From Armatimonadota bacterium (GTDB taxonomy: Bacteria; Armatimonadota; Fimbriimonadia; Fimbriimonadales; Fimbriimonadaceae), in assembly GCA_029781035.1 (NCBI GenBank), contig JAKOXK010000070.1:1-64000 (forward strand): DNA of 64,000 nucleotides. The letters are read 5' to 3'. Each line of letters begins with the position of its first letter. Position 1 is the first letter of the stretch. Shown here piece after piece: positions 1 to 64,000 of this stretch. The position numbers were made by a program, and so were the translations under genes. The notes under the pieces were generated by a model. That model was not told where the DNA came from. It did no database searches and worked only from the letters and a program-made list of their open reading frames with translations.

Positions 1-13
1 CTTCATCATTGGC

Positions 14-370
14 ATGATCCAAAGTCGTTGGAGCGGCAATCAGCAAAGGCCATCTGACTGGGAGATCTATATGTCGGACCGGGCCCCTCGACCGTTCTTT
101 GAATCGCCTTTGTATTGGGTCTTATTTGCCATGTGGCTAATCGTTCTCGCGTATTCCGTTTGGAAGGCGCCGCAAGTGCTGAGTCGATCTTGGCTGCGCA
201 GTTCGTGGCGCATAGTGGCCCTACCGGTCCTTTGGCTGCTTGTCTGGACCGCTGTCGAGCCTCGCGAAAATACTACTTCAGGACTTTTCTTTGCAGTGGG
301 AGTTATCCTAAGCTTTGGAGCTCTGTGGCAAGGCGAGTTTGGGTCCATAAGGATGCAGGAGCGCACCTGA
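14..370 (+). CDS. Small membrane protein, possible RHS-cassette immunity protein
   Basis: A 118-aa protein with three hydrophobic segments (about residues 33-50, 65-80 and 88-103), so a small integral membrane protein. No family is recognised. It ends one base before the ATG of an orphan RHS-core gene. By analogy with the second cassette, where a small membrane protein overlaps the RHS gene end, it could be the immunity protein of an RHS toxin lying left of the window. That role is inference only. Confidence 0.5.
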   Translation: MIQSRWSGNQQRPSDWEIYMSDRAPRPFFESPLYWVLFAMWLIVLAYSVWKAPQVLSRSWLRSSWRIVALPVLWLLVWTAVEPRENTTSGLFFAVGVILSFGALWQGEFGSIRMQERT

Positions 371-371
371 G

Positions 372-731
372 ATGGCGGTGACCACCTACACCGTGATCGG
401 CGGGGTGATCGTCCACGAGAACCGGGGTGGGACGGAGCGGAACTACCGGCCGGACACCTTGGGGAGCACGATTGCCCTGACGGACCGCACGACCGCCACC
501 GACACGTGGGAGTACTGGCCCTACGGCGAGGTGCGCACGCATTCGGGCTCCAGCCAGACCGCCTTCACCTACGTGGGCACCCTCGGGTACTGCAAGTTCT
601 CCAGTGGCTCCCAGATGACCTACGTCCGGGCGAGGATGTACATGGCCAGCAGGGGCAGGTGGGCCACCGTGGATCCGCTGTGGCCAAAGGAGCCAGCATA
701 TGAATATGTGGCTGACGTGACCCCAATTTGA
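372..731 (+). pseudogene. RHS-repeat core fragment, 3' truncated
   Basis: A 119-aa fragment that starts with MAVTTYTVIGG and carries the RHS-associated core signatures LGSTIALTD, YWPYGEVR, YVRARMYMASRG and WATVDPLWP. It is nearly identical in pattern to the start of the minus-strand RHS gene at 1494-2372. Similarity stops near base 710, where sequence attached to an IS3 transposase remnant begins, so the variable C-terminal toxin region is lost. RHS cores normally end the shell that encloses a toxin tip. AGGAG about 12 bases upstream of the ATG is conserved between the two copies. Confidence 0.75.
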
Positions 732-742
732 GGGCCACCCTT

Positions 743-1150
743 TCATACGACGGGTTCCTCCACGGCCTGTTGTACCTCTTCCCACTTCTGCCTGAAAAGG
801 GCCGGTTGAAGATATCCGATGGAGCTGTGGGGGCGTTCTTCGTTGTAGAACCTTCGCCAGAGGGACGTCTTGACTTGGGCGTCTGCCAGGTTCTCGAAGA
901 GCTCGGCGTCGAGGCACTCGCTGCGGAAGGTGCCGACGAAGCTCTCGGCAAAGCCGTTCTGCCAAGGGCTCCCGGGCTGTATGGTGACGTGCCTGACGCC
1001 GTGCTCCTCTAGGAAGAGCCTGAGCGCCCAAGAGACGAACTCGGGGCCGTTGTCGCAGCGCAGGTGCCCCGGAGCGCCGCGCTCGAAGAACGCTGGGCGA
1101 AGTGTGTCGGCCTCACGCTCGGCCGGGATCTTACTAGCCGCCTCAATCAA
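743..1150 (-). pseudogene. IS3-family transposase (OrfB) C-terminal fragment
   Basis: About 135 codons of the C-terminal half of an IS3-type DDE transposase (integrase core). CDNGPEF carries the second Asp, FAESFVGTFRSECL carries the catalytic Glu, and FYNEERPHSS is the typical IS3 C-terminal motif. The N-terminal half, the first catalytic Asp and OrfA are absent, so it cannot be active. It sits exactly where the plus-strand RHS fragment loses its C-terminus, suggesting that insertion followed by deletion shaped the locus. No terminal inverted repeats were identified. Confidence 0.85.
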
Positions 1151-1542
1151 GTTCCTTGAGAGTCAGACCGTAGACTCCTTAGTAAGCGGGATCCACTGTC
1201 AGTTTCATATCCAAATTCTACGATAATAATCCCGTTCCTATCAACAACGTAGCACCTTTCCGCCGAACCATATCCACCGATTGCGGTTGGTTTTATTACA
1301 TAGACACGACAAGGCAACGACCCATAGTGCGAGTCGAATTCCTCGTCAATTACGCCAACAATTGGCTGTATATCCGGAAAGTACCTTGCCGAATCGAGCC
1401 GCAGCCCCTTCAGGTGATCTTCGAGAGCACAGACTCTACTAAAGAGCATGGCTTCGACGATTATGACTAGTGCCAACAGTACAGCGGCACACTTTAATAG
1501 CAATTCATCCCCTCCGTAGCGTTTGCGCATTCGTAAAAGCAA
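1147..1542 (-). CDS. Small single-pass membrane protein downstream of RHS toxin (putative immunity protein)
   Basis: A 131-aa protein with a positively charged N-terminus followed by one hydrophobic segment (about residues 17-37) and then a soluble domain. No family is recognised. Its start overlaps the 3' end of the RHS gene by about 49 bases, the tight layout expected of an RHS toxin and its immunity gene. Its 3' end abuts the truncated IS3 fragment, so the native C-terminus may have been altered. The immunity role is inferred from position. Confidence 0.5.
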   Translation of the reverse strand: MLLRMRKRYGGDELLLKCAAVLLALVIIVEAMLFSRVCALEDHLKGLRLDSARYFPDIQPIVGVIDEEFDSHYGSLPCRVYVIKPTAIGGYGSAERCYVVDRNGIIIVEFGYETDSGSRLLRSLRSDSQGT

Positions 1543-2372
1543 TCTGCAATTGATCCATAGGCCAAGAGATTGATGCCAATTGCAGCCCCCAGTGCCTCGG
1601 CTTCGTTGTCTTCCGGATCGTTATCGTCTCCAGTGAGGCAGATACCGACGCCAGTGCAAAAGGCTAGTGCACATCCTTTGAAGCAGTGAGCAAGCTTATC
1701 ACCAGTCCCCCACCCGCCACAACTCTTGCTACAATTGAACTCTTTGCCTGCGGAGCTGGATCCCCTAAGGAATTCACCAAATCTAATTAGGGCACCCATA
1801 TTAAAGCAACCTGGTATGTCAGGATCATTGCAGACACCACAGGGGCCGCACTTGATGTGACTCTTGCAGAATCGATTGGCGAGCTTGCATGCGTACTGGG
1901 GACAGTTTTGTCCAGTAAGAGAATAGTACTTGTACGCACAGTAGAAGCACGACATTCTGGATCCAGATCTCCTGCACTGCCCCAAGTTCCCGGATGTGCC
2001 CAAATTGTCTGAAATAGCATTGGGCTGGCAAAGCGCGTATGAGTACGCCAATTCTTGCGGCCACAGCGGATCCACCGTGGCCCACCTGCCTCGGCTCGCC
2101 ATGTACATCCTGGCCCTGACGTAGGTCATCTGGGAAGTGGTGGTCACCTTGCAGTAGCCCAGCGTCCCCACGTAGGTGAAAGAGGTGGTGCTCGTTCCCG
2201 TGTGTGAGCGAACCTCGCCGTAGGGCCAGTAGACCCAAGTGTCGGTGAAGGAAGACGCGTCGGCCAAGGCCACGGTGCTGCCGAGGGTGTCGGGAATGTA
2301 GTCCCGCTCCACCCCGCCCCGGTCCTCGTGGACGATCACGCCATTGATCACTGTGTACGTCGTCACCGCCAT
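1494..2372 (-). CDS. Orphan RHS-core protein with Cys-rich C-terminal domain
   Basis: About 292 aa from the ATG at 2372; an upstream in-frame ATG at 2447 gives 317 aa. The first 100 residues are an RHS-associated core (LGSTVALAD, YWPYGEVR, FTYVGTLGY, WATVDPLWP). The remaining ~190 residues form an unrelated Cys-rich region with pairs such as CFYC, CGPCGVC, CSKSCGG and CTGVGICL, in the position of a polymorphic toxin tip. The long YD-repeat shell is absent, so this is a detached cassette rather than a full RHS protein. The 2372 start is preferred because AGGAG plus the bases around the ATG are conserved in the copy at 372. The toxin activity is unknown. Confidence 0.65.
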   Translation of the reverse strand: MAVTTYTVINGVIVHEDRGGVERDYIPDTLGSTVALADASSFTDTWVYWPYGEVRSHTGTSTTSFTYVGTLGYCKVTTTSQMTYVRARMYMASRGRWATVDPLWPQELAYSYALCQPNAISDNLGTSGNLGQCRRSGSRMSCFYCAYKYYSLTGQNCPQYACKLANRFCKSHIKCGPCGVCNDPDIPGCFNMGALIRFGEFLRGSSSAGKEFNCSKSCGGWGTGDKLAHCFKGCALAFCTGVGICLTGDDNDPEDNEAEALGAAIGINLLAYGSIADCFYECANATEGMNCY

Positions 2373-2485
2373 GTCAACTGCGCTCCTGCAGGTAGTCGCT
2401 CCCGTCCCAGGTTTGTCCCGGATCAGTTCATTGTACAGCTCTTTCATGGCTGAGATCAGAGAAAGCGATTGCCGTTACTCTGAAG

Positions 2486-2783
2486 TCACCAGAAGCCTGT
2501 GAACACGCCTCCGACCGGCGTCTGCCTCTCGACCTCAGAAACCCACTTGGCCATCATAGCGATCCCCTCTTGCAGCTGCTCGTCCGTCAAACTTGTCCCT
2601 GGACTTGTGGAGCCGGGACAGTACCAAGCCAAAGCGGTGCGGGTAGTTCACGTGGTCTTGAGTAAGGATGCGGATCAGTGCCCTGCTCCCGTGAGGGTCG
2701 TACTCCTCGTCGACATACTTGCTCCTTACGTGCCATCCGGCGTCCGTCAAGGTCAGCCTATAGTCCTCGACGGGTGGCCGCAC
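2486..2783 (-). pseudogene. Possible frameshifted small hypothetical gene
   Basis: Two overlapping minus-strand frames look protein-like. The first runs from 2783 to about 2590 (DAGWHVRSKYVDEEYDPHG). The second, offset frame reads on to a TGA at 2486-2488 and contains LTDEQLQEGIAMMAKW. Joining them near 2590-2600 would give a single ~98-aa protein, so a frameshift or decay is suspected. No family is recognised, and the evidence is only the appearance of the translation. Confidence 0.3.
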
Positions 2784-2951
2784 GATTGTCGTCGGTGGGT
2801 GACTGCGTTCTTCACTGCGTGAGGCTGACCTCCCGTGGGTGGCGCGATTATGACAGGGCAGAAGTTCGACGAGTGACGCCCGCCACTGGGCAGCCCTTGC
2901 ATAGTCGTGTGCCCCGCACCCTCAAAACTCGAGATGAAACGGCTCCCGGCC

Positions 2952-3308
2952 CTAAGAACAACAACCCTTGAGCAGCACAGCGGCCCGCGCCACCGCCTCG
3001 TCGACCGAGCCGACGATGTTCTCCTCGCCCACGTTGCGGTGGAACTCGGCCCGGTCCATCAGCCGGGCGGGTTGCTCCCGCATGCCGCAAAGAATGATCT
3101 CTCGCCCAGATGAGTGCAGCAGGTCGGCCAGGTTTTCCAGAGCGTGGAGCCCGGTGCCGTCGATCGCGGTCATGTTGCGCAGCCGCACGATGACCACCGG
3201 CGGCAGGCCGTCGAGCTCCTCTCGCACGACGTCGAGCTTGTCGGCTGAGCCGAAGAGGACCGGCCCGTGGATGCGGTAGATGGCGACGCCCGCCTGGGTG
3301 CGGGGCAT
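2952..3308 (-). CDS. Orphan STAS domain (SulP transporter C-terminal type)
   Basis: A 118-aa protein that is entirely a STAS domain of the type closing SulP anion transporters: VAIYRIHGPVLFGSADKL at the start, then the central VVIVRLRNMTAIDGTGL loop where SpoIIAA-like proteins carry the phosphorylatable Ser/Thr. The transporter membrane part is missing, so this is either a stand-alone STAS protein or the 3' remnant of a SulP gene. A 22-bp palindrome ends nine bases upstream of the ATG, which favours a transcribed unit. Confidence 0.7.
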   Translation of the reverse strand: MPRTQAGVAIYRIHGPVLFGSADKLDVVREELDGLPPVVIVRLRNMTAIDGTGLHALENLADLLHSSGREIILCGMREQPARLMDRAEFHRNVGEENIVGSVDEAVARAAVLLKGCCS

Positions 3309-3316
3309 CGGTCAAG

Positions 3317-3338
3317 TATATTCGATTGTTCGAATATA
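3317..3338. promoter_or_regulatory. Perfect 9-bp inverted repeat, possible operator
   Basis: Arms TATATTCGA and TCGAATATA are separated by TTGT. The repeat lies immediately upstream of the STAS gene start at 3308 and 14 bp from the 3' end of the gene at 3352. AT-rich palindromes of this look are typical of ArsR-family operators, but no regulator gene is nearby and the assignment is a guess. Confidence 0.4.
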
Positions 3339-3351
3339 TAACTGAACACCC

Positions 3352-4257
3352 TCAATCAAGTTCCGTGTGAGAAACTGCGACTAATAATGGCTCGCCCGTG
3401 CCCAATTCGCCACACGCGCTTAGAAACTGGAAAGAGTAAGTTGTCGCCTTCACCGCTTCTGCTGCAGGGATTAGGACAGGCACATCACCCTCGATAATGG
3501 AGAAACGCAGTTCGGTCACCTTATTGTCGAGCGTCCGACTGACCGCGATGTCGAAGAGCCGTGGCCTGACCAAAGTCAGCTTTGTCACGCGCGTCAGACG
3601 GTGAAAGCCGTCCGTGGTGGCTTCACACAGCACTTCAGGCGTCCCCGACGGCAGCTTCTTGGCGTACCCCTCCGTGCCCAGCGCTCCGAGGAGCCGAACG
3701 ACACGGGCGGCCAGATCCTGATAGTCGAACTTGGAGAAATCAACATCGGTCGTGGTGTCAACGGTGCCTTGGCCGGGAACCACAATGGTCGAGCGTGGCC
3801 GGCCAGCATGGTGCTTGTAACAATTGGCCAGCTTCCTGACGGCGTCTACGGCCCCGAACTCGGGAAGACTGGTCAAGTCGATGTGCGCATGCTTGAAGTC
3901 CCTCTTCACTCTGTCCCACTGCATGGACTGGAGCGGACGGTTCCTGGTCTGTCGGTAGACCCGCGACGCTATCTTCTCGACGTGGGACCATAGAAGGACG
4001 GGCACAATCCCCATCTGCGTTCGCAAGAACTCTTGTGCCATGTGGACGTTGTCAGAGGCTGTCAGTCTGGCCTCTTCGACGTCCGCGTCCCATGCCTCAT
4101 CGTCGCTGACCGTAGGCAGGTCGCCACAGGCCGACTGAGCCTCCTCTAGCACTGACCGCATCGCACTGTCGAGCAAGGAGCATTGTTCCTCAATCCGGTG
4201 GAGGGCGGCCACTTCGATGAGCCAGGGCATGAACGAAACGATACTACTTGCCGCCAC
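3352..4257 (-). CDS. Hypothetical protein with a HEPN-like motif
   Basis: A 301-aa soluble protein with no recognised family. The N-terminal half is helical and contains RKLANCYKHH at about residues 142-151, which resembles the R...N..KH signature of HEPN-like helical domains but has one more spacer residue than the classical RX4-6H. The C-terminal half is predicted mixed alpha/beta. It is encoded alone upstream of the STAS gene. An RNase or defence role would be inference only. Confidence 0.45.
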   Translation of the reverse strand: MAASSIVSFMPWLIEVAALHRIEEQCSLLDSAMRSVLEEAQSACGDLPTVSDDEAWDADVEEARLTASDNVHMAQEFLRTQMGIVPVLLWSHVEKIASRVYRQTRNRPLQSMQWDRVKRDFKHAHIDLTSLPEFGAVDAVRKLANCYKHHAGRPRSTIVVPGQGTVDTTTDVDFSKFDYQDLAARVVRLLGALGTEGYAKKLPSGTPEVLCEATTDGFHRLTRVTKLTLVRPRLFDIAVSRTLDNKVTELRFSIIEGDVPVLIPAAEAVKATTYSFQFLSACGELGTGEPLLVAVSHTELD

Positions 4258-4470
4258 ACTGAACCATGCTCCTAGTCATGGACATGGATCGACGGCAAGA
4301 AGAAGAGGCGAGCGTCCAAAGCATCTAGACGCACGTCTGCTTAAGCATAGATCGGTTCGCGAGAAGCATTGAGGAGTTGGCTCCGGGAGTCAGGCAGGCG
4401 CTTCCTCAGATGATCCAGATGTCCTGAATTGGGCAACTTCTGGAGCCAAAACCACCATCCCGCTCTGGGC

Positions 4471-7400
4471 TCACGTGTTCAGGTCTTGCCTTTGCGAGGC
4501 TTCGTCGTCTTCCCTCTTGGCCTGTCTCCCGTAGTCGTCGGCGACCCGCTGTAAGAGTGCCGCACACTTAGGGAATCTGGGACGGACACTCTTGGCCAAT
4601 CCTTCGTACTTCGCTTCCTCTGCCCTTTCCAGGTCGCCGCCTGCATACGGCGCCCGCATCGTCACCCCTCGGCTGTTCAGGACGCCAACGACAAACCCTT
4701 CGCCCAGCTCCTTCGTCCCATCCACCTCAAAAAGCTCGCAGACCGACTCATGGGGCCACATACCGGAAGGATCTTCAGGCGATGCGGCCAAGACGCGACC
4801 AATGACTTCGTCCAGCACCTCCGCGCGGTCGATTTCAGGCTGGCTCGCGAGCTGTCTTGCCATTCGTACGTAATCGCGCAGTGCCGCGACGTCGATGTCT
4901 CCATTGGCTCCAGTGCCGGGAACGATCCTCCAGTTGTCGAGCGTCATGTACGCCGATTGAGCCAGTGCCGCCTCTTGTTCGGTCGGCTCCCTCTTCTCGC
5001 GGCCCTTTGCCTTGAAGGCCATACACACGAGTTCGACCAAGAGTTCCGGGTCTCCGGCGAGCGCTTGGCCAAGGGCCCTCGGCTCGCGCAGGTATCCCAG
5101 GACAGGCATGAAAAAGAACTCCAAACGAGCTGTCTCGACTAGCGACGCATGCCCGCGCTCGACCAAGCGATCGATGACTTGTCCGATTTCATAGCCAAGC
5201 CTGCCGATCGATTCGGCGTTCGCCTGTGCCGTGTCTCTAAGCAGGCTAAGGGCCGTCAATGCCAATTCGTCTGGGAAATCCGAGACGCCAGGCTGGGGCG
5301 CCAGCGCCAGTAGGTCGACCACTTCGGCCGCTCGTCCGACCGCTAGCAGGTGGTCGAGCGCATATCGGCCTTCAACCCCGGTTGTCGGTATGCGCAGGTG
5401 CGGGACGGAGCGCCAGTAAGCCTCGCAGGTGTCGTCGCCTGCCGACTCGACAAGCCGCCACACGTCCATGGAGTAGTCTGCGCAGTTGCAGAGCTCTGCT
5501 CTCTGACTAGGCGTCAGGTGCGCCGTGCTGGTCGACCGCAGGATCCCGCGCAGCCATTGTCCGCCCTCTACCTCGATGCGACGAGTGGCAAACCCGACCG
5601 CCAACCCATGGCGGCCCGCTGCGTGTTCACCAAGGTTGCGGGCTAGGAAAAGGACGCCCTCTTCGTCTCTCCAAATCCGCAGGTCAGCGGCGGCCCGACC
5701 CACAAAGTACGGTGCTGCGACCAGGCCAGCGAACCGTTCGACCGCAGCTTCACCGCTTTGTTCGAAGATGCTCCGGACAGACTCTTCACGCAAGTCACCG
5801 AGCCGCCGTTGCTCTTCTTCGTAGTTGTGGCCTTCGCGCTTCCACTGCTCGGGCAGATCGACCCACTGCTCGAAGAGCCACTTGTCGCTCTGCATCGAGT
5901 CCTTCGGCGCAAGGGCCGCCAACACCGCTTCAAGCCTCTTCATTTGGCCGGGCTCGAGTCCCCACTCGGCGTCTGGAAACCGGCGGTGGTGGTGCCAGGT
6001 GCCCCGAAGCCTTTCCCACAGGCTCGTGGACTCTTCCGGCGAGAACTTCTCGATCGATTTCTCAAGCGCGTCTAACAGCAGGCCAGCCCAGTCAGGGCCA
6101 AGACCGAGGACTCTCGACGCAAGGTCTGCCCATCGAACGGCGTCGGTGCCTGCGTCGGCGATCGCCCAGTTCAACGACTCGAGACCGGCCCTACTGACCT
6201 CCTGCCTCGGGACGCGCGGCTGATCGCCGCTCACCCATGGCCTTAGCTCCGGACGGCTGGTCGGCATGCCTACCGCGTGCCTCTGCGGTATCTGGCTCAG
6301 CAACAAGCCCCAAGCTGCAGAGGGAAACTGCTTGCGCACCAAATCAATGGCGCTGAGACGTTCGTCCAGCGTGGCGGTGGTGCAGGGTCGCCAAGGGCGG
6401 AACACCTCCGCAAGGCTTGAAGCAGGGTTGTTTCCGGAAGCGCCAAAACCTATCTGAGCAAGGCGGGCCAGGGCCACCGCCACTCGAGGAAGGTACAGGG
6501 GCGCCCAAGCGAGCCGCTCCAACGCCCACAAAAGGTGATGGTGGCGGCTTGACGACATGAGTGGTCCGTTGTCTTCGGAAAGTAGGCCAGCGACGCAATT
6601 CGGGCGCTCTGACAATAGATCCGTTTCCAATGCCTCGAGAAACTCGTCAGGAGCCGCTTCGGCCAACAGCGGCAATAGGGGTGCCAGGGAGTACCAGCGT
6701 TGCGGCGCAGCATCGTCAAGGAGGTTGGTCACGAGACGTTCGGCCAGTGCCTTGCCCGAAGAACCGTCTGAAAGGTCAGGGTTTTGTGCGGCAAGGAGCC
6801 CGATCGACCGTGCGGCTCCCTGCTTGATCGCGCTGCTGAACAGGGGGCTCCTGGCATAGAGGCCAGCTTTCCATCGCTCGCTAGGATCTAGCTCGTAGGA
6901 CGGGTCGTCCTCCATCAAGACGGTCGAGACGTGGTCCCCGAACCGGGCCAGGACCGCCGGATCGCCCAGTTGACCAAGTGTGCGCCATGCTTCGGGCGGA
7001 TCGGTCACGAACCAGGTTCGGCCGGACTTTCTGAGAAGTGGTGGCGACTCCGAAGGCAGGCGCTGGATCCAAGCCAGTGTGTCAGCGTACGAGACTCCTG
7101 CCAGTGTGGCAACCGCATGCTGGTCGTCTTCGTTGTCGCTGCTCCAGCGGTCCGCCAGAAGAACTGCTGCTAGGATCCGCGGGTCAGGCGCCCTCTTCCG
7201 GATCAGTCTGAAAAAACGCGACGGCGCTCCTAGCCGCTGCCGGAGGTGCTCCACGCCGTTGCGCGCCATACGGGCAGCCTCTTCAGCTTGGTAACGGTCG
7301 ATCCCCGAATCCGTGATCCTTTCGGCGAGCCGACCAACGTCGACTTTGGGCACGTTCACAACGTTGTGGCCACTGGGATACTGCAGCATGACCAGCCGGT

Positions 7401-8253
7401 TGTTCCGTGTGACCTGCCCAGGGTGGGAGTCGTCAAGGTCGCACTTGGCCACAAGCACGCACTGCGTAACGGTGGACGCCAGGTGTTGGAGGCTCGCGGT
7501 CTGTTCGACGACCAGTGTCCTAAGGCCGAGGCGAGTCAGGTTCTCCTCCGTGGAAGTGAGGATCACGCTTGCCAGGAAAGCCACCGCCTCGTTCTCCGAA
7601 TCGGCCACGATCTGGACTAGCTGCTGGCTCAGCATGGTGTCGGCCAACTTCTGGGCCACATCGTCCCTTCCAGACAAGAGCCAATCGCGCCCAATCCGGT
7701 TTATGCCGCAATAGGCCCAGTCCTCAAACCAGTCCTCAAGCACGCGGATGCCATCGACGGCCAAGCCGAGCCTACTGCTGATCCAGATATGGACGGGCGG
7801 GCAATAGCAGAGCCACTCCCAGAGATCATCAGCATCAAGAAAACGCACTTCTCGCCAACCGGCCTCGCGTTGGTCGTCAGCCCACTTGTCTTTGGCCGAC
7901 CACCTTCTCAGGGAAACCCCCACGTAGGTCGTCTTAGCGCGCACCGACTCCTCTGTGTCCCCGGTGCGTTTGTCAAAGTCTTTGGAGGCTTTGTCGCTGG
8001 CATTTGGGTCTTGGGCTGTCAGTTCCCATACCGAATCCCCATCGGGTACGTGGGCGGTTTTGATCGGGGCATTGACCTCTCCGTCGTAGCCACCAAGCCT
8101 GATGCCAGTACCCGTCCTGAAAGTCACGCTGGTGGGCGGCTCTGACTCGAAACGAACCAGCCTTTGGACAAGCTCTGGCAATAGGCCGGCCGCTTCGAGC
8201 CTGCCAGCGGCCGCGACCAGGCCGTCGCTGTCGACGAAGTGGGGGCTGCTCAC
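4471..8253 (-). CDS. Large defence-like protein: PD-(D/E)XK-like N-terminus, degenerate NTPase region, helical repeats
   Basis: A 1260-aa soluble protein. Residues 50-100 contain GYDGEV and SVWELTA followed by a Lys-rich stretch, a pattern resembling restriction-endonuclease-like folds (Asp57, Glu77, possible Lys 88-95); the usual E-X-K lysine is replaced by Thr. Residues 185-330 look like a P-loop NTPase core, but the loop position (QLVQIVADSENEA) lacks GXXGXGKT, so ATP binding is doubtful. From about 350 to the end the protein is alpha-helical with HEAT/TPR-like character. The architecture matches very large anti-phage sensors in defence islands. It is followed by non-coding DNA and lies near ArdC, restriction-modification and STAND genes. 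Function is inferred from architecture and neighbourhood. Confidence 0.55.
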   Translation of the reverse strand: MSSPHFVDSDGLVAAAGRLEAAGLLPELVQRLVRFESEPPTSVTFRTGTGIRLGGYDGEVNAPIKTAHVPDGDSVWELTAQDPNASDKASKDFDKRTGDTEESVRAKTTYVGVSLRRWSAKDKWADDQREAGWREVRFLDADDLWEWLCYCPPVHIWISSRLGLAVDGIRVLEDWFEDWAYCGINRIGRDWLLSGRDDVAQKLADTMLSQQLVQIVADSENEAVAFLASVILTSTEENLTRLGLRTLVVEQTASLQHLASTVTQCVLVAKCDLDDSHPGQVTRNNRLVMLQYPSGHNVVNVPKVDVGRLAERITDSGIDRYQAEEAARMARNGVEHLRQRLGAPSRFFRLIRKRAPDPRILAAVLLADRWSSDNEDDQHAVATLAGVSYADTLAWIQRLPSESPPLLRKSGRTWFVTDPPEAWRTLGQLGDPAVLARFGDHVSTVLMEDDPSYELDPSERWKAGLYARSPLFSSAIKQGAARSIGLLAAQNPDLSDGSSGKALAERLVTNLLDDAAPQRWYSLAPLLPLLAEAAPDEFLEALETDLLSERPNCVAGLLSEDNGPLMSSSRHHHLLWALERLAWAPLYLPRVAVALARLAQIGFGASGNNPASSLAEVFRPWRPCTTATLDERLSAIDLVRKQFPSAAWGLLLSQIPQRHAVGMPTSRPELRPWVSGDQPRVPRQEVSRAGLESLNWAIADAGTDAVRWADLASRVLGLGPDWAGLLLDALEKSIEKFSPEESTSLWERLRGTWHHHRRFPDAEWGLEPGQMKRLEAVLAALAPKDSMQSDKWLFEQWVDLPEQWKREGHNYEEEQRRLGDLREESVRSIFEQSGEAAVERFAGLVAAPYFVGRAAADLRIWRDEEGVLFLARNLGEHAAGRHGLAVGFATRRIEVEGGQWLRGILRSTSTAHLTPSQRAELCNCADYSMDVWRLVESAGDDTCEAYWRSVPHLRIPTTGVEGRYALDHLLAVGRAAEVVDLLALAPQPGVSDFPDELALTALSLLRDTAQANAESIGRLGYEIGQVIDRLVERGHASLVETARLEFFFMPVLGYLREPRALGQALAGDPELLVELVCMAFKAKGREKREPTEQEAALAQSAYMTLDNWRIVPGTGANGDIDVAALRDYVRMARQLASQPEIDRAEVLDEVIGRVLAASPEDPSGMWPHESVCELFEVDGTKELGEGFVVGVLNSRGVTMRAPYAGGDLERAEEAKYEGLAKSVRPRFPKCAALLQRVADDYGRQAKREDDEASQRQDLNT

Positions 8254-8587
8254 TGCTTGAGTCTACCAAGGACTAGCCTTGCTGTCACCACGCCTCAGAC
8301 CGACCTTGCTCGGCACTCAAGTGAGACGATATGGACTGCAATGCCACGTAAGCCTGCCCCTAGAGGACATGTTTCGAGAAAGAGAAGTGGGATTTGAGGT
8401 CAATCTGGAGGAAGTCGACGCAACGCTTCAGCTGTTTGATGGACGGGGTTCGGACGCCTCGGTGGATCTTCGCCGATAGCTTCGGCCCGTTGGGCGTCCG
8501 AGTCTAGGAGCGAAACTAATTCAGTGACCCGGGCGTCTTGGCGCTTGAAAAAAGACCCCTCTAACGAGGGGCCGTGAAGGATGGGTC
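8254..8587. other. Intergenic region with one terminator
   Basis: A 334-bp stretch between the 1260-aa protein and the DprA-like gene. Short open frames on both strands have no protein-like support, and one of them runs through the terminator hairpin. It should hold the promoter of the 1260-aa gene, but no clear -35/-10 pair was found. Confidence 0.5.
8548..8571 (-). terminator. Rho-independent terminator of the DprA-like gene
   Basis: Hairpin with arms CCCCTC (8556-8561) and GAGGGG (8566-8571) and loop TAAC. On the minus strand it is followed by TCTTTTTTC, a good U-tract. It lies 17 bp past the stop codon of the minus-strand gene at 8588. Confidence 0.8.
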
Positions 8588-9172
8588 TCACTGAAGCGAG
8601 AACCCAAGTCCCAGTGGATCCGCCACTGTGTGCGCGGGAGGGTTGGTTCGCCCGGCTAAGGCGCGTATGAGGCGGTCAACTGTCGGGTTGTATCGAGCAA
8701 ATGTTGGCAGTTTCTTTGGGCCGCGTCGCGACACCGCGAGATCAGTCTTCGGATCCCACTGGTATCGCCAGAGCCTCCCTGCTCGGAACGGTTCGCTCCG
8801 CAGGTCTGCTCCAAGGTGGAATCGGATTCCGCCTGAGAAGACCACGACTCGCGGTGCTCCCCACCGGAGTGGCACCACGGCCGCCCGTTGGTGTGCTTCG
8901 TTGTGCACACCGCAAACGAGAACCTCGGCGTTGAGCACGCGGCGTTCAGCTTCTCGCTCTATTTCGTCGAGGTCGGTTCTGTTCCAGGGCCCGCAGCCAC
9001 ACGCGCTCTGGATGCAAGAGAGCTTGGCCTGGAGGAGTCGGACGTTTCCGTAAAACCAAACGGCGCCAGCATCGTAGTAGCTGGGTTCGTCTTCGTAGCG
9101 GGTGTAACGCCGAGGAGGAGTGTCGAATTGTTCGTCCTGTACGGACGTTTCGTGCAAGTTGGTAAGGGGCAT
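8588..9172 (-). CDS. DprA/Smf-like Rossmann-fold protein
   Basis: A 194-aa protein resembling the Rossmann-like domain of DprA (DNA-processing protein A). YGNVRLL near residue 41 matches the family's N-terminal 'GN..LL' motif. The segment VLVCGVHNEAHQRAAVVPL occupies the position of the canonical SG.A.GID..AH..AL, and VVVFSGGI matches the beta-strand and glycine turn after it. The canonical SG...GID residues are changed, so ssDNA/RecA loading is uncertain. Such divergent DprA-like proteins are common on plasmids and integrative elements. It is divergent from the ardC-like gene and ends at a strong terminator. Confidence 0.55.
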   Translation of the reverse strand: MPLTNLHETSVQDEQFDTPPRRYTRYEDEPSYYDAGAVWFYGNVRLLQAKLSCIQSACGCGPWNRTDLDEIEREAERRVLNAEVLVCGVHNEAHQRAAVVPLRWGAPRVVVFSGGIRFHLGADLRSEPFRAGRLWRYQWDPKTDLAVSRRGPKKLPTFARYNPTVDRLIRALAGRTNPPAHTVADPLGLGFSLQ

Positions 9173-9344
9173 GGGTCGAGACCTCTCGACCGCCGGGCAA
9201 AGCTATCGCCGGCGTGTCCGCCCCATACAAAGGCAATCCAGACCTGATGCAAACAAATCACTCGTTTGTGCAAATGCTGGGCTGCGCAGTTGCACGAAAT
9301 AGATCGCGTTTGACGCCGGCGGCTTATCCCTCAACTGTAGGGGA

Positions 9345-9370
9345 TGCCCAGGGCCACGGGGCTCTGGGCA
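9345..9370 (+). promoter_or_regulatory. Stable hairpin in the leader of the ardC-like gene
   Basis: Arms TGCCCAGGGCC (9345-9355) and GGCTCTGGGCA (9360-9370) pair at 10 of 11 positions around loop ACGG. There is no T-tract. It overlaps the upstream in-frame ATG at 9344, which argues against that start. A nearby imperfect inverted repeat (TTTGTGCAA at 9265-9273, TTGCACGAA about 17 bp later) lies in the divergent promoter region. Confidence 0.4.
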
Positions 9371-9433
9371 CTGAGGTCAACCAATGCACATTCAAACAAA
9401 AGGGGCCCGCACACAGGGGCGCGAGGCTCCAGC

Positions 9434-10303
9434 GTGAACACCAAGCTCTACGAGGCGGTCACGGCTCAAATCACCAACGCGCTCCTTCGCGGAGTGGTGC
9501 CCTGGCGAAAGCCGTGGGCCGGAGGCGATGCGCTCCCGACCAACGCTAGGAGCAGGAAGCCGTACCGAGGCGTCAACGTGTTCCTGCTGGCTCTGGGCCC
9601 GTACTCAGACCACCGTTGGGTCACCTTCAACCAGGCGCGAGAGCTCGGCGGGTCGGTGCGACGAGGCGAGCGAGCGAGCCCGGTCGTCTTTTGGAAGCCT
9701 TGGCAGGTGGAAGGCGTCGACCAAGAGACCGGTGAGGTTCACAACTGGAAGGTTCCGATCCTCAAGCAGTACGTCGTCTTCAACGTCGAGCAGTGCGATG
9801 GTCTCGACATCGCGCCCCTTTTGCGCAGCGATCAAGCCAACCGGCGAATCGAGAGCGCAGAGAAGGCTGTCCGCAACGTGCCCGACCCACCGCGTTTTCA
9901 GGAACAGGGCACGTCCGCCTGGTATCGACCTGCCGAGGATCTTGTCCAAGTGCCCCCCATCAGTTCGTTCGAGTCGCCGGATGCCTACTATGCGACGGTC
10001 TTCCACGAGCTGGGACACGCCACGGGTCACGAGAGACGATTGAACCGTGCGTCAGTCACGGGTGAGATCCAGTTCGGCTCTCCGTGTTACAGCCGTGAGG
10101 AACTGACTGCGGAGCTCTGCTCAGCCTTCCTGTGCGCCACGATCGGGCTCGACAACTCGCTGATCGAGAATTCAGCAAGCTACATCCAGTCTTGGCACTC
10201 GGCACTTCACAGCGACAAGCGCGCGATCGTGGTCGCTGCGTCTCGGGCACAGAGAGCCGCCGACTATCTCCTGGGAGTCACCTTTGACGACCAACTGGTC
10301 TAG
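9434..10303 (+). CDS. ardC: ArdC-like antirestriction protein
   Basis: A 289-aa protein from the GTG start, with the ArdC architecture. The N-terminal ssDNA-binding domain (VNTKLYEAVTAQITNAL, VVPWRKPW, YRGVNVFLL) is followed by a zinc-metallopeptidase-like domain with FHELGHATGH and a downstream EELTAEL glutamate. ArdC proteins protect incoming mobile DNA from host restriction. The GTG is chosen because GAGG lies 7 bases upstream and family similarity starts there; an ATG at 9344 lies within a hairpin. The gene is divergent from the DprA-like gene and single, with its own terminator. It marks the island as derived from a conjugative or plasmid-like element. Confidence 0.85.
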   Translation: MNTKLYEAVTAQITNALLRGVVPWRKPWAGGDALPTNARSRKPYRGVNVFLLALGPYSDHRWVTFNQARELGGSVRRGERASPVVFWKPWQVEGVDQETGEVHNWKVPILKQYVVFNVEQCDGLDIAPLLRSDQANRRIESAEKAVRNVPDPPRFQEQGTSAWYRPAEDLVQVPPISSFESPDAYYATVFHELGHATGHERRLNRASVTGEIQFGSPCYSREELTAELCSAFLCATIGLDNSLIENSASYIQSWHSALHSDKRAIVVAASRAQRAADYLLGVTFDDQLV

Positions 10304-10322
10304 GCCGAACTCGGCCACCCCA

Positions 10323-10352
10323 CCCCGTTGCTCAAGCACGGGGCTCTTTTTT
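10323..10352 (+). terminator. Rho-independent terminator after ardC-like gene
   Basis: Arms CCCCGT (10323-10328) and ACGGGG (10338-10343), with further pairing GCT/AGC in the loop, followed by CTCTTTTTT. It lies 20 bp after the stop codon. The stop codon of the convergent minus-strand gene lies in the T-tract. Confidence 0.85.
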
Positions 10353-10656
10353 AGTGTATCCAGTGGAGCAGAAGTCCAGCTAGAAGGAGTCCGACAAGCG
10401 CGAAGATAACAGAGAGGTGCCCCATCAGCCCCCTCCGCCACTCTTGGCGGTCAATCTGGCGGGCGCACCACTTGCAGACGATTCGCATGCCGAAGCTCGT
10501 TTGGATGTGGCTGACGCTCGTCTTTGGATATCGACGCCGAACCCACTCCCCCGTCTTCACGCGACGCCGGAACTGGCGACCGTCCTCAACTTTGCACCCG
10601 CAACGATAGCAATTGGCCACGTGCCCGAAGTAGCCATAAACGGGCGACAATTGCAA
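10351..10656 (-). CDS. Small zinc-ribbon-like protein with C-terminal transmembrane segment
   Basis: A 101-aa protein with two Cys pairs, CYRCGC near residue 16 and CKWC near residue 61, arranged like a four-Cys zinc ribbon. A strong hydrophobic helix follows at about residues 80-98 (VIFALVGLLLAGLLL). It would be a tail-anchored membrane protein with a cytoplasmic zinc knuckle. The family is not recognised. It is convergent with the ardC-like gene, sharing the terminator region. Confidence 0.55.
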   Translation of the reverse strand: MQLSPVYGYFGHVANCYRCGCKVEDGRQFRRRVKTGEWVRRRYPKTSVSHIQTSFGMRIVCKWCARQIDRQEWRRGLMGHLSVIFALVGLLLAGLLLHWIH

Positions 10657-10785
10657 ACGACCTGCCTTCCAAGCAACCGCCTACCTCCCTGAGCGAGAGT
10701 CAGACCCTGAACCTAAGTTTGACCAACCCCTCTTAGGCAGTCACCAACAGCTCTGCTCGCGTCAGCCGATTACGTGTCCGACGAC

Positions 10786-11205
10786 CTACTCCAGGTTGCT
10801 TAGAACTGCTTGGTACGCCTTGTGAAGTTCAAAGACCGTGTGGTCGTCATACACGGAGTAGTGCGCTTGGTGGAGCCGCTCTTGTTCAAATGTGTCGTGC
10901 CAAGACGACCTCCGACATACAATAACCGGTTGGTTGATCTCAGAGAATTGGTCGGCGGTGATGTCTATCGTTATTCCTTCAAGCTCAATCCAAGCGTGGT
11001 AGCAACCGTCTCTTCTCCCCAGGACATATACTGATGCTCCCAAACCTTCGTCCTGCAAGTACGCTCCAAGCAGCAAGGCCGCGTCGCCACAAGCGCCATT
11101 CGGAAACTCCGCCAAGGTCACGATCAAGTTCCTCCTGTCGGTTCGCTCAAGGGCCCGCCTAAAGCTCTGCGCCAGTGTCCGCAGATGCTCGACATCGCTA
11201 GTCAT
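10786..11205 (-). CDS. Transglutaminase-like cysteine peptidase fold protein
   Basis: A 139-aa protein from the ATG at 11205, which has AGGA nine bases upstream; an upstream start at 11310 would overlap the divergent gene. GACGDAALLLGAYL, CYHAWIEL and ITIDITADQF supply the Cys, His and Asp order and spacing of the transglutaminase/papain-like triad (Cys near residue 40, His near 69, Asp near 81). Stand-alone small proteins of this fold are usually peptidases or amide-bond enzymes; the substrate here is unknown. Confidence 0.55.
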   Translation of the reverse strand: MTSDVEHLRTLAQSFRRALERTDRRNLIVTLAEFPNGACGDAALLLGAYLQDEGLGASVYVLGRRDGCYHAWIELEGITIDITADQFSEINQPVIVCRRSSWHDTFEQERLHQAHYSVYDDHTVFELHKAYQAVLSNLE

Positions 11206-11227
11206 CGACGTGTATCCTGGTGCCCTC

Positions 11228-11464
11228 ATGGCTGGAACGAAAAGCGAAACGAATCGCGACCAATGCGGCTTCGAGGTGAAAGAGTACGCGGGTGGCACGC
11301 CGTGGCTCATGGTCGAGCAAGGAAACTCGCCGCTGGCGATCCTTCATGACGGCTTCCTTGGCTTCGATCTCGAACCGGGTGTCACATACGAAGAAGCCCA
11401 AGCACTCGCGACGTTCATGAACCACCTTATCGCTGCGATTACACACACGCGTTTCCTCACGTGA
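11228..11464 (+). CDS. Small hypothetical protein
   Basis: A 78-aa protein from ATG 11228; a GTG at 11212 would add six residues. It is a soluble alpha/beta-like sequence with LMVEQGNSPLAILHDGFLGF and a helical C-terminus (YEEAQALATFMNHLIAAI). It is not recognised. It is divergent from the transglutaminase-like gene, 22 bp apart. Coding appearance is good, but there is no clear ribosome-binding site. Confidence 0.45.
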   Translation: MAGTKSETNRDQCGFEVKEYAGGTPWLMVEQGNSPLAILHDGFLGFDLEPGVTYEEAQALATFMNHLIAAITHTRFLT

Positions 11465-11498
11465 TCGGCTTTCGGGGCGAACAGAATCACCTCCCACT

Positions 11499-11810
11499 AT
11501 GCCACTCTCCCCACTAGCGAGACGATACTTCGACACTTGGATTCGGCAAGATACATGGGCGTCGCACCATCCGTGCGACATGGAGCGTTTCGACGTCTTT
11601 GTCTACGTGTACTTGCGATATTCGAGAAAGAGAGTCCCTTCCTCTGAGATCGAGTCCCTGATTGTCGAAGCTTGGGCAAGTCACTACCATGATCGGGAAA
11701 GTTTAGAGGATGACGCTGAACACTTCGCAACGCAGTTTGAACATCTATGCAGATTCTGGAGAAACCGCGAGCATGTCCCAGGCGTGTATGATCTTGACCG
11801 CCATGGCTGA
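11499..11810 (+). CDS. Small hypothetical protein
   Basis: A 103-aa soluble, acidic, mostly helical protein rich in aromatic residues (FDVFVYVYLRYS, FEHLCRFWRN). No family is recognised. It lies 34 bp downstream of the 78-aa gene in the same direction, so the two may be co-transcribed. It converges with the small gene that overlaps the STAND NTPase gene. Confidence 0.45.
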   Translation: MPLSPLARRYFDTWIRQDTWASHHPCDMERFDVFVYVYLRYSRKRVPSSEIESLIVEAWASHYHDRESLEDDAEHFATQFEHLCRFWRNREHVPGVYDLDRHG

Positions 11811-11828
11811 TCTGGCACGCACGCCTGA

Positions 11829-12257
11829 TCACCCCTTTATGCTTGGTCGGATGCAGTCGTAGCGAAGAACCTGCTTGCCATCATGACCCTCGTCAACCGA
11901 GATGTTCCGGGCGAGACTCGCGGTAAGGAATGGGTTGTGCCCGAAAATGAACGAGCCAAGGTAGGGGACACCCTCGATTTGGCCCTCCTGGAACAGACTA
12001 GATCTCATACGTCGGAACCATTTACCACCCTTGGAGTACTCGAGCCGCTCGGCGATGGTGAAGAAACGGTCGATGTAAACAAGCTCGGCAAATCGGAGAA
12101 CTTGTTCTTGGCTCAGTCTTCCACTCAGGACGAATACTTGAGTAGTATCGATGTGCTCAGTCGCGTGGCCACCCGTCCAGTCCCACCGAATCACCCACCG
12201 GGTTCCCTTGGCGGCACCTACCTTTGGCAACGTTTTGCCCCCATCATGTTTGGTCAA
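11829..12257 (-). CDS. Small protein overlapping the STAND nuclease gene (possible partner)
   Basis: About 142 aa from TTG 12257, or 133 aa from TTG 12230, which has GGGGG seven bases upstream. The longer frame to 12350 lies inside the STAND gene and reads as low-complexity Arg/Ser, so it is rejected. The body is beta-rich (WVIRWDWTGGHATEHID, IEGVPYLGSFIFGHNPF) with no recognised family. Its start overlaps or abuts the 3' end of the 2035-aa STAND gene, implying translational coupling and a shared role. Confidence 0.55.
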   Translation of the reverse strand: MTKHDGGKTLPKVGAAKGTRWVIRWDWTGGHATEHIDTTQVFVLSGRLSQEQVLRFAELVYIDRFFTIAERLEYSKGGKWFRRMRSSLFQEGQIEGVPYLGSFIFGHNPFLTASLARNISVDEGHDGKQVLRYDCIRPSIKG

Positions 12258-15200
12258 CCTCGGAGTCCTGGGGCAGCTCGACGTGCTCCTCCACCATCTT
12301 GACCGCTGCCTTGCCAGAGGACTTCTTGCTCGGAATGGGGGGTGCTTCAATGGTGTCTCGGACGGTCATCACTCGGATCGGGAAGCGCGTCATCGCATGG
12401 AGTCGATCGAATACGTCCGGTCGCGCGATTAGATCACAGCCATAGAGCGTCGGCGACTCCTCGTCGAAACGGTCTCCACACGGTCTGACGTGCCATACTC
12501 GCAACTCTACGGCGACTTCGCCGTTCGCGTCAACGAAGCAGTAAGGACGCTGACCGTGGAGGGTCAAGCCAAGGCGCGAGACATGCTCTGGATCAAGTCC
12601 GAAGATTGTTCTTTCGCCCAATATGTCGGCCCGTTGTTCCATCACGATTAAGGGCCCATGAATCAGCTGTACGACGCCATCGAACCGTGGCTGATGCTTC
12701 CAGACCTTCAACGGAGAGCTGGCATACGGCAAGGCTCCTGAAGGGATTGCGTCGCCCTTCACACTGACGATTCCAGAGTACACAGTGACCTCTCCCATCG
12801 CGTGTGGGAGCATCTCGTCGCCGAAGAGCACTTGAGTTTCCGCCTTGGCTATCCGTACCCAACCTCCACGTGGGGCGTTGTCCGCCTCCCGTTTGCACTC
12901 GTCCAAACCGTCCTCGATCTCACTGGGCATTGGATAGTCGGGCCGCAAGCCTCGGCATCTGCGCAGGTGCACGGCGGACTCCGTATCCGGCTTCAAGAGG
13001 TCGAAGAGCGGCCCGGCTGAATCTGGACTCCACTGGCCCGCCGCCTTGAAGTCACCTGGCAGGTACATGCCTTGCCGATTGATCACGGTCTCGAACAACT
13101 CTGTTTCCCAGTGGAGCATCGGAGGTTCGGGCAGTCGACGAACCCCTGACCTAGCTACCTCGTGTCTTTCCTGGGATCGGCGCTGCAACCCTGATTCGTG
13201 CCACGTTGCGTCGAAATCGGCTGCGACAACGTCACCGAAGTTTGGCACGACTCGCTCAATCCGTTCGAGTCGACCTTGGTGATCGAGCCATCGTATGGCC
13301 CGAACCCGCTGAGCCCCCAAGCCCTCATCACGCGGTTTGACTTTGATCATTGCCGGGAACGGAGCCGCATGCAGCCCTCGTCGCTGGAGTAAGGCGCGGG
13401 CGAGGTAGTCGAGGCTGAAGTGGTCAGTCCCCACAAGTAGTCCAAGCGGATCTGCCAGTCCTGCGCTCAGGTCATATGGCGCTGGCTCGTGTTCGTACAC
13501 TGCCTGGAGCAAGAGAGCGAGATTGGCGTCGGTCGAGTCTCGCCGAATCAGTCTCGACATGCCCGGGACAAGGCTCTGAGGGTTGCGGGCCAGGAGTTCA
13601 CAAATGCCCGCAAGAGCTTCAGTCTTGCGAGTAAGTTCCGGGTGCGCGGTTCTCGCCAGGAGGGCATAGCCAAGGGCTTCGTCCAAGACATTGGTAAAGA
13701 CTGCACCGGGTTGGTATCGAGTCAAAACACCGCGGGACGGCGCGCCGTCAGGTTCTTCGAGCCGATGCTGCAGCACTCCAAAAAGTGCTTCCCAAGCCGA
13801 TTTCGCGTCGTCCCGCAGGCCGATAGCGACAAGGGCCTCAACGAGGTGCTGACCGAGCCCGTACGGGTAAGACCGACCGAGCTCGGCCGACTCAGCCGCG
13901 AGCATGTCGATCGCCAACTGACGATCGGCGCGTAGACCTTCGGCGAGGAGATGAAGCTGATCCTTGTCCCCGAAGCAGCCCCATCCCCAATTCCCTCGCG
14001 CTCTCGTATAGGCGAGAACGAATGTCACTGCGGCTAGACGAGTTCTTCCAAGTCTGTCGAACTCCTGTGCCAAGGTCGCCAGGATTTCCCCAGACCTGAA
14101 AATGCCCACCTCGTGGGCCAGAGCCCGAACAAGACTTAGCGCGTCCGCGAAGAGGTCGTCAGCATCCAGTGAGGCCAGGCGCGGGACGAACATCTGCACG
14201 AATAGATCTGCGTTCTCGCCCTTTTCCAACAGTCGACCATCCAGGCGACGAATCCAGGCCAGGATGTCGAGTGGGCTCGCATCGGTAGCAAACATCGAGA
14301 TCGACCCAAGCTCGTCGTCTCGCGACCGACTCGCCGAATCGTTGTCTCCACCGTCGCTCTTTGACGGTTTCGGCGGCAGGCTGGAGACCGGAAGAGGAAT
14401 GCCATGATTACGGCAAATCGGCTCGATCAGCCCTTGCCACTTAGGGTCATCGTCTACCGGGTCGCCTTCAAACTTGGCTGCAAAGAGCCGCACATGCACG
14501 TCGGCTTCGTCCTGCTCCGTGACGACTTCCTGCAAGGTGTCCAGCATGGCTGCCCGGCTCTCCTTGCCGCCTCCGTACGGAATACTCAGCAATAGATCCC
14601 GACGGACAAGTGGATCCCCCTGATTACTCAAATGCGCAACCGCATCTGCCAGTGCTTCCTCCATGATCCAGCCGTGCCTTCCCCCCCATTGCACAAGTGA
14701 ATCCCCAAGGAGGCAGAGCGCGCCACATGGATCTACGGCCAGAAGAGTTTCAAACCAAGTCCCGGGTAGGTGACGCGTCTCCTTGCCGTCGGTGTGTGCG
14801 ACCACCGTGTTGACCAAAGGCTGAACTCGCTCGGTGCAGGAGCGAGCATAGTCCGGATCGCTCTCGCCCAGGGCCGGTAACCCATGCACCAAGTCGAACA
14901 GCAGCATGTCCTTGCGGAACCCATAGGAGCACAGGAACACAGAAGCGCGATCCCAGTGTTCGAGGGCCTCATCGGGACGACCAGCTATGGCGAGGGCCTC
15001 GGCATAGTGGAGCTCGTGCTCGGCATGAGTGTCAAACAGGTGGCTTTGAGTCGTCGATGCCTCGTACTCTGTCCGAATGAACTCGAACACCTCCGGGCGC
15101 TGCTGCGACGCGGACAGGGCAAGTAGAATCTCCGTCAACACATCGGTTGTCAGCGGGCCAGTTCGACTGCGCTCAAGCCCGGTGGTTGTCCCCTTGATCA

Positions 15201-18200
15201 CGGCTCGCAGTGCTGTAAGACTTCGCGACCAATCATCGTCCGTGCTGATAAGCTCCAGCGCTCTCCGCACAGAACTGGCCGCCAAGCTACGGTGTTGATA
15301 GAGGTCACATGCACGGGGCTCGCCGACGAAGGGGCGAGTGTCTGAAGCGAGCTGCTCAAAGGCCTCCGCAATGCTGTCCAGGGAGCCGGCCTCGATTAGA
15401 GCCGTATCGATGACGAACTGCAGCCAAAGGCGATACCAGCCTTCTCCAGCCATCCTTGTCCGGAGAGCGTCAAGGTCCGACGGGTTCAGGTGGGCGTGGA
15501 GCTGGACGCGATTGATCCACTCGCCAACTTCGTTGTCTTGGTTATATCGGCCTGGCGCGGTAGTCGGATCGAATTCGTCCAGCGGAAAGGCATCCAGCCA
15601 GTCCGCCGAGGGCCTTGCACCTAGGGCAATCAGTTCAACCGCCATACCAGCAGAAACAGGCTGCTCGCAGGCAGCCTGAGCAACGGCTTGCGCAGCTTCT
15701 GAGTCGCCAAGTCGAAGCCACTCCCTCGCTAGGGCAATGTCAACAAGGCTCTCAACGTCGCTACTCGTCGTCAAGCTTGTCCGCAGCTCACCGAGCGCGC
15801 CCTTTCCTCCCAGCTTGGCAAGAAGATCGACAAGTTTTCTGAGAAAGCCCCTTGGAAAGTCAGGATCTCCGTTGAGGCGCTTGGCGAGTCGTCGGACGGC
15901 CCAAGCGATTCCCTTGACGCGCGCACGACCATGGAACTCCGCAAGGATCAGCTCGGTGGATCGTTCGTGACCTACCTCCTTCTCCCGCGAAGCGGGGAGA
16001 GGCAAGTACAGCCTCCATGGCGGGGCACCACCAGCATCATCACAAACGGAGCAGAGCTCCAGACCAACTTCACGGCTCATCGTGGGTCGGCCTTCGAACA
16101 CCAGGGCGCTTGCGAGGGCATCAGCGCCTTTCACGAGTGCCAGAACACGACCGTATTGTCTCGGAACGAGCTTCTCCCCGAAACATGTCCGCAGTGACGC
16201 CAGGAGGTGGCAACTTGCCAACAATCCGGCCCAGTCTTGAACCTGAGCAGCAACAGCGAGTGCCGTGTAGAGGTTCCTTTCGATCGACTCTTCGCTATGT
16301 CCCTCCGCCACTGACCGCGATACAAGTGTCGGGTCGATTCTCGAAAGAAGATCGTCGAAGCGGTGGCTCCGACGAAGTGTTGGGAGCAGGAATCGAAAGG
16401 CGCGCGGATCCTCCAGGAACCCTAGCGAATCGAGCCATCGGCGCAAGGGTTCGAGCACGGCCGCCATGTCGACGCCTTGTTGCGCCAAGCCCTCGAGGAT
16501 GAACCGCCGGAAGCTCTCATGGTAGACCCTGATTCCGCCGGTGCCACCATCCTGGCTGAGTACGGGGGCCAGAGCCTCGAGCGCATTGTCAAGATCGTAG
16601 GCAAAGTCGGGCAGGATCGATCTCAGGTCAGCTTTTGACAGCGCAAAGTCGGCCGATGATAGGACGCGTGCAACGTACTGTTGAGGGCCCTCGACGCTCG
16701 GCAACAGGTGTCTGTAGTAGGCCGAGACGTTCCCATCGATCGACGGCGCTCCGTCCAAAAACGAAACGGGATCTACTGCTCGTCCTGCTTGGAGCTGCGC
16801 ATCAAGCGAGCGAGTGAGGTATGTCGCGTAGAGGGGATTGCCGGCAGCCCGATCCGACAAGACGGCCAAAGTTTCGTCCGCTTTCAACCCCGCGTTCTCG
16901 AGAGCCGCCCGCAGACCGGCACGTTCGGCCAAGACGACGATGTCCTCAGCTGCCCAGGGGGGAACGCTTGTGAGGCTTGGCTTTAGACGACCTAACGGAG
17001 CGAGATGGGCCCCAGGCTGGGTTCCAAAGACAATATGGACGCCCTCTGGAATGTTCAGAGTGGCCAGCTCATCAATGATTCTAGATTCCTCAACCGTCAC
17101 TGCACCACTCGTCTGACGAACTCGATCGATGTGATCCAGTCCGTCGATCAGCAGAACAACATGACCGGTCGGGCTCCTTTCAACCGCACCGGGAAGCAAG
17201 CGTTCCAGTTCCCACCTTCCCGCAGCGTAAGTACGGTGGACGTCGTCCCGTAGTGACGGAGCTCCCTGAATAAGCTCATAAACGAGGTTGCCCCAGAGCA
17301 CATCCGTGCTGATTCTTCGAGACACAAGTTCATCACCCGGCTCAAGGAAACAATAGTGACGGGCAACAAGGTGGCGTGCTTCCCGGAGGTGCTTCGCCGT
17401 CTCCTCCAAGAGCCAAGTCTTTCCGCTGCCTGGAGGGCCCTCGACAATCGTCACACCGGCGGAGAGGACAGTATCGGCAATGCCTTCGAGCTGATCGGCT
17501 CGTTTGACAAGTCGTTCGGGGTCAACCGAAGGATCTTGCGGAACGGTGCCGAAATCGGTCCGGAGTTGGAGCCAATTCTCGACATCTCTAAGCCTGGTCT
17601 CGCCCGGTGAGTCCCGCCGGGTCCTCGCAAAGCTAACCAGGCGCTCGCCAATGTCATGCGGCGACTGATCGGCGTTCGGATAGTGACCGATTCCCAGGCG
17701 ATCACCTAGGAAGACAAGCAATGTGCCCTCGAGTTTTCCGGGGGCGCGAAGATCTTCAGAGAACTCTGGACACTCCAATTCGATGACAAACTTCGCGCAG
17801 AAGTCTGCGAAGTCCTGACGCGCCATGCGTTCGGCGGCAAGGATGTTCCAGGCAGGAACTCCTCCTGCCGGCCATAGGTGATCGACATTGAGCCGGTAGG
17901 TTCTTCCAACAGCTGAACTGAGTAGGGGGCGGCCAGGGTCAATCGGGATCAACCAGGCGACACTTGATAGGTCGGGCACTGTCCAGTTCGTCCAGAGTCG
18001 GTACTCGTCACACTCTGTCCCGCATCCAAGGTGAGTCCGTACCAAAGCATCAATGCGGAGTCCTGTTGAGTCGGTTGTAAAGTCCTCTTGCTTCAGCGAG
18101 CGAGCATCGGCGGAACTGTGCTTGACCTGAACCTTTGTCTTCTGACCGGAGCGGTGCCTGGTGAAGTCGTCGAACCGATCGCCCGCGATGGCCTTTCGGT

Positions 18201-18351
18201 CAATGAGCAGGGTTCCCGCACGGTCATGCAGGAGTTCCGCGAGGAGCAGGGCACCAAGCAGATCTTGGTACTCGTACCCTCGGCGAGCATGGCCTAAGGA
18301 TCGAGAGCCTGTTCCCGCTGCTGGCACGGTCTGATCATTGGCTCCGCTCAT
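12244..18351 (-). CDS. Avs-like STAND NTPase with N-terminal Cap4/DUF4297-type nuclease domain
   Basis: A 2035-aa protein. Residues 20-100 resemble the Cap4/DUF4297 dsDNA endonuclease: RRGYEYQD, an Asp pair at 61-62 and TKVQVKHS (Gln75, Lys77) give a PD-(D/E)XK-type active site. A P-loop NTPase follows, with Walker A GPPGSGKT at 305-312 and Walker B VVLLIDGLDH at 398-407. Residues from about 600 to 1650 are helical, TPR-like (for example AEALAIAGRPDEALEHW), and a further ~380-residue C-terminal region differs in composition. Nuclease, STAND core and long repeat sensor is the layout of Avs anti-phage proteins, which bind a phage protein and then cut DNA. The trigger is unknown. It neighbours a restriction-modification operon and is coupled to a small downstream gene. 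Confidence 0.75.
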   Translation of the reverse strand: MSGANDQTVPAAGTGSRSLGHARRGYEYQDLLGALLLAELLHDRAGTLLIDRKAIAGDRFDDFTRHRSGQKTKVQVKHSSADARSLKQEDFTTDSTGLRIDALVRTHLGCGTECDEYRLWTNWTVPDLSSVAWLIPIDPGRPLLSSAVGRTYRLNVDHLWPAGGVPAWNILAAERMARQDFADFCAKFVIELECPEFSEDLRAPGKLEGTLLVFLGDRLGIGHYPNADQSPHDIGERLVSFARTRRDSPGETRLRDVENWLQLRTDFGTVPQDPSVDPERLVKRADQLEGIADTVLSAGVTIVEGPPGSGKTWLLEETAKHLREARHLVARHYCFLEPGDELVSRRISTDVLWGNLVYELIQGAPSLRDDVHRTYAAGRWELERLLPGAVERSPTGHVVLLIDGLDHIDRVRQTSGAVTVEESRIIDELATLNIPEGVHIVFGTQPGAHLAPLGRLKPSLTSVPPWAAEDIVVLAERAGLRAALENAGLKADETLAVLSDRAAGNPLYATYLTRSLDAQLQAGRAVDPVSFLDGAPSIDGNVSAYYRHLLPSVEGPQQYVARVLSSADFALSKADLRSILPDFAYDLDNALEALAPVLSQDGGTGGIRVYHESFRRFILEGLAQQGVDMAAVLEPLRRWLDSLGFLEDPRAFRFLLPTLRRSHRFDDLLSRIDPTLVSRSVAEGHSEESIERNLYTALAVAAQVQDWAGLLASCHLLASLRTCFGEKLVPRQYGRVLALVKGADALASALVFEGRPTMSREVGLELCSVCDDAGGAPPWRLYLPLPASREKEVGHERSTELILAEFHGRARVKGIAWAVRRLAKRLNGDPDFPRGFLRKLVDLLAKLGGKGALGELRTSLTTSSDVESLVDIALAREWLRLGDSEAAQAVAQAACEQPVSAGMAVELIALGARPSADWLDAFPLDEFDPTTAPGRYNQDNEVGEWINRVQLHAHLNPSDLDALRTRMAGEGWYRLWLQFVIDTALIEAGSLDSIAEAFEQLASDTRPFVGEPRACDLYQHRSLAASSVRRALELISTDDDWSRSLTALRAVIKGTTTGLERSRTGPLTTDVLTEILLALSASQQRPEVFEFIRTEYEASTTQSHLFDTHAEHELHYAEALAIAGRPDEALEHWDRASVFLCSYGFRKDMLLFDLVHGLPALGESDPDYARSCTERVQPLVNTVVAHTDGKETRHLPGTWFETLLAVDPCGALCLLGDSLVQWGGRHGWIMEEALADAVAHLSNQGDPLVRRDLLLSIPYGGGKESRAAMLDTLQEVVTEQDEADVHVRLFAAKFEGDPVDDDPKWQGLIEPICRNHGIPLPVSSLPPKPSKSDGGDNDSASRSRDDELGSISMFATDASPLDILAWIRRLDGRLLEKGENADLFVQMFVPRLASLDADDLFADALSLVRALAHEVGIFRSGEILATLAQEFDRLGRTRLAAVTFVLAYTRARGNWGWGCFGDKDQLHLLAEGLRADRQLAIDMLAAESAELGRSYPYGLGQHLVEALVAIGLRDDAKSAWEALFGVLQHRLEEPDGAPSRGVLTRYQPGAVFTNVLDEALGYALLARTAHPELTRKTEALAGICELLARNPQSLVPGMSRLIRRDSTDANLALLLQAVYEHEPAPYDLSAGLADPLGLLVGTDHFSLDYLARALLQRRGLHAAPFPAMIKVKPRDEGLGAQRVRAIRWLDHQGRLERIERVVPNFGDVVAADFDATWHESGLQRRSQERHEVARSGVRRLPEPPMLHWETELFETVINRQGMYLPGDFKAAGQWSPDSAGPLFDLLKPDTESAVHLRRCRGLRPDYPMPSEIEDGLDECKREADNAPRGGWVRIAKAETQVLFGDEMLPHAMGEVTVYSGIVSVKGDAIPSGALPYASSPLKVWKHQPRFDGVVQLIHGPLIVMEQRADILGERTIFGLDPEHVSRLGLTLHGQRPYCFVDANGEVAVELRVWHVRPCGDRFDEESPTLYGCDLIARPDVFDRLHAMTRFPIRVMTVRDTIEAPPIPSKKSSGKAAVKMVEEHVELPQDSEVDQT

Positions 18352-18410
18352 CTCTTCTGCGTACAGAGTACAAAGGCAATTGGCATCTATGTGGCTGTGG
18401 TTCCGATCCC

Positions 18411-18450
18411 ATTGTAGACGAAAGTCTACCTTATCTGAACGCCGTCGACC
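18411..18450 (-). promoter_or_regulatory. Candidate promoter of the STAND gene with overlapping palindrome
   Basis: On the minus strand TACAAT (18416-18411) is preceded by a 17-base spacer and TTCAGA, a fair -35. The spacer and -10 overlap a perfect inverted repeat, GTAGAC (18414-18419) and GTCTAC (18424-18429) around GAAA. This leaves a ~50-base leader before the ATG at 18351. The palindrome could be an operator; it also follows the restriction gene end, so a role in termination is possible. Confidence 0.4.
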
Positions 18451-18501
18451 TTGTTCTGCAATTCGTGGCGGGCGGGCCCTCTCGGCTTGCCCTGCGAAGG
18501 C

Positions 18502-19161
18502 CTAGACCTCTTCCTCGGTCTCTCCGTCAGTCTCGCTTTCTGTCGTCGCGTGGCCGGGACCACCCAGCAAGAATGCCTCGATTCGCGACTCAAGCTCGCC
18601 CAGGGTACGGCTGCTTGGAGCAAGGCCGGTCGCTAGCGAGCGGCCTGGATGCAGCGTGTCCCAATCCGAGGCGCGCTGACCGATCCTGCCCTTTCCGGGC
18701 ACCTTGATGCCGAAACCATCCAAAGCGAGATTCCAAGCGGGCCGAAACCACTCGATCACGGCATTCTCCCCGAGGGGAATCCACACGTCATCGACCACCA
18801 GCGAGCGATACCAGAAGTCGTCGAGATTCAGATTTGTTGCCTCTGCTATGGAGACAGCGTGAATGCGCAAGCGGCTCCGGAGCGCGTCGCCGATTCCGGC
18901 GTCTTTGCCTAATCCACCCTTCCGACCACCCTTGGGAATGGCCTTGCCGACATAAATCGGCTGGCGAAACTTGCCCTCGATGTTCAGTTGACTGATCCCG
19001 TGATACAGGGGAAAGCTGCCCGTGTAGTAGATGGCGTAGACTCCGGCCCCAACGAGCCCATCAGTGTCTGCCAGAGATCTCGGAGCTTGTTCAAAGAGTG
19101 CGTCGACGATGCTTTGGGCCAGATTTCGCTTCTCAAGTGGATTGTACGGAGTCGAGCTCAC
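18502..19161 (-). CDS. GIY-YIG type II restriction endonuclease, Eco29kI-like
   Basis: A 219-aa protein of the Eco29kI family. GVYAIYY at 40-46 and PIYVGKA at 68-74 are the GIY and YIG strands. RLRIH places Arg97 and His101 as the expected catalytic pair, and VIEWFRPAWN supplies Glu137 and Asn144. The spacing matches the published Eco29kI active-site set. The acidic C-terminal tail (DGETEEEV) is low complexity. It overlaps the upstream methyltransferase by four bases, so the pair forms a restriction-modification operon. Eco29kI cuts CCGCGG; specificity here is not known. Confidence 0.85.
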   Translation of the reverse strand: MSSTPYNPLEKRNLAQSIVDALFEQAPRSLADTDGLVGAGVYAIYYTGSFPLYHGISQLNIEGKFRQPIYVGKAIPKGGRKGGLGKDAGIGDALRSRLRIHAVSIAEATNLNLDDFWYRSLVVDDVWIPLGENAVIEWFRPAWNLALDGFGIKVPGKGRIGQRASDWDTLHPGRSLATGLAPSSRTLGELESRIEAFLLGGPGHATTESETDGETEEEV

Positions 19162-20528
19162 GGACGGCGCCTCAGGATGACGGCCGATTCGTAGAGGCGA
19201 GCATTTGATTGCTCCCCTCGCCGAACGGTCGATTTGGTGATGCTTGCCCCGACGCGTTTTGTTCGAAGCTCTTCAATCCCTGTTAGCTCAAGGCCATGTC
19301 GCGTGGCAATCCGTCCGAGGACTTGCTCCACTTTGATCTCGTGGCCCTGGATGATGGAGTTCCCTACGACGATAACGCCCGTGCCACCATCCACCAGGCT
19401 CCTGGAGAGCGACGCCAGGAATCGGTCTGAGTCATTGAAGTACGAGGCGGCATAGTTGGCCCAACCACCGCCACCGTAGACGCCCATGTCCGTGCGCGTC
19501 TCACGAATCTCATCCAAGACGACCTGCAGTTCTGTGTCTTCGAAGCCCAGGTATATCGGCGCTTGGCCCCGGACAGTTTGCCAATACTTGCCCACATTGA
19601 GTTCTTCGAGCTGCCGGAAGTCGCTCCGCTCCGTCAGCAATCCGAGCCAATACAGGTGCGGGCGGGTGCTCCTGATGTAGTGATAGTTATTGAGGTACGG
19701 CGGTGAGGTGACCGCCAGATCCACGGATCGTGGCTTGAGCACCTTGGCGGACTCCATGAAGTCCATACAGTGGATCAGAGCCTTGGGATTGGGCTTGCGA
19801 ACGGCCACGCCTTGAAGGGCTTCAGTATCGGCGCGCATGATTCGGAGCTTTGCGAGGACGGCTCCATGTACATCTGCCTCCTCGATCAGGGGCTTTCCCG
19901 CACCGGGACGGGTGGAAAGGCTCGGCTCGTAGGTGTAGTTCGAAAAGCTGACCATCACCGACCCGAACGCGACCTTGAAAAGATCGGCGACGGGCGATGC
20001 ATCGAGCGTTCGAAGGAACGCGAAAAACCCGAACACCTGATCCTCCACCTGGGGGCTGAAAAACGGAATCCGCGACTCAAACCCGTCCGGCTTGCTTCCC
20101 TCAGCCGTCCGGCTGCCGTTTCGGCTAGCGTACTCGTACCTCGCGATCGTATCGTCAAAGTCGGCGAGGTCGAGGGCGACGGCGGCGGCTTTGGCTTGGC
20201 AGGCGAGCGCGGCGTACGGGTTGATCTCGAAACCGACGGCATTGTGGCCCGCTTTCAGAGCCGAGACAATGGTCGTGCCGACACCGGCGAACGGATCCAG
20301 CACCGTGTACCGCTTCCGACGGGGGCTTGCGATGAAGGCCTTGAAGCAGTCCTCGACAAAGGACGCCGAGAACCCCGCGATCCACGGCACCCAGCGGTGC
20401 ACAGGGATCTGTTTGTTTTCCATGAAGGCGGGGTCACGGAAGACCGGACTCCCGGGTTCCTCGTAGTCGAGCCGCAGTTGCTCCCGGACTTTCTCGGGTG
20501 CTATCGGTGGGCTGGTCTCGACGTACAT
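19158..20528 (-). CDS. SPPY-type DNA amino-methyltransferase (type II modification enzyme)
   Basis: A 456-aa class I methyltransferase. SAM-binding motif I is VLDPFAGVGTT at 77-87, followed by GFEINPYA. Catalytic motif IV is TSPPYLNNYHY at 274-284, the S/D-P-P-Y signature of N4-cytosine or N6-adenine methyltransferases. Motif I precedes IV with a ~190-residue insertion between them, which may hold target recognition. It is first in a two-gene operon with the GIY-YIG endonuclease (4-bp overlap), so it is presumed to protect the same site. An exocyclic-amine enzyme contrasts with the C5 methyltransferase reported for the Eco29kI system. Confidence 0.85.
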   Translation of the reverse strand: MYVETSPPIAPEKVREQLRLDYEEPGSPVFRDPAFMENKQIPVHRWVPWIAGFSASFVEDCFKAFIASPRRKRYTVLDPFAGVGTTIVSALKAGHNAVGFEINPYAALACQAKAAAVALDLADFDDTIARYEYASRNGSRTAEGSKPDGFESRIPFFSPQVEDQVFGFFAFLRTLDASPVADLFKVAFGSVMVSFSNYTYEPSLSTRPGAGKPLIEEADVHGAVLAKLRIMRADTEALQGVAVRKPNPKALIHCMDFMESAKVLKPRSVDLAVTSPPYLNNYHYIRSTRPHLYWLGLLTERSDFRQLEELNVGKYWQTVRGQAPIYLGFEDTELQVVLDEIRETRTDMGVYGGGGWANYAASYFNDSDRFLASLSRSLVDGGTGVIVVGNSIIQGHEIKVEQVLGRIATRHGLELTGIEELRTKRVGASITKSTVRRGEQSNARLYESAVILRRRP

Positions 20529-20857
20529 TAGGAACCTTCATTATGGACGGATGTTGAGCCGGGAAGGTGGCGGCGCTCAAGTCCGGATCGACCATCGACC
20601 TACCTCCGGCTAGCATCAGTTGGGCCCACGCCGACCACGTCTCGGGCTCTAGCTCAATTCGCAGCCCCCGATCTTCTGAAACTCAGGGGCCATCCTTCGG
20701 CTATGCCCAAGTTTCTACCGAATCCCGACTCAACCAGGGCACAGCAAAGCGAGATTCGAGGTGAACTGCCCCAGCGTTCCCCACCGGTCAGCCTGAGCCT
20801 CCAACGCCTTCGAAAGACAGCTGGAGGCACGGCAAGGATTGAATGGAGGGGAGAGGG
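20529..20857. other. Intergenic region upstream of the methyltransferase
   Basis: A 329-bp stretch with no convincing gene. It holds the promoter side of the restriction-modification operon and a degenerate copy of the dispersed repeat at 20706-20742. No terminator with a U-tract was found for the minus-strand peptidase gene that ends at 20858. Confidence 0.5.
20706..20742. repeat. Degenerate copy C of a dispersed intergenic repeat
   Basis: GTTTCTACC, then AATCCCGACT, AA and CAGG, aligns with the core of the repeats at 23681-23797 and 26891-27006 over about 30 bases with one gap. Only the core is conserved here; the tandem GTAGCCCA words of the other copies are missing. Confidence 0.45.
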
Positions 20858-21517
20858 TCACGGCTGAGGATCAAGTATGCCAACGGCGTGCCGGGGAGTG
20901 CCTTCTTGCCGCGTGATTGGCGCATCAAGAACTCGTCGGAGAAGTGGCCGCCTTGCGAAGGCCTTTGCCCAACGGTGCGTGAACTTCTCAAAGTGGCGGT
21001 GGTCGAATTCGACCCCTACAAACCCTGCTGCCCTCATCGAGGTGCGCAGCACCGCCGCATCGTGCGCTGACCAAAAGGCTTCCGCGACGGTGTCCGCCGC
21101 GCTCGGAGGCCATCTGTATTGTGCGGGCTCGTAACTCAGCGAGACGTCAACAGCACGAACGAGCCCGTTTACAGCGACCACGGCATCGACGCACCCGCCT
21201 GTGCAGTGCGCGGGAACCTGGGCATCACCTGCCTCAAGCAGGCTTGAGGCTTGAGGCCCAATGTTGGGCGGGGTACCCATCGAGCCATAGAAGTACTCCT
21301 CGACAGCCCGTTGACACTCCGGCGTGCGGTATGCCGCGACGATGACGAGGGCCAATTCCCGGCCCGGCCGACTCTGCGCCGCAATGTACTCGGACGCACG
21401 AGCCAGGCTCGGCAGGATCCACCGATGAACGTACGCCTCATGGGAGGCGCTCAGACCCAGGCGGTAGTCCGCCAATTGTACGGCGATGTGTTGCAGTTTA
21501 GTAAGTTCAAGTTTCAT
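20858..21517 (-). CDS. VanX-like M15 metallopeptidase (D-Ala-D-Ala dipeptidase family)
   Basis: A 219-aa protein following the M15D plan. YRTPECQRA near residue 62 matches the conserved YR motif. AHCTGGCVDAVV at 103-114 has the H-x6-D zinc pair (compare SxHxxGxAxD). SAHDAAVLRTSMRAAGF is the 'NR..L...M...GF' helix, and EFDH replaces the usual EWWH, keeping the catalytic Glu and the third zinc ligand His but losing both Trp. The family cleaves D-Ala-D-Ala or related peptides. No signal peptide is seen, so it would be cytoplasmic like VanX. Substrate is uncertain. Confidence 0.6.
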   Translation of the reverse strand: MKLELTKLQHIAVQLADYRLGLSASHEAYVHRWILPSLARASEYIAAQSRPGRELALVIVAAYRTPECQRAVEEYFYGSMGTPPNIGPQASSLLEAGDAQVPAHCTGGCVDAVVAVNGLVRAVDVSLSYEPAQYRWPPSAADTVAEAFWSAHDAAVLRTSMRAAGFVGVEFDHRHFEKFTHRWAKAFARRPLLRRVLDAPITRQEGTPRHAVGILDPQP

Positions 21518-21542
21518 TTATGGCCTCTCGCCACGTGACCTC

Positions 21543-21570
21543 TTGACCCTTGCCCTCGTCCTGGTACAAT
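21543..21570 (+). promoter_or_regulatory. Strong sigma-70-type promoter
   Basis: TTGACC at 21543-21548, a 16-base spacer and TACAAT at 21565-21570. Transcription should start near 21577. No open reading frame follows before the terminator at 21646-21672, so the product is a short RNA. Confidence 0.6.
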
Positions 21571-21576
21571 TGACGC

Positions 21577-21672
21577 AAGCCCAGGTTCGCCTGGCCTAGA
21601 TTGACCCCTCCGGTCTCAACTTCGAAGGGACAATCGCTGAATCCGGCGGGCCCATAGGGCCCGCTCTTTTTT
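21577..21672 (+). ncRNA. Candidate structured small RNA (~95 nt)
   Basis: A promoter and an intrinsic terminator bound a ~95-nt transcript with no coding frame. Visible stems are CCAGG-TTCG-CCTGG (21581-21594); GATTG/CAATC (21599-21603 and 21630-21634), which encloses CCC/GGG; and the terminator GCGGGCCC/GGGCCCGC. The arrangement of two stems plus a terminator suits a regulatory RNA or an antitoxin RNA. It does not match tRNA, 6S, tmRNA or RNase P as far as can be seen. A cis role for the downstream gene at 21840 is less likely because the terminator intervenes. Confidence 0.55.
21646..21672 (+). terminator. Rho-independent terminator
   Basis: Perfect 8-bp stem GCGGGCCC (21646-21653) and GGGCCCGC (21657-21664), loop ATA, followed by TCTTTTTT. 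One of the clearest terminators in the window; no coding sequence feeds it from the plus strand. Confidence 0.9.
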
Positions 21673-21839
21673 CAGGTGCCCGGCGCTGGCGACCACCGAG
21701 AACATTGACAGTCTAGACCAAGTGTTCTTGAAATGTCGCTTTTATGACGACAGTTTTTGCACTTTGACTCTATTTTTCTTCCGAAACGGGGGGCGACACG
21801 GCAGATTTCCGTCGCTAGTGGCTATAATGGGGATTCCCC

Positions 21840-22772
21840 GTGACGCTCGATCAGACTCTCAGCCTGCGTGACCTCCTCTTCCTTTTTCGCGCCAGCGACG
21901 GTCGATGCCTCTACCAGACTGTCAAGGAGCTCGGTATCGAGATCTCCCGTCCTTCTGAGTCAGAGTATTGGGGCCGCCAGGAGACGGCGATCACAGCCGT
22001 CCAACAAATGTTGGCTGCTCGGCGGCCATTGTCTCAGAATCTTTTCGACCTGCTCCTGGTGGCGATCCGTCGGCGTACAGAACGTCTGCCGGAACAGGAG
22101 CAGGTACTCATCCGGGCGAGACAGCTGATGGATGGCCACCGCATGGAAAGAGTGGAGTCGAAGCCAGTAAAGCTCCTGAGGCAGGCCGCGTCTGAAGCAA
22201 GAACGATAACCTGGTTCACGGGCGCAGTGGATCCCTTGGTGAACCCAGATCGCGATCCTGTTGCTCAAGCCCTTCTGGATCGCATCCTAAGCGGGCTTCG
22301 GGTGCGATCCGGCCCCGATGAAAGAACGGGCAAGGCACTCGGGCATCAGGCGATCTGTATGGCCGTTCCCAGCCGAGCCACAGGCGAGGTCTGGTGGCAG
22401 TCGGCTATCAGCCGAACACTAGAACATTGCGACTCCGTGCGGAAGGGCCAGCTAACTGCCCGTCAACTGCATGATCGTGTACTTCGTGTGACATCTCAAG
22501 GTGTGCTCCGCATTGTCCCTGTTGGGCCCATTGCTCATGCCAACGTCTTACTCTTGAACCATCACGATCCAACATCCGCAAGCGCTTTCAACTATTATAC
22601 AAACGAGCTCTCCGGGCCCGTGTTGCCTATCCTTCTCAGAATGCCTCAGTATGCCGCTATCCAATGGAGCCACATCTGGAGGGACATAGAGAGGAATCAG
22701 GATCTTGATGTAGTTGATTTGCTTGCCACAGCGGCGACCGTACTTCGAGTATGGGACCCCAGCCTTGCGTAA
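21840..22772 (+). CDS. Hypothetical protein, possibly leaderless
   Basis: A 310-aa soluble protein from GTG 21840. The N-terminal ~110 residues are helical (LRDLLFLFRASDGRCLYQTVKEL); the C-terminal part is mixed, with ITWFTGAVDPLVNPDRDP and VLRIVPVGPIAHANVLLLN. No family is recognised. TATAAT at 21823-21828 lies only 11 bases before the GTG and no Shine-Dalgarno is present, so the mRNA may start at or near the start codon. It converges with a membrane-protein gene whose stop is 2 bp away. Confidence 0.55.
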   Translation: MTLDQTLSLRDLLFLFRASDGRCLYQTVKELGIEISRPSESEYWGRQETAITAVQQMLAARRPLSQNLFDLLLVAIRRRTERLPEQEQVLIRARQLMDGHRMERVESKPVKLLRQAASEARTITWFTGAVDPLVNPDRDPVAQALLDRILSGLRVRSGPDERTGKALGHQAICMAVPSRATGEVWWQSAISRTLEHCDSVRKGQLTARQLHDRVLRVTSQGVLRIVPVGPIAHANVLLLNHHDPTSASAFNYYTNELSGPVLPILLRMPQYAAIQWSHIWRDIERNQDLDVVDLLATAATVLRVWDPSLA

Positions 22773-22774
22773 AC

Positions 22775-23617
22775 TCAGGTCATGTTGATGTGGACGTTGG
22801 CGTCCTCAAGTTCACGATCCTTTATCTGGTTCCTGAGCTCTTCGATTCGCACCGTCGTGTCGTTTTGACGATGCTGGACGAAGAGTCTCCGATCATCTCG
22901 TTCGTTGTAAAAGGCGTCATAGAGGGCTAATATGAGGGCTCCCACAAACATCGGAAGCATTGCCTCTGAGATCAGCGAACCTTGCGATACAATGTGGTGA
23001 CGCAGTAGGAAGCCGCTGAATACTAGCCCCACGATGGCCGTGCCCCGTCGATTCAGCTGGCCCACGACCGTCGCGAAGAGGAGGATGAGAGCCAGTACTG
23101 AGCTCAGCGACAACGCGACCGCTGAGTCCGGATACTGGGTCGCGATTTGGGTCTTCGTCCCGCCTAAGACCAAGCAACAACCGATGAGCCACCACTCACC
23201 GAACTTATGCGCTGCCTTCATTCGCTCCAAACCTAGGACAGCAGTCAAAGCTGCAAGTCCGAGGAATACCCCTATGAGCGGCCCGGCTTCGTCCGCGAAC
23301 TCCTTTATCGACCGCAGTCGGAACATGACGAAGATCAACCATCCGATGAAGACCATCGCGCCGATTCCGATCGCTGCGCCCAGCTTCGAGATGTCCTTCT
23401 CGTGCTTGCTACTTATGTATTGGAGCTCGAGGGCCTTGCTGTATTCTGAGTCCGAGGTGATGGTCCGGGGATCGCTGGGGTCAGTGAACCGAAGTGACCT
23501 GAAGTACGATTGAAAGGGCGAGAGACGGTGCAGTCGGTCACTGAAAGCCTTCAGAAGACGTTGACGTGCGGCCAGCTCTTCTATCTCTTGCTCGTCCGCA
23601 GTCAGCAAGTCCTTCAT
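22775..23617 (-). CDS. Polytopic membrane protein with flanking coiled-coil segments
   Basis: About 280 aa from ATG 23617. Upstream codons to 23851 are open, but they translate the dispersed repeat and are rejected. A charged helical N-terminus (LTADEQEIEELAARQRLLKAF) precedes about six transmembrane segments between residues 80 and 240. The C-terminus is a charged coiled coil (TTVRIEELRNQIKDRELED). No family is recognised. The plan resembles the membrane component of the operon at 27670-28899. Confidence 0.55.
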   Translation of the reverse strand: MKDLLTADEQEIEELAARQRLLKAFSDRLHRLSPFQSYFRSLRFTDPSDPRTITSDSEYSKALELQYISSKHEKDISKLGAAIGIGAMVFIGWLIFVMFRLRSIKEFADEAGPLIGVFLGLAALTAVLGLERMKAAHKFGEWWLIGCCLVLGGTKTQIATQYPDSAVALSLSSVLALILLFATVVGQLNRRGTAIVGLVFSGFLLRHHIVSQGSLISEAMLPMFVGALILALYDAFYNERDDRRLFVQHRQNDTTVRIEELRNQIKDRELEDANVHINMT

Positions 23618-23930
23618 CACGCTAGGAGTGTACCGGCCCAGTGAATCCGCGCCCGAGGAAAAGAATCTTCCGGGGCCGACTTGTAGCCCACTTTGTAGCC
23701 CAGGATCCCTGGCTGACTCGGGCGCGACACCCGGCAAAGTCCGGGTTTCTACCCAAATCCTGACTAAATCAGGTAGACGCTGCCTTTCCTGGGCGCACCC
23801 GAAGGTTTCAGATTCATTTGAACCTAGAGCCCACACCATTTTGTAGACCAATTCCTCAGGTTCGCTGTAGCCCAGACTGAGGCACCATTCGAGCCGAGCC
23901 TGAGGACAACGGGTATACCGATTCCAGGAC
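23618..23930. other. Intergenic region carrying repeat copy A
   Basis: A 313-bp stretch between divergent genes. It contains the best-preserved copy of the dispersed repeat and two further GTAGCCCA-like words near 23841 and 23867. It must also hold both divergent promoters, none of which is obvious. Confidence 0.5.
23681..23797. repeat. Dispersed intergenic repeat, copy A
   Basis: About 117 bp matching copy B (26891-27006) at roughly 70% by eye: two GTAGCCCA words, then AAGTCCGGGTTTCTACC, ATCAGGTAGACG and CCTTTCCTGGGC. Internal inverted repeats TCTACC/GGTAGA and CCTGA/TCAGG suggest a structured DNA or RNA element. Its minus strand is an open frame containing QERQRLPD, VETRT and DPGLQSGL. Confidence 0.65.
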
Positions 23931-24785
23931 GTGGGAAAGCAAAGTCAATCGAAGAAACAAAGGCAGGCGGATCAGAGAGCGCAACAGTCACTTAGCCGCA
24001 TTCAACTACCGTTTCCCGAGGACTTGGCCGACGAGTCGGGTGGAGGGACGCTCGTCGACATGTACCTGCGCGCCGCGGCCGCGTTCATTGAACCGACGGG
24101 GGACAAGCCCACGGAAGGAAGTCTCCGTGAGGGAATGCGGAGACTGCTTCAGCAACTAGACGAGTATCTGGAACTGCTCCCGACGTCCTTGAGGCTCGCA
24201 GAGGGAGTCAGGCGTCACTTGGCGTGTAAAAAGGGCTGCAATTGGTGCTGTACGATCCGCGTCTCCTGCACGGCTCCCACCATCCTACTTCTGGCAGACT
24301 ATCTCCGAAGAACCCTGGACGAGCCCGGCATGGCAGCCTTACTAGGGCGCCTACAGGCGCACGAGGCTCAGACGGTGACCCTCACGCCCCTCGAAGTCGT
24401 ACTGAAGGCACGGATGTGTCCACTCAATGTTGAGGGCCTCTGCATCGGCTATCCGGCGCGACCGATGACCTGCCGAACTTACCATTCGTACAGCGTGCAG
24501 GCGTGCATCGAGGACGCGACGGAGTACGGCAAGCAGCCGATGGTGCCCATGGACTCGGTGCGCATGATGATGAGAACGCCAGTCACCCGAGCCCTTGACG
24601 CCTGTCTTGATGCCTACGGCCTTGACAGTAGGGAGTTGGAGCTGGTTCCTGCCCTAAAGATCGCTCTGACCGAGCCGGACGCAGGTGCAAGGTACGCTGC
24701 AGGCGACGACGTCTTCGGCCCCGCCAACCGACCGGACGTACGGGAGGCTCAGGAGAAGGACATGGCAGACAGGGGACTGGCCTAG
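23931..24785 (+). CDS. YkgJ-family cysteine-cluster protein
   Basis: A 284-aa soluble protein from GTG 23931. CKKGCNWCC at 99-107 is the family's CxxxCxxCC metal-binding cluster, and CPLNVEGLCIGYPARPMTC supplies the downstream Cys residues. YkgJ proteins bind zinc or an Fe-S cluster; the biological role is poorly known. The N-terminus is a Lys/Gln-rich basic tail. It precedes the SEC-C nuclease-like gene in the same direction by about 170 bp. Confidence 0.75.
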   Translation: MGKQSQSKKQRQADQRAQQSLSRIQLPFPEDLADESGGGTLVDMYLRAAAAFIEPTGDKPTEGSLREGMRRLLQQLDEYLELLPTSLRLAEGVRRHLACKKGCNWCCTIRVSCTAPTILLLADYLRRTLDEPGMAALLGRLQAHEAQTVTLTPLEVVLKARMCPLNVEGLCIGYPARPMTCRTYHSYSVQACIEDATEYGKQPMVPMDSVRMMMRTPVTRALDACLDAYGLDSRELELVPALKIALTEPDAGARYAAGDDVFGPANRPDVREAQEKDMADRGLA

Positions 24786-24955
24786 AGTGGGCATGCGGAG
24801 TCCTAAGCCCGTCGATAGTTGGCCGGGCCCATAGCTGCTGATCGTCCCTTGAAATTGTGGACAAATGCAACTAGAGTTTGTTTTGCGCCCGGAAACTCCG
24901 CTCTTTCGCTTGAATCATGCTGAAGAGTGCACCTCAAAGGAGTGATCTTTCATTC

Positions 24956-26836
24956 ATGCCTGACCCATTGACTACCCACCAAGAGCTGATCGAGACAGTT
25001 GGGCGACTGGAATCGAAGTTGGCCGATTACTCAACCGAGGCCATAGCGGGCAGCTTGGCCGTGGTTTGGCTCAGTGACGCTAACAGAGTTCACGACAAGT
25101 ATGGGCTCACATCGCCTTTTCGCCAGATTCTCTATCTGCAAGCGATCGCTCTCAATACACCCGAGCCTAGTGAGTCGCAGGAGATCGATGACGTCGCACT
25201 TCAGAGTTGCTTTGACGACGTCAGCCTAATCTTTGACTATTACACGCATTCGTTCTTCCCGACCAATGAGGAGCGAAAGGCCCTGCCTAAGGAGTGGTTC
25301 GAAGAAACGGCCACGTCGATGCCTCTGTTCCTCGACTACTTCAACACGGGACGAGTGATGGGATCGACGGTTCAGATCATTGAGAAACTGAGGTTGTACT
25401 TCCCCCCACAAGACCGTTGCCTCAAGGACATGCTCGGCATTTCCGCAACTGAAATTGTGGCGGTTGTGGAGTGGATCAGCAGTCGGCTTCAGAGTCGCAT
25501 AGAGGAAACACAGGAGACTCTGCTAGAACTGGAGGGACATCGGGGAGAGTTTCTCAACATCATGGAGACGCAGGGTGTGGCGGAGGCTCAGGACTTCATG
25601 AAGACACCCGCTTGCGTGGAAACGGCAACAAGGTTTTACAACTTGACGTTACGACCGCACTCGCTACTTCTTTCGGAGCTGGTTGATGCTTTCGGCGAGG
25701 CACTGGCGAATGCCTTTTGGTCATTATTCACGATTTCGAGAGGCCGCAAGCCACGAGCAGTATATCCGACCGAAACGCTCGACGTCGCAACGGCTCCCCT
25801 CCTTCTACTGGAGGAAGGCGTCGCGAGCTGTCCTAACTTTCACGCCCTACCCTTGGCCGCAATCGAACGGTTGGACTCCACTCTGCGAGGGTCAGATTCG
25901 CGAGATAGTTACTTCAAGGCAAGAGACCGAATCTTAGAAGAGGAAGGCGAGCGGCTGCTCAAGGCCATTCTTCCTCCCGAGGCGATTTGTCTAGCAGGAG
26001 CGTTTGAAACCGCCGACTGCCAATATGAACACGATCGAATCTTTGTTTCAGGTGATGTCCTCCTCGCGCTCGAAGCAAAGGCCAGCGCAATGCGAGAGCC
26101 TTTGCGCGACCCCCAAAAGGCTTTTCAGCGCGCCAAGGACGACTTCCGCTCAAATAAGGGCATCCAAAAGGGATTTGACCAGGGCATGCGGATTCTTCAC
26201 AAATTGGAGGCTGGCGAGACTGTTCGCCTATTCGACTCCAAAGGACATGAGGTTGCTTCGCTCGATCCGAAGATCATTCAAAGAAGGTTCGTAATCTGCC
26301 TGACAGCAGAGGACTTTGGGTGGCTGGCGACCGATTTGGGGCTGCTGGTAAAGGAGGAAAGCGATCCTTATCCCTGGGCTGTGAACACGGTTGATCTGGA
26401 CTCGTTCATTGACGCGCTTCACTTTCGCGGATGGGGCTTCTCTGAGTTCGTATCGTACTTGGAGCAACGACGGGAGCTCTATGGGAAGCTCAAGACCGAG
26501 GACGAGCTTACCGTTGCTGGCTGGTTCGTGGAAAAGGGGTCGTTGGAGGCGCTCATTCAGACTGACAGCACGGTCTTCCTGCACATAAACCAAGCCGATG
26601 TTTTTGACCGAATCTACTGGGCTCGGCAAAATGGCGAACCGGTGACGTTCGACTCCTCCGTTCAGATCACCTCAATGAATGAGATCATGACCGAGGTGAT
26701 TCAACAGGATATGGCGGAGAGGGTGACCTGGGCTCCCAAGCGCCGATGCTTTTGCGGCTCGGGAAAGATGTACAAGAACTGTTGCCACAGGACAGGCATT
26801 CTCCCGCCGAAACGAAAGCTGCGCGACCATATCTGA
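24956..26836 (+). CDS. Large protein with PD-(D/E)XK-like nuclease core and C-terminal SEC-C zinc motif
   Basis: A 626-aa protein from ATG 24956, which has AAGGAG upstream at a long spacing; ATG 24917 is an alternative. The first ~340 residues are helical. Around residues 370-390 the segment EHDRIFVSG and LLALEAKA reads as D...E-x-K, like NERD and other restriction-type nucleases, followed by a Lys/Arg-rich helix. The C-terminus CFCGSGKMYKNCC is a SEC-C zinc motif, found on SecA and as an add-on module in nuclease-like proteins. The combination suggests a defence or nucleic-acid-processing enzyme. No membrane segments are visible. Confidence 0.6.
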   Translation: MPDPLTTHQELIETVGRLESKLADYSTEAIAGSLAVVWLSDANRVHDKYGLTSPFRQILYLQAIALNTPEPSESQEIDDVALQSCFDDVSLIFDYYTHSFFPTNEERKALPKEWFEETATSMPLFLDYFNTGRVMGSTVQIIEKLRLYFPPQDRCLKDMLGISATEIVAVVEWISSRLQSRIEETQETLLELEGHRGEFLNIMETQGVAEAQDFMKTPACVETATRFYNLTLRPHSLLLSELVDAFGEALANAFWSLFTISRGRKPRAVYPTETLDVATAPLLLLEEGVASCPNFHALPLAAIERLDSTLRGSDSRDSYFKARDRILEEEGERLLKAILPPEAICLAGAFETADCQYEHDRIFVSGDVLLALEAKASAMREPLRDPQKAFQRAKDDFRSNKGIQKGFDQGMRILHKLEAGETVRLFDSKGHEVASLDPKIIQRRFVICLTAEDFGWLATDLGLLVKEESDPYPWAVNTVDLDSFIDALHFRGWGFSEFVSYLEQRRELYGKLKTEDELTVAGWFVEKGSLEALIQTDSTVFLHINQADVFDRIYWARQNGEPVTFDSSVQITSMNEIMTEVIQQDMAERVTWAPKRRCFCGSGKMYKNCCHRTGILPPKRKLRDHI

Positions 26837-26890
26837 TGACTTCTCGACACATTCGCTCGGCAGGCTCGTGTGACCGCATCCACCTGAACT

Positions 26891-27006
26891 CGTAGCCCAC
26901 CCTGTAGCCCAGGATGGTCGTCTAACCCAGGCCCAACTCCCGAACAAGTCCGGGTTTCTACCTAGAATCGGATACAATCAGGTAGACGGTTCCTTTCCTG
27001 GGCACC
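26891..27006. repeat. Dispersed intergenic repeat, copy B
   Basis: Direct repeat of copy A, in the same orientation. It starts with two GTAGCCCA words and ends with CCTTTCCTGGGC; TCTACCT and AGGTAGA form an inverted repeat inside. It lies in a convergent intergenic space 3.2 kb from copy A, so A and B flank the YkgJ and SEC-C genes. The minus-strand peptide seen in copy A is similar here but broken by a stop codon. Confidence 0.65.
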
Positions 27007-27067
27007 AGTTCTGATTAGTGCTCCAGAGCCTTCCCGGCCATCTGTAAACATGACCGGGATTTGAGTG

Positions 27068-27673
27068 CTATCGTGTCGAGACTTGCGAGGCATCGAGGAC
27101 CTGTAGCCGCCCGCCAGCTCCAGCCCATAGGGTTCTGATCACGGATCTGTCAGCCGATTCAACACCGATGAACGCCACGGCCTCGACACGCTTGTCTTCG
27201 CAGATCTGCCGGGCCGCTTTGACATAGCGCTCCCTTGCCGCTTGGTCTGTCGCGAAGTCGTCACCACCGTCCGTGATTGCCTCGATCCTGATGTGTTCTG
27301 CTTTCGACCGTCCCACGGCCCCAGCCAGTGCCTCGGCCATGTTCGCGAAGTTCGTTCCTTTGTGGTGGTCTGAGTGATCGGTTCCCTTCTTAAGGGCTCC
27401 GACAACGCTCTCGACTGGAGTCTCGTCAAGCGACCCGGACAGAAGCTCCTCCGTCGTGTACCCCATGCGGAAGAGCGTGAGTTCGGAGTTAGGCGGGGCG
27501 GCTTCCACCTCTGTCGCCACCACAGCCTGTTGCTGTTTCCGCTCGCTCTCGGTGCTCCCACTGAAGTCGACGACTATGAAGAGCGCTGTCTTTGGAGCGG
27601 TCGCGCTGCGAGCCAGAAGGCAGACCGCGAGGACAGCGAACACTAGAGCCAACATGACCGCTCCCGTTTTCAC
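27068..27673 (-). CDS. Membrane-anchored von Willebrand A-like domain protein
   Basis: A 201-aa protein with an N-terminal hydrophobic anchor or signal (residues 5-22, VMLALVFAVLAVCLLA) and a vWA-like domain. VVDFSGST gives the MIDAS D-x-S-x-S, GTNFANMAEAL carries the MIDAS Thr, and AITDGGDD the third metal-binding loop. It is the last gene of a three-gene operon and starts with a GTG overlapping the previous stop (GTGA). vWA proteins assemble complexes through metal-dependent binding; here the domain should face the periplasm or outer surface. Confidence 0.7.
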   Translation of the reverse strand: MKTGAVMLALVFAVLAVCLLARSATAPKTALFIVVDFSGSTESERKQQQAVVATEVEAAPPNSELTLFRMGYTTEELLSGSLDETPVESVVGALKKGTDHSDHHKGTNFANMAEALAGAVGRSKAEHIRIEAITDGGDDFATDQAARERYVKAARQICEDKRVEAVAFIGVESADRSVIRTLWAGAGGRLQVLDASQVSTR

Positions 27674-28899
27674 GAGTCGCTCCTGTCCGGCCTTCTCATA
27701 AGCCGGTTTGTCGCCTCTTGAGCCTGAGCCTTCCAGCTGGCAAAGAGTGCGTGCTTCTTGTGGAGGCGGAGGTCGGCTTTGTGCTCTTCCGGCATGTCCG
27801 GTGCCTTTGGAACACCTTGGTAGTGCGCATCTAGCGCTCTCGACAAGTCCTGTTGCACCGACAGGATCTTGGGATCCAGCTCTGCGAGTTGCCGCTCGAT
27901 CACCATCACCGCGTTCAGGGATTCGATGGCGTTGCGGACTTCCACAAAATGCCGTTGATCGTCCATTTCGGCCCGCTCATGCCGTCGCTGCTCTGCCTCA
28001 ATCCTCCTGGCGGATTCGATGGCGTACGCATCGTTGTAGGCGACGACGCTCGTGCCGACGACGTACACCGAACTTAGGCAACATCCTATGAGGAACGCAA
28101 GCCAGAACGGCGTCGCATGTGCGGGGTCAACTAGTGCCCTTGCTCCGTTGATCGCCATGATGGCTTTGGCATCGATTGTGGCGACGGCCAGAACTGTAAC
28201 GACGCAGACCAGGACAGCGGTGAGGAGCGCCTTCTTGGCCCTTTCCTGGTCTTTCGTCGCTGCCATCGTCCCGGCCCGCTTCCATGTCGGATGGACAGTG
28301 ATGTAGACGCCTGCCACGATCACGGAGGCAAGCATCAATGAGACGAAGAGGGCGATGGGATTGAAGAAGAGCTGCCGTGGCGGCACCTGCATCACGACCG
28401 CGCCCATTCCGACCGTGGCCAAGACGAAGCACCCGATCATTCCGGCCCATTTGAGGAAGGTGCTGCCACTCAGGGCGCTCGTGTGCACACCGGCGAGGCC
28501 CGCTTTGTCGGCAGCGTCGGCTTCGTGGAGCTTGGTGATCGCGTAGACGTCCTGGACAGTGGTCTTTCCAGGGACGTATTCAAGGCCAAGCACTGCCAAT
28601 GCCTTTGCAGCGACCTCGTGTGCAGCCGACAGGTCTGTCTCAAGGAGCGAACGCTGGGTGAGCAGTTTGCCCAGACGCTCTGACTCGACCGACTCGACAA
28701 GATCAACCTGCTTGTTCTTGCGCTCAACGTGGCGGCGGTGCTCTTCAAGGCGCTCATCGAGTCTTGCTTCGTGGATGGCTGATCGCTGCGCGTGGGTCTG
28801 GAGCCATTCATCTATGTCGTGGTTAAGCCCTGCCTGTTTGGGATCGGGGTCAACTGGAGTGACGAACTGGGGTTTTCCGTTTCGTTCCATGGATGTCAC
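27670..28899 (-). CDS. Membrane protein with long cytoplasmic coiled coils
   Basis: A 409-aa protein. Residues 30-90 are a highly charged coiled coil (RLDERLEEHRRHVERKNKQ). Four to five transmembrane segments follow between about 150 and 300, then a second coiled coil (ESARRIEAEQRRHERAEMD). No family is recognised. The GTG start overlaps the stop of the HTH gene (GTGA), and the stop overlaps the vWA gene start, so all three are translationally coupled. It probably anchors or signals for the vWA protein. Confidence 0.65.
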   Translation of the reverse strand: MTSMERNGKPQFVTPVDPDPKQAGLNHDIDEWLQTHAQRSAIHEARLDERLEEHRRHVERKNKQVDLVESVESERLGKLLTQRSLLETDLSAAHEVAAKALAVLGLEYVPGKTTVQDVYAITKLHEADAADKAGLAGVHTSALSGSTFLKWAGMIGCFVLATVGMGAVVMQVPPRQLFFNPIALFVSLMLASVIVAGVYITVHPTWKRAGTMAATKDQERAKKALLTAVLVCVVTVLAVATIDAKAIMAINGARALVDPAHATPFWLAFLIGCCLSSVYVVGTSVVAYNDAYAIESARRIEAEQRRHERAEMDDQRHFVEVRNAIESLNAVMVIERQLAELDPKILSVQQDLSRALDAHYQGVPKAPDMPEEHKADLRLHKKHALFASWKAQAQEATNRLMRRPDRSDS

Positions 28900-29141
28900 C
28901 GTGTCCGGCTGAAGGTTCGATAGTCAGCGGAACTTGCCGCACCTGCCTCAATCTCCCCCTCTCTCGCCTTCACAAAGGCGTCGAGCTGGGTGGAAGTGAT
29001 GCGCCGGGCGCGGCCGATCGTGATGCTCTCGATTTCACCGGTGTCGATGAGCCGGTACAGGAATGCCCGTGACAGGGAGAGGAGCTTGCATGCTTCGCCC
29101 ACGGTGTACATGAGCTTCGAGTGGTTGAGGTACTGGCCCAT
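28896..29141 (-). CDS. Excisionase/MerR-type helix-turn-helix DNA-binding protein
   Basis: An 81-aa protein; a start at ATG 29111 giving 71 aa is equally possible. YTVGEACKLLSLSRAFLYRL is an excisionase-type winged HTH; IDTGEIESITIGRARRI is the wing and the domain's usual tail. Such proteins act as Xis/AlpA in mobile elements or as repressors. Being first in a coupled operon with membrane and vWA genes, and with no integrase nearby, it more likely regulates this operon. The inverted repeat at 29192-29209 upstream is a candidate operator. Confidence 0.8.
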   Translation of the reverse strand: MGQYLNHSKLMYTVGEACKLLSLSRAFLYRLIDTGEIESITIGRARRITSTQLDAFVKAREGEIEAGAASSADYRTFSRTR

Positions 29142-29191
29142 GGCCGCATGGTTACAGGAGTGGAAGGGCTTCTCTTATCAGGGCTCCCGTT

Positions 29192-29209
29192 CTTTAGTCC
29201 GGGCTAAAG
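29192..29209. promoter_or_regulatory. Inverted repeat upstream of the HTH operon
   Basis: Arms CTTTAG (29192-29197) and CTAAAG (29204-29209) around TCCGGG. It lies in the divergent space between the HTH operon and the gene at 29345. A second small palindrome, GCTA-gagt-TAGC, lies near 29252-29263. Either could be the binding site of the HTH protein. Confidence 0.35.
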
Positions 29210-29344
29210 CCGTTGCACAGAACTGCGGCAATTTGCCCGCCAACCGCTTCTTGCTAGAGTTAGCATACGGCGGCTCTCGTTGGGCCCACACCGTAGATGC
29301 CGAGCAATTTGCGTTCGGTAGGTGTAGGCCCGAACGGAGCCACC

Positions 29345-29626
29345 ATGCGAGTTCACAACCAAACGAAGTTCCGTCTGGGTCGCCTCGTGGCCACCCAAAA
29401 CGCCCTTGACAGCGTTTCCCTGGAGGACATCCAGGAAGCGCTTGACCGACACTCACAGGGAGACTGGGGAGACCTGTGTGACGAGGATGTCGCCGCCAAC
29501 GAAGAGGCGGTCATCCACGGAAGCCGGTTACTCTCCGCCTACAAGTCTCGCTCTGGTGTGAGGTTCTGGATCATCACCGAGCGTGACCGATCCTCAACGA
29601 CCGTGCTCCTGCCCTCTGACTTTTGA
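29345..29626 (+). CDS. Conserved small protein typical of plasmids and mobile elements
   Basis: A 93-aa protein from ATG 29345 (16 further codons upstream are open). LGRLVATQNAL, LDRHSQGDWGDLCDEDVAANE, GSRLLSAYKS and WIITERDRSSTTVLLPSDF are the strongly conserved blocks of a small family seen on plasmids and integrative elements and usually annotated as hypothetical. Function is unknown. It is divergent from the HTH operon. Confidence 0.7.
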   Translation: MRVHNQTKFRLGRLVATQNALDSVSLEDIQEALDRHSQGDWGDLCDEDVAANEEAVIHGSRLLSAYKSRSGVRFWIITERDRSSTTVLLPSDF

Positions 29627-29980
29627 TTCACCGGCGAGCTCAACCGAGCCGCCGTTTTCTTATCGCGATGTTGCAGATCGAACTCACATGCCCCTTCAGC
29701 AACCGTGCGACAATGCTCCAGGACGACTCGGTTGGCGTCTTGACCCTAGGAAATAGGTCTGAGTCCAAGAGCTGCGGAGCCGGATGGCACGGTACGATGC
29801 CCCGGAGCGAAAGCTCAGCGACGACTTGGGTCTTGGCTGGAGTTCAGCCGGCCTCGCGAGGAGGTTGGTAATCGCATCTGAGGAGGATAAGGGTCGACGC
29901 GAAAAGGTTTCCGCCGAGATCCTGGGTAGAGGGCCGATGGAGGTTCGATTCCACCACTTCCACCGCCGAAAACCACCTGA
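29627..29980. other. Intergenic region with hairpins and a tRNA/tmRNA T-arm-like sequence
   Basis: A 354-bp stretch with no convincing gene. It holds several short hairpins (GAGC-GAAA-GCTC at about 29806-29817; GGCTG...CAGCC at about 29834-29849). At 29936-29964 a sequence GATGGAGGTTCGATTCC, followed by a stretch ending CTTCCACC, resembles the 3' end of a tRNA or tmRNA. No matching 5' acceptor strand was found, so it is not called as an RNA gene. A scar of integration into an RNA gene, or a structured leader, is possible. Confidence 0.35.
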
Positions 29981-30457
29981 CTAGATGGGGCCGTCGCGGG
30001 CAATCATGTCCGAAAAGTCGATTACTTCGATTTCCAAAAGATCGCAGGCATCTGGAATCTTCATCCTGTGGGCACCCTGCTGAGTCCTTCGCTCATGCGC
30101 CACGACGCAAGCCGGCCCCGAAGCAAAACACCCACCAAACTCATCATTCAAAGCCATCGCCATTGCCACTAGGGGCTGATCGGCGTCCGGCCCAGGCTTG
30201 CTGGAGTCCAGGAACGTGGGGCAAACCTCTGTGAGTTCCTTCAGGCACTCAAACTGTTTCGTTGTGTACGGATAGACCAGCATGTCTTTTCGAGCCTCGA
30301 ACCAGGGTTTCAGACGATCGTTCTTGTACTCGTCAAAAACAGCTTTGCATATGAGCAACCGCTTGGCCTTAGCCAGCGCCTCAAGCCTATTCCAAACGCT
30401 TGGCATCGCGTCAGGCCGCATGAACTGGAGAGGAACCAGGGCACTGTTGTCGATCAC
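29981..30457 (-). CDS. DUF4411 (PIN-like) toxin
   Basis: A 158-aa protein of the DUF4411 type. It begins with VIDNSALVPL (Asp near the N-terminus), then WNRLEALAKAKRLLICKAVFDEYKND with the second acidic pair, and DADQPLVAMAMAL with the third, the order of PIN-like nuclease acids. DUF4411 proteins are predicted RNase toxins that pair with Xre-ImmA/IrrE proteins. That is exactly the gene upstream (14 bp away, same strand). The GTG start follows directly after that gene's stop. Confidence 0.8.
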   Translation of the reverse strand: MIDNSALVPLQFMRPDAMPSVWNRLEALAKAKRLLICKAVFDEYKNDRLKPWFEARKDMLVYPYTTKQFECLKELTEVCPTFLDSSKPGPDADQPLVAMAMALNDEFGGCFASGPACVVAHERRTQQGAHRMKIPDACDLLEIEVIDFSDMIARDGPI

Positions 30458-30471
30458 GTAGACCTGTGGAA

Positions 30472-31728
30472 TCAGATTTCCCCCTTGCCAAAGGCAAACT
30501 GCTCAGCTCGGTCTAGGTACGACGTCGAGAAGCCGAGGAGATCACCAGCCTCGCTTTCTGATATGCGACCTGAGCCCAGAGCTTGCAGTACTCGTGCGGT
30601 CATTGGTCGGCCGCGATCCGCAAGTGCCAGTTGCCATTGAACGGGCCCAGACTTCTTCTCCTTCGTCTTCTCTCGCTCCTTTTTGAGCCTGGCTTGTTCC
30701 CTCGCGCTGTCAAAGACCCACCAGTCTGACCGCAACTGCTTGTAGTCGGCTTCGGAAATACCGCCAACGTCCCTGAATCTGCCCAGAAGAACGTACTTAC
30801 TGACCCGAAACTTACTGGCGAGCCTTTGGACGAACAATGAATCAAGCTCCTCTGCGGTCTCCATCTTGTCGAGAGCTCTTTTAACCAGCGGATCATCAAT
30901 CGGTAGCAGAAAGGCGGCAGAGAACGTGTTGCACCAGTGTTCCGTTTGGGCCATCTCGTCGTCGTCCGGGCCAAGGGATGTCGGTTCGATCACCGAGATG
31001 GCAGAGTCTCTTAGGGCTATGTGTCCAACTTCATGTAGGAGGGTGAACGTCCTGGCGACACGATAGTAGAGTTTTCGGTTGACAGCAGCCAGAGGCATCC
31101 GTCCATCGGTAATGGAGAATCCCCACGCCTGGTCTAACGGAACCGAGAATTGCTGGGTTAGGACGCCAACGCGAAGGAGAGCCTCCATCCAGCCCTCGTA
31201 CGCAAAGTCGTTTGGCCAAGCAACCTGCATTTCCATCGAGACGCCCACAACGTCCCTAGTTTCTGCGGCGGCGGTTTCCGGGCTATCCGCAAGCTGAGCA
31301 ATGGGGATCTTACAGCCACTCAAGTCGTGTTCGTTGTCCAAGAGTTCGGCGAAGCGGTCTCGGACGTACCTGGCCGTTCTAATGGCTAGCCTGATTTCCG
31401 GGCTGAGACCCCTAGATTGCAAAAGGATAGTCCTGCGAAGGGCGGTGGCTGGGTCGGGCTCGCGCGGCGGCCCCGGCATAAAGAAGGTGGCAATCGGTCT
31501 CTTTAGTTTGTTGGCGAGCTCCTCCAACTGTCGCGCAGTGGGCTGCTCGGCTTCTTGTTCCCAGGCCGCAATGACCTCGGGATGCCCAGGCTTCCCGACA
31601 GCCTGCGCTATCTGCTCTCTGGTGAAGCCCCCAATCCGGCGAGCCCACTCTAGCATCTCGCCATTGATCGGCGCCCTGACAAGTTCTCCCGAGCCAGAGT
31701 CAAAAAGCCCTTGCTGCACCGGTCGCAT
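30472..31728 (-). CDS. Xre-family HTH and ImmA/IrrE metallopeptidase-like antitoxin
   Basis: A 418-aa protein. Residues 25-82 are an Xre-type helix-turn-helix (MLEWARRIGGFTREQIAQAV, AWEQEAEQPT). The central region carries the ImmA/IrrE zinc-peptidase motif LLHEVGHIALR at 230-240 with a downstream Glu in the EMAQTEHWCNTFSAAFLLP helix. COG2856-type proteins of this form are the antitoxin/regulator partner of DUF4411 toxins. The two genes form a compact operon with the antitoxin first. Confidence 0.85.
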   Translation of the reverse strand: MRPVQQGLFDSGSGELVRAPINGEMLEWARRIGGFTREQIAQAVGKPGHPEVIAAWEQEAEQPTARQLEELANKLKRPIATFFMPGPPREPDPATALRRTILLQSRGLSPEIRLAIRTARYVRDRFAELLDNEHDLSGCKIPIAQLADSPETAAAETRDVVGVSMEMQVAWPNDFAYEGWMEALLRVGVLTQQFSVPLDQAWGFSITDGRMPLAAVNRKLYYRVARTFTLLHEVGHIALRDSAISVIEPTSLGPDDDEMAQTEHWCNTFSAAFLLPIDDPLVKRALDKMETAEELDSLFVQRLASKFRVSKYVLLGRFRDVGGISEADYKQLRSDWWVFDSAREQARLKKEREKTKEKKSGPVQWQLALADRGRPMTARVLQALGSGRISESEAGDLLGFSTSYLDRAEQFAFGKGEI

Positions 31729-31759
31729 CGTACCCTCCGGAGAGTGTGTGACCCCTTGC

Positions 31760-32362
31760 CTACTGCGACTTTGGTTCAGCCGGAGCCGTCAGCTTCGCGA
31801 CTTCGATCTTCTCGCCTCTGATTTCCAGGTCGGTAACGTATGCAAGGTCGCTAACTGCGCGGAGCAGGATGTTCACGACACTGTTGAACTCAAACTCCAT
31901 GAAAGGGTTCACCTTCCATTGCTCGTATGTCGCCACGTATTTCTTCTCGGTATGGGCGTAATTGCCGTAAAGGAATGTGTAGAACACTTCGCGATGCGTA
32001 GGGTTCTGGTCGTTAACGGTTATCTGAATCGGTGTGTCAAGGGCCGCATTGAGCCCGTCACGGATTATCTGGAACATCTGTTTCCACTCTGCGCTCACTC
32101 CGGGATCATTGTCCAGCTCCGCCATTCGCATGAACGACACGGGATCGTTCTTCTGAACGAACATCCTCGCGGTTAATAACAGGGCGTCTCGCTTCTCTTC
32201 GTCCGGGATGTTGGTAGTGAATTGGGCTTCTTCACCCTTTTTCCAGCTCAAGTTTAGCGAGAATCCCTTGTTTCCCATGATTTGCTTGACATAGTTGGAG
32301 CGGAGCACTTTCAATGCTCGCTGCATGAACTGCTGAAGCTGTTCTTTTGATTCCGGCCTCAT
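31760..32362 (-). CDS. Hypothetical protein
   Basis: A 200-aa soluble alpha/beta protein (LQQFMQRALKVLRSNY, VNDQNPTHREVFYTFLYGNYAH, LEIRGEKIEVAKLT) without a recognised family. ATG 32362 is preferred over 32368 because it overlaps the stop of the small upstream gene as ATGA. It lies 31 bp upstream of the Xre-ImmA gene on the same strand, so it may belong to the same transcript. Confidence 0.5.
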   Translation of the reverse strand: MRPESKEQLQQFMQRALKVLRSNYVKQIMGNKGFSLNLSWKKGEEAQFTTNIPDEEKRDALLLTARMFVQKNDPVSFMRMAELDNDPGVSAEWKQMFQIIRDGLNAALDTPIQITVNDQNPTHREVFYTFLYGNYAHTEKKYVATYEQWKVNPFMEFEFNSVVNILLRAVSDLAYVTDLEIRGEKIEVAKLTAPAEPKSQ

Positions 32363-32511
32363 TGGCACCCTGGAAGAACCGATTGGAACTCCGTGAAGGA
32401 AACGAGAGCAGAGCCGAACTGCCAGAACTCAGCGAGGCTCGCGCTCAGAACCTCAAAAACAGCGGAGGAAGGGGCATTGCCGCTCAGCAGAGCGGTTATG
32501 TGAGAGTCCAT
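32359..32511 (-). CDS. Very small hypothetical protein, coupled to the next gene
   Basis: About 50 aa from ATG 32511 (starts at 32520 or 32541 possible). One amphipathic or hydrophobic helix region: AVFEVLSASLAEFWQFGSALVSF. Its stop overlaps the ATG of the following gene (ATGA), so the two are probably translated together. No family is recognised. Confidence 0.4.
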   Translation of the reverse strand: MDSHITALLSGNAPSSAVFEVLSASLAEFWQFGSALVSFTEFQSVLPGCQ

Positions 32512-32541
32512 TGACCCCATTGTAGTCCATTGCCTTTGCAC

Positions 32542-32854
32542 GCTTCGTCGCTCGCGGCGAATTCTGCGTCTGCGACCTTGCGCACTTCACCTGTTGCAGC
32601 CCACTGCGACTACGCTGCCTCAACCTAGCGACGACCCTCTTTGCGCATCGATTCTAGCGCCTCGTCCAGTCTGGCGGTCGCTGTCCGAGCCACTTCTTTG
32701 CTGCACCTAAGGATGGCATCGGTACGCACTACCCAGTGGATCTGTGAGAGGGACAATCAAAGGATTCTTCAAGCGTAAACGGCACTTTAACGGCGGAAAC
32801 CAAAACGCCCTCCGCTTGGAAGGGCGTTTTGTGCAGGTTCTGCGGCAAAATCTT
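32542..32854. other. Intergenic region between accessory island and tRNA-Lys
   Basis: A 313-bp stretch on the 3' side of tRNA-Lys. It holds the hairpin terminator at 32801-32831 and no convincing gene. By position it is the likely junction between the accessory region and the stable chromosome. No obvious duplicate of the tRNA 3' end was found in it. Confidence 0.5.
32801..32831 (-). terminator. Bidirectional-looking terminator after tRNA-Lys
   Basis: Perfect 11-bp arms CAAAACGCCCT (32801-32811) and AGGGCGTTTTG (32821-32831). The stem contains an A-run and a T-run, so it can work on either strand. It is 23 bp past the encoded CCA of the minus-strand tRNA. Confidence 0.75.
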
Positions 32855-32930
<76 letters not shown>

Positions 32931-33091
32931 ACGCGGAGAGGCATTTTACCAGCACACCCGCCTAGGATCAAGGCGATGGGGCCGAGGGCCGGTGGCCGAG
33001 GACAACAACCCTACTCGACCCACCGATGCGACGTCGCCCGCCCAGCACTGACCCGAGATGCTGGTCTACGGTTTTGGTAAAACCCTGACCC

Positions 33092-33493
33092 ATGGCCCGG
33101 ATCGACACTGTCGCCACCCTCGACGGGCGCGGGCCCGAAGACTTCGCGGGATTCACCATGCTGGGTTTTGCTAGTGAACCGGGCCAACGGCTCCTGGCGA
33201 TGCTGCACGGTTGCGAAGCGGTTGAACTGGCCGTTCACGACGGGCACGTCGTGGGGTACGGCGCCGTGATCGGAGACGGCAACACGTTCGCGTTCCTGAC
33301 CTCGCTGGAGGTCTTGCCTGACTGGCGGGGACAAGGGATCGGTTCGACCCTGGTGCGCCGTCTCCAAGACCGGTTTTCAGGGAGGTACGCGTTCGACCTG
33401 GCCTGTGACGAAGGTCTCGTCGGGTTCTATGAGGCCCTCGGGTTCACCAAGGCCACCGCCATGCTCTCCAGGAACTACGGGGGACTGTCATGA
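33092..33493 (+). CDS. GNAT-family N-acetyltransferase
   Basis: A 133-aa compact GNAT. VLPDWRGQGIGSTLVRRL is motif A, the acetyl-CoA pyrophosphate-binding loop (R/Q-x-x-G-x-G/A), followed by DLACDEGLVGFYEALGF, the C-terminal motif B helix. The substrate is unknown. It overlaps the next GNAT gene by four bases (ATGA), so the two are co-translated. Confidence 0.85.
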   Translation: MARIDTVATLDGRGPEDFAGFTMLGFASEPGQRLLAMLHGCEAVELAVHDGHVVGYGAVIGDGNTFAFLTSLEVLPDWRGQGIGSTLVRRLQDRFSGRYAFDLACDEGLVGFYEALGFTKATAMLSRNYGGLS

Positions 33494-34008
33494 CCATCCG
33501 AGCCTGGAGGCCCGAAGACACCGAAGGCGTTGTCGCGACGGTCCGGTCCGTCTTCGACGAATATGGGTTCACGTGGGACGCTGAGGGGTACTGCTCCGAC
33601 CTCAACGACGCGGGCACCGAGTACGACCGGTTCTGGGTCGTCGAGCATGAGGGCCAGGTCGTCGGCTGTGTCGGCCTCGAGCTCCATGAGACGATTCCGG
33701 GAATGCCTGGGACGGCGACGGTCGTCGACGGAGTGCCGCGGGTGGCAGCCACCGACTGTGAACTGGTCAGGCTGTACGTCCGCTCCGAAGCCAGGGGATG
33801 CGGCCTCGGTGTGCGTCTGACGCGCACAGTCCTGAACGAGGCACGGGGCTTGGGCCGCCAAGCGGTGGAGTTGTGGAGCGACAAAAAGCTCGTTCACGCA
33901 CACCTGATGTACCAATCGTTTGGAGCCACCATCGTGGGAGAGCGCATCTGCCCAGGAGACCCCGACGAAAGCCTTGAATGGGGGTTCATCCTGCCGGTCC
34001 AGGCATAA
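33490..34008 (+). CDS. GNAT-family N-acetyltransferase
   Basis: A 172-aa GNAT. TIRAWRPEDTEGV is the typical first strand; VRLYVRSEARGCGLGVRLTRTVL is motif A (RGCGLG), and AHLMYQSFGA the motif B region. It is the second gene of a two-GNAT operon. The substrate is unknown. Confidence 0.85.
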   Translation: MTIRAWRPEDTEGVVATVRSVFDEYGFTWDAEGYCSDLNDAGTEYDRFWVVEHEGQVVGCVGLELHETIPGMPGTATVVDGVPRVAATDCELVRLYVRSEARGCGLGVRLTRTVLNEARGLGRQAVELWSDKKLVHAHLMYQSFGATIVGERICPGDPDESLEWGFILPVQA

Positions 34009-34035
34009 AAAGGGGCCGGCGCACACAGCCGGCCC
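34007..34035 (-). terminator. Rho-independent terminator of the Spy-like gene
   Basis: Arms GGGCCGGC (34013-34020) and GCCGGCCC (34028-34035), loop GCACACA. The minus strand continues as CTTTTTA. It is 20 bp past the stop of the gene at 34057 and just after the convergent GNAT stop. Confidence 0.8.
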
Positions 34036-34056
34036 TGGGGCTAGGGGAGAAGCTGT

Positions 34057-34530
34057 TCAGCCGCCGTTCTTGCCGTGTTGGCCGCCGCCGATTCCGGCAC
34101 CCGCCTTGCCGCCGGCGTTTTGCCGGGCCTTGGCGATCTCTGCCTTCATCTTCTCTTGGTACTCGGTGTACTTCTGGCTTCCGAGGATGCCCTTCAGTTC
34201 GTCCTGGTACCACTTTTGGATCTTTTGGATTTCGGCCCGCATGGCCTGGCGATCTGGCTTGGTCGTGCCTGCCTTAGCCGTCGCGCGGAGCGCCTTGATC
34301 TTCTCGGCCCGCTCCTTGTCCAGGGCCTTTACCTTGGCCGTCTGATCCTTCGTCAGGTTCAGCTCGCTCAAGACCTTCTTCTCGATCGCGGCCATGCCTG
34401 CGAAACGATGCTGGGCGGTCTGGGGCGACTGGGCCTGGCCCTGCGTGCCGCCGCGAGGGCCTGCGGTCTGGGCGAACACGGGCACGCTCAGCAGGAGGGC
34501 GGCGACGGTCAGTGCGGTGATCTTTCTCAT
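34057..34530 (-). CDS. Spy/CpxP-like periplasmic helical protein
   Basis: A 157-aa protein from ATG 34530. Signal peptide at residues 1-21 (MRKITALTVAALLLSVPVFAQ). The mature part is helical with LNLTKDQTAKVKALDKERAEKIKAL, an LTxxQ-like repeat of the Spy/CpxP type, and a second helix IQKIQKWYQDELKGIL. It ends in a Gly-rich tail. Proteins of this shape act as periplasmic chaperones or stress sensors. It is a single gene with its own terminator. Confidence 0.65.
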   Translation of the reverse strand: MRKITALTVAALLLSVPVFAQTAGPRGGTQGQAQSPQTAQHRFAGMAAIEKKVLSELNLTKDQTAKVKALDKERAEKIKALRATAKAGTTKPDRQAMRAEIQKIQKWYQDELKGILGSQKYTEYQEKMKAEIAKARQNAGGKAGAGIGGGQHGKNGG

Positions 34531-34672
34531 TCGGTTTCCTTGGGTCATGTTCCCGAGAGCCAAGACGAGCCCCTATCGGGAGAGTTCACCCTGCTTGGGG
34601 CCTTCCAGCAATAGGATTGTCTAAGGTTCGGCCGACAAGGTATACGGGCCGTGGCAACGAAAGTCGCGGCCG

Positions 34673-35401
34673 TCAAGCGAGGTTCTCGGCCCTGGCCTTT
34701 GTGACCAGGTTGTCGATCTCGGCCTGGTGGCTCTTGCGGAACTCGTCGGGCGGCCCCAAGAAGAGCAACTGTCCCGAGTCCAGGAAGGCGATCCGGTCGG
34801 CCACGCGCAGCACGCTGGTGACGTCGTGGCTGACGACGATGCTCGTCGCGCCCGTCCGGTCGCGCGTGTCCACGATGAGTTGGTCGATCGAATAGGCCGT
34901 GACGGGATCGAGGCCGCTCGTCGGCTCGTCGTACAGCAGGACTTTGGGTTCCATCGCCAGCGCCCGGGCCAGGCCGACCCTTTTGCGCATGCCGCCACTC
35001 AGTTCGTTGGGCATCAGGCCGCTGTCTCCTTGAAGGCCGACGGCAGCCAACTGCTCGTCAACGATCCGGGTTGCTTCCTGCTTACCGATGTGCCGTTGTC
35101 GCCGAACGCCAAAGAGGACGTTGTCACGGACGTCGAGGTAATCGAACAGGGCCGCGTACTGGAAGACCATTCCCATCCGCTCACGGGCTCGGTCAGGCTC
35201 CCTTTTGACGCTGACGCCGTCCACGACGACGTCGCCGGACGTGATGGGCAGGAGTCCCGCAATGCACTTGAGGAGCGTGGTCTTTCCGCCGCCGCTGCTT
35301 CCCATGACGACGAGCACCTCGCCTCCACCGACAGCAATGTCAATGTCGAAAAGCACCTGCCTTCGGCCATAGGATTGGCTCAGGTGGTCGATCGTGAGCA
35401 T
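34673..35401 (-). CDS. ABC transporter ATP-binding protein, MlaF-like
   Basis: A 242-aa ABC ATPase. Walker A is GSSGGGKTT near residue 34, the Q-loop is VFQYAALFDYLDV, the signature LSGGMRKRVGLARAL, Walker B KVLLYDEPTSGLDP, and the H-loop VVSHD. The signature 'SGGM.KRV..AR' and the 'FQ..ALFD...V..NV' stretch are typical of MlaF/Ttg2A ATPases of outer-membrane phospholipid transport. The permease MlaE and MCE-domain genes are not adjacent, so the partner is elsewhere. Confidence 0.8.
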   Translation of the reverse strand: MLTIDHLSQSYGRRQVLFDIDIAVGGGEVLVVMGSSGGGKTTLLKCIAGLLPITSGDVVVDGVSVKREPDRARERMGMVFQYAALFDYLDVRDNVLFGVRRQRHIGKQEATRIVDEQLAAVGLQGDSGLMPNELSGGMRKRVGLARALAMEPKVLLYDEPTSGLDPVTAYSIDQLIVDTRDRTGATSIVVSHDVTSVLRVADRIAFLDSGQLLFLGPPDEFRKSHQAEIDNLVTKARAENLA

Positions 35402-35506
35402 CGGGATGACGGAGTGTACCGAGGTCTGGCCCTGAATCGTGGCTTGCTCAAGGTGCCCAGCTTCTCCGTGAGGACCGGGGTTACATTCTCAGTGACGGGT
35501 CAACCC

Positions 35507-35965
35507 ATGAACTTTCCCGCGCCTTACGACCCTGCCCTTGGCCTCATCTCGGCGATGATCACACCGGCCCTGATGATCTTGGGTTCGTCCTCTCTCTTGT
35601 CAACGGCACTCCAGCGCATGGGCCGGGACGTGGACCGGGCCCGTGCCCTGATCCGTGAGGCCAAAGGCGGGCTATTAGACCCGATCTCCGCCCGGGATCT
35701 GGAGCGCTATCGGACCCGGTCGGGAATTGCAGTCAAAGCGGTCATGTCGTTGACTTCGGCCGTAGGTGTGCTGGTGTTGGACTGCTTGTTCATCGCCGCG
35801 AACCAACTGCTGGAAAACCGCATCGCATGGCTGCCGGTCTCGGCAACGATCGCGGGCATGTCGCTCGTTTTGGCGGGCGCCTTTCTCATGGTTCGGGAGA
35901 GTCAGTTGGCCTGGAGCCAGATCTCGGCAGAGATCCTCTCCCGAGAGCCGGAATCTGGCCCTTAG
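35507..35965 (+). CDS. DUF2721 family membrane protein
   Basis: A 152-aa protein from ATG 35507; the longer open frame runs back through the MlaF-like gene and is rejected. A first hydrophobic segment (LGLISAMITPALMILGSSSLL) is followed by a charged loop with MGRDVDRARALIREA, then two more membrane helices (residues ~75-95 and ~108-127). This fits the DUF2721 pattern, whose function is unknown. Its 3' end overlaps the convergent gene's stop by 4 bp. Confidence 0.7.
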   Translation: MNFPAPYDPALGLISAMITPALMILGSSSLLSTALQRMGRDVDRARALIREAKGGLLDPISARDLERYRTRSGIAVKAVMSLTSAVGVLVLDCLFIAANQLLENRIAWLPVSATIAGMSLVLAGAFLMVRESQLAWSQISAEILSREPESGP

Positions 35966-37026
35966 TGTGCCACAAGTTGCTTTCGCGCTGCCCGTACCCG
36001 GGCGATGGCCTCCGGGGGAACTTCCTTCTCAAACGCACGAAAGCTCGCCAGTTCGAATCCGTGTTTGATGGCCCAAGCTTGAGTCTGTTCGACCTGCTCG
36101 ACGCTGACGTCTTTACCCAGTGTGAAGCTGACCGGGTTGTCTTCGAGTGCGAGCATCATGGTCTCGCTCATGCACGCGTAGGCGGTTCCGGGAGGGAAAC
36201 CAAAGTCGAACCCAAAATCCACAGGGCCGGGGACCTTCACCACACCTCCCTCGATGACAAGGACGTCTGGTCTCTCCTTGGCGACTCGGATCGAGACGTC
36301 GCGAGGACGTGAGACGTCGCAGACCACACTCCCCGGTTTGAGGTGCCTCGGCTCGACAATGGCACCCCCCGCCGAAGTCACGGTGACGACAGCGTCGGCC
36401 TGAAGAAGATCGTCAAGATCGGTGCTGGCGACGGCGCCGGTCACCTCTCCCGCCACGACCGCCGTCTTGTCGGCATCGCGTCCGATCACATAGGTCTTCC
36501 CAAAGTGCCGCGACAGGATCCGCGCGCAGGTTTTGCCGATGGATCCCGTGGCTCCGACGACCGCCAAGACCGATTCATGGGGCACGATGCCCACTTGGCT
36601 GCTCGCCTTGAGGACCCCATCGATAGCGGTGGCCACCGTGTAGCTGTTTCCTGTCGTGACAGCGATTGGCGACCGCTCGGCGATCGTGACCCCACCGTCA
36701 CCGACCACGGCCGTAAAAGCGCCCAGTCCGATGATCTTTGCCCCTTCGTCACGGGCCATCTCGGCGGCCCGGACGATGGTCGCGTAACTGTGCTCGATAG
36801 GCACCCCGCCCGTCATCATGTGGGGTGTCAGTGGTACCCCGATGAAGAGGCCGGTCGTCTCCGCCCCGGTCAAGGACCTGACTCCTGTGATCTCGCTGAT
36901 GACCTGGGGTTTCATCCGCCGCATGATCGCCTCCAGCACCCCGTCCGGTATCAACCGGGCGACCGGGTACCTCTTGGCGGCGTGTTTCGCCGTTAGGGGG
37001 TGGATGACGAACGCGAAGCGGGTCAA
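35962..37026 (-). CDS. Acyl-ACP-reductase-like NAD(P)-binding oxidoreductase (COG5322 type)
   Basis: A 354-aa protein resembling cyanobacterial long-chain acyl-ACP reductase (AAR). IGLGAFTAVVGD, TTGNSYTVATAI (124-135), the Rossmann loop VVGATGSIGK (157-166) and TAYACMSETMMLALE (281-295) align with AAR motifs. The last includes Cys285, at the place of the AAR catalytic Cys. AAR reduces fatty acyl-ACP to aldehyde; non-cyanobacterial relatives are often annotated as amino-acid dehydrogenases. It is followed upstream by the RidA gene group on the same strand. Confidence 0.7.
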   Translation of the reverse strand: MTRFAFVIHPLTAKHAAKRYPVARLIPDGVLEAIMRRMKPQVISEITGVRSLTGAETTGLFIGVPLTPHMMTGGVPIEHSYATIVRAAEMARDEGAKIIGLGAFTAVVGDGGVTIAERSPIAVTTGNSYTVATAIDGVLKASSQVGIVPHESVLAVVGATGSIGKTCARILSRHFGKTYVIGRDADKTAVVAGEVTGAVASTDLDDLLQADAVVTVTSAGGAIVEPRHLKPGSVVCDVSRPRDVSIRVAKERPDVLVIEGGVVKVPGPVDFGFDFGFPPGTAYACMSETMMLALEDNPVSFTLGKDVSVEQVEQTQAWAIKHGFELASFRAFEKEVPPEAIARVRAARKQLVAH

Positions 37027-37082
37027 GTGCCGCTCATTTTACAGGGTCGGTGCCGCCGGGGTCAGGGGCCGGTCGGCAAGGC

Positions 37083-38060
37083 TCACGGGTTCAGTTCGAT
37101 CACGTTGGGCTTCCAGTCCAACTCGGCTAGCTTGCCCAGGTAGTCCTGTTCCGTCATCTGGTCATGAGGCTTTCCAACCAGAGTCAAGAGCACTCCCTCC
37201 ATGACGTTGGTCGCGAACGTTTCCCCACCCATGACAGGTGTCGTGGTGATCGCGCGGCGGGCGCCTGTGCTCTTGAGCCATTCGAGATCAGCGGACCGCA
37301 AGGTCTGAGTGAGGATCGTTTTTCCTTTCAGATTGTCGGGCGCATATCGCCTGATGTAGTGCCAGTCGCCACAGATGAACGTCGCCCAGGCGAAAACGTC
37401 CGGGTACTTGGGCTTCCGTTCCTCCTGCTTCTCACCGGTTGGATAAAACCATTGGAAGGGCAGCCGCGTGACGATCGGCAGCAAGATGTTTGCCAGCGAC
37501 GACACGGTCTTGTACTTGTGGATCTTGATCGGGATCCCGAGGCCGAACAGGAAGTCTCCGTAGACCGTGTTCGGACAGACCTTGTCCAGCGCCTGGGCCA
37601 TGCCGAACCGGTCCACCGCACTCACCAAAAGTACGTTTTCCTTTCCGAAATCCACCGTGCCGTCTGCTTGTAGCACTTCGATTGTCCTCCGTTCGAGCGT
37701 GTGCTTGAGCCCACTCCCGTCCACCACCGGGGTCTTTTTCACGCCCGAGATCAACGCTTGTATCTCTCGGAATGCATATCGTTTGGTTTCCGTAGCTAAC
37801 CAGATGTCTGCGCCACCGACCCCAAGCGCGTCGACATGGCCGTCCAGGCTTTCCATGATCTCTTTGAACCGGGAGTGGTCGCCGTCAGTGCCCAGCCGGT
37901 CGATCTCAAATACCTCACCCAGGATCTCGGTCTTGTGGGTTTTGTCGCGCTTGCTCGTGCCGAGCGAGACAGAGACGACGTGCCGGACGCGGGTGGACGG
38001 GTCATCTGGTGCCGAGACGATCGCGTTGACTCGTGGGTGGACGGTTGGGGACTGTGCCAT
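37083..38060 (-). CDS. Conserved protein often annotated quinate/shikimate 5-dehydrogenase-like
   Basis: A 325-aa protein from ATG 38060, eight bases after the RidA stop; an earlier ATG at 38090 overlaps ridA. VSVSLGTSKRDKTH, RLGTDGDHSRF, LDGHVDALGVGGADIWL and GKTILTQTL are the recognisable conserved blocks. I recall this family being named quinate 5-dehydrogenase without strong biochemistry. It sits between the AAR-like gene and ridA on the same strand, suggesting a common pathway. Confidence 0.5.
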   Translation of the reverse strand: MAQSPTVHPRVNAIVSAPDDPSTRVRHVVSVSLGTSKRDKTHKTEILGEVFEIDRLGTDGDHSRFKEIMESLDGHVDALGVGGADIWLATETKRYAFREIQALISGVKKTPVVDGSGLKHTLERRTIEVLQADGTVDFGKENVLLVSAVDRFGMAQALDKVCPNTVYGDFLFGLGIPIKIHKYKTVSSLANILLPIVTRLPFQWFYPTGEKQEERKPKYPDVFAWATFICGDWHYIRRYAPDNLKGKTILTQTLRSADLEWLKSTGARRAITTTPVMGGETFATNVMEGVLLTLVGKPHDQMTEQDYLGKLAELDWKPNVIELNP

Positions 38061-38067
38061 GGCAGAC

Positions 38068-38448
38068 TCAATAGACGGCAGTGACTTCAATCTCGAGGTC
38101 CACGCCCTTAGGCAGGCCCGCGACCGCTACGGTGGAGCGCGCCGGTGGTGCTCCCCCCACATAAGACCCGTAAACCTCGTTCACGACCCCGAAGTGGTCC
38201 ATCGAGCTCAGAAAGATCGTCGTCTTCGCGATGTTCGCAAAGCTCAGGCCAGCAGACTCCAAAAGTGCCTGCACGTTCTTCATGACCTGCTCGGCTTGGA
38301 CGCGGACGTCCCCCTCGACCAAGCTCCCGTCAGCACGTAGCGGGATCTGCCCGCTACAGAAAAGGAACTTCCCTTCAGCCCGGACGGCTTGGGAGTAGGG
38401 TCCGATGGCGGCGGGCGCATTGGTCGTTGCGTGAACCTCGCGAAGCAT
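38068..38448 (-). CDS. ridA: RidA/YjgF reactive imine deaminase
   Basis: A 126-aa RidA protein. APAAIGPYSQAVRAEGKFLFCSGQIPL is the conserved N-terminal block, given here only as recognisable segments around residues 11-37. NVQALLESAGLSFANIAKTTIFL and PPARSTVAVAGLP follow, with the substrate-binding Arg in PARS and ending VEIEVTA-like. RidA hydrolyses 2-aminoacrylate and other enamines/imines made by PLP enzymes. It begins a likely three-gene group with the quinate-dehydrogenase-like and AAR-like genes. Confidence 0.92.
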   Translation of the reverse strand: MLREVHATTNAPAAIGPYSQAVRAEGKFLFCSGQIPLRADGSLVEGDVRVQAEQVMKNVQALLESAGLSFANIAKTTIFLSSMDHFGVVNEVYGSYVGGAPPARSTVAVAGLPKGVDLEIEVTAVY

Positions 38449-38464
38449 GCCGCGAGGTTACCCC

Positions 38465-38974
38465 TCAGCCGCCTTGGCCGCCGTTGGGATCGTAGCCCCA
38501 GCCGGACTGCGTGTCCGATCGAGGTGGCAGACCCTGTGTCTCGCCCGGAACCGGTGCCGCCGGTTGGGGCTGACCCATATCGTAGGGCACTTGAGGGCTG
38601 CCGGGCTCGGCGACAAGAGGCGAGAACAGGGCCGGGTTGTCGGCATCGGAGCCCTGTCCTTGTAGTCCTTGGCCAAAGGCAGGCTGGACAGGCAGACCCT
38701 CGCCGATCACCGTAGAAGGGTTGACGGGCACCAATGCCAGAGCCGCCCACGTTCCCTTCGTTATGAACGCCGGTTGCGTCAAAGGCGAACCGGAGCCCAC
38801 AAGGAAGAGACCGGCCAGCGTGTCGAACAGCGGAGGTGGAGGATTGGCCGGAACGCCCCAGACGGGAGCCTGAAAGACGAGGTCGGCGAGGGTGAACCGC
38901 GATTCCTGCCCGGCGGCGGGAGCCGTCACTGTCAGGGCCATGACCGACAAGAGCACGTTCTTCACCGATCGCAC
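38465..38974 (-). CDS. Secreted Pro/Gly-rich hypothetical protein
   Basis: A 169-aa protein with a signal peptide (residues 1-22, ending PAAGQ). The mature part is rich in Pro, Gly, Gln and Asn (PPPPLFDTLAGLF, PGSPQVPYDMGQPQP) with no recognised domain. It is probably exported and largely unstructured. It lies 16 bp upstream of ridA and downstream of the flagellar hook gene, separated from the latter by a terminator. Confidence 0.55.
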   Translation of the reverse strand: MRSVKNVLLSVMALTVTAPAAGQESRFTLADLVFQAPVWGVPANPPPPLFDTLAGLFLVGSGSPLTQPAFITKGTWAALALVPVNPSTVIGEGLPVQPAFGQGLQGQGSDADNPALFSPLVAEPGSPQVPYDMGQPQPAAPVPGETQGLPPRSDTQSGWGYDPNGGQGG

Positions 38975-39022
38975 CCCTCATTTTAGCGGGCAAAGCCGCC
39001 GAATGGAACCGTCAAAGCAAAC

Positions 39023-39051
39023 GCCCCCTCCGACCAAGTCAAGGAGGGGGC
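39023..39051 (-). terminator. Terminator after flgE
   Basis: Perfect 9-bp arms GCCCCCTCC (39023-39031) and GGAGGGGGC (39043-39051). On the minus strand it is followed by GTTTGCTTTG, a weak U-tract. It ends the flagellar hook cluster. Confidence 0.65.
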
Positions 39052-39065
39052 GGTCTTCACTGCAA

Positions 39066-40322
39066 TTACCGCTTGATGTTGATCAAGTCTTGCAGCATTT
39101 CGTCAACAGTGGTGACAACCTTGGTGTTGGCTTGGAAGCCCCTTTGGGTCACGATGAGGTCGGTGAACTCGTTTGAGATGTCGATGTTCGACTGCTCAAG
39201 GAATCCAGAGTTCACATAGCCGCGGCCGCCCGTGCGCGGAGGGCCGATGACCGGGATGCCCGAGTTGTCGGTTTCGCGCCAGACGTTGCTTCCCAACCGC
39301 TCGAGGCCGTTCGCGTTCGGGAAGATCGCCAAGGCGATCTGACCAAGCGGCCGAGTAAGACCGTTGGTGTATAGCCCCGTGATGATGCCATCCGTACCCA
39401 CGGAGAAGGACGAAAGCGAACCAGGGGCGAAACCGTTCTGGTTGCTCATCTGGACTTGCATGTCGGAAGCACGTTGAGACACCGTCCCAAAGTCCAGGGC
39501 CACGTTGAACGCCGGGATTCCCGTGGTGACAGGCGGTGTGACGGTCATGGCGCCCGGATTGCCGCTGACGAGCTGGCCCGAAGTCGGGTCAAAGACGAGT
39601 GTGCCGTTTCCCGTGACCGTGTCACCGTTGGAACCAGACAGGCTCCAATCCCATTCGTTGGGGTTGGTGGCGTCCTCCGATATCGTGGCCGTAATCAGGT
39701 GCTCCGTGCCCAAGGTGTCGTACACGCGCATCGTGAACGAGGTGGACTGAGTACCGGCCGTGTTGAACGCCCGTGAGTCCAGGTTGCCTGCGATGCTCAC
39801 ATCGGTGGTCACTTGGACGGCCGTTCTGGCACCGATCGGCACGGTCAGGGTGGAGTTCGGCCCGATGGGCTGACTGGTGTCGATGTTGCCAGAAGCCTGG
39901 TCGGCGGTCCAACCGAGCATCCGTTCGCCCGTTGCCTGGTGAACGAGGTCGCCGTTCGCGTCTAACGCAAAGCTCCCGTCTCGCGTGTAGGCCAGGCTCT
40001 CACCGTTGCCGACCACAAAGAAGCCGTTGCCTTGGACCGCGAAGTCGGTTGGCCTGTTCGTCGCGTTCAACGAGCCCTGCTCATTGTTCACGTCGGTGCC
40101 GGCGACGAGGACGCCCAGGCCAAACTGAACGGGGTTCGTTCCGCCCAGGGCACCGGTCGGCCGGCTGGCACCGCGGAGGGTCTGGGCAAGCATGTCCTGG
40201 AACGTCACGCGACTTCCCTTGTAAGCGGTCGTGTTCACGTTGGCAAGGTTGTTGCCGATGACGTTCATTCTTGTCTGTTGTGCTTTGATGCTGGCGACAC
40301 CAGCAAGCATGGCTTGAAGCAT
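39066..40322 (-). CDS. flgE: Flagellar hook protein FlgE
   Basis: A 418-aa protein from ATG 40322 (AGGAAAA upstream); the open frame to 40421 is rejected. The N-terminal flagellar rod signature is MLAGVASIKAQQTRMNVIGN with NNLANVNTTAYK; FAVQGNGFFVV starts the D1 domain, and the C-terminal TDLIVTQRGFQANTKVV ends with DEMLQDLINIKR. The length fits a hook protein and not the rod proteins FlgF/FlgG (~260 aa). It polymerises into the hook linking motor and filament. It is last in the fliK-flgD-TIGR02530-flgE order typical of hook operons. Confidence 0.93.
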   Translation of the reverse strand: MLQAMLAGVASIKAQQTRMNVIGNNLANVNTTAYKGSRVTFQDMLAQTLRGASRPTGALGGTNPVQFGLGVLVAGTDVNNEQGSLNATNRPTDFAVQGNGFFVVGNGESLAYTRDGSFALDANGDLVHQATGERMLGWTADQASGNIDTSQPIGPNSTLTVPIGARTAVQVTTDVSIAGNLDSRAFNTAGTQSTSFTMRVYDTLGTEHLITATISEDATNPNEWDWSLSGSNGDTVTGNGTLVFDPTSGQLVSGNPGAMTVTPPVTTGIPAFNVALDFGTVSQRASDMQVQMSNQNGFAPGSLSSFSVGTDGIITGLYTNGLTRPLGQIALAIFPNANGLERLGSNVWRETDNSGIPVIGPPRTGGRGYVNSGFLEQSNIDISNEFTDLIVTQRGFQANTKVVTTVDEMLQDLINIKR

Positions 40323-40488
40323 TGATCTGGTTTTCCTGTTCGCGAGCCGGACCCACGTCCGGCGGTCGTGCGGAAAGCCGCGCCTCGGCTGTTCGAGCTC
40401 TGGCGTCCACCTCTGAGCCAAACCGGCTCAGACCAGCGACACTTCGGTTTCCGTTCTGTGTTCGTCGTGGCCCCTGGGCAAGGGGGCG

Positions 40489-40854
40489 TCAAGCAATGAC
40501 GGCGCTGTCGATGTTCGTAAACACGTTCTCCTTCAGCTTCTGCTTGTCCACCGCTGTGATGACCGTGCGGTTTTTGACACTGACCACGAGGGCCACGTCG
40601 TCTACCATCACGAGCGTCTCCTTGGCGCCCTTTTGGGCGGCCTTGTCCACGCCGCTCACCACTCTCTCCCAGGCGGACGGGTCAAGCTGCAGGTCTCGGC
40701 TAGCGAGCCTGGTCTTGGCGTGCTGGCTCACCTTGAGCCGGTTGGCCAAGACGGCCTCGAAGTCGGGGCCGCCCGCCTGGTTTGGCTGAGGGGCGGGCCC
40801 GACCCGAGACTGGATCAGCTGCTGGATCTGCGTGTTCTGGATCGTGTTGTCCAT
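40489..40854 (-). CDS. TIGR02530-type flagellar operon protein
   Basis: A 121-aa soluble protein. PDFEAVLANRLKVSQHAKTRL and VDDVALVVSVKNRTVITAVD match the small TIGR02530 'flagellar operon protein' family, found between flgD and flgE in many flagellated bacteria. The molecular role is not well established. It starts 7 bp after flgD and lies 166 bp before flgE. Confidence 0.85.
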   Translation of the reverse strand: MDNTIQNTQIQQLIQSRVGPAPQPNQAGGPDFEAVLANRLKVSQHAKTRLASRDLQLDPSAWERVVSGVDKAAQKGAKETLVMVDDVALVVSVKNRTVITAVDKQKLKENVFTNIDSAVIA

Positions 40855-40861
40855 GACGGCG

Positions 40862-41275
40862 TTACTTGATCTGCGTGATGTTCGCCAGTTCTACGTCGTT
40901 GAGCACGCCGGAGGCCATGTCCATGACCGTCAGCGTGGTCGTTCCGTTGGCGATGCTGACCTTTTGCACGACGCCCGTCGTTGATCCGTTCGTCCCGTTC
41001 GACGTCAGAGTCGTGGTGGCCGTCACGGTCTTGCCGATAAGCCCCGCAGCCTCACTCATCTGCAGAGAGCTCTGCATCTGCTGAATGCCCTGCACCTGTC
41101 CAAGCTGCGCCAACTGTCCGTAGAAGTCGGCGTCACTCATCGGATCCAGAGGATTCTGATTGGCGAGCTGGGTCGTCAGCAACTGCATGAACGTCGCCAT
41201 GTCCAAGTCTTTCTTGGGTGGGACGATTTGGCCATAGGCCCCGTTGTTCGTGATCGAGCTGATTGGATCCATCAC
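40862..41275 (-). CDS. flgD: Flagellar hook-capping protein FlgD
   Basis: A 137-aa protein. DMATFMQLLTTQLANQNPLDPM is the hallmark N-terminal segment (read as DMATFMQLL and QLANQNPLDP). GLIGKTVTATTTL begins the short C-terminal region. The protein is shorter than enterobacterial FlgD (~230 aa), lacking the FlgD Ig/tudor region, as in many Gram-positive-type FlgDs. It caps the growing hook. GTG 41275 or ATG 41272 both follow the fliK stop directly. Confidence 0.92.
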   Translation of the reverse strand: MMDPISSITNNGAYGQIVPPKKDLDMATFMQLLTTQLANQNPLDPMSDADFYGQLAQLGQVQGIQQMQSSLQMSEAAGLIGKTVTATTTLTSNGTNGSTTGVVQKVSIANGTTTLTVMDMASGVLNDVELANITQIK

Positions 41276-43135
41276 TTACACCGTGTAGTCCACTGCTGAA
41301 AGTCTTGGACGCAGGCTCGCCGCCGTAGGGGCGACCGTGACCGGGGAAGCCGTCATCGTTGCGCGCAGTTGCGCGTTCCGTTGTGCTTCTGTAAAGTCCG
41401 CAGCGCCTTGTTGCTGATGTCCGCTTCCCGAGGATTCATGGCCGACGGTGAACGAGTTCAGGTTCAGGCCACGACTTTGGATGTTCTGGGCCAGGTCGGC
41501 CCGGTGCATCTGCAGCGCGGCCCGGACCGAATCGTCCGAGGCCTTAATGTCGGTGTCGATCTTCGTTCCGAACGAGCGGACTGTCATCGTGATCGTGCCG
41601 AGGTCAGTCGGGTTAAGCTTGACTGCGACTGTCCCGCTCTTCTTGCCGAGGATCATAGACTCGAGACGGTCAGCGACCTGACTGGTCACAGACTCGAGCG
41701 CCGCCTTCGGAAGCGGGTTCACCGCGGCCACAGGCTTAGACACCTGAGTCGGATCAACCTGTCGCTGGGCTTGGGCCTGGGCTGTCGGAACCGCTGTGTC
41801 GGTTTGAGGCACGCTGGCTGACGTTGGGTCCAAGCCGTCGTCTGAAACGTCAGACGAAGTCTTGTGCGGTTTGTCGACCGGCGAGCCCTGCACGGGTTGA
41901 GGTCTTCCCCCTTCGACCGGCTTGGGCTCAGGGGCTGGCCCTTTGCCTGAAGTCGGTTTCGGAGAGTCCGAAGTTTTGTCCGGATGGTCAATCTGCGCCG
42001 GGTCGGGCTTGCCGAGCTTCTCGACCGGAAGTGGCTCCTCGTTACCGGTGTGCTTACCCGAAGTGGGTTGCGGTATCGAGCTGTTGGGCTTCGGCGTAGC
42101 CTTGCTGCCGTTGTCGGACGCGACGCCGCCTCCTGAAGTTGGCTTCGGTTTGCCCTGAGATATGTTCGATCCCAGAACCTGAACGTTGAGGCCTTGGGCC
42201 TCAACGACTGACACCTCTTCTTCAGACGTGCCGGCTGTTGCGGCCGATGGATCGGGCTCGACGACCGGCAACGGCTGGGGAGCGCCTTTCGGCGGCACAG
42301 ACGCTGGGTCCGGGAAGCTTCCTGATGTCTTCGAGGGAGTCATAAGCATCTCGACGGTCGGCAAGACTTCGGCAGCGGTCTGACTGTCTGCTTTCCCGGT
42401 GATAGCCGTGACGTTCAGCTCTTGAACTGTCGCCGGATCGAGGACCTGCTCCCCGGACGTGGCGCGGGGCAAGTCGGATTGGAAGGTCGGACCCGACTGG
42501 GCGTGAGGCGACGGGACCGAAGTCCTCCGCGGCGTCTCGACCGTAGGGTCTCCCAGTGTGGCTGGCGAGTGGACGGCCGGCTGAGGCGTCGGCGTGTTCG
42601 CCCGGGCCATGTCGATCAGGTTCGCTGCCGGTACGGGAGCGGCGGACGCCTGCTTGAGCAGGTTCGTCAAGGTCGCTAGAACCGCTTGAGGCAGGCCTTG
42701 AACCTGGCTCACAGCTTTCACCACGGCGTCTGGTATTCCCTGGACGGGCTGACCTGACTGTGACGTGGGCTGAGGGACTGCGAAACCCAAGGCGGCCAAA
42801 GCCCTCATCAGGTCCTCGGTGCTTGGTGGCAGTTTGATTCCTTTGAGGGTCGCACTGACCAACGGATTGTCCAGCGCGAGTGCGAACGAAGCAGTGTTCC
42901 CACTGGTGTCGGTGTTCGCTGTCGTCTTCAGAAGGTCCAGCAGGTTTTCGGGGGACTTCAGCCCATCCGGTGTCGCTTCCTTCTGAGGAACGGCCGTTGT
43001 CTGGCCCGTTCCCGGCGGCGCCTTGGGCGGCGGTCCTTCCGCCGCACTGATCGGCGGATTTGACCCCGCAGATGGCGCCGTACGAGACGGAATCCCGACG
43101 CCGACTGCGCTCGCTGTCAACGATAAGATGTCCAT
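41276..43135 (-). CDS. fliK: Flagellar hook-length control protein FliK
   Basis: A 619-aa protein. Residues ~1-470 are low complexity, rich in Pro, Ser, Thr and Lys, with PTSG-type words repeated (KPTSGG, QPTSGKH, KPTSGKG), the molecular-ruler-like disordered region. The C-terminal Flg_hook domain holds VAVKLNPTDLGTITMTVRSF and LQMHRADLAQNIQSRGL. FliK measures hook length and switches export specificity. It is first in the hook operon, with AGGAG just before its ATG and a sigma-28-like promoter upstream. Confidence 0.92.
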   Translation of the reverse strand: MDILSLTASAVGVGIPSRTAPSAGSNPPISAAEGPPPKAPPGTGQTTAVPQKEATPDGLKSPENLLDLLKTTANTDTSGNTASFALALDNPLVSATLKGIKLPPSTEDLMRALAALGFAVPQPTSQSGQPVQGIPDAVVKAVSQVQGLPQAVLATLTNLLKQASAAPVPAANLIDMARANTPTPQPAVHSPATLGDPTVETPRRTSVPSPHAQSGPTFQSDLPRATSGEQVLDPATVQELNVTAITGKADSQTAAEVLPTVEMLMTPSKTSGSFPDPASVPPKGAPQPLPVVEPDPSAATAGTSEEEVSVVEAQGLNVQVLGSNISQGKPKPTSGGGVASDNGSKATPKPNSSIPQPTSGKHTGNEEPLPVEKLGKPDPAQIDHPDKTSDSPKPTSGKGPAPEPKPVEGGRPQPVQGSPVDKPHKTSSDVSDDGLDPTSASVPQTDTAVPTAQAQAQRQVDPTQVSKPVAAVNPLPKAALESVTSQVADRLESMILGKKSGTVAVKLNPTDLGTITMTVRSFGTKIDTDIKASDDSVRAALQMHRADLAQNIQSRGLNLNSFTVGHESSGSGHQQQGAADFTEAQRNAQLRATMTASPVTVAPTAASLRPRLSAVDYTV

Positions 43136-43169
43136 TTCGGCTCCTTGGAGCGTGTGGCTCCTCTATCAA

Positions 43170-43197
43170 TGTTCGGCAGTTCAAGCCCGTACATTTA
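43170..43197 (-). promoter_or_regulatory. Sigma-28 (FliA)-like promoter of the fliK operon
   Basis: On the minus strand TAAA (43197-43194), 16 bases, then GCCGAACA (43177-43170). This matches TAAA-N15-GCCGATAA with one extra spacer base and one or two mismatches. Initiation would fall about 25-30 bases before the fliK ATG at 43135. Confidence 0.5.
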
Positions 43198-43365
43198 GCG
43201 GTTGGGACGCGCACTTTTCAGATTTTCTGCAATCTGTCATACTGGCCCCTGCGGTCAGGATCGCCCGTAGGGTGTTGCCTGCCGCCGAGGAAGGGTCCGC
43301 CGCGCCATGTTCGCCCGCCCTCCCTCAAACAAGAGCCGAAAGACGGATTGAACGAGCGCCCAAAG

Positions 43366-46300
43366 ATGGCAAGACAAAACAAGAAGACGAATCCGGAGAC
43401 TCAAGAAGAAGTCAAGAAGCCCGCCAGCAGGAAGACAGAAAAGGGCAAGACCGAGACTCCGAAGGCGACCAAGACCCGCACGAGCCCACGTCCTGCCGCC
43501 GAACCTGTCGTCCAAGCACCCCAGGTCCCGAAGAAGAAGACCCTGTTGGACGAGGTTGCTGAGGAAAGGGCTGTGATCGCGGCCGCAGCAAAATCGCGGA
43601 AACGGTCTTCGAGCGCCCCTGCCGAGGTGAAGCCAGCGGCTGACGCAACAGCAAAAGACGCAGAAACGAAGAGGGCCCCGCAGAAGCCAACGGCGGCAAA
43701 AAAAACTGCTTCATCGAAGACAAAGGAGGCAACTCCAAAGCCCGTTTCCGAAGTGGCACCGCCCCCGGTGGCCGAGCCCGCTGTCCACGACACCAACCGG
43801 CCCCAAGGCCATCGACACCGGTCAAAGCGTGGTGCTCGTCCCTCGCCAGCAGAGGAACCCAGAGAGAGTGCGCGCACGATAGATCCTGACTCCCACACGG
43901 TGGAAGCCCGGATCGTGCCCTCCTGGCGGAAGCCTGACCGTTCCGGCGCCGATGCCGCCGCTAACGAGGCCCCAGAGTCCACTTCACCGAACTTGGCTCC
44001 TCGACGCTCCCGCACGCGAAAGCGTAAAGACCGAAAGGATGTCGAGATTTCGGCCGCTGCCGCGTTGCGTCCTTCCCGTCCCCAGCACGAACCGAGGCAA
44101 CGGCAACCTGAGCGCGAGCGCAAAGAGCCCGAACCAGCGGCCCTGTCGAAGCCAGAACCGCCTCCTGCCGAGAAGCCTCGACGAGAGCCGGTTCCGATGC
44201 CGCCCAACGCGGCCCAGGTGATCTCGAGGAACGGATTGCCCGTGCTCGTGAAAGGCCACAACGTGTTGCCTCCGCTGTTCTTTTTTGCCTCGGCGGACGA
44301 TGAGACACGGTTGGCCACGGTGCTGGAAGAAGCCAAGATGGCTGCCGACGCCGGCATTCACTTGTTCTCGTTTCTCGTGGAGTTGGAGATCGAGCCTCGG
44401 TCCGTCTCCGATGCCGTGGCCTTCGCCGGCTACATGATCAAAAAGATCTCAGAGGTCGACCCGGAAGCCCAGTTCGTTCTCCGCACGGTGTTTGTCGCTC
44501 CCACTGGCTGGGAGAAACGGTATACGGCGGCGGTCTACCTCAACGAGGACGGCTCACTCGCCGATCCCAGCGTCTGCGACGACGAGTTTTGGTCTGTCGC
44601 GGAAGAGTGCCTGAAGCAATACATCGGCATGCTCCGACGCATCGACCGAGACGAGCGCATCCTCGGACTGCACCTTGAGCGTGGCGAGTGGTTCCTGGCC
44701 GACGGTGCTGGGTTCGACACCTGCGAGTCTGCCCGGAAGAAATTCCGGGAGTGGCTCCAACACCGGTACGGCAACGATGCCGTCTCGCTCCGAGCTGCAT
44801 GGTTCGACGGGAACGTTGACTTCACGAACGTCCAAATACCGGAGTACAGAGAAGTCCGCCGGTCACCCGAGTTCGTTCGCACCGACCGGAAAGCTCGACG
44901 CTGGATCGACTACCACCTCTTCCTGAGCGACACGACTTGCGAGCGGATCGCGTCGCTCGCCTATCTCACCAAGCGCGCGAGCGAGGGCCACTATCTCGTC
45001 GGAGTGAGTTACGGCTACACGTTTGAGTGGGCACACCCTGCCAGCGGGCACCTGTCTCTTGGCAAGCTGTTGCGCAGTCCAGACCTCGATATCATTGGTG
45101 GGCCACCCAGCTACAAGAACCGGGAGCCAGGGGGATCGGCGCCATTCCCGGCTCCAATCGACAGCATCGCATTGAACGGAAAGCTCTTCCTCAGCGAAGA
45201 GGATTTCAAGACCCCGATCAGTGGTCACCGCGAACCTGATGACTTCAATCCGGTCATGAAGACACCGCAAGCACTGGGCAACGTCCACTGGAGGGGCGCA
45301 GGCGCGGCCCTGGCACATGGATCTGGCACGTGCTGGATGGACAGTTGGGGCAATGGCTGGCTCAATTCGCGGGGGATTTGGGAAAGAGCGGGCAAGATCC
45401 AGGAGGCCATGGTCTGGAGGATCGCCGCAGAGGAAGCAGCCCCTGACGTAGCCGTCTTCATCGATGAAAGGTCGCTGGGTTACCTTGTGGACAGCAGGGC
45501 CTTCGACGCCCTCGTCCAAAACGTCCGGGAATCGGTGCTCCGGGCGGGGCTCAGCGCAGGATTCTTCTTGCTGAGCGACTTGGCCCATCGCGAAACATTC
45601 CCCGAGTGCAAGCTGCACATCTTCGTCAATGCTTGGGACGTGCGGCCGGAGGTTAGGAGCGCGATCAAGACCCGGCTTCAGCGCGATGGAAAGGTGCTGT
45701 TCTGGCTCTACTGTGCCGGACTCTTTGAAGGAGGAAGGGAGAGCCTGGAGCGGGTGCGCGAGGTGACCGGCATCGCCCTGCGTCCCCAACCCTTCTCCAG
45801 CAAGTCGGGAACGTCGATCTTGAACACGCGCGAGCCGCTCTGTCAGAACTTGCCCGAGCAAGCGCTGGCCAAAGGCGGTCAGATCGAGCCCAGCTACTTC
45901 GCCATCCCCGAGGACGGGGTCGTCCTGGGCGAGTACTCGCATTCAGGGCTACCCAGCTTCGTGGTTCGGCGCTTCCATCAGGAGACCTCCTGGCACTCCG
46001 TTTTCCTAGGTGAGCCGATCGTCACCCCAGGGCTGATACGGTCTCTCGGTCAACTTGCAGGAGCCCACGTTTGGAGCTTCCAGAACGACATTGTCAGTGT
46101 CAAGCCGCCCTTCTTGACCGTCCATTGCACGGGAACCTCGCCCCGCACGCTCACCTTGCCCGACAAATGGTCGGCGTACAACATCCTGGAAGGCGAATGG
46201 GACTCGACGGAAGGGAACAGCATCCGGTTCCAAGGTCTTGATGGGTCGACGCACTCGTTCCTCGTGGGCCCGCGCGCTGCAGTCGAAGCCCTTTTGGCCT

Positions 46301-46632
46301 CAGATCCCGCCGAACTCCTGCGCGTCGATGAACTCACGCCAAGAGAGGAGAACACGGTCCACTGGGACATGATGCAGTTCGACGTCGCGATCATGAAGCT
46401 CGACGAGTGGGTGGAAGAGAGTTGGGGCGAAGACCTGGCCGACGACCTCTTGCTAAAGCCATCACTGCTTGAAGTCGGTCCCGAAGAGGCCGAGCCCGAG
46501 GACGAGACGGTCCAAAGGAGCCGTGGCCGACGCCGCCGGCGCCGCCGGAGTTTCAACGAAGACGGCGAATCGCGTGGCCGAGAACCCCAGGGTGACGGAA
46601 CCGTGAACGTCATGTTCCGCAAGAGGGAGTAG
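43366..46632 (+). CDS. GH42-like TIM-barrel protein with long disordered basic N-terminus
   Basis: A 1088-aa protein from ATG 43366. Residues 1-290 are low complexity, rich in Lys, Arg, Ala, Pro and Glu (KTETPKATKTRTSPRPAAE, RKRKDRKD). From ~300 to ~960 the protein resembles a GH42 beta-galactosidase: LLHxE-like LGLHLERGEWF, FREWLQHRYGNDAVSLRAAW and VQIPEYREV mark the barrel. The C-terminus is Arg-rich (GRRRRRRRSFNEDGES). There is no signal peptide, so it would be cytoplasmic, unusual for a sugar hydrolase. Catalytic competence is uncertain. Its stop overlaps the era start. Confidence 0.6.
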   Translation: MARQNKKTNPETQEEVKKPASRKTEKGKTETPKATKTRTSPRPAAEPVVQAPQVPKKKTLLDEVAEERAVIAAAAKSRKRSSSAPAEVKPAADATAKDAETKRAPQKPTAAKKTASSKTKEATPKPVSEVAPPPVAEPAVHDTNRPQGHRHRSKRGARPSPAEEPRESARTIDPDSHTVEARIVPSWRKPDRSGADAAANEAPESTSPNLAPRRSRTRKRKDRKDVEISAAAALRPSRPQHEPRQRQPERERKEPEPAALSKPEPPPAEKPRREPVPMPPNAAQVISRNGLPVLVKGHNVLPPLFFFASADDETRLATVLEEAKMAADAGIHLFSFLVELEIEPRSVSDAVAFAGYMIKKISEVDPEAQFVLRTVFVAPTGWEKRYTAAVYLNEDGSLADPSVCDDEFWSVAEECLKQYIGMLRRIDRDERILGLHLERGEWFLADGAGFDTCESARKKFREWLQHRYGNDAVSLRAAWFDGNVDFTNVQIPEYREVRRSPEFVRTDRKARRWIDYHLFLSDTTCERIASLAYLTKRASEGHYLVGVSYGYTFEWAHPASGHLSLGKLLRSPDLDIIGGPPSYKNREPGGSAPFPAPIDSIALNGKLFLSEEDFKTPISGHREPDDFNPVMKTPQALGNVHWRGAGAALAHGSGTCWMDSWGNGWLNSRGIWERAGKIQEAMVWRIAAEEAAPDVAVFIDERSLGYLVDSRAFDALVQNVRESVLRAGLSAGFFLLSDLAHRETFPECKLHIFVNAWDVRPEVRSAIKTRLQRDGKVLFWLYCAGLFEGGRESLERVREVTGIALRPQPFSSKSGTSILNTREPLCQNLPEQALAKGGQIEPSYFAIPEDGVVLGEYSHSGLPSFVVRRFHQETSWHSVFLGEPIVTPGLIRSLGQLAGAHVWSFQNDIVSVKPPFLTVHCTGTSPRTLTLPDKWSAYNILEGEWDSTEGNSIRFQGLDGSTHSFLVGPRAAVEALLASDPAELLRVDELTPREENTVHWDMMQFDVAIMKLDEWVEESWGEDLADDLLLKPSLLEVGPEEAEPEDETVQRSRGRRRRRRRSFNEDGESRGREPQGDGTVNVMFRKRE

Positions 46633-47522
46633 TGGCAAGCTTCCGGGCAGGCATCGTCGCCGTGATCGGCAAGCCGAATGTCGGCAAAAGCACGCTGGTC
46701 AACCTCGTCGTGGGTCAGAAGGTATCGATCGTTAGTGACAAGGCCCAGACGACCCGCAGGCGAATCCTGGGCATCCACACCCGCGGCGACTGCCAGATCG
46801 TCTTTGCCGACACGCCAGGGCTCCACCTCGCCAAGAGCAAGCTCGGTCATATTCTGAACGAGACGGTCCGTCAGACCCTCGACGGAGTCGACGTCGCGTT
46901 AGTGGTGGTAGACGCCAGCCGCCACCCCGGAAAAGACGACCAGGCCCTTGCCGCTCTTTTGGCTGCGCACACGCCGAGGCTTCCCGTTGTACTGTGCATG
47001 AACAAGATGGATCTTCTCAAGGCCATCGATGTTCAGGCGTACTACGATGCCTACTTGGCCATGTTCCCGACCGACCGGGCCATGATGACGAGTGCGACCA
47101 AGGCCCAAAACGTCCAGCTCCTGATCGGCCAGATCGTCGAGATGCTTCCCGAAGGCCCACCCCTCTATCCGGATGACCAGGTGACCGACCAGTCCGAGAG
47201 GTACCTGGCGGGCGAGTTGGTCCGGGAAAAGGCCCTTCGCCTGACGAGGCAGGAGGTGCCCCATGCAATGACCGCGTACGTCGAGAACTGGGAGGAAGAC
47301 GAACGGTTGGTCCGGGTCTCTGTGGTCTTGTTGGTCGAGACGGAAGGGCAGAAAGCGATCCTCATTGGCAAGGGCGGATCGATGCTCAAGAGAATAGGCA
47401 CTGAAGCCCGGCTCGAGATCGAGGATATGACCGACAAGAAGGTCTTCCTCGAACTGTTCGTCAAAGTCCGCCATGACTGGCGACAAAACGAGCGCATCCT
47501 CCGCGAGCTCGAACTCGTCTAA
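46632..47522 (+). CDS. era: GTPase Era, 16S rRNA maturation factor
   Basis: A 296-aa Era. G1 GKPNVGKST near residue 13, effector loop AQTTRRRILGI, G3 DTPGLH, and G4 NKMD are all present. The C-terminal KH domain carries IGKGGSMLKRIGTEAR and ends LELFVKVRHDWRQN. Era binds the 3' end of 16S rRNA in 30S assembly. The GTG start overlaps the stop of the GH42-like gene by one base (TAGTG). Confidence 0.97.
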   Translation: MASFRAGIVAVIGKPNVGKSTLVNLVVGQKVSIVSDKAQTTRRRILGIHTRGDCQIVFADTPGLHLAKSKLGHILNETVRQTLDGVDVALVVVDASRHPGKDDQALAALLAAHTPRLPVVLCMNKMDLLKAIDVQAYYDAYLAMFPTDRAMMTSATKAQNVQLLIGQIVEMLPEGPPLYPDDQVTDQSERYLAGELVREKALRLTRQEVPHAMTAYVENWEEDERLVRVSVVLLVETEGQKAILIGKGGSMLKRIGTEARLEIEDMTDKKVFLELFVKVRHDWRQNERILRELELV

Positions 47523-47581
47523 GCCAAACGCTGCCAACCCGTTCCGGTTGACTTTGGCGGGCTCGGACGCCTGCCCCACCG

Positions 47582-48844
47582 ATGGAAGAGTTCATGGAAC
47601 TCCTGAAGCCGGTCTGGCGCCCTCACGATGGACAGCGGGAGTTTCTCCTCAACCCGGCGAAGTTCAAAGTCCTGGCTTGTGGGCGACGGTGGGGCAAGAC
47701 CGACGCCTGTGCCGTCCAAATTGTCCACGCCCTTCATAAGCCGTATCCGACAAAACACCTGATCCTCGGGCCAACAGCCGACCAAGCCGGTCTTCTCTTC
47801 GAACGCTCCGTCCAACTCCTGGACCAACTCGACCAGCAAGAGGCTCCCATTCCCAAAGTCAAAAGATCGCCCTATCCCCACTTGCGATACGGCACACACA
47901 CCGTTATGGCGCGTTCAGGCCACCTTCCGCGCGCCCTTCGAGGGCATGAAGCCACGCACATCGTTGTAGACGAAGCCGCGTACCTCCCGGAGTCACTCGT
48001 GACTGAGGTGGCAATGCCCATGCTGGCGACGACAGACGGCGCTCTGACCCTGATCAGCACGCCGCACGGCAAGAACCACTTCTGGCGGTTCTTCGACATG
48101 GGCCAACGGGGCGAGAACGGTGTCTGGAGCCGGCACGCGCCGTCGTCGGAATCGCCCTTCGTCTCGGCGAGCTTCCTCGAGATCCAAAAGCAACTCCTCA
48201 GCGAGCGCGCCTTCGCCATTGAGTACGAGGCCAAGTTCATGGACTCAGCGGGACAGGTGTTCAAGAACGCGTCCGTCCAAGCCTGTCTCGTTCCATTGTT
48301 GTCCGAGACAAACGGACCGTACACGATCGGTGTCGACTGGGCGCGTTATGGCGACTACACAGCCGTGGCTGTCTTGTCGGGCCATCGCGATGAGAGCGCT
48401 CTTGTCGAGTTGGTCCGGTTTCAGGGAACAACGTGGATCGATGCCGTGAGGCGGGTGGCCGACATCGTCGAACGCTTTCCACACGCGCGTGTCCTTTGCG
48501 ATGCGACCGGCCTTGGGGATCCTGTTGTCGAACTGCTCCGTACGACCCTGCGCTCACAGGCAGTAGAGGGTCTCGTCTTCACCAATCAGACGAAAGCCGA
48601 ACTGATTGACGGCCTCTCTTGGATCATCGATCGGGCCGCTCTGAAGATGACGCCCGATCCTCAGCTGCTCCGAGAACTGGAGCATTTCGAGGCGACGCCC
48701 ACCGACAGTGGCCGGACACGGCTCGCAGCCCGCGGCGGCTATCACGACGATCTCGTCGTGGCTCTGGCTCTGGCCGCCCGCCAATTGGACAAGAACTACC
48801 AAGCTCGCATCGTCCTTGGCCGGCCACGAGCCTTCTCTGACTGA
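47582..48844 (+). CDS. Orphan phage terminase large subunit (TerL)
   Basis: A 420-aa protein with both TerL domains. The ATPase has Walker A GRRWGKT at 34-40, Walker B THIVVDEAAYL with the catalytic Glu, and the coupling motif LISTPHGKN. The RNase H-like nuclease has IGVDWARYGDYTAV, VLCDATGLGDP and GGYHDDLVVALALA, supplying the three acids. It appears complete. No small terminase, portal, protease or capsid genes are adjacent; it lies between era and a minus-strand barrel gene, so it is a domesticated or relic enzyme. Confidence 0.85.
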   Translation: MEEFMELLKPVWRPHDGQREFLLNPAKFKVLACGRRWGKTDACAVQIVHALHKPYPTKHLILGPTADQAGLLFERSVQLLDQLDQQEAPIPKVKRSPYPHLRYGTHTVMARSGHLPRALRGHEATHIVVDEAAYLPESLVTEVAMPMLATTDGALTLISTPHGKNHFWRFFDMGQRGENGVWSRHAPSSESPFVSASFLEIQKQLLSERAFAIEYEAKFMDSAGQVFKNASVQACLVPLLSETNGPYTIGVDWARYGDYTAVAVLSGHRDESALVELVRFQGTTWIDAVRRVADIVERFPHARVLCDATGLGDPVVELLRTTLRSQAVEGLVFTNQTKAELIDGLSWIIDRAALKMTPDPQLLRELEHFEATPTDSGRTRLAARGGYHDDLVVALALAARQLDKNYQARIVLGRPRAFSD

Positions 48845-48875
48845 GACCGAACCGACCGGATCTGCAGTACCGGGC

Positions 48876-50900
48876 CTAGAAGGCGAACACAAGCTTGACT
48901 TGGAGCTGACGGCTGAAACGTCGGGTGTTCGGATCACCTAGAACGACGTAGAAGTCGGTGCCCTTCCCTCCTGCAGCACGATAGAACAGATACCAGTTAG
49001 TGTCAGAGTCTAGCGTCACCATGCGTCCCCCGAAAGATCGCGTCGGCGAGAGCTCGTAGCCCATCGTCAACACGTTTTGGGTCGTCGTACCTTGCAGGTT
49101 CAAGATGGCACCCGAGTAGGAAACGTCCAAGTGGCGGAAGACGCGGAAACTCGCCTTCGGCGTAAGGAAGGTGGCTGGCTGGCTCGCTAGGCGGCCAAAC
49201 TGGATGTTCAGGCCGTACTTTCGGAACCGGTTTGACGAACCGACCGTCGCTCCCAATTGAAACGTGTTGTCCACCGTATCGTCCACGATCGCGTAATCAT
49301 GCTCAAAGCTGTACGACACATCGCTCGTACTCACGACGCTGCCAAAGTAGCCGACGCTCCGTTGATAGCGCGACCCGTCTTCGTGATCCCACCCGATGCC
49401 ATAGGCACCATAGTCGTAGCCTCGCCAAGGCCCATGCCGCCACTGGCCACTGAAGTCAGTGAAACCGAAGAACCCGTGGTAGTTGAAGTACGGAATGAAG
49501 CCGTCGGAGATCTGGAAGTCGTTGGACAGCGTGTGGTACTGGAACACGCTCGTGTTGTTGCCACGCTGATAGTTGGCGCTGAGCACGACGGCGCCACCTC
49601 CAGCCGTCTCGCCCCAGGTCTTGGCAAACTGAGTCTCCAAGCCGAACGATCCGAACCGGGCGTGCTCGTCCACCATGGCGACGGTGTTGTGGTCGCCTGC
49701 AGCCGCCTTTTGACCGACAAAGAAGCCGACGTCACTGGTCGCGGAGAGATCGTGCTTGTAACGGAGAACGGAGTCAGTCCTGTCACCGAACGTGACGGAG
49801 TTCAGCAACCCGATCGAATCCGAGCTGGAGACCTTGCCGTACACTTTGGTCCCCAAGTCGAACGTCGGTACTCGGCGTGAATAGAAATAGGCGCCGATGT
49901 CATTGAACCGCGTGCCGGGGAAGAAGAAGTCCTGTCCCTCCAGGAAGAAGGGGCGCTTCTCCGACACAAAGCGCTCGGAACGGGAGAAGGCGATACTCTC
50001 GACAGCTCCCTCGATCGTATTGAAATCCGGATTCAGTGATCCGACCGCAGTCACTTCTGGGGACACCGCCAAACGGGCATCGACCCCTGACCGGAAGGTG
50101 AACGAGCCGTCCTTGACCCCGGGCAAGACGTAGGGCAGCAACGAGAGCTTCGGTCGGAACGCGTGGCTCGGTACCTTGACTTGCTGCCAGAGACCTTCAA
50201 GATCGGTGAAGCTGTGGACAGTGACGTTGCTCCACACGGTCTCGGTCTTGGTCCGGTATTGGTAACGGAAGAAGTTGATCCCCATTGTGCAAGGGCCCGA
50301 AACGGACGGATAGTTGAGCATCTGCCAAGGGATGCGCATTTCGACGGCATAGCCGGTCGACGTCTTCTTCGCGGCGGAGTCCCAGTTCCCTTTCCATTCC
50401 AGCTTGCCCCCGCGCCCACCGGCGATCTGGGCGGAGGGTGTCCCGAGGGCATTCACGGAAAAGACACTCACGTCGTCGGCCTTCTTCGTGAAGTAGGGGT
50501 CGATGGAGAACGTGACGTTGTCCTCCTTGTTCGGACTTTCGCCGTTTTGCTGGCCCGCGTACTTGCTGTCGCGAATCGTCTCTCTTGCTTCGACTCTGTC
50601 TGGCTGACTGTCATGGCAGTCAAACGCGACATAGATGTAGTGCGCGTCATAGGCGATGTACGCCACGGTTTGATCCGTCGCCACGCTGCCCTGCTCGCGG
50701 TCGAAGAACGTGACGGCTTGCCCAGCCGATTTCCATGCTTCGTCGGAAAGGTCTCCGTCGATCACCGGCGGCGTGGTGACCGGCACGGCCGCCAAAGGCC
50801 GGCTCGCGGTTCCATCAGACTTCGGCTGCGCCCCCGCCGAGCCGGGTTGGATGAAGAAGACCAAAACGACGAGCCCCCGCCAAGGGAGTCCCGAACACAT
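48876..50900 (-). CDS. DUF5916 outer-membrane protein with CBM9-like N-terminal domain
   Basis: A 674-aa exported protein (signal about residues 1-24, ending SAGAQ). VTTPPVIDGDLSDEAWKSAG and YVAFDCHDSQPD start the CBM9-like domain, which continues to about residue 230. LNPDFNTIEGAVESIAFSR and RPFFLEGQDFFFP are DUF5916 hallmarks, followed by a beta-barrel-like region ending in Phe (LVFAF). Such proteins are presumed outer-membrane barrels whose role is unknown. It is a single gene. Confidence 0.8.
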   Translation of the reverse strand: MCSGLPWRGLVVLVFFIQPGSAGAQPKSDGTASRPLAAVPVTTPPVIDGDLSDEAWKSAGQAVTFFDREQGSVATDQTVAYIAYDAHYIYVAFDCHDSQPDRVEARETIRDSKYAGQQNGESPNKEDNVTFSIDPYFTKKADDVSVFSVNALGTPSAQIAGGRGGKLEWKGNWDSAAKKTSTGYAVEMRIPWQMLNYPSVSGPCTMGINFFRYQYRTKTETVWSNVTVHSFTDLEGLWQQVKVPSHAFRPKLSLLPYVLPGVKDGSFTFRSGVDARLAVSPEVTAVGSLNPDFNTIEGAVESIAFSRSERFVSEKRPFFLEGQDFFFPGTRFNDIGAYFYSRRVPTFDLGTKVYGKVSSSDSIGLLNSVTFGDRTDSVLRYKHDLSATSDVGFFVGQKAAAGDHNTVAMVDEHARFGSFGLETQFAKTWGETAGGGAVVLSANYQRGNNTSVFQYHTLSNDFQISDGFIPYFNYHGFFGFTDFSGQWRHGPWRGYDYGAYGIGWDHEDGSRYQRSVGYFGSVVSTSDVSYSFEHDYAIVDDTVDNTFQLGATVGSSNRFRKYGLNIQFGRLASQPATFLTPKASFRVFRHLDVSYSGAILNLQGTTTQNVLTMGYELSPTRSFGGRMVTLDSDTNWYLFYRAAGGKGTDFYVVLGDPNTRRFSRQLQVKLVFAF

Positions 50901-51064
50901 TGTGAGGCTCTACGGAACGGGGCCCGCGGGGGTTCCGTCGGCCCAGGTCTTTCGTCTCGACTTCGATGCACTCCCCCGCGATCTTCGTGTTCCCAGTCGG
51001 CGACGCGGCTCATTTCGCAGGCTTGCCCATCGAACGCCCCAGGGCCCTCTGACGTAAGAAGAAG

Positions 51065-51119
51065 AGGAGAAGCTGTGTTTCATACCTCTCCTCAGGCCCG
51101 GCGATGCCGGGCTTCTCCT
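51065..51119 (+). promoter_or_regulatory. Competing hairpins in the leader of the M20 peptidase gene
   Basis: AGGAGAAGC (51065-51073) can pair with GCTTCTCCT (51111-51119). The last part of that site overlaps a strong hairpin, GCCCGGC (51096-51102) with GCCGGGC (51106-51112), followed by TTCTCCTTTG. A nearer TCTCCT at about 51087-51092 is a third partner. Two exclusive folds, one terminator-like, lie 65 bp before the ATG at 51183, an attenuator-like arrangement. Confidence 0.35.
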
Positions 51120-51182
51120 TTGAATCGACGTTTCCAGAGACTTCTGGCGCAAGATCCGCCCTGTGGCCGTTAAACTGCCGGC

Positions 51183-52307
51183 ATGATCAATGAGACCCGA
51201 CTCTTAGATCTCTTCAAGAAGCTCATCCTGATCGACGCGCCCGCGCTCCAGGAGGCCCCGTGTGTGGCTTTCACGAGGCGCCACTTGGAAGGTATGGGGC
51301 TCGAGGTCCGAGAGGACGACGCGGGATCCAAGATCGGAGGCAACGCGAACAACCTGATCGCGACGTTGAAGGGGAACAAACCGGGTGCGCCCCGGATCTT
51401 CCTCAGTGCCCACTTCGACACGGTGGAGCCGACTGCCGGCCTGGTCATTGAGGAGCGGGACGGCGTGCTCTATTCCGATGGCACGACCATTCTTGGCGCT
51501 GACGACAAGGCCGGCATGGCTCCGGCCATTGAAGCCGTGCAGTGCTTGATGGAGACGGGTGCCGAGCATGGTGACGTCGTGCTCCTGTTCTCGTGTGCCG
51601 AAGAGATCGGGCTCAAAGGAGCCGAAGCCTTGGCACTTGAGGACCTGGATCTCGACTTTGGCTATGTGTTGGACACTGGCCCGCCAGTCGGCAGCTTCGT
51701 CACCCGCACCGCGAACCACGACAAGATCGATTTCGTGGTTCACGGCAAACCAGCCCACGCCGGCAAAGATCCGGAAAACGGGATCAACGCCATCTCGGTC
51801 GCAGCCGACGCCGTCAGCAAGATCAAAGTCGGGCGTATTGGAGTCGAGACGACCAACAACCTCGGCATCATTGAAGGCGGTACTGCAGTCAACGTAGTCT
51901 GCCCATCGGTCAAGATCCGAGGCGAAGCACGATCGACCAGCCTCGACGAACTTGACCGTGTCGTCGAGGAGATGAAGGAGGCCTTTCGTGTTGCGGCCAG
52001 AGACTGGGGAACAACCGTCGACATCGACCACGAAAGGCACTACGTCGCCTACGACATCGCCCACGACAGTCAGGTGGTCCGCGTGGCTCAGGCCGCAGCC
52101 CGCAACTTGGGTTACTCGGGCGACTTGCGGACGACGCTTGGTGGCAGCGACGCTAACGTCTACAATCAGAAGGGCGTACCCACGATCGTCGTGGCCACTG
52201 GCATGGAGAAGATCCACACCCATGAAGAGCGCGTGTCGCGGGCCGACCTCGTGGCGACCGCAAGGCTCGCCTACGAACTGATCGTTGAAGCCGCTCGGAC
52301 GGATTGA
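51183..52307 (+). CDS. M20-family metallopeptidase, PepT-like
   Basis: A 374-aa di-zinc peptidase. SAHFDTVEPT (His, Asp), ILGADDKAGM (bridging Asp), CAEEIGLKG (Glu pair) and DTGPPVG are the M20 metal and catalytic sites. HGKPAHAGKDPENGINAI is the dimerisation-domain motif. TLGGSDANVYNQKGVPTIV and HTHEERVS complete the C-terminal site. The sequence pattern is of tripeptidase-T-like M20B peptidases. No signal peptide, so cytoplasmic. Confidence 0.88.
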   Translation: MINETRLLDLFKKLILIDAPALQEAPCVAFTRRHLEGMGLEVREDDAGSKIGGNANNLIATLKGNKPGAPRIFLSAHFDTVEPTAGLVIEERDGVLYSDGTTILGADDKAGMAPAIEAVQCLMETGAEHGDVVLLFSCAEEIGLKGAEALALEDLDLDFGYVLDTGPPVGSFVTRTANHDKIDFVVHGKPAHAGKDPENGINAISVAADAVSKIKVGRIGVETTNNLGIIEGGTAVNVVCPSVKIRGEARSTSLDELDRVVEEMKEAFRVAARDWGTTVDIDHERHYVAYDIAHDSQVVRVAQAAARNLGYSGDLRTTLGGSDANVYNQKGVPTIVVATGMEKIHTHEERVSRADLVATARLAYELIVEAARTD

Positions 52308-52574
52308 AGAACACCGGATAGGGCAGACCGGGATGCGCAGACTGGGCATGACGATGTCCTCGATGTCCCCAGCGTCAACGACGGAGGGGACATCATCGGC
52401 GTCGGGATCCTCGGCAACCACTAAAACGCCGTTCTCTTGGGAAGGACTTACTGAGATTCAGCCCCTGCATCCCCACGTCGGTGCCACGATTGTGCGCAAC
52501 GACGTCCCATCTTGAAGCGTCCATAATGCTAAGATGCCGGTGGATGGCCGGTGTCGGCCTTTGGAGGATCAAGG

Positions 52575-53171
52575 ATGAACAGAAAAGCAAGCCTCGCCTT
52601 CGCGTCCCTACTTGTCGTTGGCTTTGCCAGCCTGTCCAACGCGCAGGCGGCTAAGAACACGACGGCCATGAACTACGATCCGTCTGGCGGAGTCTCAACG
52701 ACGGCGCAGATGGGAGGATACGGCAAGCCGATGGGCCTTTCCGTCAGAGTCGGCGTGTGGTACCCCTCGAACGGCGACGCCCGTACCGTCGAAGGACAGG
52801 GCTGGTTCGCAGGTGGCCTTGAGTACAAGGGCGGCGACCTTAAGTACAGCAGTTCCGACCCCCGTTACAGCGCCATTTGGACTGTCTCACTCGACTACTA
52901 CGGCAAGGGCAGCTACAGCAATGTGCCGCTCCTCATCAACTACGTCGGACGCACGGACCAGATCTACTACACGGTCGGCGCAGGCGCAGGTTTTGGCCGT
53001 GTTCCTAAAGACGCCGGCGGATCGACGAGCGACACTGAGTTCGCTTTCCAGGCTGGTGTCGGCTACGACTTCACGAAGAGCCAGATGCCGCTGTTCGTCG
53101 AGTTGAAGTACTTTGGGAGTTCCGAGAGCAAGCTCGGTGGCTTCGGCATCTACGCCGGCGCACGTTTCTAG
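52575..53171 (+). CDS. Small outer-membrane beta-barrel protein
   Basis: A 198-aa protein from ATG 52575 (GGAGG at 52563-52567). Signal peptide residues 1-24 (ending SNAQA). The mature part alternates polar and aromatic residues in short strands (GLSVRVGVWYP, QIYYTVGAGAGFGR, GFGIYAGARF) and ends in Arg-Phe, the C-terminal signature of barrel proteins. Eight strands seem likely. The family is not identified. It is a single gene followed by a strong hairpin. Confidence 0.7.
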   Translation: MNRKASLAFASLLVVGFASLSNAQAAKNTTAMNYDPSGGVSTTAQMGGYGKPMGLSVRVGVWYPSNGDARTVEGQGWFAGGLEYKGGDLKYSSSDPRYSAIWTVSLDYYGKGSYSNVPLLINYVGRTDQIYYTVGAGAGFGRVPKDAGGSTSDTEFAFQAGVGYDFTKSQMPLFVELKYFGSSESKLGGFGIYAGARF

Positions 53172-53193
53172 TCTCAATCCACTCTCGCGCAGA

Positions 53194-53227
53194 AGGCCTT
53201 GCGCCCCCTCGTCGGGGTGCAGGGCCT
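53194..53227 (+). terminator. Hairpin after the beta-barrel gene
   Basis: AGGCCTTGCGCCCC and GGGGTGCAGGGCCT pair at about 12 of 14 positions around CTCGTC. It lies 23 bp after the stop codon. There is no clear T-run, so termination may be Rho-assisted. Confidence 0.55.
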
Positions 53228-53351
53228 CTTGCTGTTGGTGACCGCTTGCTGTGCTAAGGGGCGAAAAGCATATCAGGGCCCGATTGGCACCTGGCATGAC
53301 CCGTGTCATAGCTTCTACATAAGGCTTCACTGATATACAGGGCCAAGTTCG

Positions 53352-54461
53352 ATGCAGTACCCAGCCGTAGACCCCATTCCCATTCCAGCGCCTGTGTGGC
53401 TGATGAAGCTATTGAGCGACGTCACACTCGCGCTTCACTTTTCGGCGGTGATGCTCCTCGTCGGCAGCTTGGCACTGGTCTGTTTCCACAGCCTTGTCGG
53501 CAGAAGCCGTAAGAGCGAAGTTCAGTCGAACACCGCCTACGTGCTCGCCCGTAGGATGCCGGTCATCATGACCTGGGTCATCAACCTGGGCGTGCCTCCG
53601 TTGCTCTTCGCCCAAGTCCTGTACGGACGTGCGATCTACTCCAGCAGTGTCCTGATCGGTGTCCTCTGGTTCTCCGTGATCCTTCTTGTGATGTTGGACT
53701 ACTGGCTCCTTTACCGTGTGGTCGCGGCGATGGAAGCCAAGAAGCCTGCATGGTGGATCGCCCTGATCGCCCTTTTCATAACGCTGGGCATCGGTCAGAT
53801 CTACTCGATGAACATGACCCTCATGCTCCGGCCCGAAGTCTGGCGCGAGATGTACAACGCCCGTCCGACCGGTTTGCAGGGTGTCCACGGAGACCCGACG
53901 ATGATGTCCCGATGGCTCTTCGTGATGGCGGGCGGTCTCGTCTTCGGCGGCCTCTGGGCCCTGCTGCTCTCGAACATGAGGCACATCTCTGAGGGAGTCC
54001 AAAAGACCTTGAGGCAAAGCGGTGGCCTGACCGCGGTGATTGGCATCGTGATACAGGGCTACTGCGCGATGCTGGTGAACCAGGGCCAGTCCGACGCCGT
54101 CCGTCAGGGCCTGGAGTCGAACAGCCTCTACCACATCTCAGGGCTGCTCTACTCCGGTATGGCGAGCTTGACGCTCCTCACTGCCGGCTTCCAGGCGTTC
54201 AAGAAGTCAGGCCTCGTATTTGGCATCGCCAGCCTCCTCACGGGGTTTGTCGCGATCGCGGGAGCGGTGGTCTACCGCGACGGGATCCGCGACCTGACCC
54301 TTTTTGGAAAGGGGTACGACGTCTGGAACCGGACTGAGTACAGCAACTGGTTCGTGGTCGGCCTGTTCCTTCTGCTTTTCGTCCTGATGATCGCCGCGAT
54401 CGTCTGGCTTCTCAACGTGATGCGGCGGGCGACACCGCCCGCCGAGCAGGTGGTTTCATGA
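53352..54461 (+). CDS. Polytopic membrane protein of an electron-transfer operon
   Basis: A 369-aa protein with about nine transmembrane helices, several containing His, Met or Trp residues suited to haem or quinone contact (VTLALHFSAVMLLVG, YSMNMTLML). It has no CxxCH. It resembles a CydA-like core in general plan but is not firmly assigned. It is the first gene of a four-gene operon: its stop overlaps the Rieske start as ATGA. It probably forms part of a quinol-oxidising complex. Confidence 0.6.
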   Translation: MQYPAVDPIPIPAPVWLMKLLSDVTLALHFSAVMLLVGSLALVCFHSLVGRSRKSEVQSNTAYVLARRMPVIMTWVINLGVPPLLFAQVLYGRAIYSSSVLIGVLWFSVILLVMLDYWLLYRVVAAMEAKKPAWWIALIALFITLGIGQIYSMNMTLMLRPEVWREMYNARPTGLQGVHGDPTMMSRWLFVMAGGLVFGGLWALLLSNMRHISEGVQKTLRQSGGLTAVIGIVIQGYCAMLVNQGQSDAVRQGLESNSLYHISGLLYSGMASLTLLTAGFQAFKKSGLVFGIASLLTGFVAIAGAVVYRDGIRDLTLFGKGYDVWNRTEYSNWFVVGLFLLLFVLMIAAIVWLLNVMRRATPPAEQVVS

Positions 54462-54946
54462 GCGAGTCCGTCCACACTCAAGACCTCCCGATGGATCCCG
54501 AGAGCGAAGGCTTCACTCGGAGAGGGTTCGTCAAGTACGCGATAGGCGGCGTCGGCCTCGCCTATGCCTGTGCCATCGGCTATCCCATCTACCGGTATTT
54601 GAATTCGCCGGTCGAAGAGTCGATGGCGATGGCTGCGGTCAAGGAAGTGACGCTCCCTGACGCCGACAAGTTGCCCAAGGGCTCAGCGCTCGTCTTCAAG
54701 TTCGGCGTCAAGCCAGCCCTGCTGATCCACCATCCGGACGACTCATGGACCGCTCTGACCGCGGTCTGCACACACATGGGCTGTACAGTCGCCTACGATC
54801 CGGGCAAGACGAAGATCGTCTGCCACTGCCATGGCGGCACGTACGACCCCAAGACGGGAGAGAACCTGTCCGGGCCCCCGCCAAGACCCTTGAAGAAGTT
54901 CGACGTCGTGATGGCGGCAGGGAGCGTCACCGTCAAGAGGATTTAG
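54458..54946 (+). CDS. Rieske [2Fe-2S] protein of a bc-type complex
   Basis: A 162-aa protein. A Tat-like N-terminus (FTRRGFVKYAIGG) precedes one hydrophobic anchor at about residues 27-46. The Rieske cluster ligands are CTHMGC and CHCHGGTYDP, separated by ~20 residues, with the Pro loop GPPPRPL. It transfers electrons from quinol at the Qo site of cytochrome b to cytochrome c. It sits immediately before the cytochrome b gene. Confidence 0.93.
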   Translation: MSESVHTQDLPMDPESEGFTRRGFVKYAIGGVGLAYACAIGYPIYRYLNSPVEESMAMAAVKEVTLPDADKLPKGSALVFKFGVKPALLIHHPDDSWTALTAVCTHMGCTVAYDPGKTKIVCHCHGGTYDPKTGENLSGPPPRPLKKFDVVMAAGSVTVKRI

Positions 54947-54948
54947 CG

Positions 54949-56019
54949 ATGGCCAAGAGAAGCGATTACTGGATCGACCGGTTCGGCATTGGCGACGCGA
55001 TCGCCTATGCCAAGAAGAAGTCGGTTCCCCTCCACAAGCATAGTTTTTGGTACTACTGGGGCGGCATCTCGCTGTTCTGCTTTCTCGTCCAGGTGGTGAC
55101 TGGGATCCTCTTGATGGTGTACTACCGGCCGGGCCCCGAGGCCTTTGAGTCTGTCCGCCAGATCACGTACTCCATCCACTTTGGTTGGCTGATCCGGTCC
55201 GTGCACAACTGGTCCGCCAATTTGTTCCTCCTGTCCGTGTTCGTCCACATGTTCTCGGTCTTCTTCATGAAGGCGTACCGCGGCCCGCGCGAGTTCGGGT
55301 GGCTGTCTGGGATCCTGCTCCTGATGGTTGGGCTGATCTTTGGATTCAGTGGCTACCTGTTGCCGATGGACGATCTGGCCTTCTTCGCGACGAAGGTCGG
55401 ACTTGAGATCCCAAGTGCGGTGCCGATCATTGGCCCACCGATCGCCAACCTGATGCGAGGTGGCTTGGAGGTCAGCGAGTTCACCGTACAAAGGTTCTTT
55501 GCCCTGCACGCGGTGATCCTGCCGCTCCTCTTCTTGCCGATCCTCGGCCTCCACTTGTGGCTCGTGCAAAAGCACGGCAACGCGTCTCCCCCGTCGGAAG
55601 AAGCCAAGCCCGAGGCTGAGCGCAAGTCGATCCCGTTCTTCCCGAACTTCCTGGCGAAAGACCTCGCGATGTGGCTGATCACCCTCAACGTGATCGCGCT
55701 CTTTGCGGCGGTCTTTCCATGGCAACTCGGCGAAGCGGCGGATCCGCTCCGCCCAGCGCCCCTGGGAATCCACCCCGAGTGGTACTTCATGAGCCAGTTC
55801 CAGACCCTGAAGTTCATGGGCAAGATGTTCCCTGGCTACGCTGGCGAGGCCATCGGAATGACGCTGTTCACCTTGGGGATGGTGCTGTGGATACTCATTC
55901 CGTTCTACGACACCAGGGACAAGACCGCCCTCCGGGCGAAGAGGACCACCTATTTCGGTCTTCTCGTCGTGGGCATCTTGCTCCTCACGACCATCTGGGG
56001 CTACTTAGGAGTCCGTTAG
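54949..56019 (+). CDS. Cytochrome b of a bc-type quinol:cytochrome c complex
   Basis: A 356-aa protein from ATG 54949, two bases after the Rieske stop. The N-terminal half holds four helices with haem-ligating His pairs: SIHFGWLIRSVHNWSANL and FVHMFSVFF, then FALHAVILPLL and LGLHLWLV. The C-terminal part corresponds to subunit IV-like helices and contains PEWYFMSQF, the PEWY Qo-site motif. N- and C-terminal domains are fused in one chain, as in bc1 types. Confidence 0.93.
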   Translation: MAKRSDYWIDRFGIGDAIAYAKKKSVPLHKHSFWYYWGGISLFCFLVQVVTGILLMVYYRPGPEAFESVRQITYSIHFGWLIRSVHNWSANLFLLSVFVHMFSVFFMKAYRGPREFGWLSGILLLMVGLIFGFSGYLLPMDDLAFFATKVGLEIPSAVPIIGPPIANLMRGGLEVSEFTVQRFFALHAVILPLLFLPILGLHLWLVQKHGNASPPSEEAKPEAERKSIPFFPNFLAKDLAMWLITLNVIALFAAVFPWQLGEAADPLRPAPLGIHPEWYFMSQFQTLKFMGKMFPGYAGEAIGMTLFTLGMVLWILIPFYDTRDKTALRAKRTTYFGLLVVGILLLTTIWGYLGVR

Positions 56020-56029
56020 GAGCAGAGAG

Positions 56030-57415
56030 ATGAACTATCCAGTCTGGGAAGTGCCCGTCATCGGCGGCCCTTGGGTCATCGGCATCGTTTCGATCTTCCA
56101 CGTACTCATCGCGTGGTTCGCCGTCGGTGGTGGCCTGTACCTGCCGTTGGCGGAAAGGAAGCTCTACAAAGAAGGCAAGGAGGAGTGGCTACCGGTCTTG
56201 ATGCGGCACTCGCGGTTCTTCCTCGTCCTCACCAGCGCGTTTGGCGCGGTCTCAGGAGTCGGCATCTGGTTTTCGATCGGCCTTGTCCAACCTGAGGCCA
56301 CTTCGACCCTGATCCACAACTTCGTCTTTGGGTGGGCGATGGAATGGGTGTTCTTTGTGATCGAGTTGGCGAGCGCCGCCGTCTACTACTACACGTGGAA
56401 CCGCGTACCACGAGAGCTGCACTTGAAGGTCGGCTACGTTTACGCGATCTCCTCGTTCCTGACCCTCGTCATCATCAATGGCATCCTCGCCTTCATGTTG
56501 ACGCCAGGCAGACCGTGGCTCGATGTGGCGGGAACGGGACATGAAGCCAGCCGGTTCTGGCTTGCTTTCTTCAACCCGACCTACTTCCCTTCGCTCGTAC
56601 TCCGGAGCTTGGCGTGCCTGTCGCTGGCAGGTGTCTATGCGCTGATCACCTATTCGAGGGTGGACGACCCAGCGCTCGAGAAGACGAAGATCTCGATGAT
56701 CCGGTGGAGCGCCCAATGGCTGTTGCCGATGGTGCTTCTGCTGCCGGTCGTTCTCGCTTGGTTCCTGCTCATGATCCCGAACGAGAGCCGGGTGATCCTG
56801 CAGCAGGGCATGACGACGATTGGGATTGGCGCCTTTACGCAGGTGACGCGCATCGCGATGTTGACGGTCTTGACGACTTTCACGATCGCCGGTGTCGTCT
56901 ACTTCTTTGCCTACCAGTCGCCGAAAGACTTCTCTCTTGGTCACGCCATCGCCGTACTCGGATTGGCGGTCGTGGCCACCGCTTCGACGGAATACGCCCG
57001 CGAGACTATCCGCAAGCCCTTTGTCATTGAAGGGCACATGTACTCGAACGGCATCAGGAAGTCCGACGTGGACAAGATCAACAGTCAGGGATACTTGACG
57101 GCCTCCATGTGGACTCCGGACACGATGGATCCCGTTAAGCGTGGCGAATACGTGTTCCGAGGACAGTGCATGAGTTGCCACACCGTCTCGGGCTACCGCT
57201 CGATGAAGCGGCTACTCCAACAGCGCGACGAAAAAGCGATCAAGAAGCTGTTGGAGATGCTCCACAACCCGCCAAAGGACTCGCCTTACGTCAAGTACAT
57301 GCCTCCGCTTGTCGGAACGCCTGAAGAGATCGACAACCTGGCTGTCTACCTGACCACGCTGTCCAAGCCGCCAATTCCGGCCTCGGGCGCAAACGGCCCC
57401 ATGGCGTCACGATAG
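56030..57415 (+). CDS. CydA-like membrane protein fused to a C-terminal cytochrome c domain
   Basis: A 461-aa protein. About nine transmembrane helices in the first ~330 residues resemble cytochrome bd subunit I: SIFHVLIAWFAVGGG has a His near residue 23 at the CydA haem-ligand position, and FGWAMEWVFFVIELASAA carries a conserved Glu. The C-terminal domain has CMSCH at 380-384 and a Met at 424 (KYMPPL) as the sixth ligand, a single haem c. It ends the operon with Rieske and cytochrome b, so it may take electrons from the bc core to a terminal acceptor. Confidence 0.8.
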   Translation: MNYPVWEVPVIGGPWVIGIVSIFHVLIAWFAVGGGLYLPLAERKLYKEGKEEWLPVLMRHSRFFLVLTSAFGAVSGVGIWFSIGLVQPEATSTLIHNFVFGWAMEWVFFVIELASAAVYYYTWNRVPRELHLKVGYVYAISSFLTLVIINGILAFMLTPGRPWLDVAGTGHEASRFWLAFFNPTYFPSLVLRSLACLSLAGVYALITYSRVDDPALEKTKISMIRWSAQWLLPMVLLLPVVLAWFLLMIPNESRVILQQGMTTIGIGAFTQVTRIAMLTVLTTFTIAGVVYFFAYQSPKDFSLGHAIAVLGLAVVATASTEYARETIRKPFVIEGHMYSNGIRKSDVDKINSQGYLTASMWTPDTMDPVKRGEYVFRGQCMSCHTVSGYRSMKRLLQQRDEKAIKKLLEMLHNPPKDSPYVKYMPPLVGTPEEIDNLAVYLTTLSKPPIPASGANGPMASR

Positions 57416-57436
57416 TCTGGTCAGGACTCTGACCAA

Positions 57437-57469
57437 GCCGCTCCTTGCCGCACTCGGCAGGGGCGGTTT
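57437..57469 (+). terminator. Terminator of the bc/CydA-like operon
   Basis: GCCGCTCCTTGCCG (57437-57450) and CGGCAGGGGCGG (57455-57466) form a long GC-rich hairpin with loop CACT, followed by TTTCCG. It lies 22 bp past the stop codon. Confidence 0.7.
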
Positions 57470-57608
57470 CCGTTCGTCGCGGCTCAAAGAGTGCAGTTAA
57501 GACTCAGGCCGCCGCGACCCGGCCTTGGAACATGGGCCGTTTGAGCCGACTATGAACTGAAGGACGGTATCTTAAAGATTCACCCCGTTCATCCACCGGA
57601 GATTGAAT

Positions 57609-58733
57609 TTGGCCACGACGGAAGCCGACCAGCGTAAGAAAAAGAGCGATGCCTTTCAATATGGGACGTACAGTGCCAAGCTGACGGCCGACGACCACAA
57701 GGAGATGCTTCTCCAGCTTTACCTCGCGCGGTACTTCGATGTCAGGCTCATAAAAGAAAAGAAGCGAGGCCGCCTGACCGGCACCCTCTACTCCAGCCAC
57801 AATCAAGAGGCGGTCTTGGTCGGTTCACTGTACGGCCTGAAGCCAAAGGACTGGATCAGCCCAATCCACCGGGACATGCCTGCCTTCTTCATGAAGGACA
57901 TCAAGGCTGGATGGCGCAACCTCGACCGGATGGGCATGAGCGTCCAGCAGGTCTGTGCCCAAGTCTGGGGGCGGGTGGACTCGCCGGGGCGCGCTCGGGA
58001 CAACTGGTCGCACATCGGTTCCCGTTCGAAACACATCATCCACTCCACGTCGATGTTGGCGGGCACGATCCCAGCCGCGGCCGGTGTGGCTTACGCCGAC
58101 CGACTGAGTGGCGGTGACGCAGTGGTCTTGACATACAACGGCGAAGGTTCAACGGCACAAGGCGTGTTCCATGAGGCCATCAACTTCGCAGCCGTCCACA
58201 GCCTGCCTGTCGTCACCGTGATTGAGAACAACCAGTGGGCTTACGGTACGCCGACCTACTTGGAGTACTCGCAAGAGGACTTCGCAAGACGTGCAGACGG
58301 GTATGGCATTCCTGGGCTGGTCGCCGACGGCCAAAACGTCCTGGACGTATACGACAAGGTTCTCGAAGCCGTTGACTACGCTCGAAGTGGCAAGGGCCCC
58401 AGCATCGTTGAGTGCAAGACTTTCCGCGCCTATGGACACGGAGACCACGACGACGACCGCGCTGCCCGATACCGACCCAAAGAAGAGGTCGAGGCTGGCA
58501 GGGCACGCGACCCCATCGCAGTGATGAAGCGCATTATGGTTGAGCGGGGACTCATGACCCAAAAGGAGGCCGCGACCTACGCCGCCGAAGGCAAGAGCGC
58601 TTCCGAGGTGTCCAACGAGGACTTTCCACCGGATGTCGTCGCCTACTTGTCGGAAGGCATCGAGTTTGCGATCAACTCACCCTTGCCTCCAGCCGAAGAG
58701 GGAGGCATGTGGGTCTTCCGGGAGGAGAACTGA
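57609..58733 (+). CDS. 2-oxo-acid (pyruvate/branched-chain) dehydrogenase E1 alpha subunit
   Basis: A 374-aa protein from TTG 57609, chosen because GGAG lies 7 bases upstream; the in-frame TTG at 57603 is too close to it. The thiamine-diphosphate-binding motif is GEGSTAQGVFHEAINFA near residue 180 and ends ENNQ (ENNQWAYGTP). SKHIIHSTSMLAGTIPAAAG is the conserved stretch before it. RAYGHGDHDDD replaces the usual RxxGHSxxDD phosphorylation-loop. It pairs with the beta gene, whose ATG overlaps the stop by one base. E2 and E3 are not in the window. Confidence 0.9.
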   Translation: MATTEADQRKKKSDAFQYGTYSAKLTADDHKEMLLQLYLARYFDVRLIKEKKRGRLTGTLYSSHNQEAVLVGSLYGLKPKDWISPIHRDMPAFFMKDIKAGWRNLDRMGMSVQQVCAQVWGRVDSPGRARDNWSHIGSRSKHIIHSTSMLAGTIPAAAGVAYADRLSGGDAVVLTYNGEGSTAQGVFHEAINFAAVHSLPVVTVIENNQWAYGTPTYLEYSQEDFARRADGYGIPGLVADGQNVLDVYDKVLEAVDYARSGKGPSIVECKTFRAYGHGDHDDDRAARYRPKEEVEAGRARDPIAVMKRIMVERGLMTQKEAATYAAEGKSASEVSNEDFPPDVVAYLSEGIEFAINSPLPPAEEGGMWVFREEN

Positions 58734-59743
58734 TGGCCGTCGCCGAACAAGTCTCGAGCAAAAAGAACTACCTGACGGCCCTGAAAGAGGCCGTTTTCGA
58801 GGAGATGCAGCGCAATCCCGACATGGTCTGCATCGGAGAGGACATCGGGTTTCTTGGTGGCGCGTTCGGTGTCACTGAGGGTCTGAAGGCCATGTACGGC
58901 CCGGAACGGGTCATTGATGCCCCAATCAGCGAGGCCGCTATCGTCGGTGTCGCCTGCGGCATGTGTCTCAACGGCAAGACGACCCTGGTCGAGATGCAGT
59001 TCATCGACTTCATCTCCTGCGGTTTCGACCAGATCGTGAACATGACGGCCACGTACCACTACCGTACGGCGGGCGAGGTCAACATGCCGATGGTCATCCG
59101 TGGCCCGGCTGGCGGATATGGCGGTGGCGCCCTCTACCACAGCCAAATGAATGAAGCTTGGTTCGCTAACTCGCCTGGACTCAAGATCGTGTGCCCGAGC
59201 ACTCCGCGAGACGCCAAGGGCCTGCTCAAAAGTGCCCTCAGGGATCCCAATCCGGTGATGGTCTACGAGATGAAGGAGCTCTACAGGCAGAACAAGATCG
59301 CCGAGGAAGTTCCGGAAGGTGACGCGGCCCTCGTGCCGATCGGCCAGGCTTCGATCCGGCGCGAGGGCGACGACGTCACCCTTGTCACGTACGGGAACAA
59401 CGTCTACCACTGCCTGGCCGCAGCGGACAACCTCGCGGAAGAGGGCTTCAGCGCCGAGGTCCTGGATATTCGCACGCTGGTTCCACTGGACGAAGCGACG
59501 ATCATCGAGTCCCTTAAGAAGACGAACCGTCTGGTCGTCGTCAACGAGGCACCGAGAACTTGTGGCTTTGCTGGCGAGGTACTCGCCCGGATGTCAGAGG
59601 AAGCGTTCGAGTACCTCGATGCACCCCCGGCACGCGTGACTCGGCTCGACACCCCCGTGCCATGGGTGAAACCGCTTGAACTCTACGTGCTTCCTTCGGT
59701 CGAGAAGATCACCGACGCTGCGCTTCGAGTCTGCAAGTTCTGA
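58733..59743 (+). CDS. 2-oxo-acid dehydrogenase E1 beta subunit
   Basis: A 336-aa protein from ATG 58733. IGEDIGFLGGAFGVTEGL, RVIDAPISEAAIVGVA, MQFIDFISCGFDQIVN and GPAGGYGGGALYHSQ are the conserved transketolase-like blocks. DIRTLVPLDEATIIESLKKT and VVNEAPRTCGFAGEV mark the C-terminal transketolase domain. Together with the alpha subunit it decarboxylates a 2-oxo acid; PDH versus branched-chain substrate cannot be decided from sequence alone. Confidence 0.92.
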   Translation: MAVAEQVSSKKNYLTALKEAVFEEMQRNPDMVCIGEDIGFLGGAFGVTEGLKAMYGPERVIDAPISEAAIVGVACGMCLNGKTTLVEMQFIDFISCGFDQIVNMTATYHYRTAGEVNMPMVIRGPAGGYGGGALYHSQMNEAWFANSPGLKIVCPSTPRDAKGLLKSALRDPNPVMVYEMKELYRQNKIAEEVPEGDAALVPIGQASIRREGDDVTLVTYGNNVYHCLAAADNLAEEGFSAEVLDIRTLVPLDEATIIESLKKTNRLVVVNEAPRTCGFAGEVLARMSEEAFEYLDAPPARVTRLDTPVPWVKPLELYVLPSVEKITDAALRVCKF

Positions 59744-60449
59744 CCGGTTCTCGGCGAGCGCCGTAATCGGGAATGCTGGACAGGTCGAGCGCACCGATCA
59801 ACACCGGCCTCTGGCTCATCGGTCGGAACTGGGACTTGGTCGAGAGACTCCAGCAGTAGCCGGCAAGCGTGCCGTCCGCATGCGAATACAGCCGGACAGT
59901 CCCCTGACCCAGGCCAGACCTTTTCCCTCGTGAATCGCCAGCGCCATGTGGCGTGCTTGTGACATCGATAATAGCCAGGGCCCACTGAGACAAGCCCTCG
60001 ACGACAGGTGAAGATGGCGCACTCGGGGCAGGTGTGGCCATGGCGATCATCGTGTGGCCTGAGTTGTCAGCTCCTTTCTCGTATTTGACGGCGACAAAGT
60101 CGCCTGCGGCAACATCTTGCACCTTGCTCCGAACCAGGAATCCCCGTCGATCGCTCAATGCCTGCCAGTAGTCCTCAGCCCGGGGCCGGTCATTTCCGAG
60201 CCACGCCTTCATCCGCTCTGGTGTCAATTGCGGATAGGCATGTGGGATCAACGCGTTCCAGAAGCCACTGCAGTCGGTCACACAGGCGGCCTTTTCGGAT
60301 GAGCCGAGCCACGTGACCTCAGCCTGACTATGCCGGTAAGCCGTGGTTGCATCCGTCACCGCCGCAAACAGGGCCTTCGCTTCGGTCAAGTGCGGCGGTT
60401 CCTTCCCTGCAAGAACCGAGAGCGCGGCGAGAAGGGCCGTCAGCGCCAT
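59709..60449 (-). CDS. Exported NlpC/P60-like cysteine peptidase-fold protein
   Basis: A 246-aa protein from ATG 60449; the open frame to 60620 overlaps a divergent gene and is rejected. A short N-terminal signal (MALTALLAALSVLAG) is followed by CVTDCSGFWNALI (catalytic Cys in DCSGF) and GDFVAVKYEKGADNSGHTMIAMA (catalytic His in SGH), the order of NlpC/P60 or CHAP amidases. It may cleave cell-wall peptides. Its 3' end overlaps the convergent E1 beta gene by 35 bp. Confidence 0.65.
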   Translation of the reverse strand: MALTALLAALSVLAGKEPPHLTEAKALFAAVTDATTAYRHSQAEVTWLGSSEKAACVTDCSGFWNALIPHAYPQLTPERMKAWLGNDRPRAEDYWQALSDRRGFLVRSKVQDVAAGDFVAVKYEKGADNSGHTMIAMATPAPSAPSSPVVEGLSQWALAIIDVTSTPHGAGDSRGKRSGLGQGTVRLYSHADGTLAGYCWSLSTKSQFRPMSQRPVLIGALDLSSIPDYGARREPVRTCRLEAQRR

Positions 60450-60487
60450 GTCCCACCAGTATGACAGTGCCGTACTAGAGTGGATCT

Positions 60488-60892
60488 GTGAGACTGCACT
60501 GGATCGCCTACATCCTCGCACCTTTGGCCCTGTGGGGTTGCCAGTCGCGCGAAGCGATGCTGCAAGGAACCTGGAAGGTCGAGCCCGTTGCGGCCAAGGG
60601 AAGCGGTGTAACGGATGCACTCCGAGTGGGGTTCATGAATCTTCTCGCCGAAAACACGACTTTCGAGTTCAACGACAAGGGGTCGTTCAAGGTGAGTGCC
60701 GGGCTGGTCGACGGCCAAGGCACGTACAAATGGGATGGAGACACCCTCAACGTCGACATGAAGTCGGCGGGTCTGCGGCATCCCTTGAAGTTCAAGTTCA
60801 CTGACGGCGGCCATGAACTCGTTCAGCAAACGGAGTTCGCCTCCGATCCTCAACTCCGACTCAGAAAGCAGCAGGACAAGCCCCAGGGCTGA
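60488..60892 (+). CDS. Small lipoprotein
   Basis: A 134-aa protein with a lipobox (ALWGC, Cys18) after a short signal, so an inner- or outer-membrane lipoprotein. The mature part is beta-rich (GTWKVEPVAAKG, TTFEFNDKGSFKVSAG, GTYKWDGDTLNVDM), suggesting a lipocalin-like or small beta-sheet fold. GTG start at 60488. It is divergent from the NlpC-like gene with only 38 bp between. No family is assigned. Confidence 0.7.
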   Translation: MRLHWIAYILAPLALWGCQSREAMLQGTWKVEPVAAKGSGVTDALRVGFMNLLAENTTFEFNDKGSFKVSAGLVDGQGTYKWDGDTLNVDMKSAGLRHPLKFKFTDGGHELVQQTEFASDPQLRLRKQQDKPQG

Positions 60893-60928
60893 CGAACTTT
60901 ACGGAACCATCCTGTATTACAGTGTTCG

Positions 60929-61618
60929 ATGGTCATGAAACTCGGATTGATCGGAGTGGTCGCAGTAGCGGCCGCGGTGGCGTTCGCCGTGACATGGGGC
61001 CACCGGGGCTCTCATCGGGCCCAGGAAGCCCCCAAAATGGAGGAAAAGATGGAAGGTACTCAGACGTTGGTCGTTGCCGGTGGATGTTTCTGGTGCGTCG
61101 AAGCGATTTATGAGGAACTGAAGGGAGTCGTGAAAGTCGAGTCAGGCTATACAGGCGGCACCGTGCCCAACCCCTCCTACGCAGACGTCTGTACGGGCAC
61201 GACGGGACACGCCGAGGCGGTCAAGATCACTTTCGATCCACATGAGATCAGCGAGAACGACCTCCTCCACATCTTTTTCACTGTGCACGATCCGACGACT
61301 TTGAACAAGCAGGGCAACGATGTGGGAACCCAGTACCGGTCCGCGATCTTCTACTCGAACGACCGCGAGAAGAAGCTGGCCGAAGAAGTCATCAAGGACG
61401 TTGATTCCGCAAAGATCTGGCCCAATCCCATCGTCACGACCCTCGAGCCCCTGAAGGAGTTCTACCCAGCTGAAAGCTACCACCAGAACTACTTCGACAA
61501 ATACGAAAACGCAAGCCCAGCGGAACGCATGGAAATGAACGCTGGTTACTGCCAGTTTGTTATCGAACCCAAAGTCCAAAAGTTCCGCGCCAAGTACGCC
61601 GCAAGACTCAAGAAGTGA
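60929..61618 (+). CDS. msrA: Membrane-anchored or exported peptide-methionine (S)-S-oxide reductase MsrA
   Basis: A 229-aa MsrA. An N-terminal hydrophobic segment (residues 3-22) anchors or exports it; the catalytic motif GGCFWC holds Cys53 and the second Cys56. GYTGGTVPNPSYADVCTGTTGHAE and DVGTQYRSAIFY are the conserved substrate blocks. MsrA reduces methionine-S-sulfoxide; export suggests repair of periplasmic or surface proteins. It precedes the serpin genes by ~70 bp. Confidence 0.92.
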   Translation: MVMKLGLIGVVAVAAAVAFAVTWGHRGSHRAQEAPKMEEKMEGTQTLVVAGGCFWCVEAIYEELKGVVKVESGYTGGTVPNPSYADVCTGTTGHAEAVKITFDPHEISENDLLHIFFTVHDPTTLNKQGNDVGTQYRSAIFYSNDREKKLAEEVIKDVDSAKIWPNPIVTTLEPLKEFYPAESYHQNYFDKYENASPAERMEMNAGYCQFVIEPKVQKFRAKYAARLKK

Positions 61619-61688
61619 AAGGATCGGGCCGCCCATCGGCCCAACCGTCTGTGCGAGGGCAGGGCTCAGTTCGTCATAAAGACTGGAG

Positions 61689-62897
61689 ATGACCTGGCTA
61701 AGTCTTGCTCTGACCGGCCTGATGGCCGGGTCAGTACCGGTTCAACTAAACGTCCGTTCAACGGACTTCGCCTTTGAGTTTGTCCGGGCGGCGAAGCTTG
61801 GTGTCAAGTCGTCGAACGGGGTTGTCAGTCCGCTCAGCGCCTCTTACGCCTTGGCTCTGCTCGCAAACGCCAGCCGGCCCCCGACCGTGACAGCCGCTTT
61901 GACCGCTCTCGGGGTGCCGTCCGCATCCGTCTCTGACCTGACCGTCGAGCATCAGGCTTTGCTTGCCCGGGTCGACAAAGAGTGCGTCGATCAGTTTGCG
62001 CCACAAGACAAGCCCAGGAAGGACGCCCTGAGGATCGCCAACGGAGTGTGGACTTTTGGGGATTTCAAACCAAAGGCTGGGTTTGTCAGGTCCGTCGGAA
62101 GGTCGCTCAGATCCGAGCTGGCCTGTCTACCCTCGGCATCGGGTGCAGCACCTGAGATCAACGCCTGGTTTGACAGGAAGACAGCGGGACTCATACCCAA
62201 GATGGTAAACCGGCTGAACGACTCGACGGTCTTTCTTCTGGCCAACGCTTTGGCGTTTCAAGGCAAATGGGCGTCACCTTTCAAGCCCTCACCCAAAAGC
62301 ACTTTTCAGACTTCTCACGGCAAGTCGCTGGTTCCGATGATGCGACGGACAGACCAGTTCGCCACGGTACGAGCAAGCGGACTGACCGCCGTGTGGCTCC
62401 CCTACACGTGCAACTGCTCTCTCGTGGTCGTCATGCCCCCTTTCGGTACGACACCCGTGCAGTATTTGGCGGCGATGAATGCGAGAAGCTGGTTCAAGCT
62501 CAGAAGCCTGGCCTCTAACGAACGGCTCGACCTGACGCTTCCCAAGTTTTCATTTGGCTCGTCGCTCGACCTTCAGCCTGCCCTGACAAAGCTGGGTGCC
62601 GGTGCCCTTTTCCAGCCAGGCTGTGACTTCAGTAACCTCGCCGACTTGCCGCCGTCCCTCAGCAAAGTCGGAGAGGCCAGGCAGTCGACAGCGATCGACG
62701 TCGATGAGAAGGGCACTCGGGCCACAGCCGCCACGGACATCTCGGGAATGCTTCTTGGCGTGCCTGCCGGTTCGCCGATCGCTGTCAAGTTCGACCGTCC
62801 ATTCATCTTCGTTCTTCAGGCAACTTCGGCCCGTGAGATCGTGCTCGTTGGTGTTGTGAACGATCCGAACCAGCACGGCACAGTTCAGGGTGCCTAG
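61689..62897 (+). CDS. Secreted serpin (serine protease inhibitor)
   Basis: A 402-aa serpin with an N-terminal signal (residues 1-18). Conserved elements: FAFEFVRAAKLG (helix A), NGVVSPLSASYALALLANAS (helix B, the shutter), STVFLLANALAFQGKW (strand 3A with NALAFQGKW), and LTLPKFSF. The hinge DEKGTRATAAT is well formed, so inhibition by loop insertion is possible. By serpin numbering from P17 Glu the P1 residue would be Leu (SGMLLG), suggesting a chymotrypsin- or subtilisin-like target. It is followed by a second serpin. Confidence 0.9.
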   Translation: MTWLSLALTGLMAGSVPVQLNVRSTDFAFEFVRAAKLGVKSSNGVVSPLSASYALALLANASRPPTVTAALTALGVPSASVSDLTVEHQALLARVDKECVDQFAPQDKPRKDALRIANGVWTFGDFKPKAGFVRSVGRSLRSELACLPSASGAAPEINAWFDRKTAGLIPKMVNRLNDSTVFLLANALAFQGKWASPFKPSPKSTFQTSHGKSLVPMMRRTDQFATVRASGLTAVWLPYTCNCSLVVVMPPFGTTPVQYLAAMNARSWFKLRSLASNERLDLTLPKFSFGSSLDLQPALTKLGAGALFQPGCDFSNLADLPPSLSKVGEARQSTAIDVDEKGTRATAATDISGMLLGVPAGSPIAVKFDRPFIFVLQATSAREIVLVGVVNDPNQHGTVQGA

Positions 62898-62929
62898 CCC
62901 GGCGTTTTGGGACGTGCAAGCATTAGGGA

Positions 62930-64000
62930 GTGCGACGGGTCGTACTCTTTCTTGTCATCGCGGCCACGGCCGGATGCATCTACGAGCCCCATGAGAAGTG
63001 GGCGACAGTCCGCAAGGGATCCGACATCGTCAATGCGACCTCCGCGCTCGGTCCAGAAGACCTGAAGAGCTTTGCGGGGCGATGGCCCTTGGCGGCTCGC
63101 CTAGCCGCAGTGATCAGTGACGACCCAAGGCGAGACAGTGCCTGTTTCTCGCCCGTCGCGACCGACTTTGCTCTGGCTGTGCTGTTGAACGGAGCTCAAG
63201 GCGATACCTATACAGCCCTTTCCCACTTGATGAGCGTGAAGGATCCCACACCCGAGAAGCTGAACGAAGCCAACAGCAAGCTCCTGGACGTCCTGGCAAG
63301 TCAGTACCCGAACGACGTGCATGTCGCGACCTCGCTGTGGAACCTCCTTCCCATCCGGTTCAGCAAGTCGTACCAAGACGACATGGCCAAGTACTACGAT
63401 GCCGACGCCAAGAAACTTGGATCGATCGGGCTGGCGGCGCACAGGCAAGTCAACGACTGGGTCAAGAAGCGCTCAGATGGCCAAGTAACGGACCTCGTGA
63501 ACCAAATAAGCGCGAACGACACGGCCATCGTCGTCAGCATCGCGATCGTGCGCACCCAGTGGGCCAAACCTTTCCTGCCTGCTCGTTTGGGCCCGTTTCA
63601 CGCTCCGAACGGTACATCGCAGGTAGCGATGATGTCCGACCCTGCCCGTCCAGCAAGAGTCGCAGACGGCCCGGGATTCAGAGCGCTCACTCTTCCATTC
63701 AGCAACGACGACTTGGAGTTCACAGCGATCCTGCCCGAGCCCGGAAAGCCCGTATCCACGGTGTGGTCTCCGGCCCTCTTCGAGACCGTCTTCGACAACA
63801 GCAGGAACGTCGTCGCCGATGTCGCGTTGCCTAAGTTCTCGATCGATGACCGTCAGGATCTGCGAACTGCGATCGCTCAGGTTGGAGGCAAGACGCTCTT
63901 TCAGCCACACAATGACTTCAGCGCACTGTCGCACGAGACAGACGGGCAGTACATGGTCGGCCAGTTTCTCCAAGCCGTGAGCTTCCAGATCGATGAACGG
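62930..64000 (+). CDS. Serpin lipoprotein, 3' end beyond the window
   Basis: 357 codons are present from GTG 62930, open to the window edge. A signal with lipobox (IAATAGC) makes it a lipoprotein. FSPVATDFALAVLLNGAQ corresponds to helix B and TAIVVSIAIVRTQWAKPF to strand 3A; ALPKFSIDDRQDL follows. The last residues in the window, QIDER, are the start of the hinge, so the reactive loop is not visible. It lies 32 bp downstream of the first serpin in the same direction. Confidence 0.85.
   Translation, partial: MRRVVLFLVIAATAGCIYEPHEKWATVRKGSDIVNATSALGPEDLKSFAGRWPLAARLAAVISDDPRRDSACFSPVATDFALAVLLNGAQGDTYTALSHLMSVKDPTPEKLNEANSKLLDVLASQYPNDVHVATSLWNLLPIRFSKSYQDDMAKYYDADAKKLGSIGLAAHRQVNDWVKKRSDGQVTDLVNQISANDTAIVVSIAIVRTQWAKPFLPARLGPFHAPNGTSQVAMMSDPARPARVADGPGFRALTLPFSNDDLEFTAILPEPGKPVSTVWSPALFETVFDNSRNVVADVALPKFSIDDRQDLRTAIAQVGGKTLFQPHNDFSALSHETDGQYMVGQFLQAVSFQIDER

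Follow-up and report, generated by a model that had tools for sequence, protein, structure and literature searches.

A distant, full-length relative of Avs3 in an Armatimonadota genome, and a C-terminal module that forms a separate gene in one clade

Background

The closest characterised relative of the protein considered here is Avs3 (AVAST type 3), which recognises a phage terminase (title of PDB entry 8DGC). In SeAvs3, viral proteins bind the sensor domain and a tetramer forms; neighbouring nucleases then pair up and cut DNA (PMC11291478). The large Avs3a protein has a frequent companion: of nine Avs3a loci that we examined, eight have a gene of Avs3b size directly behind Avs3a, usually overlapping it. 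Two of these small genes are annotated avs3b and one matches the Avs3b model. One of the nine Avs3a proteins comes from a genome found through the PADLOC Avs3b model and the other eight come from plasmids (two annotated avs3a).

We analysed a stretch of 64,000 nucleotides from an Armatimonadota bacterium (contig JAKOXK010000070.1; 'the window' below), in which an earlier note, made from the sequence alone, had described a large STAND protein with a Cap4-type nuclease and a small gene coupled to it, and had deduced from these a two-gene anti-phage system with a new accessory protein. Our analysis bears out part of this description and leads to a different picture of the small gene. We estimate at about 0.82 the probability that the product of the STAND gene is an Avs3-like anti-phage protein, NLR-like and self-contained, and that the small open reading frame (ORF) is no conserved component of the system.

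Results and discussion

Domain organisation of the STAND protein

The STAND gene is one uninterrupted ORF on the minus strand (12244 to 18351), with an ATG start and a product of 2035 amino acids, just as first described. Residues 17 to 270 (17542 to 18303, minus strand) form a Cap4/DUF4297-type PD-(D/E)xK nuclease, identified from the family alignment, from Pfam and PADLOC matches within the family and from structure prediction. On the window protein itself, the Pfam Cap4_nuclease model (PF14130) stays below its gathering cut-off (16.7 versus 26.2 bits, E 0.009); across the family, it matches 14 of 57 members (best E 1e-5), while the PADLOC LmuA model matches 27 (best E 2.5e-11) and HamA matches 18. 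The AlphaFold2 (AF2) model of residues 1 to 290 is of high quality (pLDDT 89) and is closest to Avs3 (8dgc, Z 15.9), followed by the HerA-DUF protein 9c1m (15.8), Cap4 (7yia, 15.2) and LmuA (9nxx, 13.6). The active site motif, D58..D61-D62..Q75-x-K77, is kept at all five positions in each of the 65 rows that have residues there, in an alignment of 67, and the five residues do not vary in a second, larger alignment either. The N-terminus thus models as a nuclease, of the very type that had been proposed for it.

The STAND/NACHT-like NTPase core follows at residues 281 to 450 (17002 to 17511, minus strand), where Pfam NPHP3_N scores above its cut-off (E 1e-8) and AAA_16 and NACHT fall just under theirs. 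Its Walker A motif, P307-G-x-G-K311, is invariant or nearly so in the 67-row alignment, and D403, G404, D406 and H407 of the Walker-B-like motif, D403-G-x-D406-H, occur in 66 of 66 rows; R410 is listed with these two motifs in the core. The claim of an intact Walker A/B NTPase therefore holds, and K77 and K311, which had been named as residues to mutate, belong to the nuclease and Walker A motifs respectively. Both sets of motifs are kept unchanged, or almost so, in some 65 homologues drawn from many phyla.

The remainder of the protein consists of helical repeats (residues about 660 to 1650; 13402 to 16374, minus strand), the presumed sensor, recognised by a colinear profile match to Avs3a at lower identity, and of a C-terminal module (residues 1650 to 2003; 12343 to 13404, minus strand) that is helical and then, from about residue 1788 to 2003, rich in beta structure. 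The AF2 model of residues 1650 to 2035 (pLDDT 81) shows a distinct helical-plus-beta module, in agreement with the distinct C-terminal region of the first description; no Pfam or PADLOC family matches this region. Mean pairwise identity within the family is 35 to 38% in the nuclease and NTPase and 17 to 30% in the repeats and C-terminal module (22 to 30% in the repeats alone). Such a pattern would be expected if effector and switch are conserved and the sensor diversifies.

Homology to Avs3a

An Avs-type architecture had been suspected for this protein, and profile comparison along its full length now ties it to Avs3a in particular. When an alignment of 24 family members was compared with the nine Avs3a proteins (hhalign), the two aligned over 1761 columns, residues 62 to 2001 against 78 to 2053, with a probability of 99.5 and an E-value of 8e-23; reversed-alignment controls gave E-values of 0.45 to 0.49. 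The signal is distributed along the protein. Separate hhalign comparisons gave E 2e-4 for the nuclease (9.4e-6 with a larger alignment), 4.9e-9 for residues 281 to 480, 2.1e-9 for residues 281 to 650 and 1.6e-7 for the repeats (residues 650 to 1650), and nuclease, NTPase and repeats each match the colinear part of Avs3a. Taken on its own, the C-terminal module gives a weak profile match (E 0.003 to 0.01). Its structural model, however, matches residues 1821 to 2048 of 8dgc_A (Z 9.4, rmsd 4.5, 166 residues aligned), with the next, unrelated match at Z 4.0, and the nuclease model matches residues 2 to 248 of the same chain (rmsd 2.7, 203 residues aligned). Nuclease and C-terminal domain each have 8DGC as top match, which amounts to independent matches to the two corresponding ends of one protein.

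The relation is a distant one, since a PDB sequence search with the family profile returned no match, the Avs3 structure included. BLAST and a single-sequence hhalign comparison with one Avs3a protein gave nothing convincing; the homology appears only when profile is compared with profile. Among the curated models of PADLOC and NCBIfam, none for Avs2, Avs3 or Avs4 matched the window protein at E 0.1. In our tree, Avs3a and the family of the window protein form separate groups with very long stems between them. The window protein is a distant, full-length and colinear relative of Avs3a, best described as belonging to a sister group; with no curated model matching and Avs3b missing, we did not file it as Avs3.

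Distribution of the family

A Pseudanabaena plasmid encodes a homologue that covers 97% of the window protein at 33% identity. An alignment of the window protein with three plasmid relatives was used as query for a scan of GTDB genomes, which revealed 75 loci encoding relatives, in Bacillota, Pseudomonadota, Actinomycetota, Bacteroidota, Campylobacterota, Spirochaetota and other phyla. The gene was not found in 200 genomes related to that of the window, and phyla are mixed in the gene tree; together, these two observations point to horizontal transfer. Scans of viral contigs with the same alignment returned no relatives. Since the family spans many phyla and is not seen by the Avs profile models that we tried, defence surveys based on such models probably miss it.

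Kinship with other Avs types was also considered. Avs2 was rejected: one Avs2 protein (Carboxydocella, L083:1414-6048, minus strand) matched the family profile, at the P-loop only. The same Carboxydocella genome carries a STAND gene that is among the nearest relatives of the one in the window. Of the Avs models in PADLOC and NCBIfam, Avs1b alone gives a match to the window protein, a weak one over profile region 323 to 529 of 1924 only; in the protein of one further locus (L010) it matches residues 342 to 633 at E 2.9e-9. A Klebsiella plasmid (L005:424-6489) encodes a 2021-residue STAND protein that the Avs1b model matches over the NTPase part (4e-24); its nuclease looks divergent and its C-terminal end similar, and what it detectably shares with the window family is the NTPase region only.

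A separate gene for the C-terminal module

We inspected the DNA behind the STAND gene in the 64 loci that extend at least 800 nucleotides beyond its stop codon. The C-terminal module is fused to the STAND protein in 51 of them, as it is in the window, encoded separately in ten, and without detectable counterpart in three. The separate form characterises a clade with members in Pseudoalteromonas, Vibrio, Moraxella, Gallibacterium and Arcobacter, where the STAND gene ends at about 1570 to 1600 codons. The next gene there, about 285 to 300 codons long, is homologous to the C-terminal module of the window protein and mostly overlaps the STAND gene by some 8 to 20 bases. Separate module genes lie at L003:11736-12599, L004:12760-13632, L035:14787-15635, L037:4892-5794, L039:14727-15587, L054:5097-5957 and L060:14718-15590.

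The eight split systems in the tree make up a single, fully supported group that lies within the fused members, and in the Avs3a outgroup the module is fused as well. Among the sampled loci, the split therefore probably occurred once, from a fused ancestor. Other arrangements were seen in single genomes: in Gallibacterium the separate module gene is broken (a degraded copy, L081), a Treponema locus outside the split group has a short separate C-terminal fragment (L071:15131-15553), and the Desulfothermus copy (L079) is decayed.

We also make a tentative proposal, which we hold at somewhat below even odds: the family of the window protein may be an AVAST type not yet named, a sister to Avs3 with its own phage trigger. 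Its C-terminal domain would be a specificity subunit that can be detached; the window protein and most members have it fused, and in one clade a gene coupled in translation would supply it in trans. The split clade offers a natural test of the role of this domain. Were specificity to reside in it, exchanging the separately encoded domain would be expected to alter phage range while leaving nuclease and switch untouched.

The small ORF behind the STAND gene

The small ORF ends at 11829 on the minus strand and would encode 142 residues when read from a TTG at 12257. Its in-frame starts are TTG at 12350, 12257 and 12230 and GTG at 12194. No ATG comes before 12008, and a product begun there would have 59 residues only, so a start that yields most of the frame has to lie at or near the 3' end of the STAND gene. 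On this point, and in finding no recognised family for the product (none in Pfam, NCBIfam, PADLOC or PHROG), we agree with the earlier note. The search for relatives was negative throughout. No homologue was found in plasmids, phages, IMG/VR viral contigs or 200 related genomes, and about 290 genomes of the phylum gave a chance-level match only (G247, E 0.005, 47 residues). All 64 STAND loci lack the ORF, both by phmmer on their ORFs and by tblastn on their DNA. The suggestion that homologues of the small gene might always follow such STAND genes thus finds no instance, with or without a STAND gene nearby.

Several identities for the ORF were tried and rejected. It is not a recognisable Avs3b (hhalign E 0.41 over 24 columns; nothing by BLASTP or hmmscan), it has no sequence similarity to the C-terminal module that would make it a second copy, and it falls into no known family. 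Downstream ORFs at near-zero spacing in three loci (L015, L027 and L068) share no family with it, and their translations resemble chance frames. Scans for promoters and terminators around the ORF were empty. On the opposite strand, an open frame of 139 codons (11883 to 12302, plus strand) runs antisense to it; this frame has no homologue in 150 relatives or in Pfam.

Is the small ORF nevertheless a partner, perhaps a lineage-specific accessory such as a regulator or an analogue of Avs3b, whose translation would be coupled to termination at the STAND stop codon? Read from its most plausible start, the TTG at 12257, it shares 14 bases with the STAND ORF, an AGGA stands eight bases ahead of this start, Avs3b occupies the same place behind Avs3a, and the codon-model score is inside the range of true genes (0.16, against 0.21 +/- 0.08 for true chunks), in their lower third and above 98% of false frames, 2% of which score as high. 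Against this stand the absence of homologues at the 64 related loci and elsewhere, the want of similarity to Avs3b or to the C-terminal module, and a phased Markov model, with the contig as training set, in which the opposite-strand ORF scores just as well, and we judge a two-gene system of this sort unlikely. Appreciably more credible, though still the lesser chance, is that there is no minus-strand gene here, the frame having arisen by chance or the real gene being the opposite-strand ORF. The Markov scores are practically identical (0.005 plus, 0.004 minus), neither frame has a homologue in the relatives searched, and long spurious frames are common in a window of 60% G+C, where 83 ORFs of at least 150 codons occur, many of them overlapping. 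The codon model, however, favours the minus frame (0.161 versus 0.118), as does G+C content by codon position (0.58/0.45/0.64 for the minus frame, 0.65/0.50/0.53 for the plus frame). The small ORF, of uncertain coding status, is then either an orphan gene or an open frame that does not code, and not a conserved component of the system. What stands of the gene coupling first described is an open frame with starts near the STAND 3' end; a real, coupled gene is not confirmed, and the label of new accessory protein is unsupported. The real coupled partner is the C-terminal domain gene of the split clade. The small ORF is probably no general part of the defence system and the STAND protein probably works without it, which removes a false lead.

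A further question concerns the target. The same architecture could serve mainly against plasmids or other mobile elements, and the restriction-modification genes that adjoin the STAND gene do act on plasmids as well; several of its homologues are also borne on plasmids. The closest characterised relative is directed at a phage protein, however, and we consider a mainly non-phage target quite improbable. An anti-phage role remains our preferred reading.

Genomic neighbourhood

As expected of a defence island, a restriction-modification pair lies immediately upstream of the STAND gene on the minus strand: an Eco29kI-type restriction endonuclease (18502 to 19161; Pfam RE_Eco29kI, 3.3e-54) and its partner, a type II DNA methyltransferase (19158 to 20528; PADLOC MTase_II, 1.5e-27; Pfam N6_N4_Mtase, 4e-10). 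Beside these genes, an ArdC-type antirestriction protein with a metallopeptidase domain is encoded at 9344 to 10303 (plus strand). A protein of 1260 residues (4471 to 8253, minus strand) has no match in Pfam, PADLOC or NCBIfam; its size and position suggest another defence gene. Further away, a DUF4411 protein adjoins an HTH/M78 peptidase protein (29981 to 31728, minus strand) in what looks like a toxin-antitoxin pair. A tRNA-Lys gene beyond the defence genes (32855 to 32930, minus strand) is a possible boundary of the island; no tyrosine integrase (PF00589) was found on the contig.

Proposed mode of action

The window protein contains every part that the SeAvs3 mechanism requires and, as far as sequence can tell, would work in the same way. 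By analogy, a conserved phage protein would be recognised by the repeats together with the C-terminal module, upon which the STAND NTPase would drive the formation of a tetramer. In the tetramer, the Cap4 nucleases at the N-termini would pair into active dimers and degrade DNA, which would end the infection while sacrificing the cell. The domains, their order, the full-length homology to Avs3a and the conservation of catalytic and NTP-binding residues are observed; phage sensing, oligomerisation, DNA cleavage and defence by this protein are predicted from its relatives.

Comparison with known systems

Avs3a, as represented by SeAvs3 (8DGC), is the nearest counterpart. It has the same parts in the same order, a Cap4 nuclease, a STAND NTPase, helical repeats and a C-terminal domain, and nearly the same length (about 2050 residues versus 2035). 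The window protein differs in being missed by BLAST and by Avs3 profile models, in falling into a separate group of the tree and in having no Avs3b gene behind it. Its small ORF is placed like Avs3b, a small gene directly after the large one and usually overlapping it, but with 142 residues against about 210 to 300 and no similarity. Cap4, LmuA, HerA-DUF4297 and HamA share the N-terminal nuclease fold with its D...QxK active site; there, however, the nuclease is partnered with SAVED, with Lamassu partners or with HerA or a helicase, whereas here it is joined to a STAND sensor. Avs1b (AVAST type 1) has in common with the window protein the STAND NTPase region only, the N-terminus of the latter being a Cap4-type nuclease.
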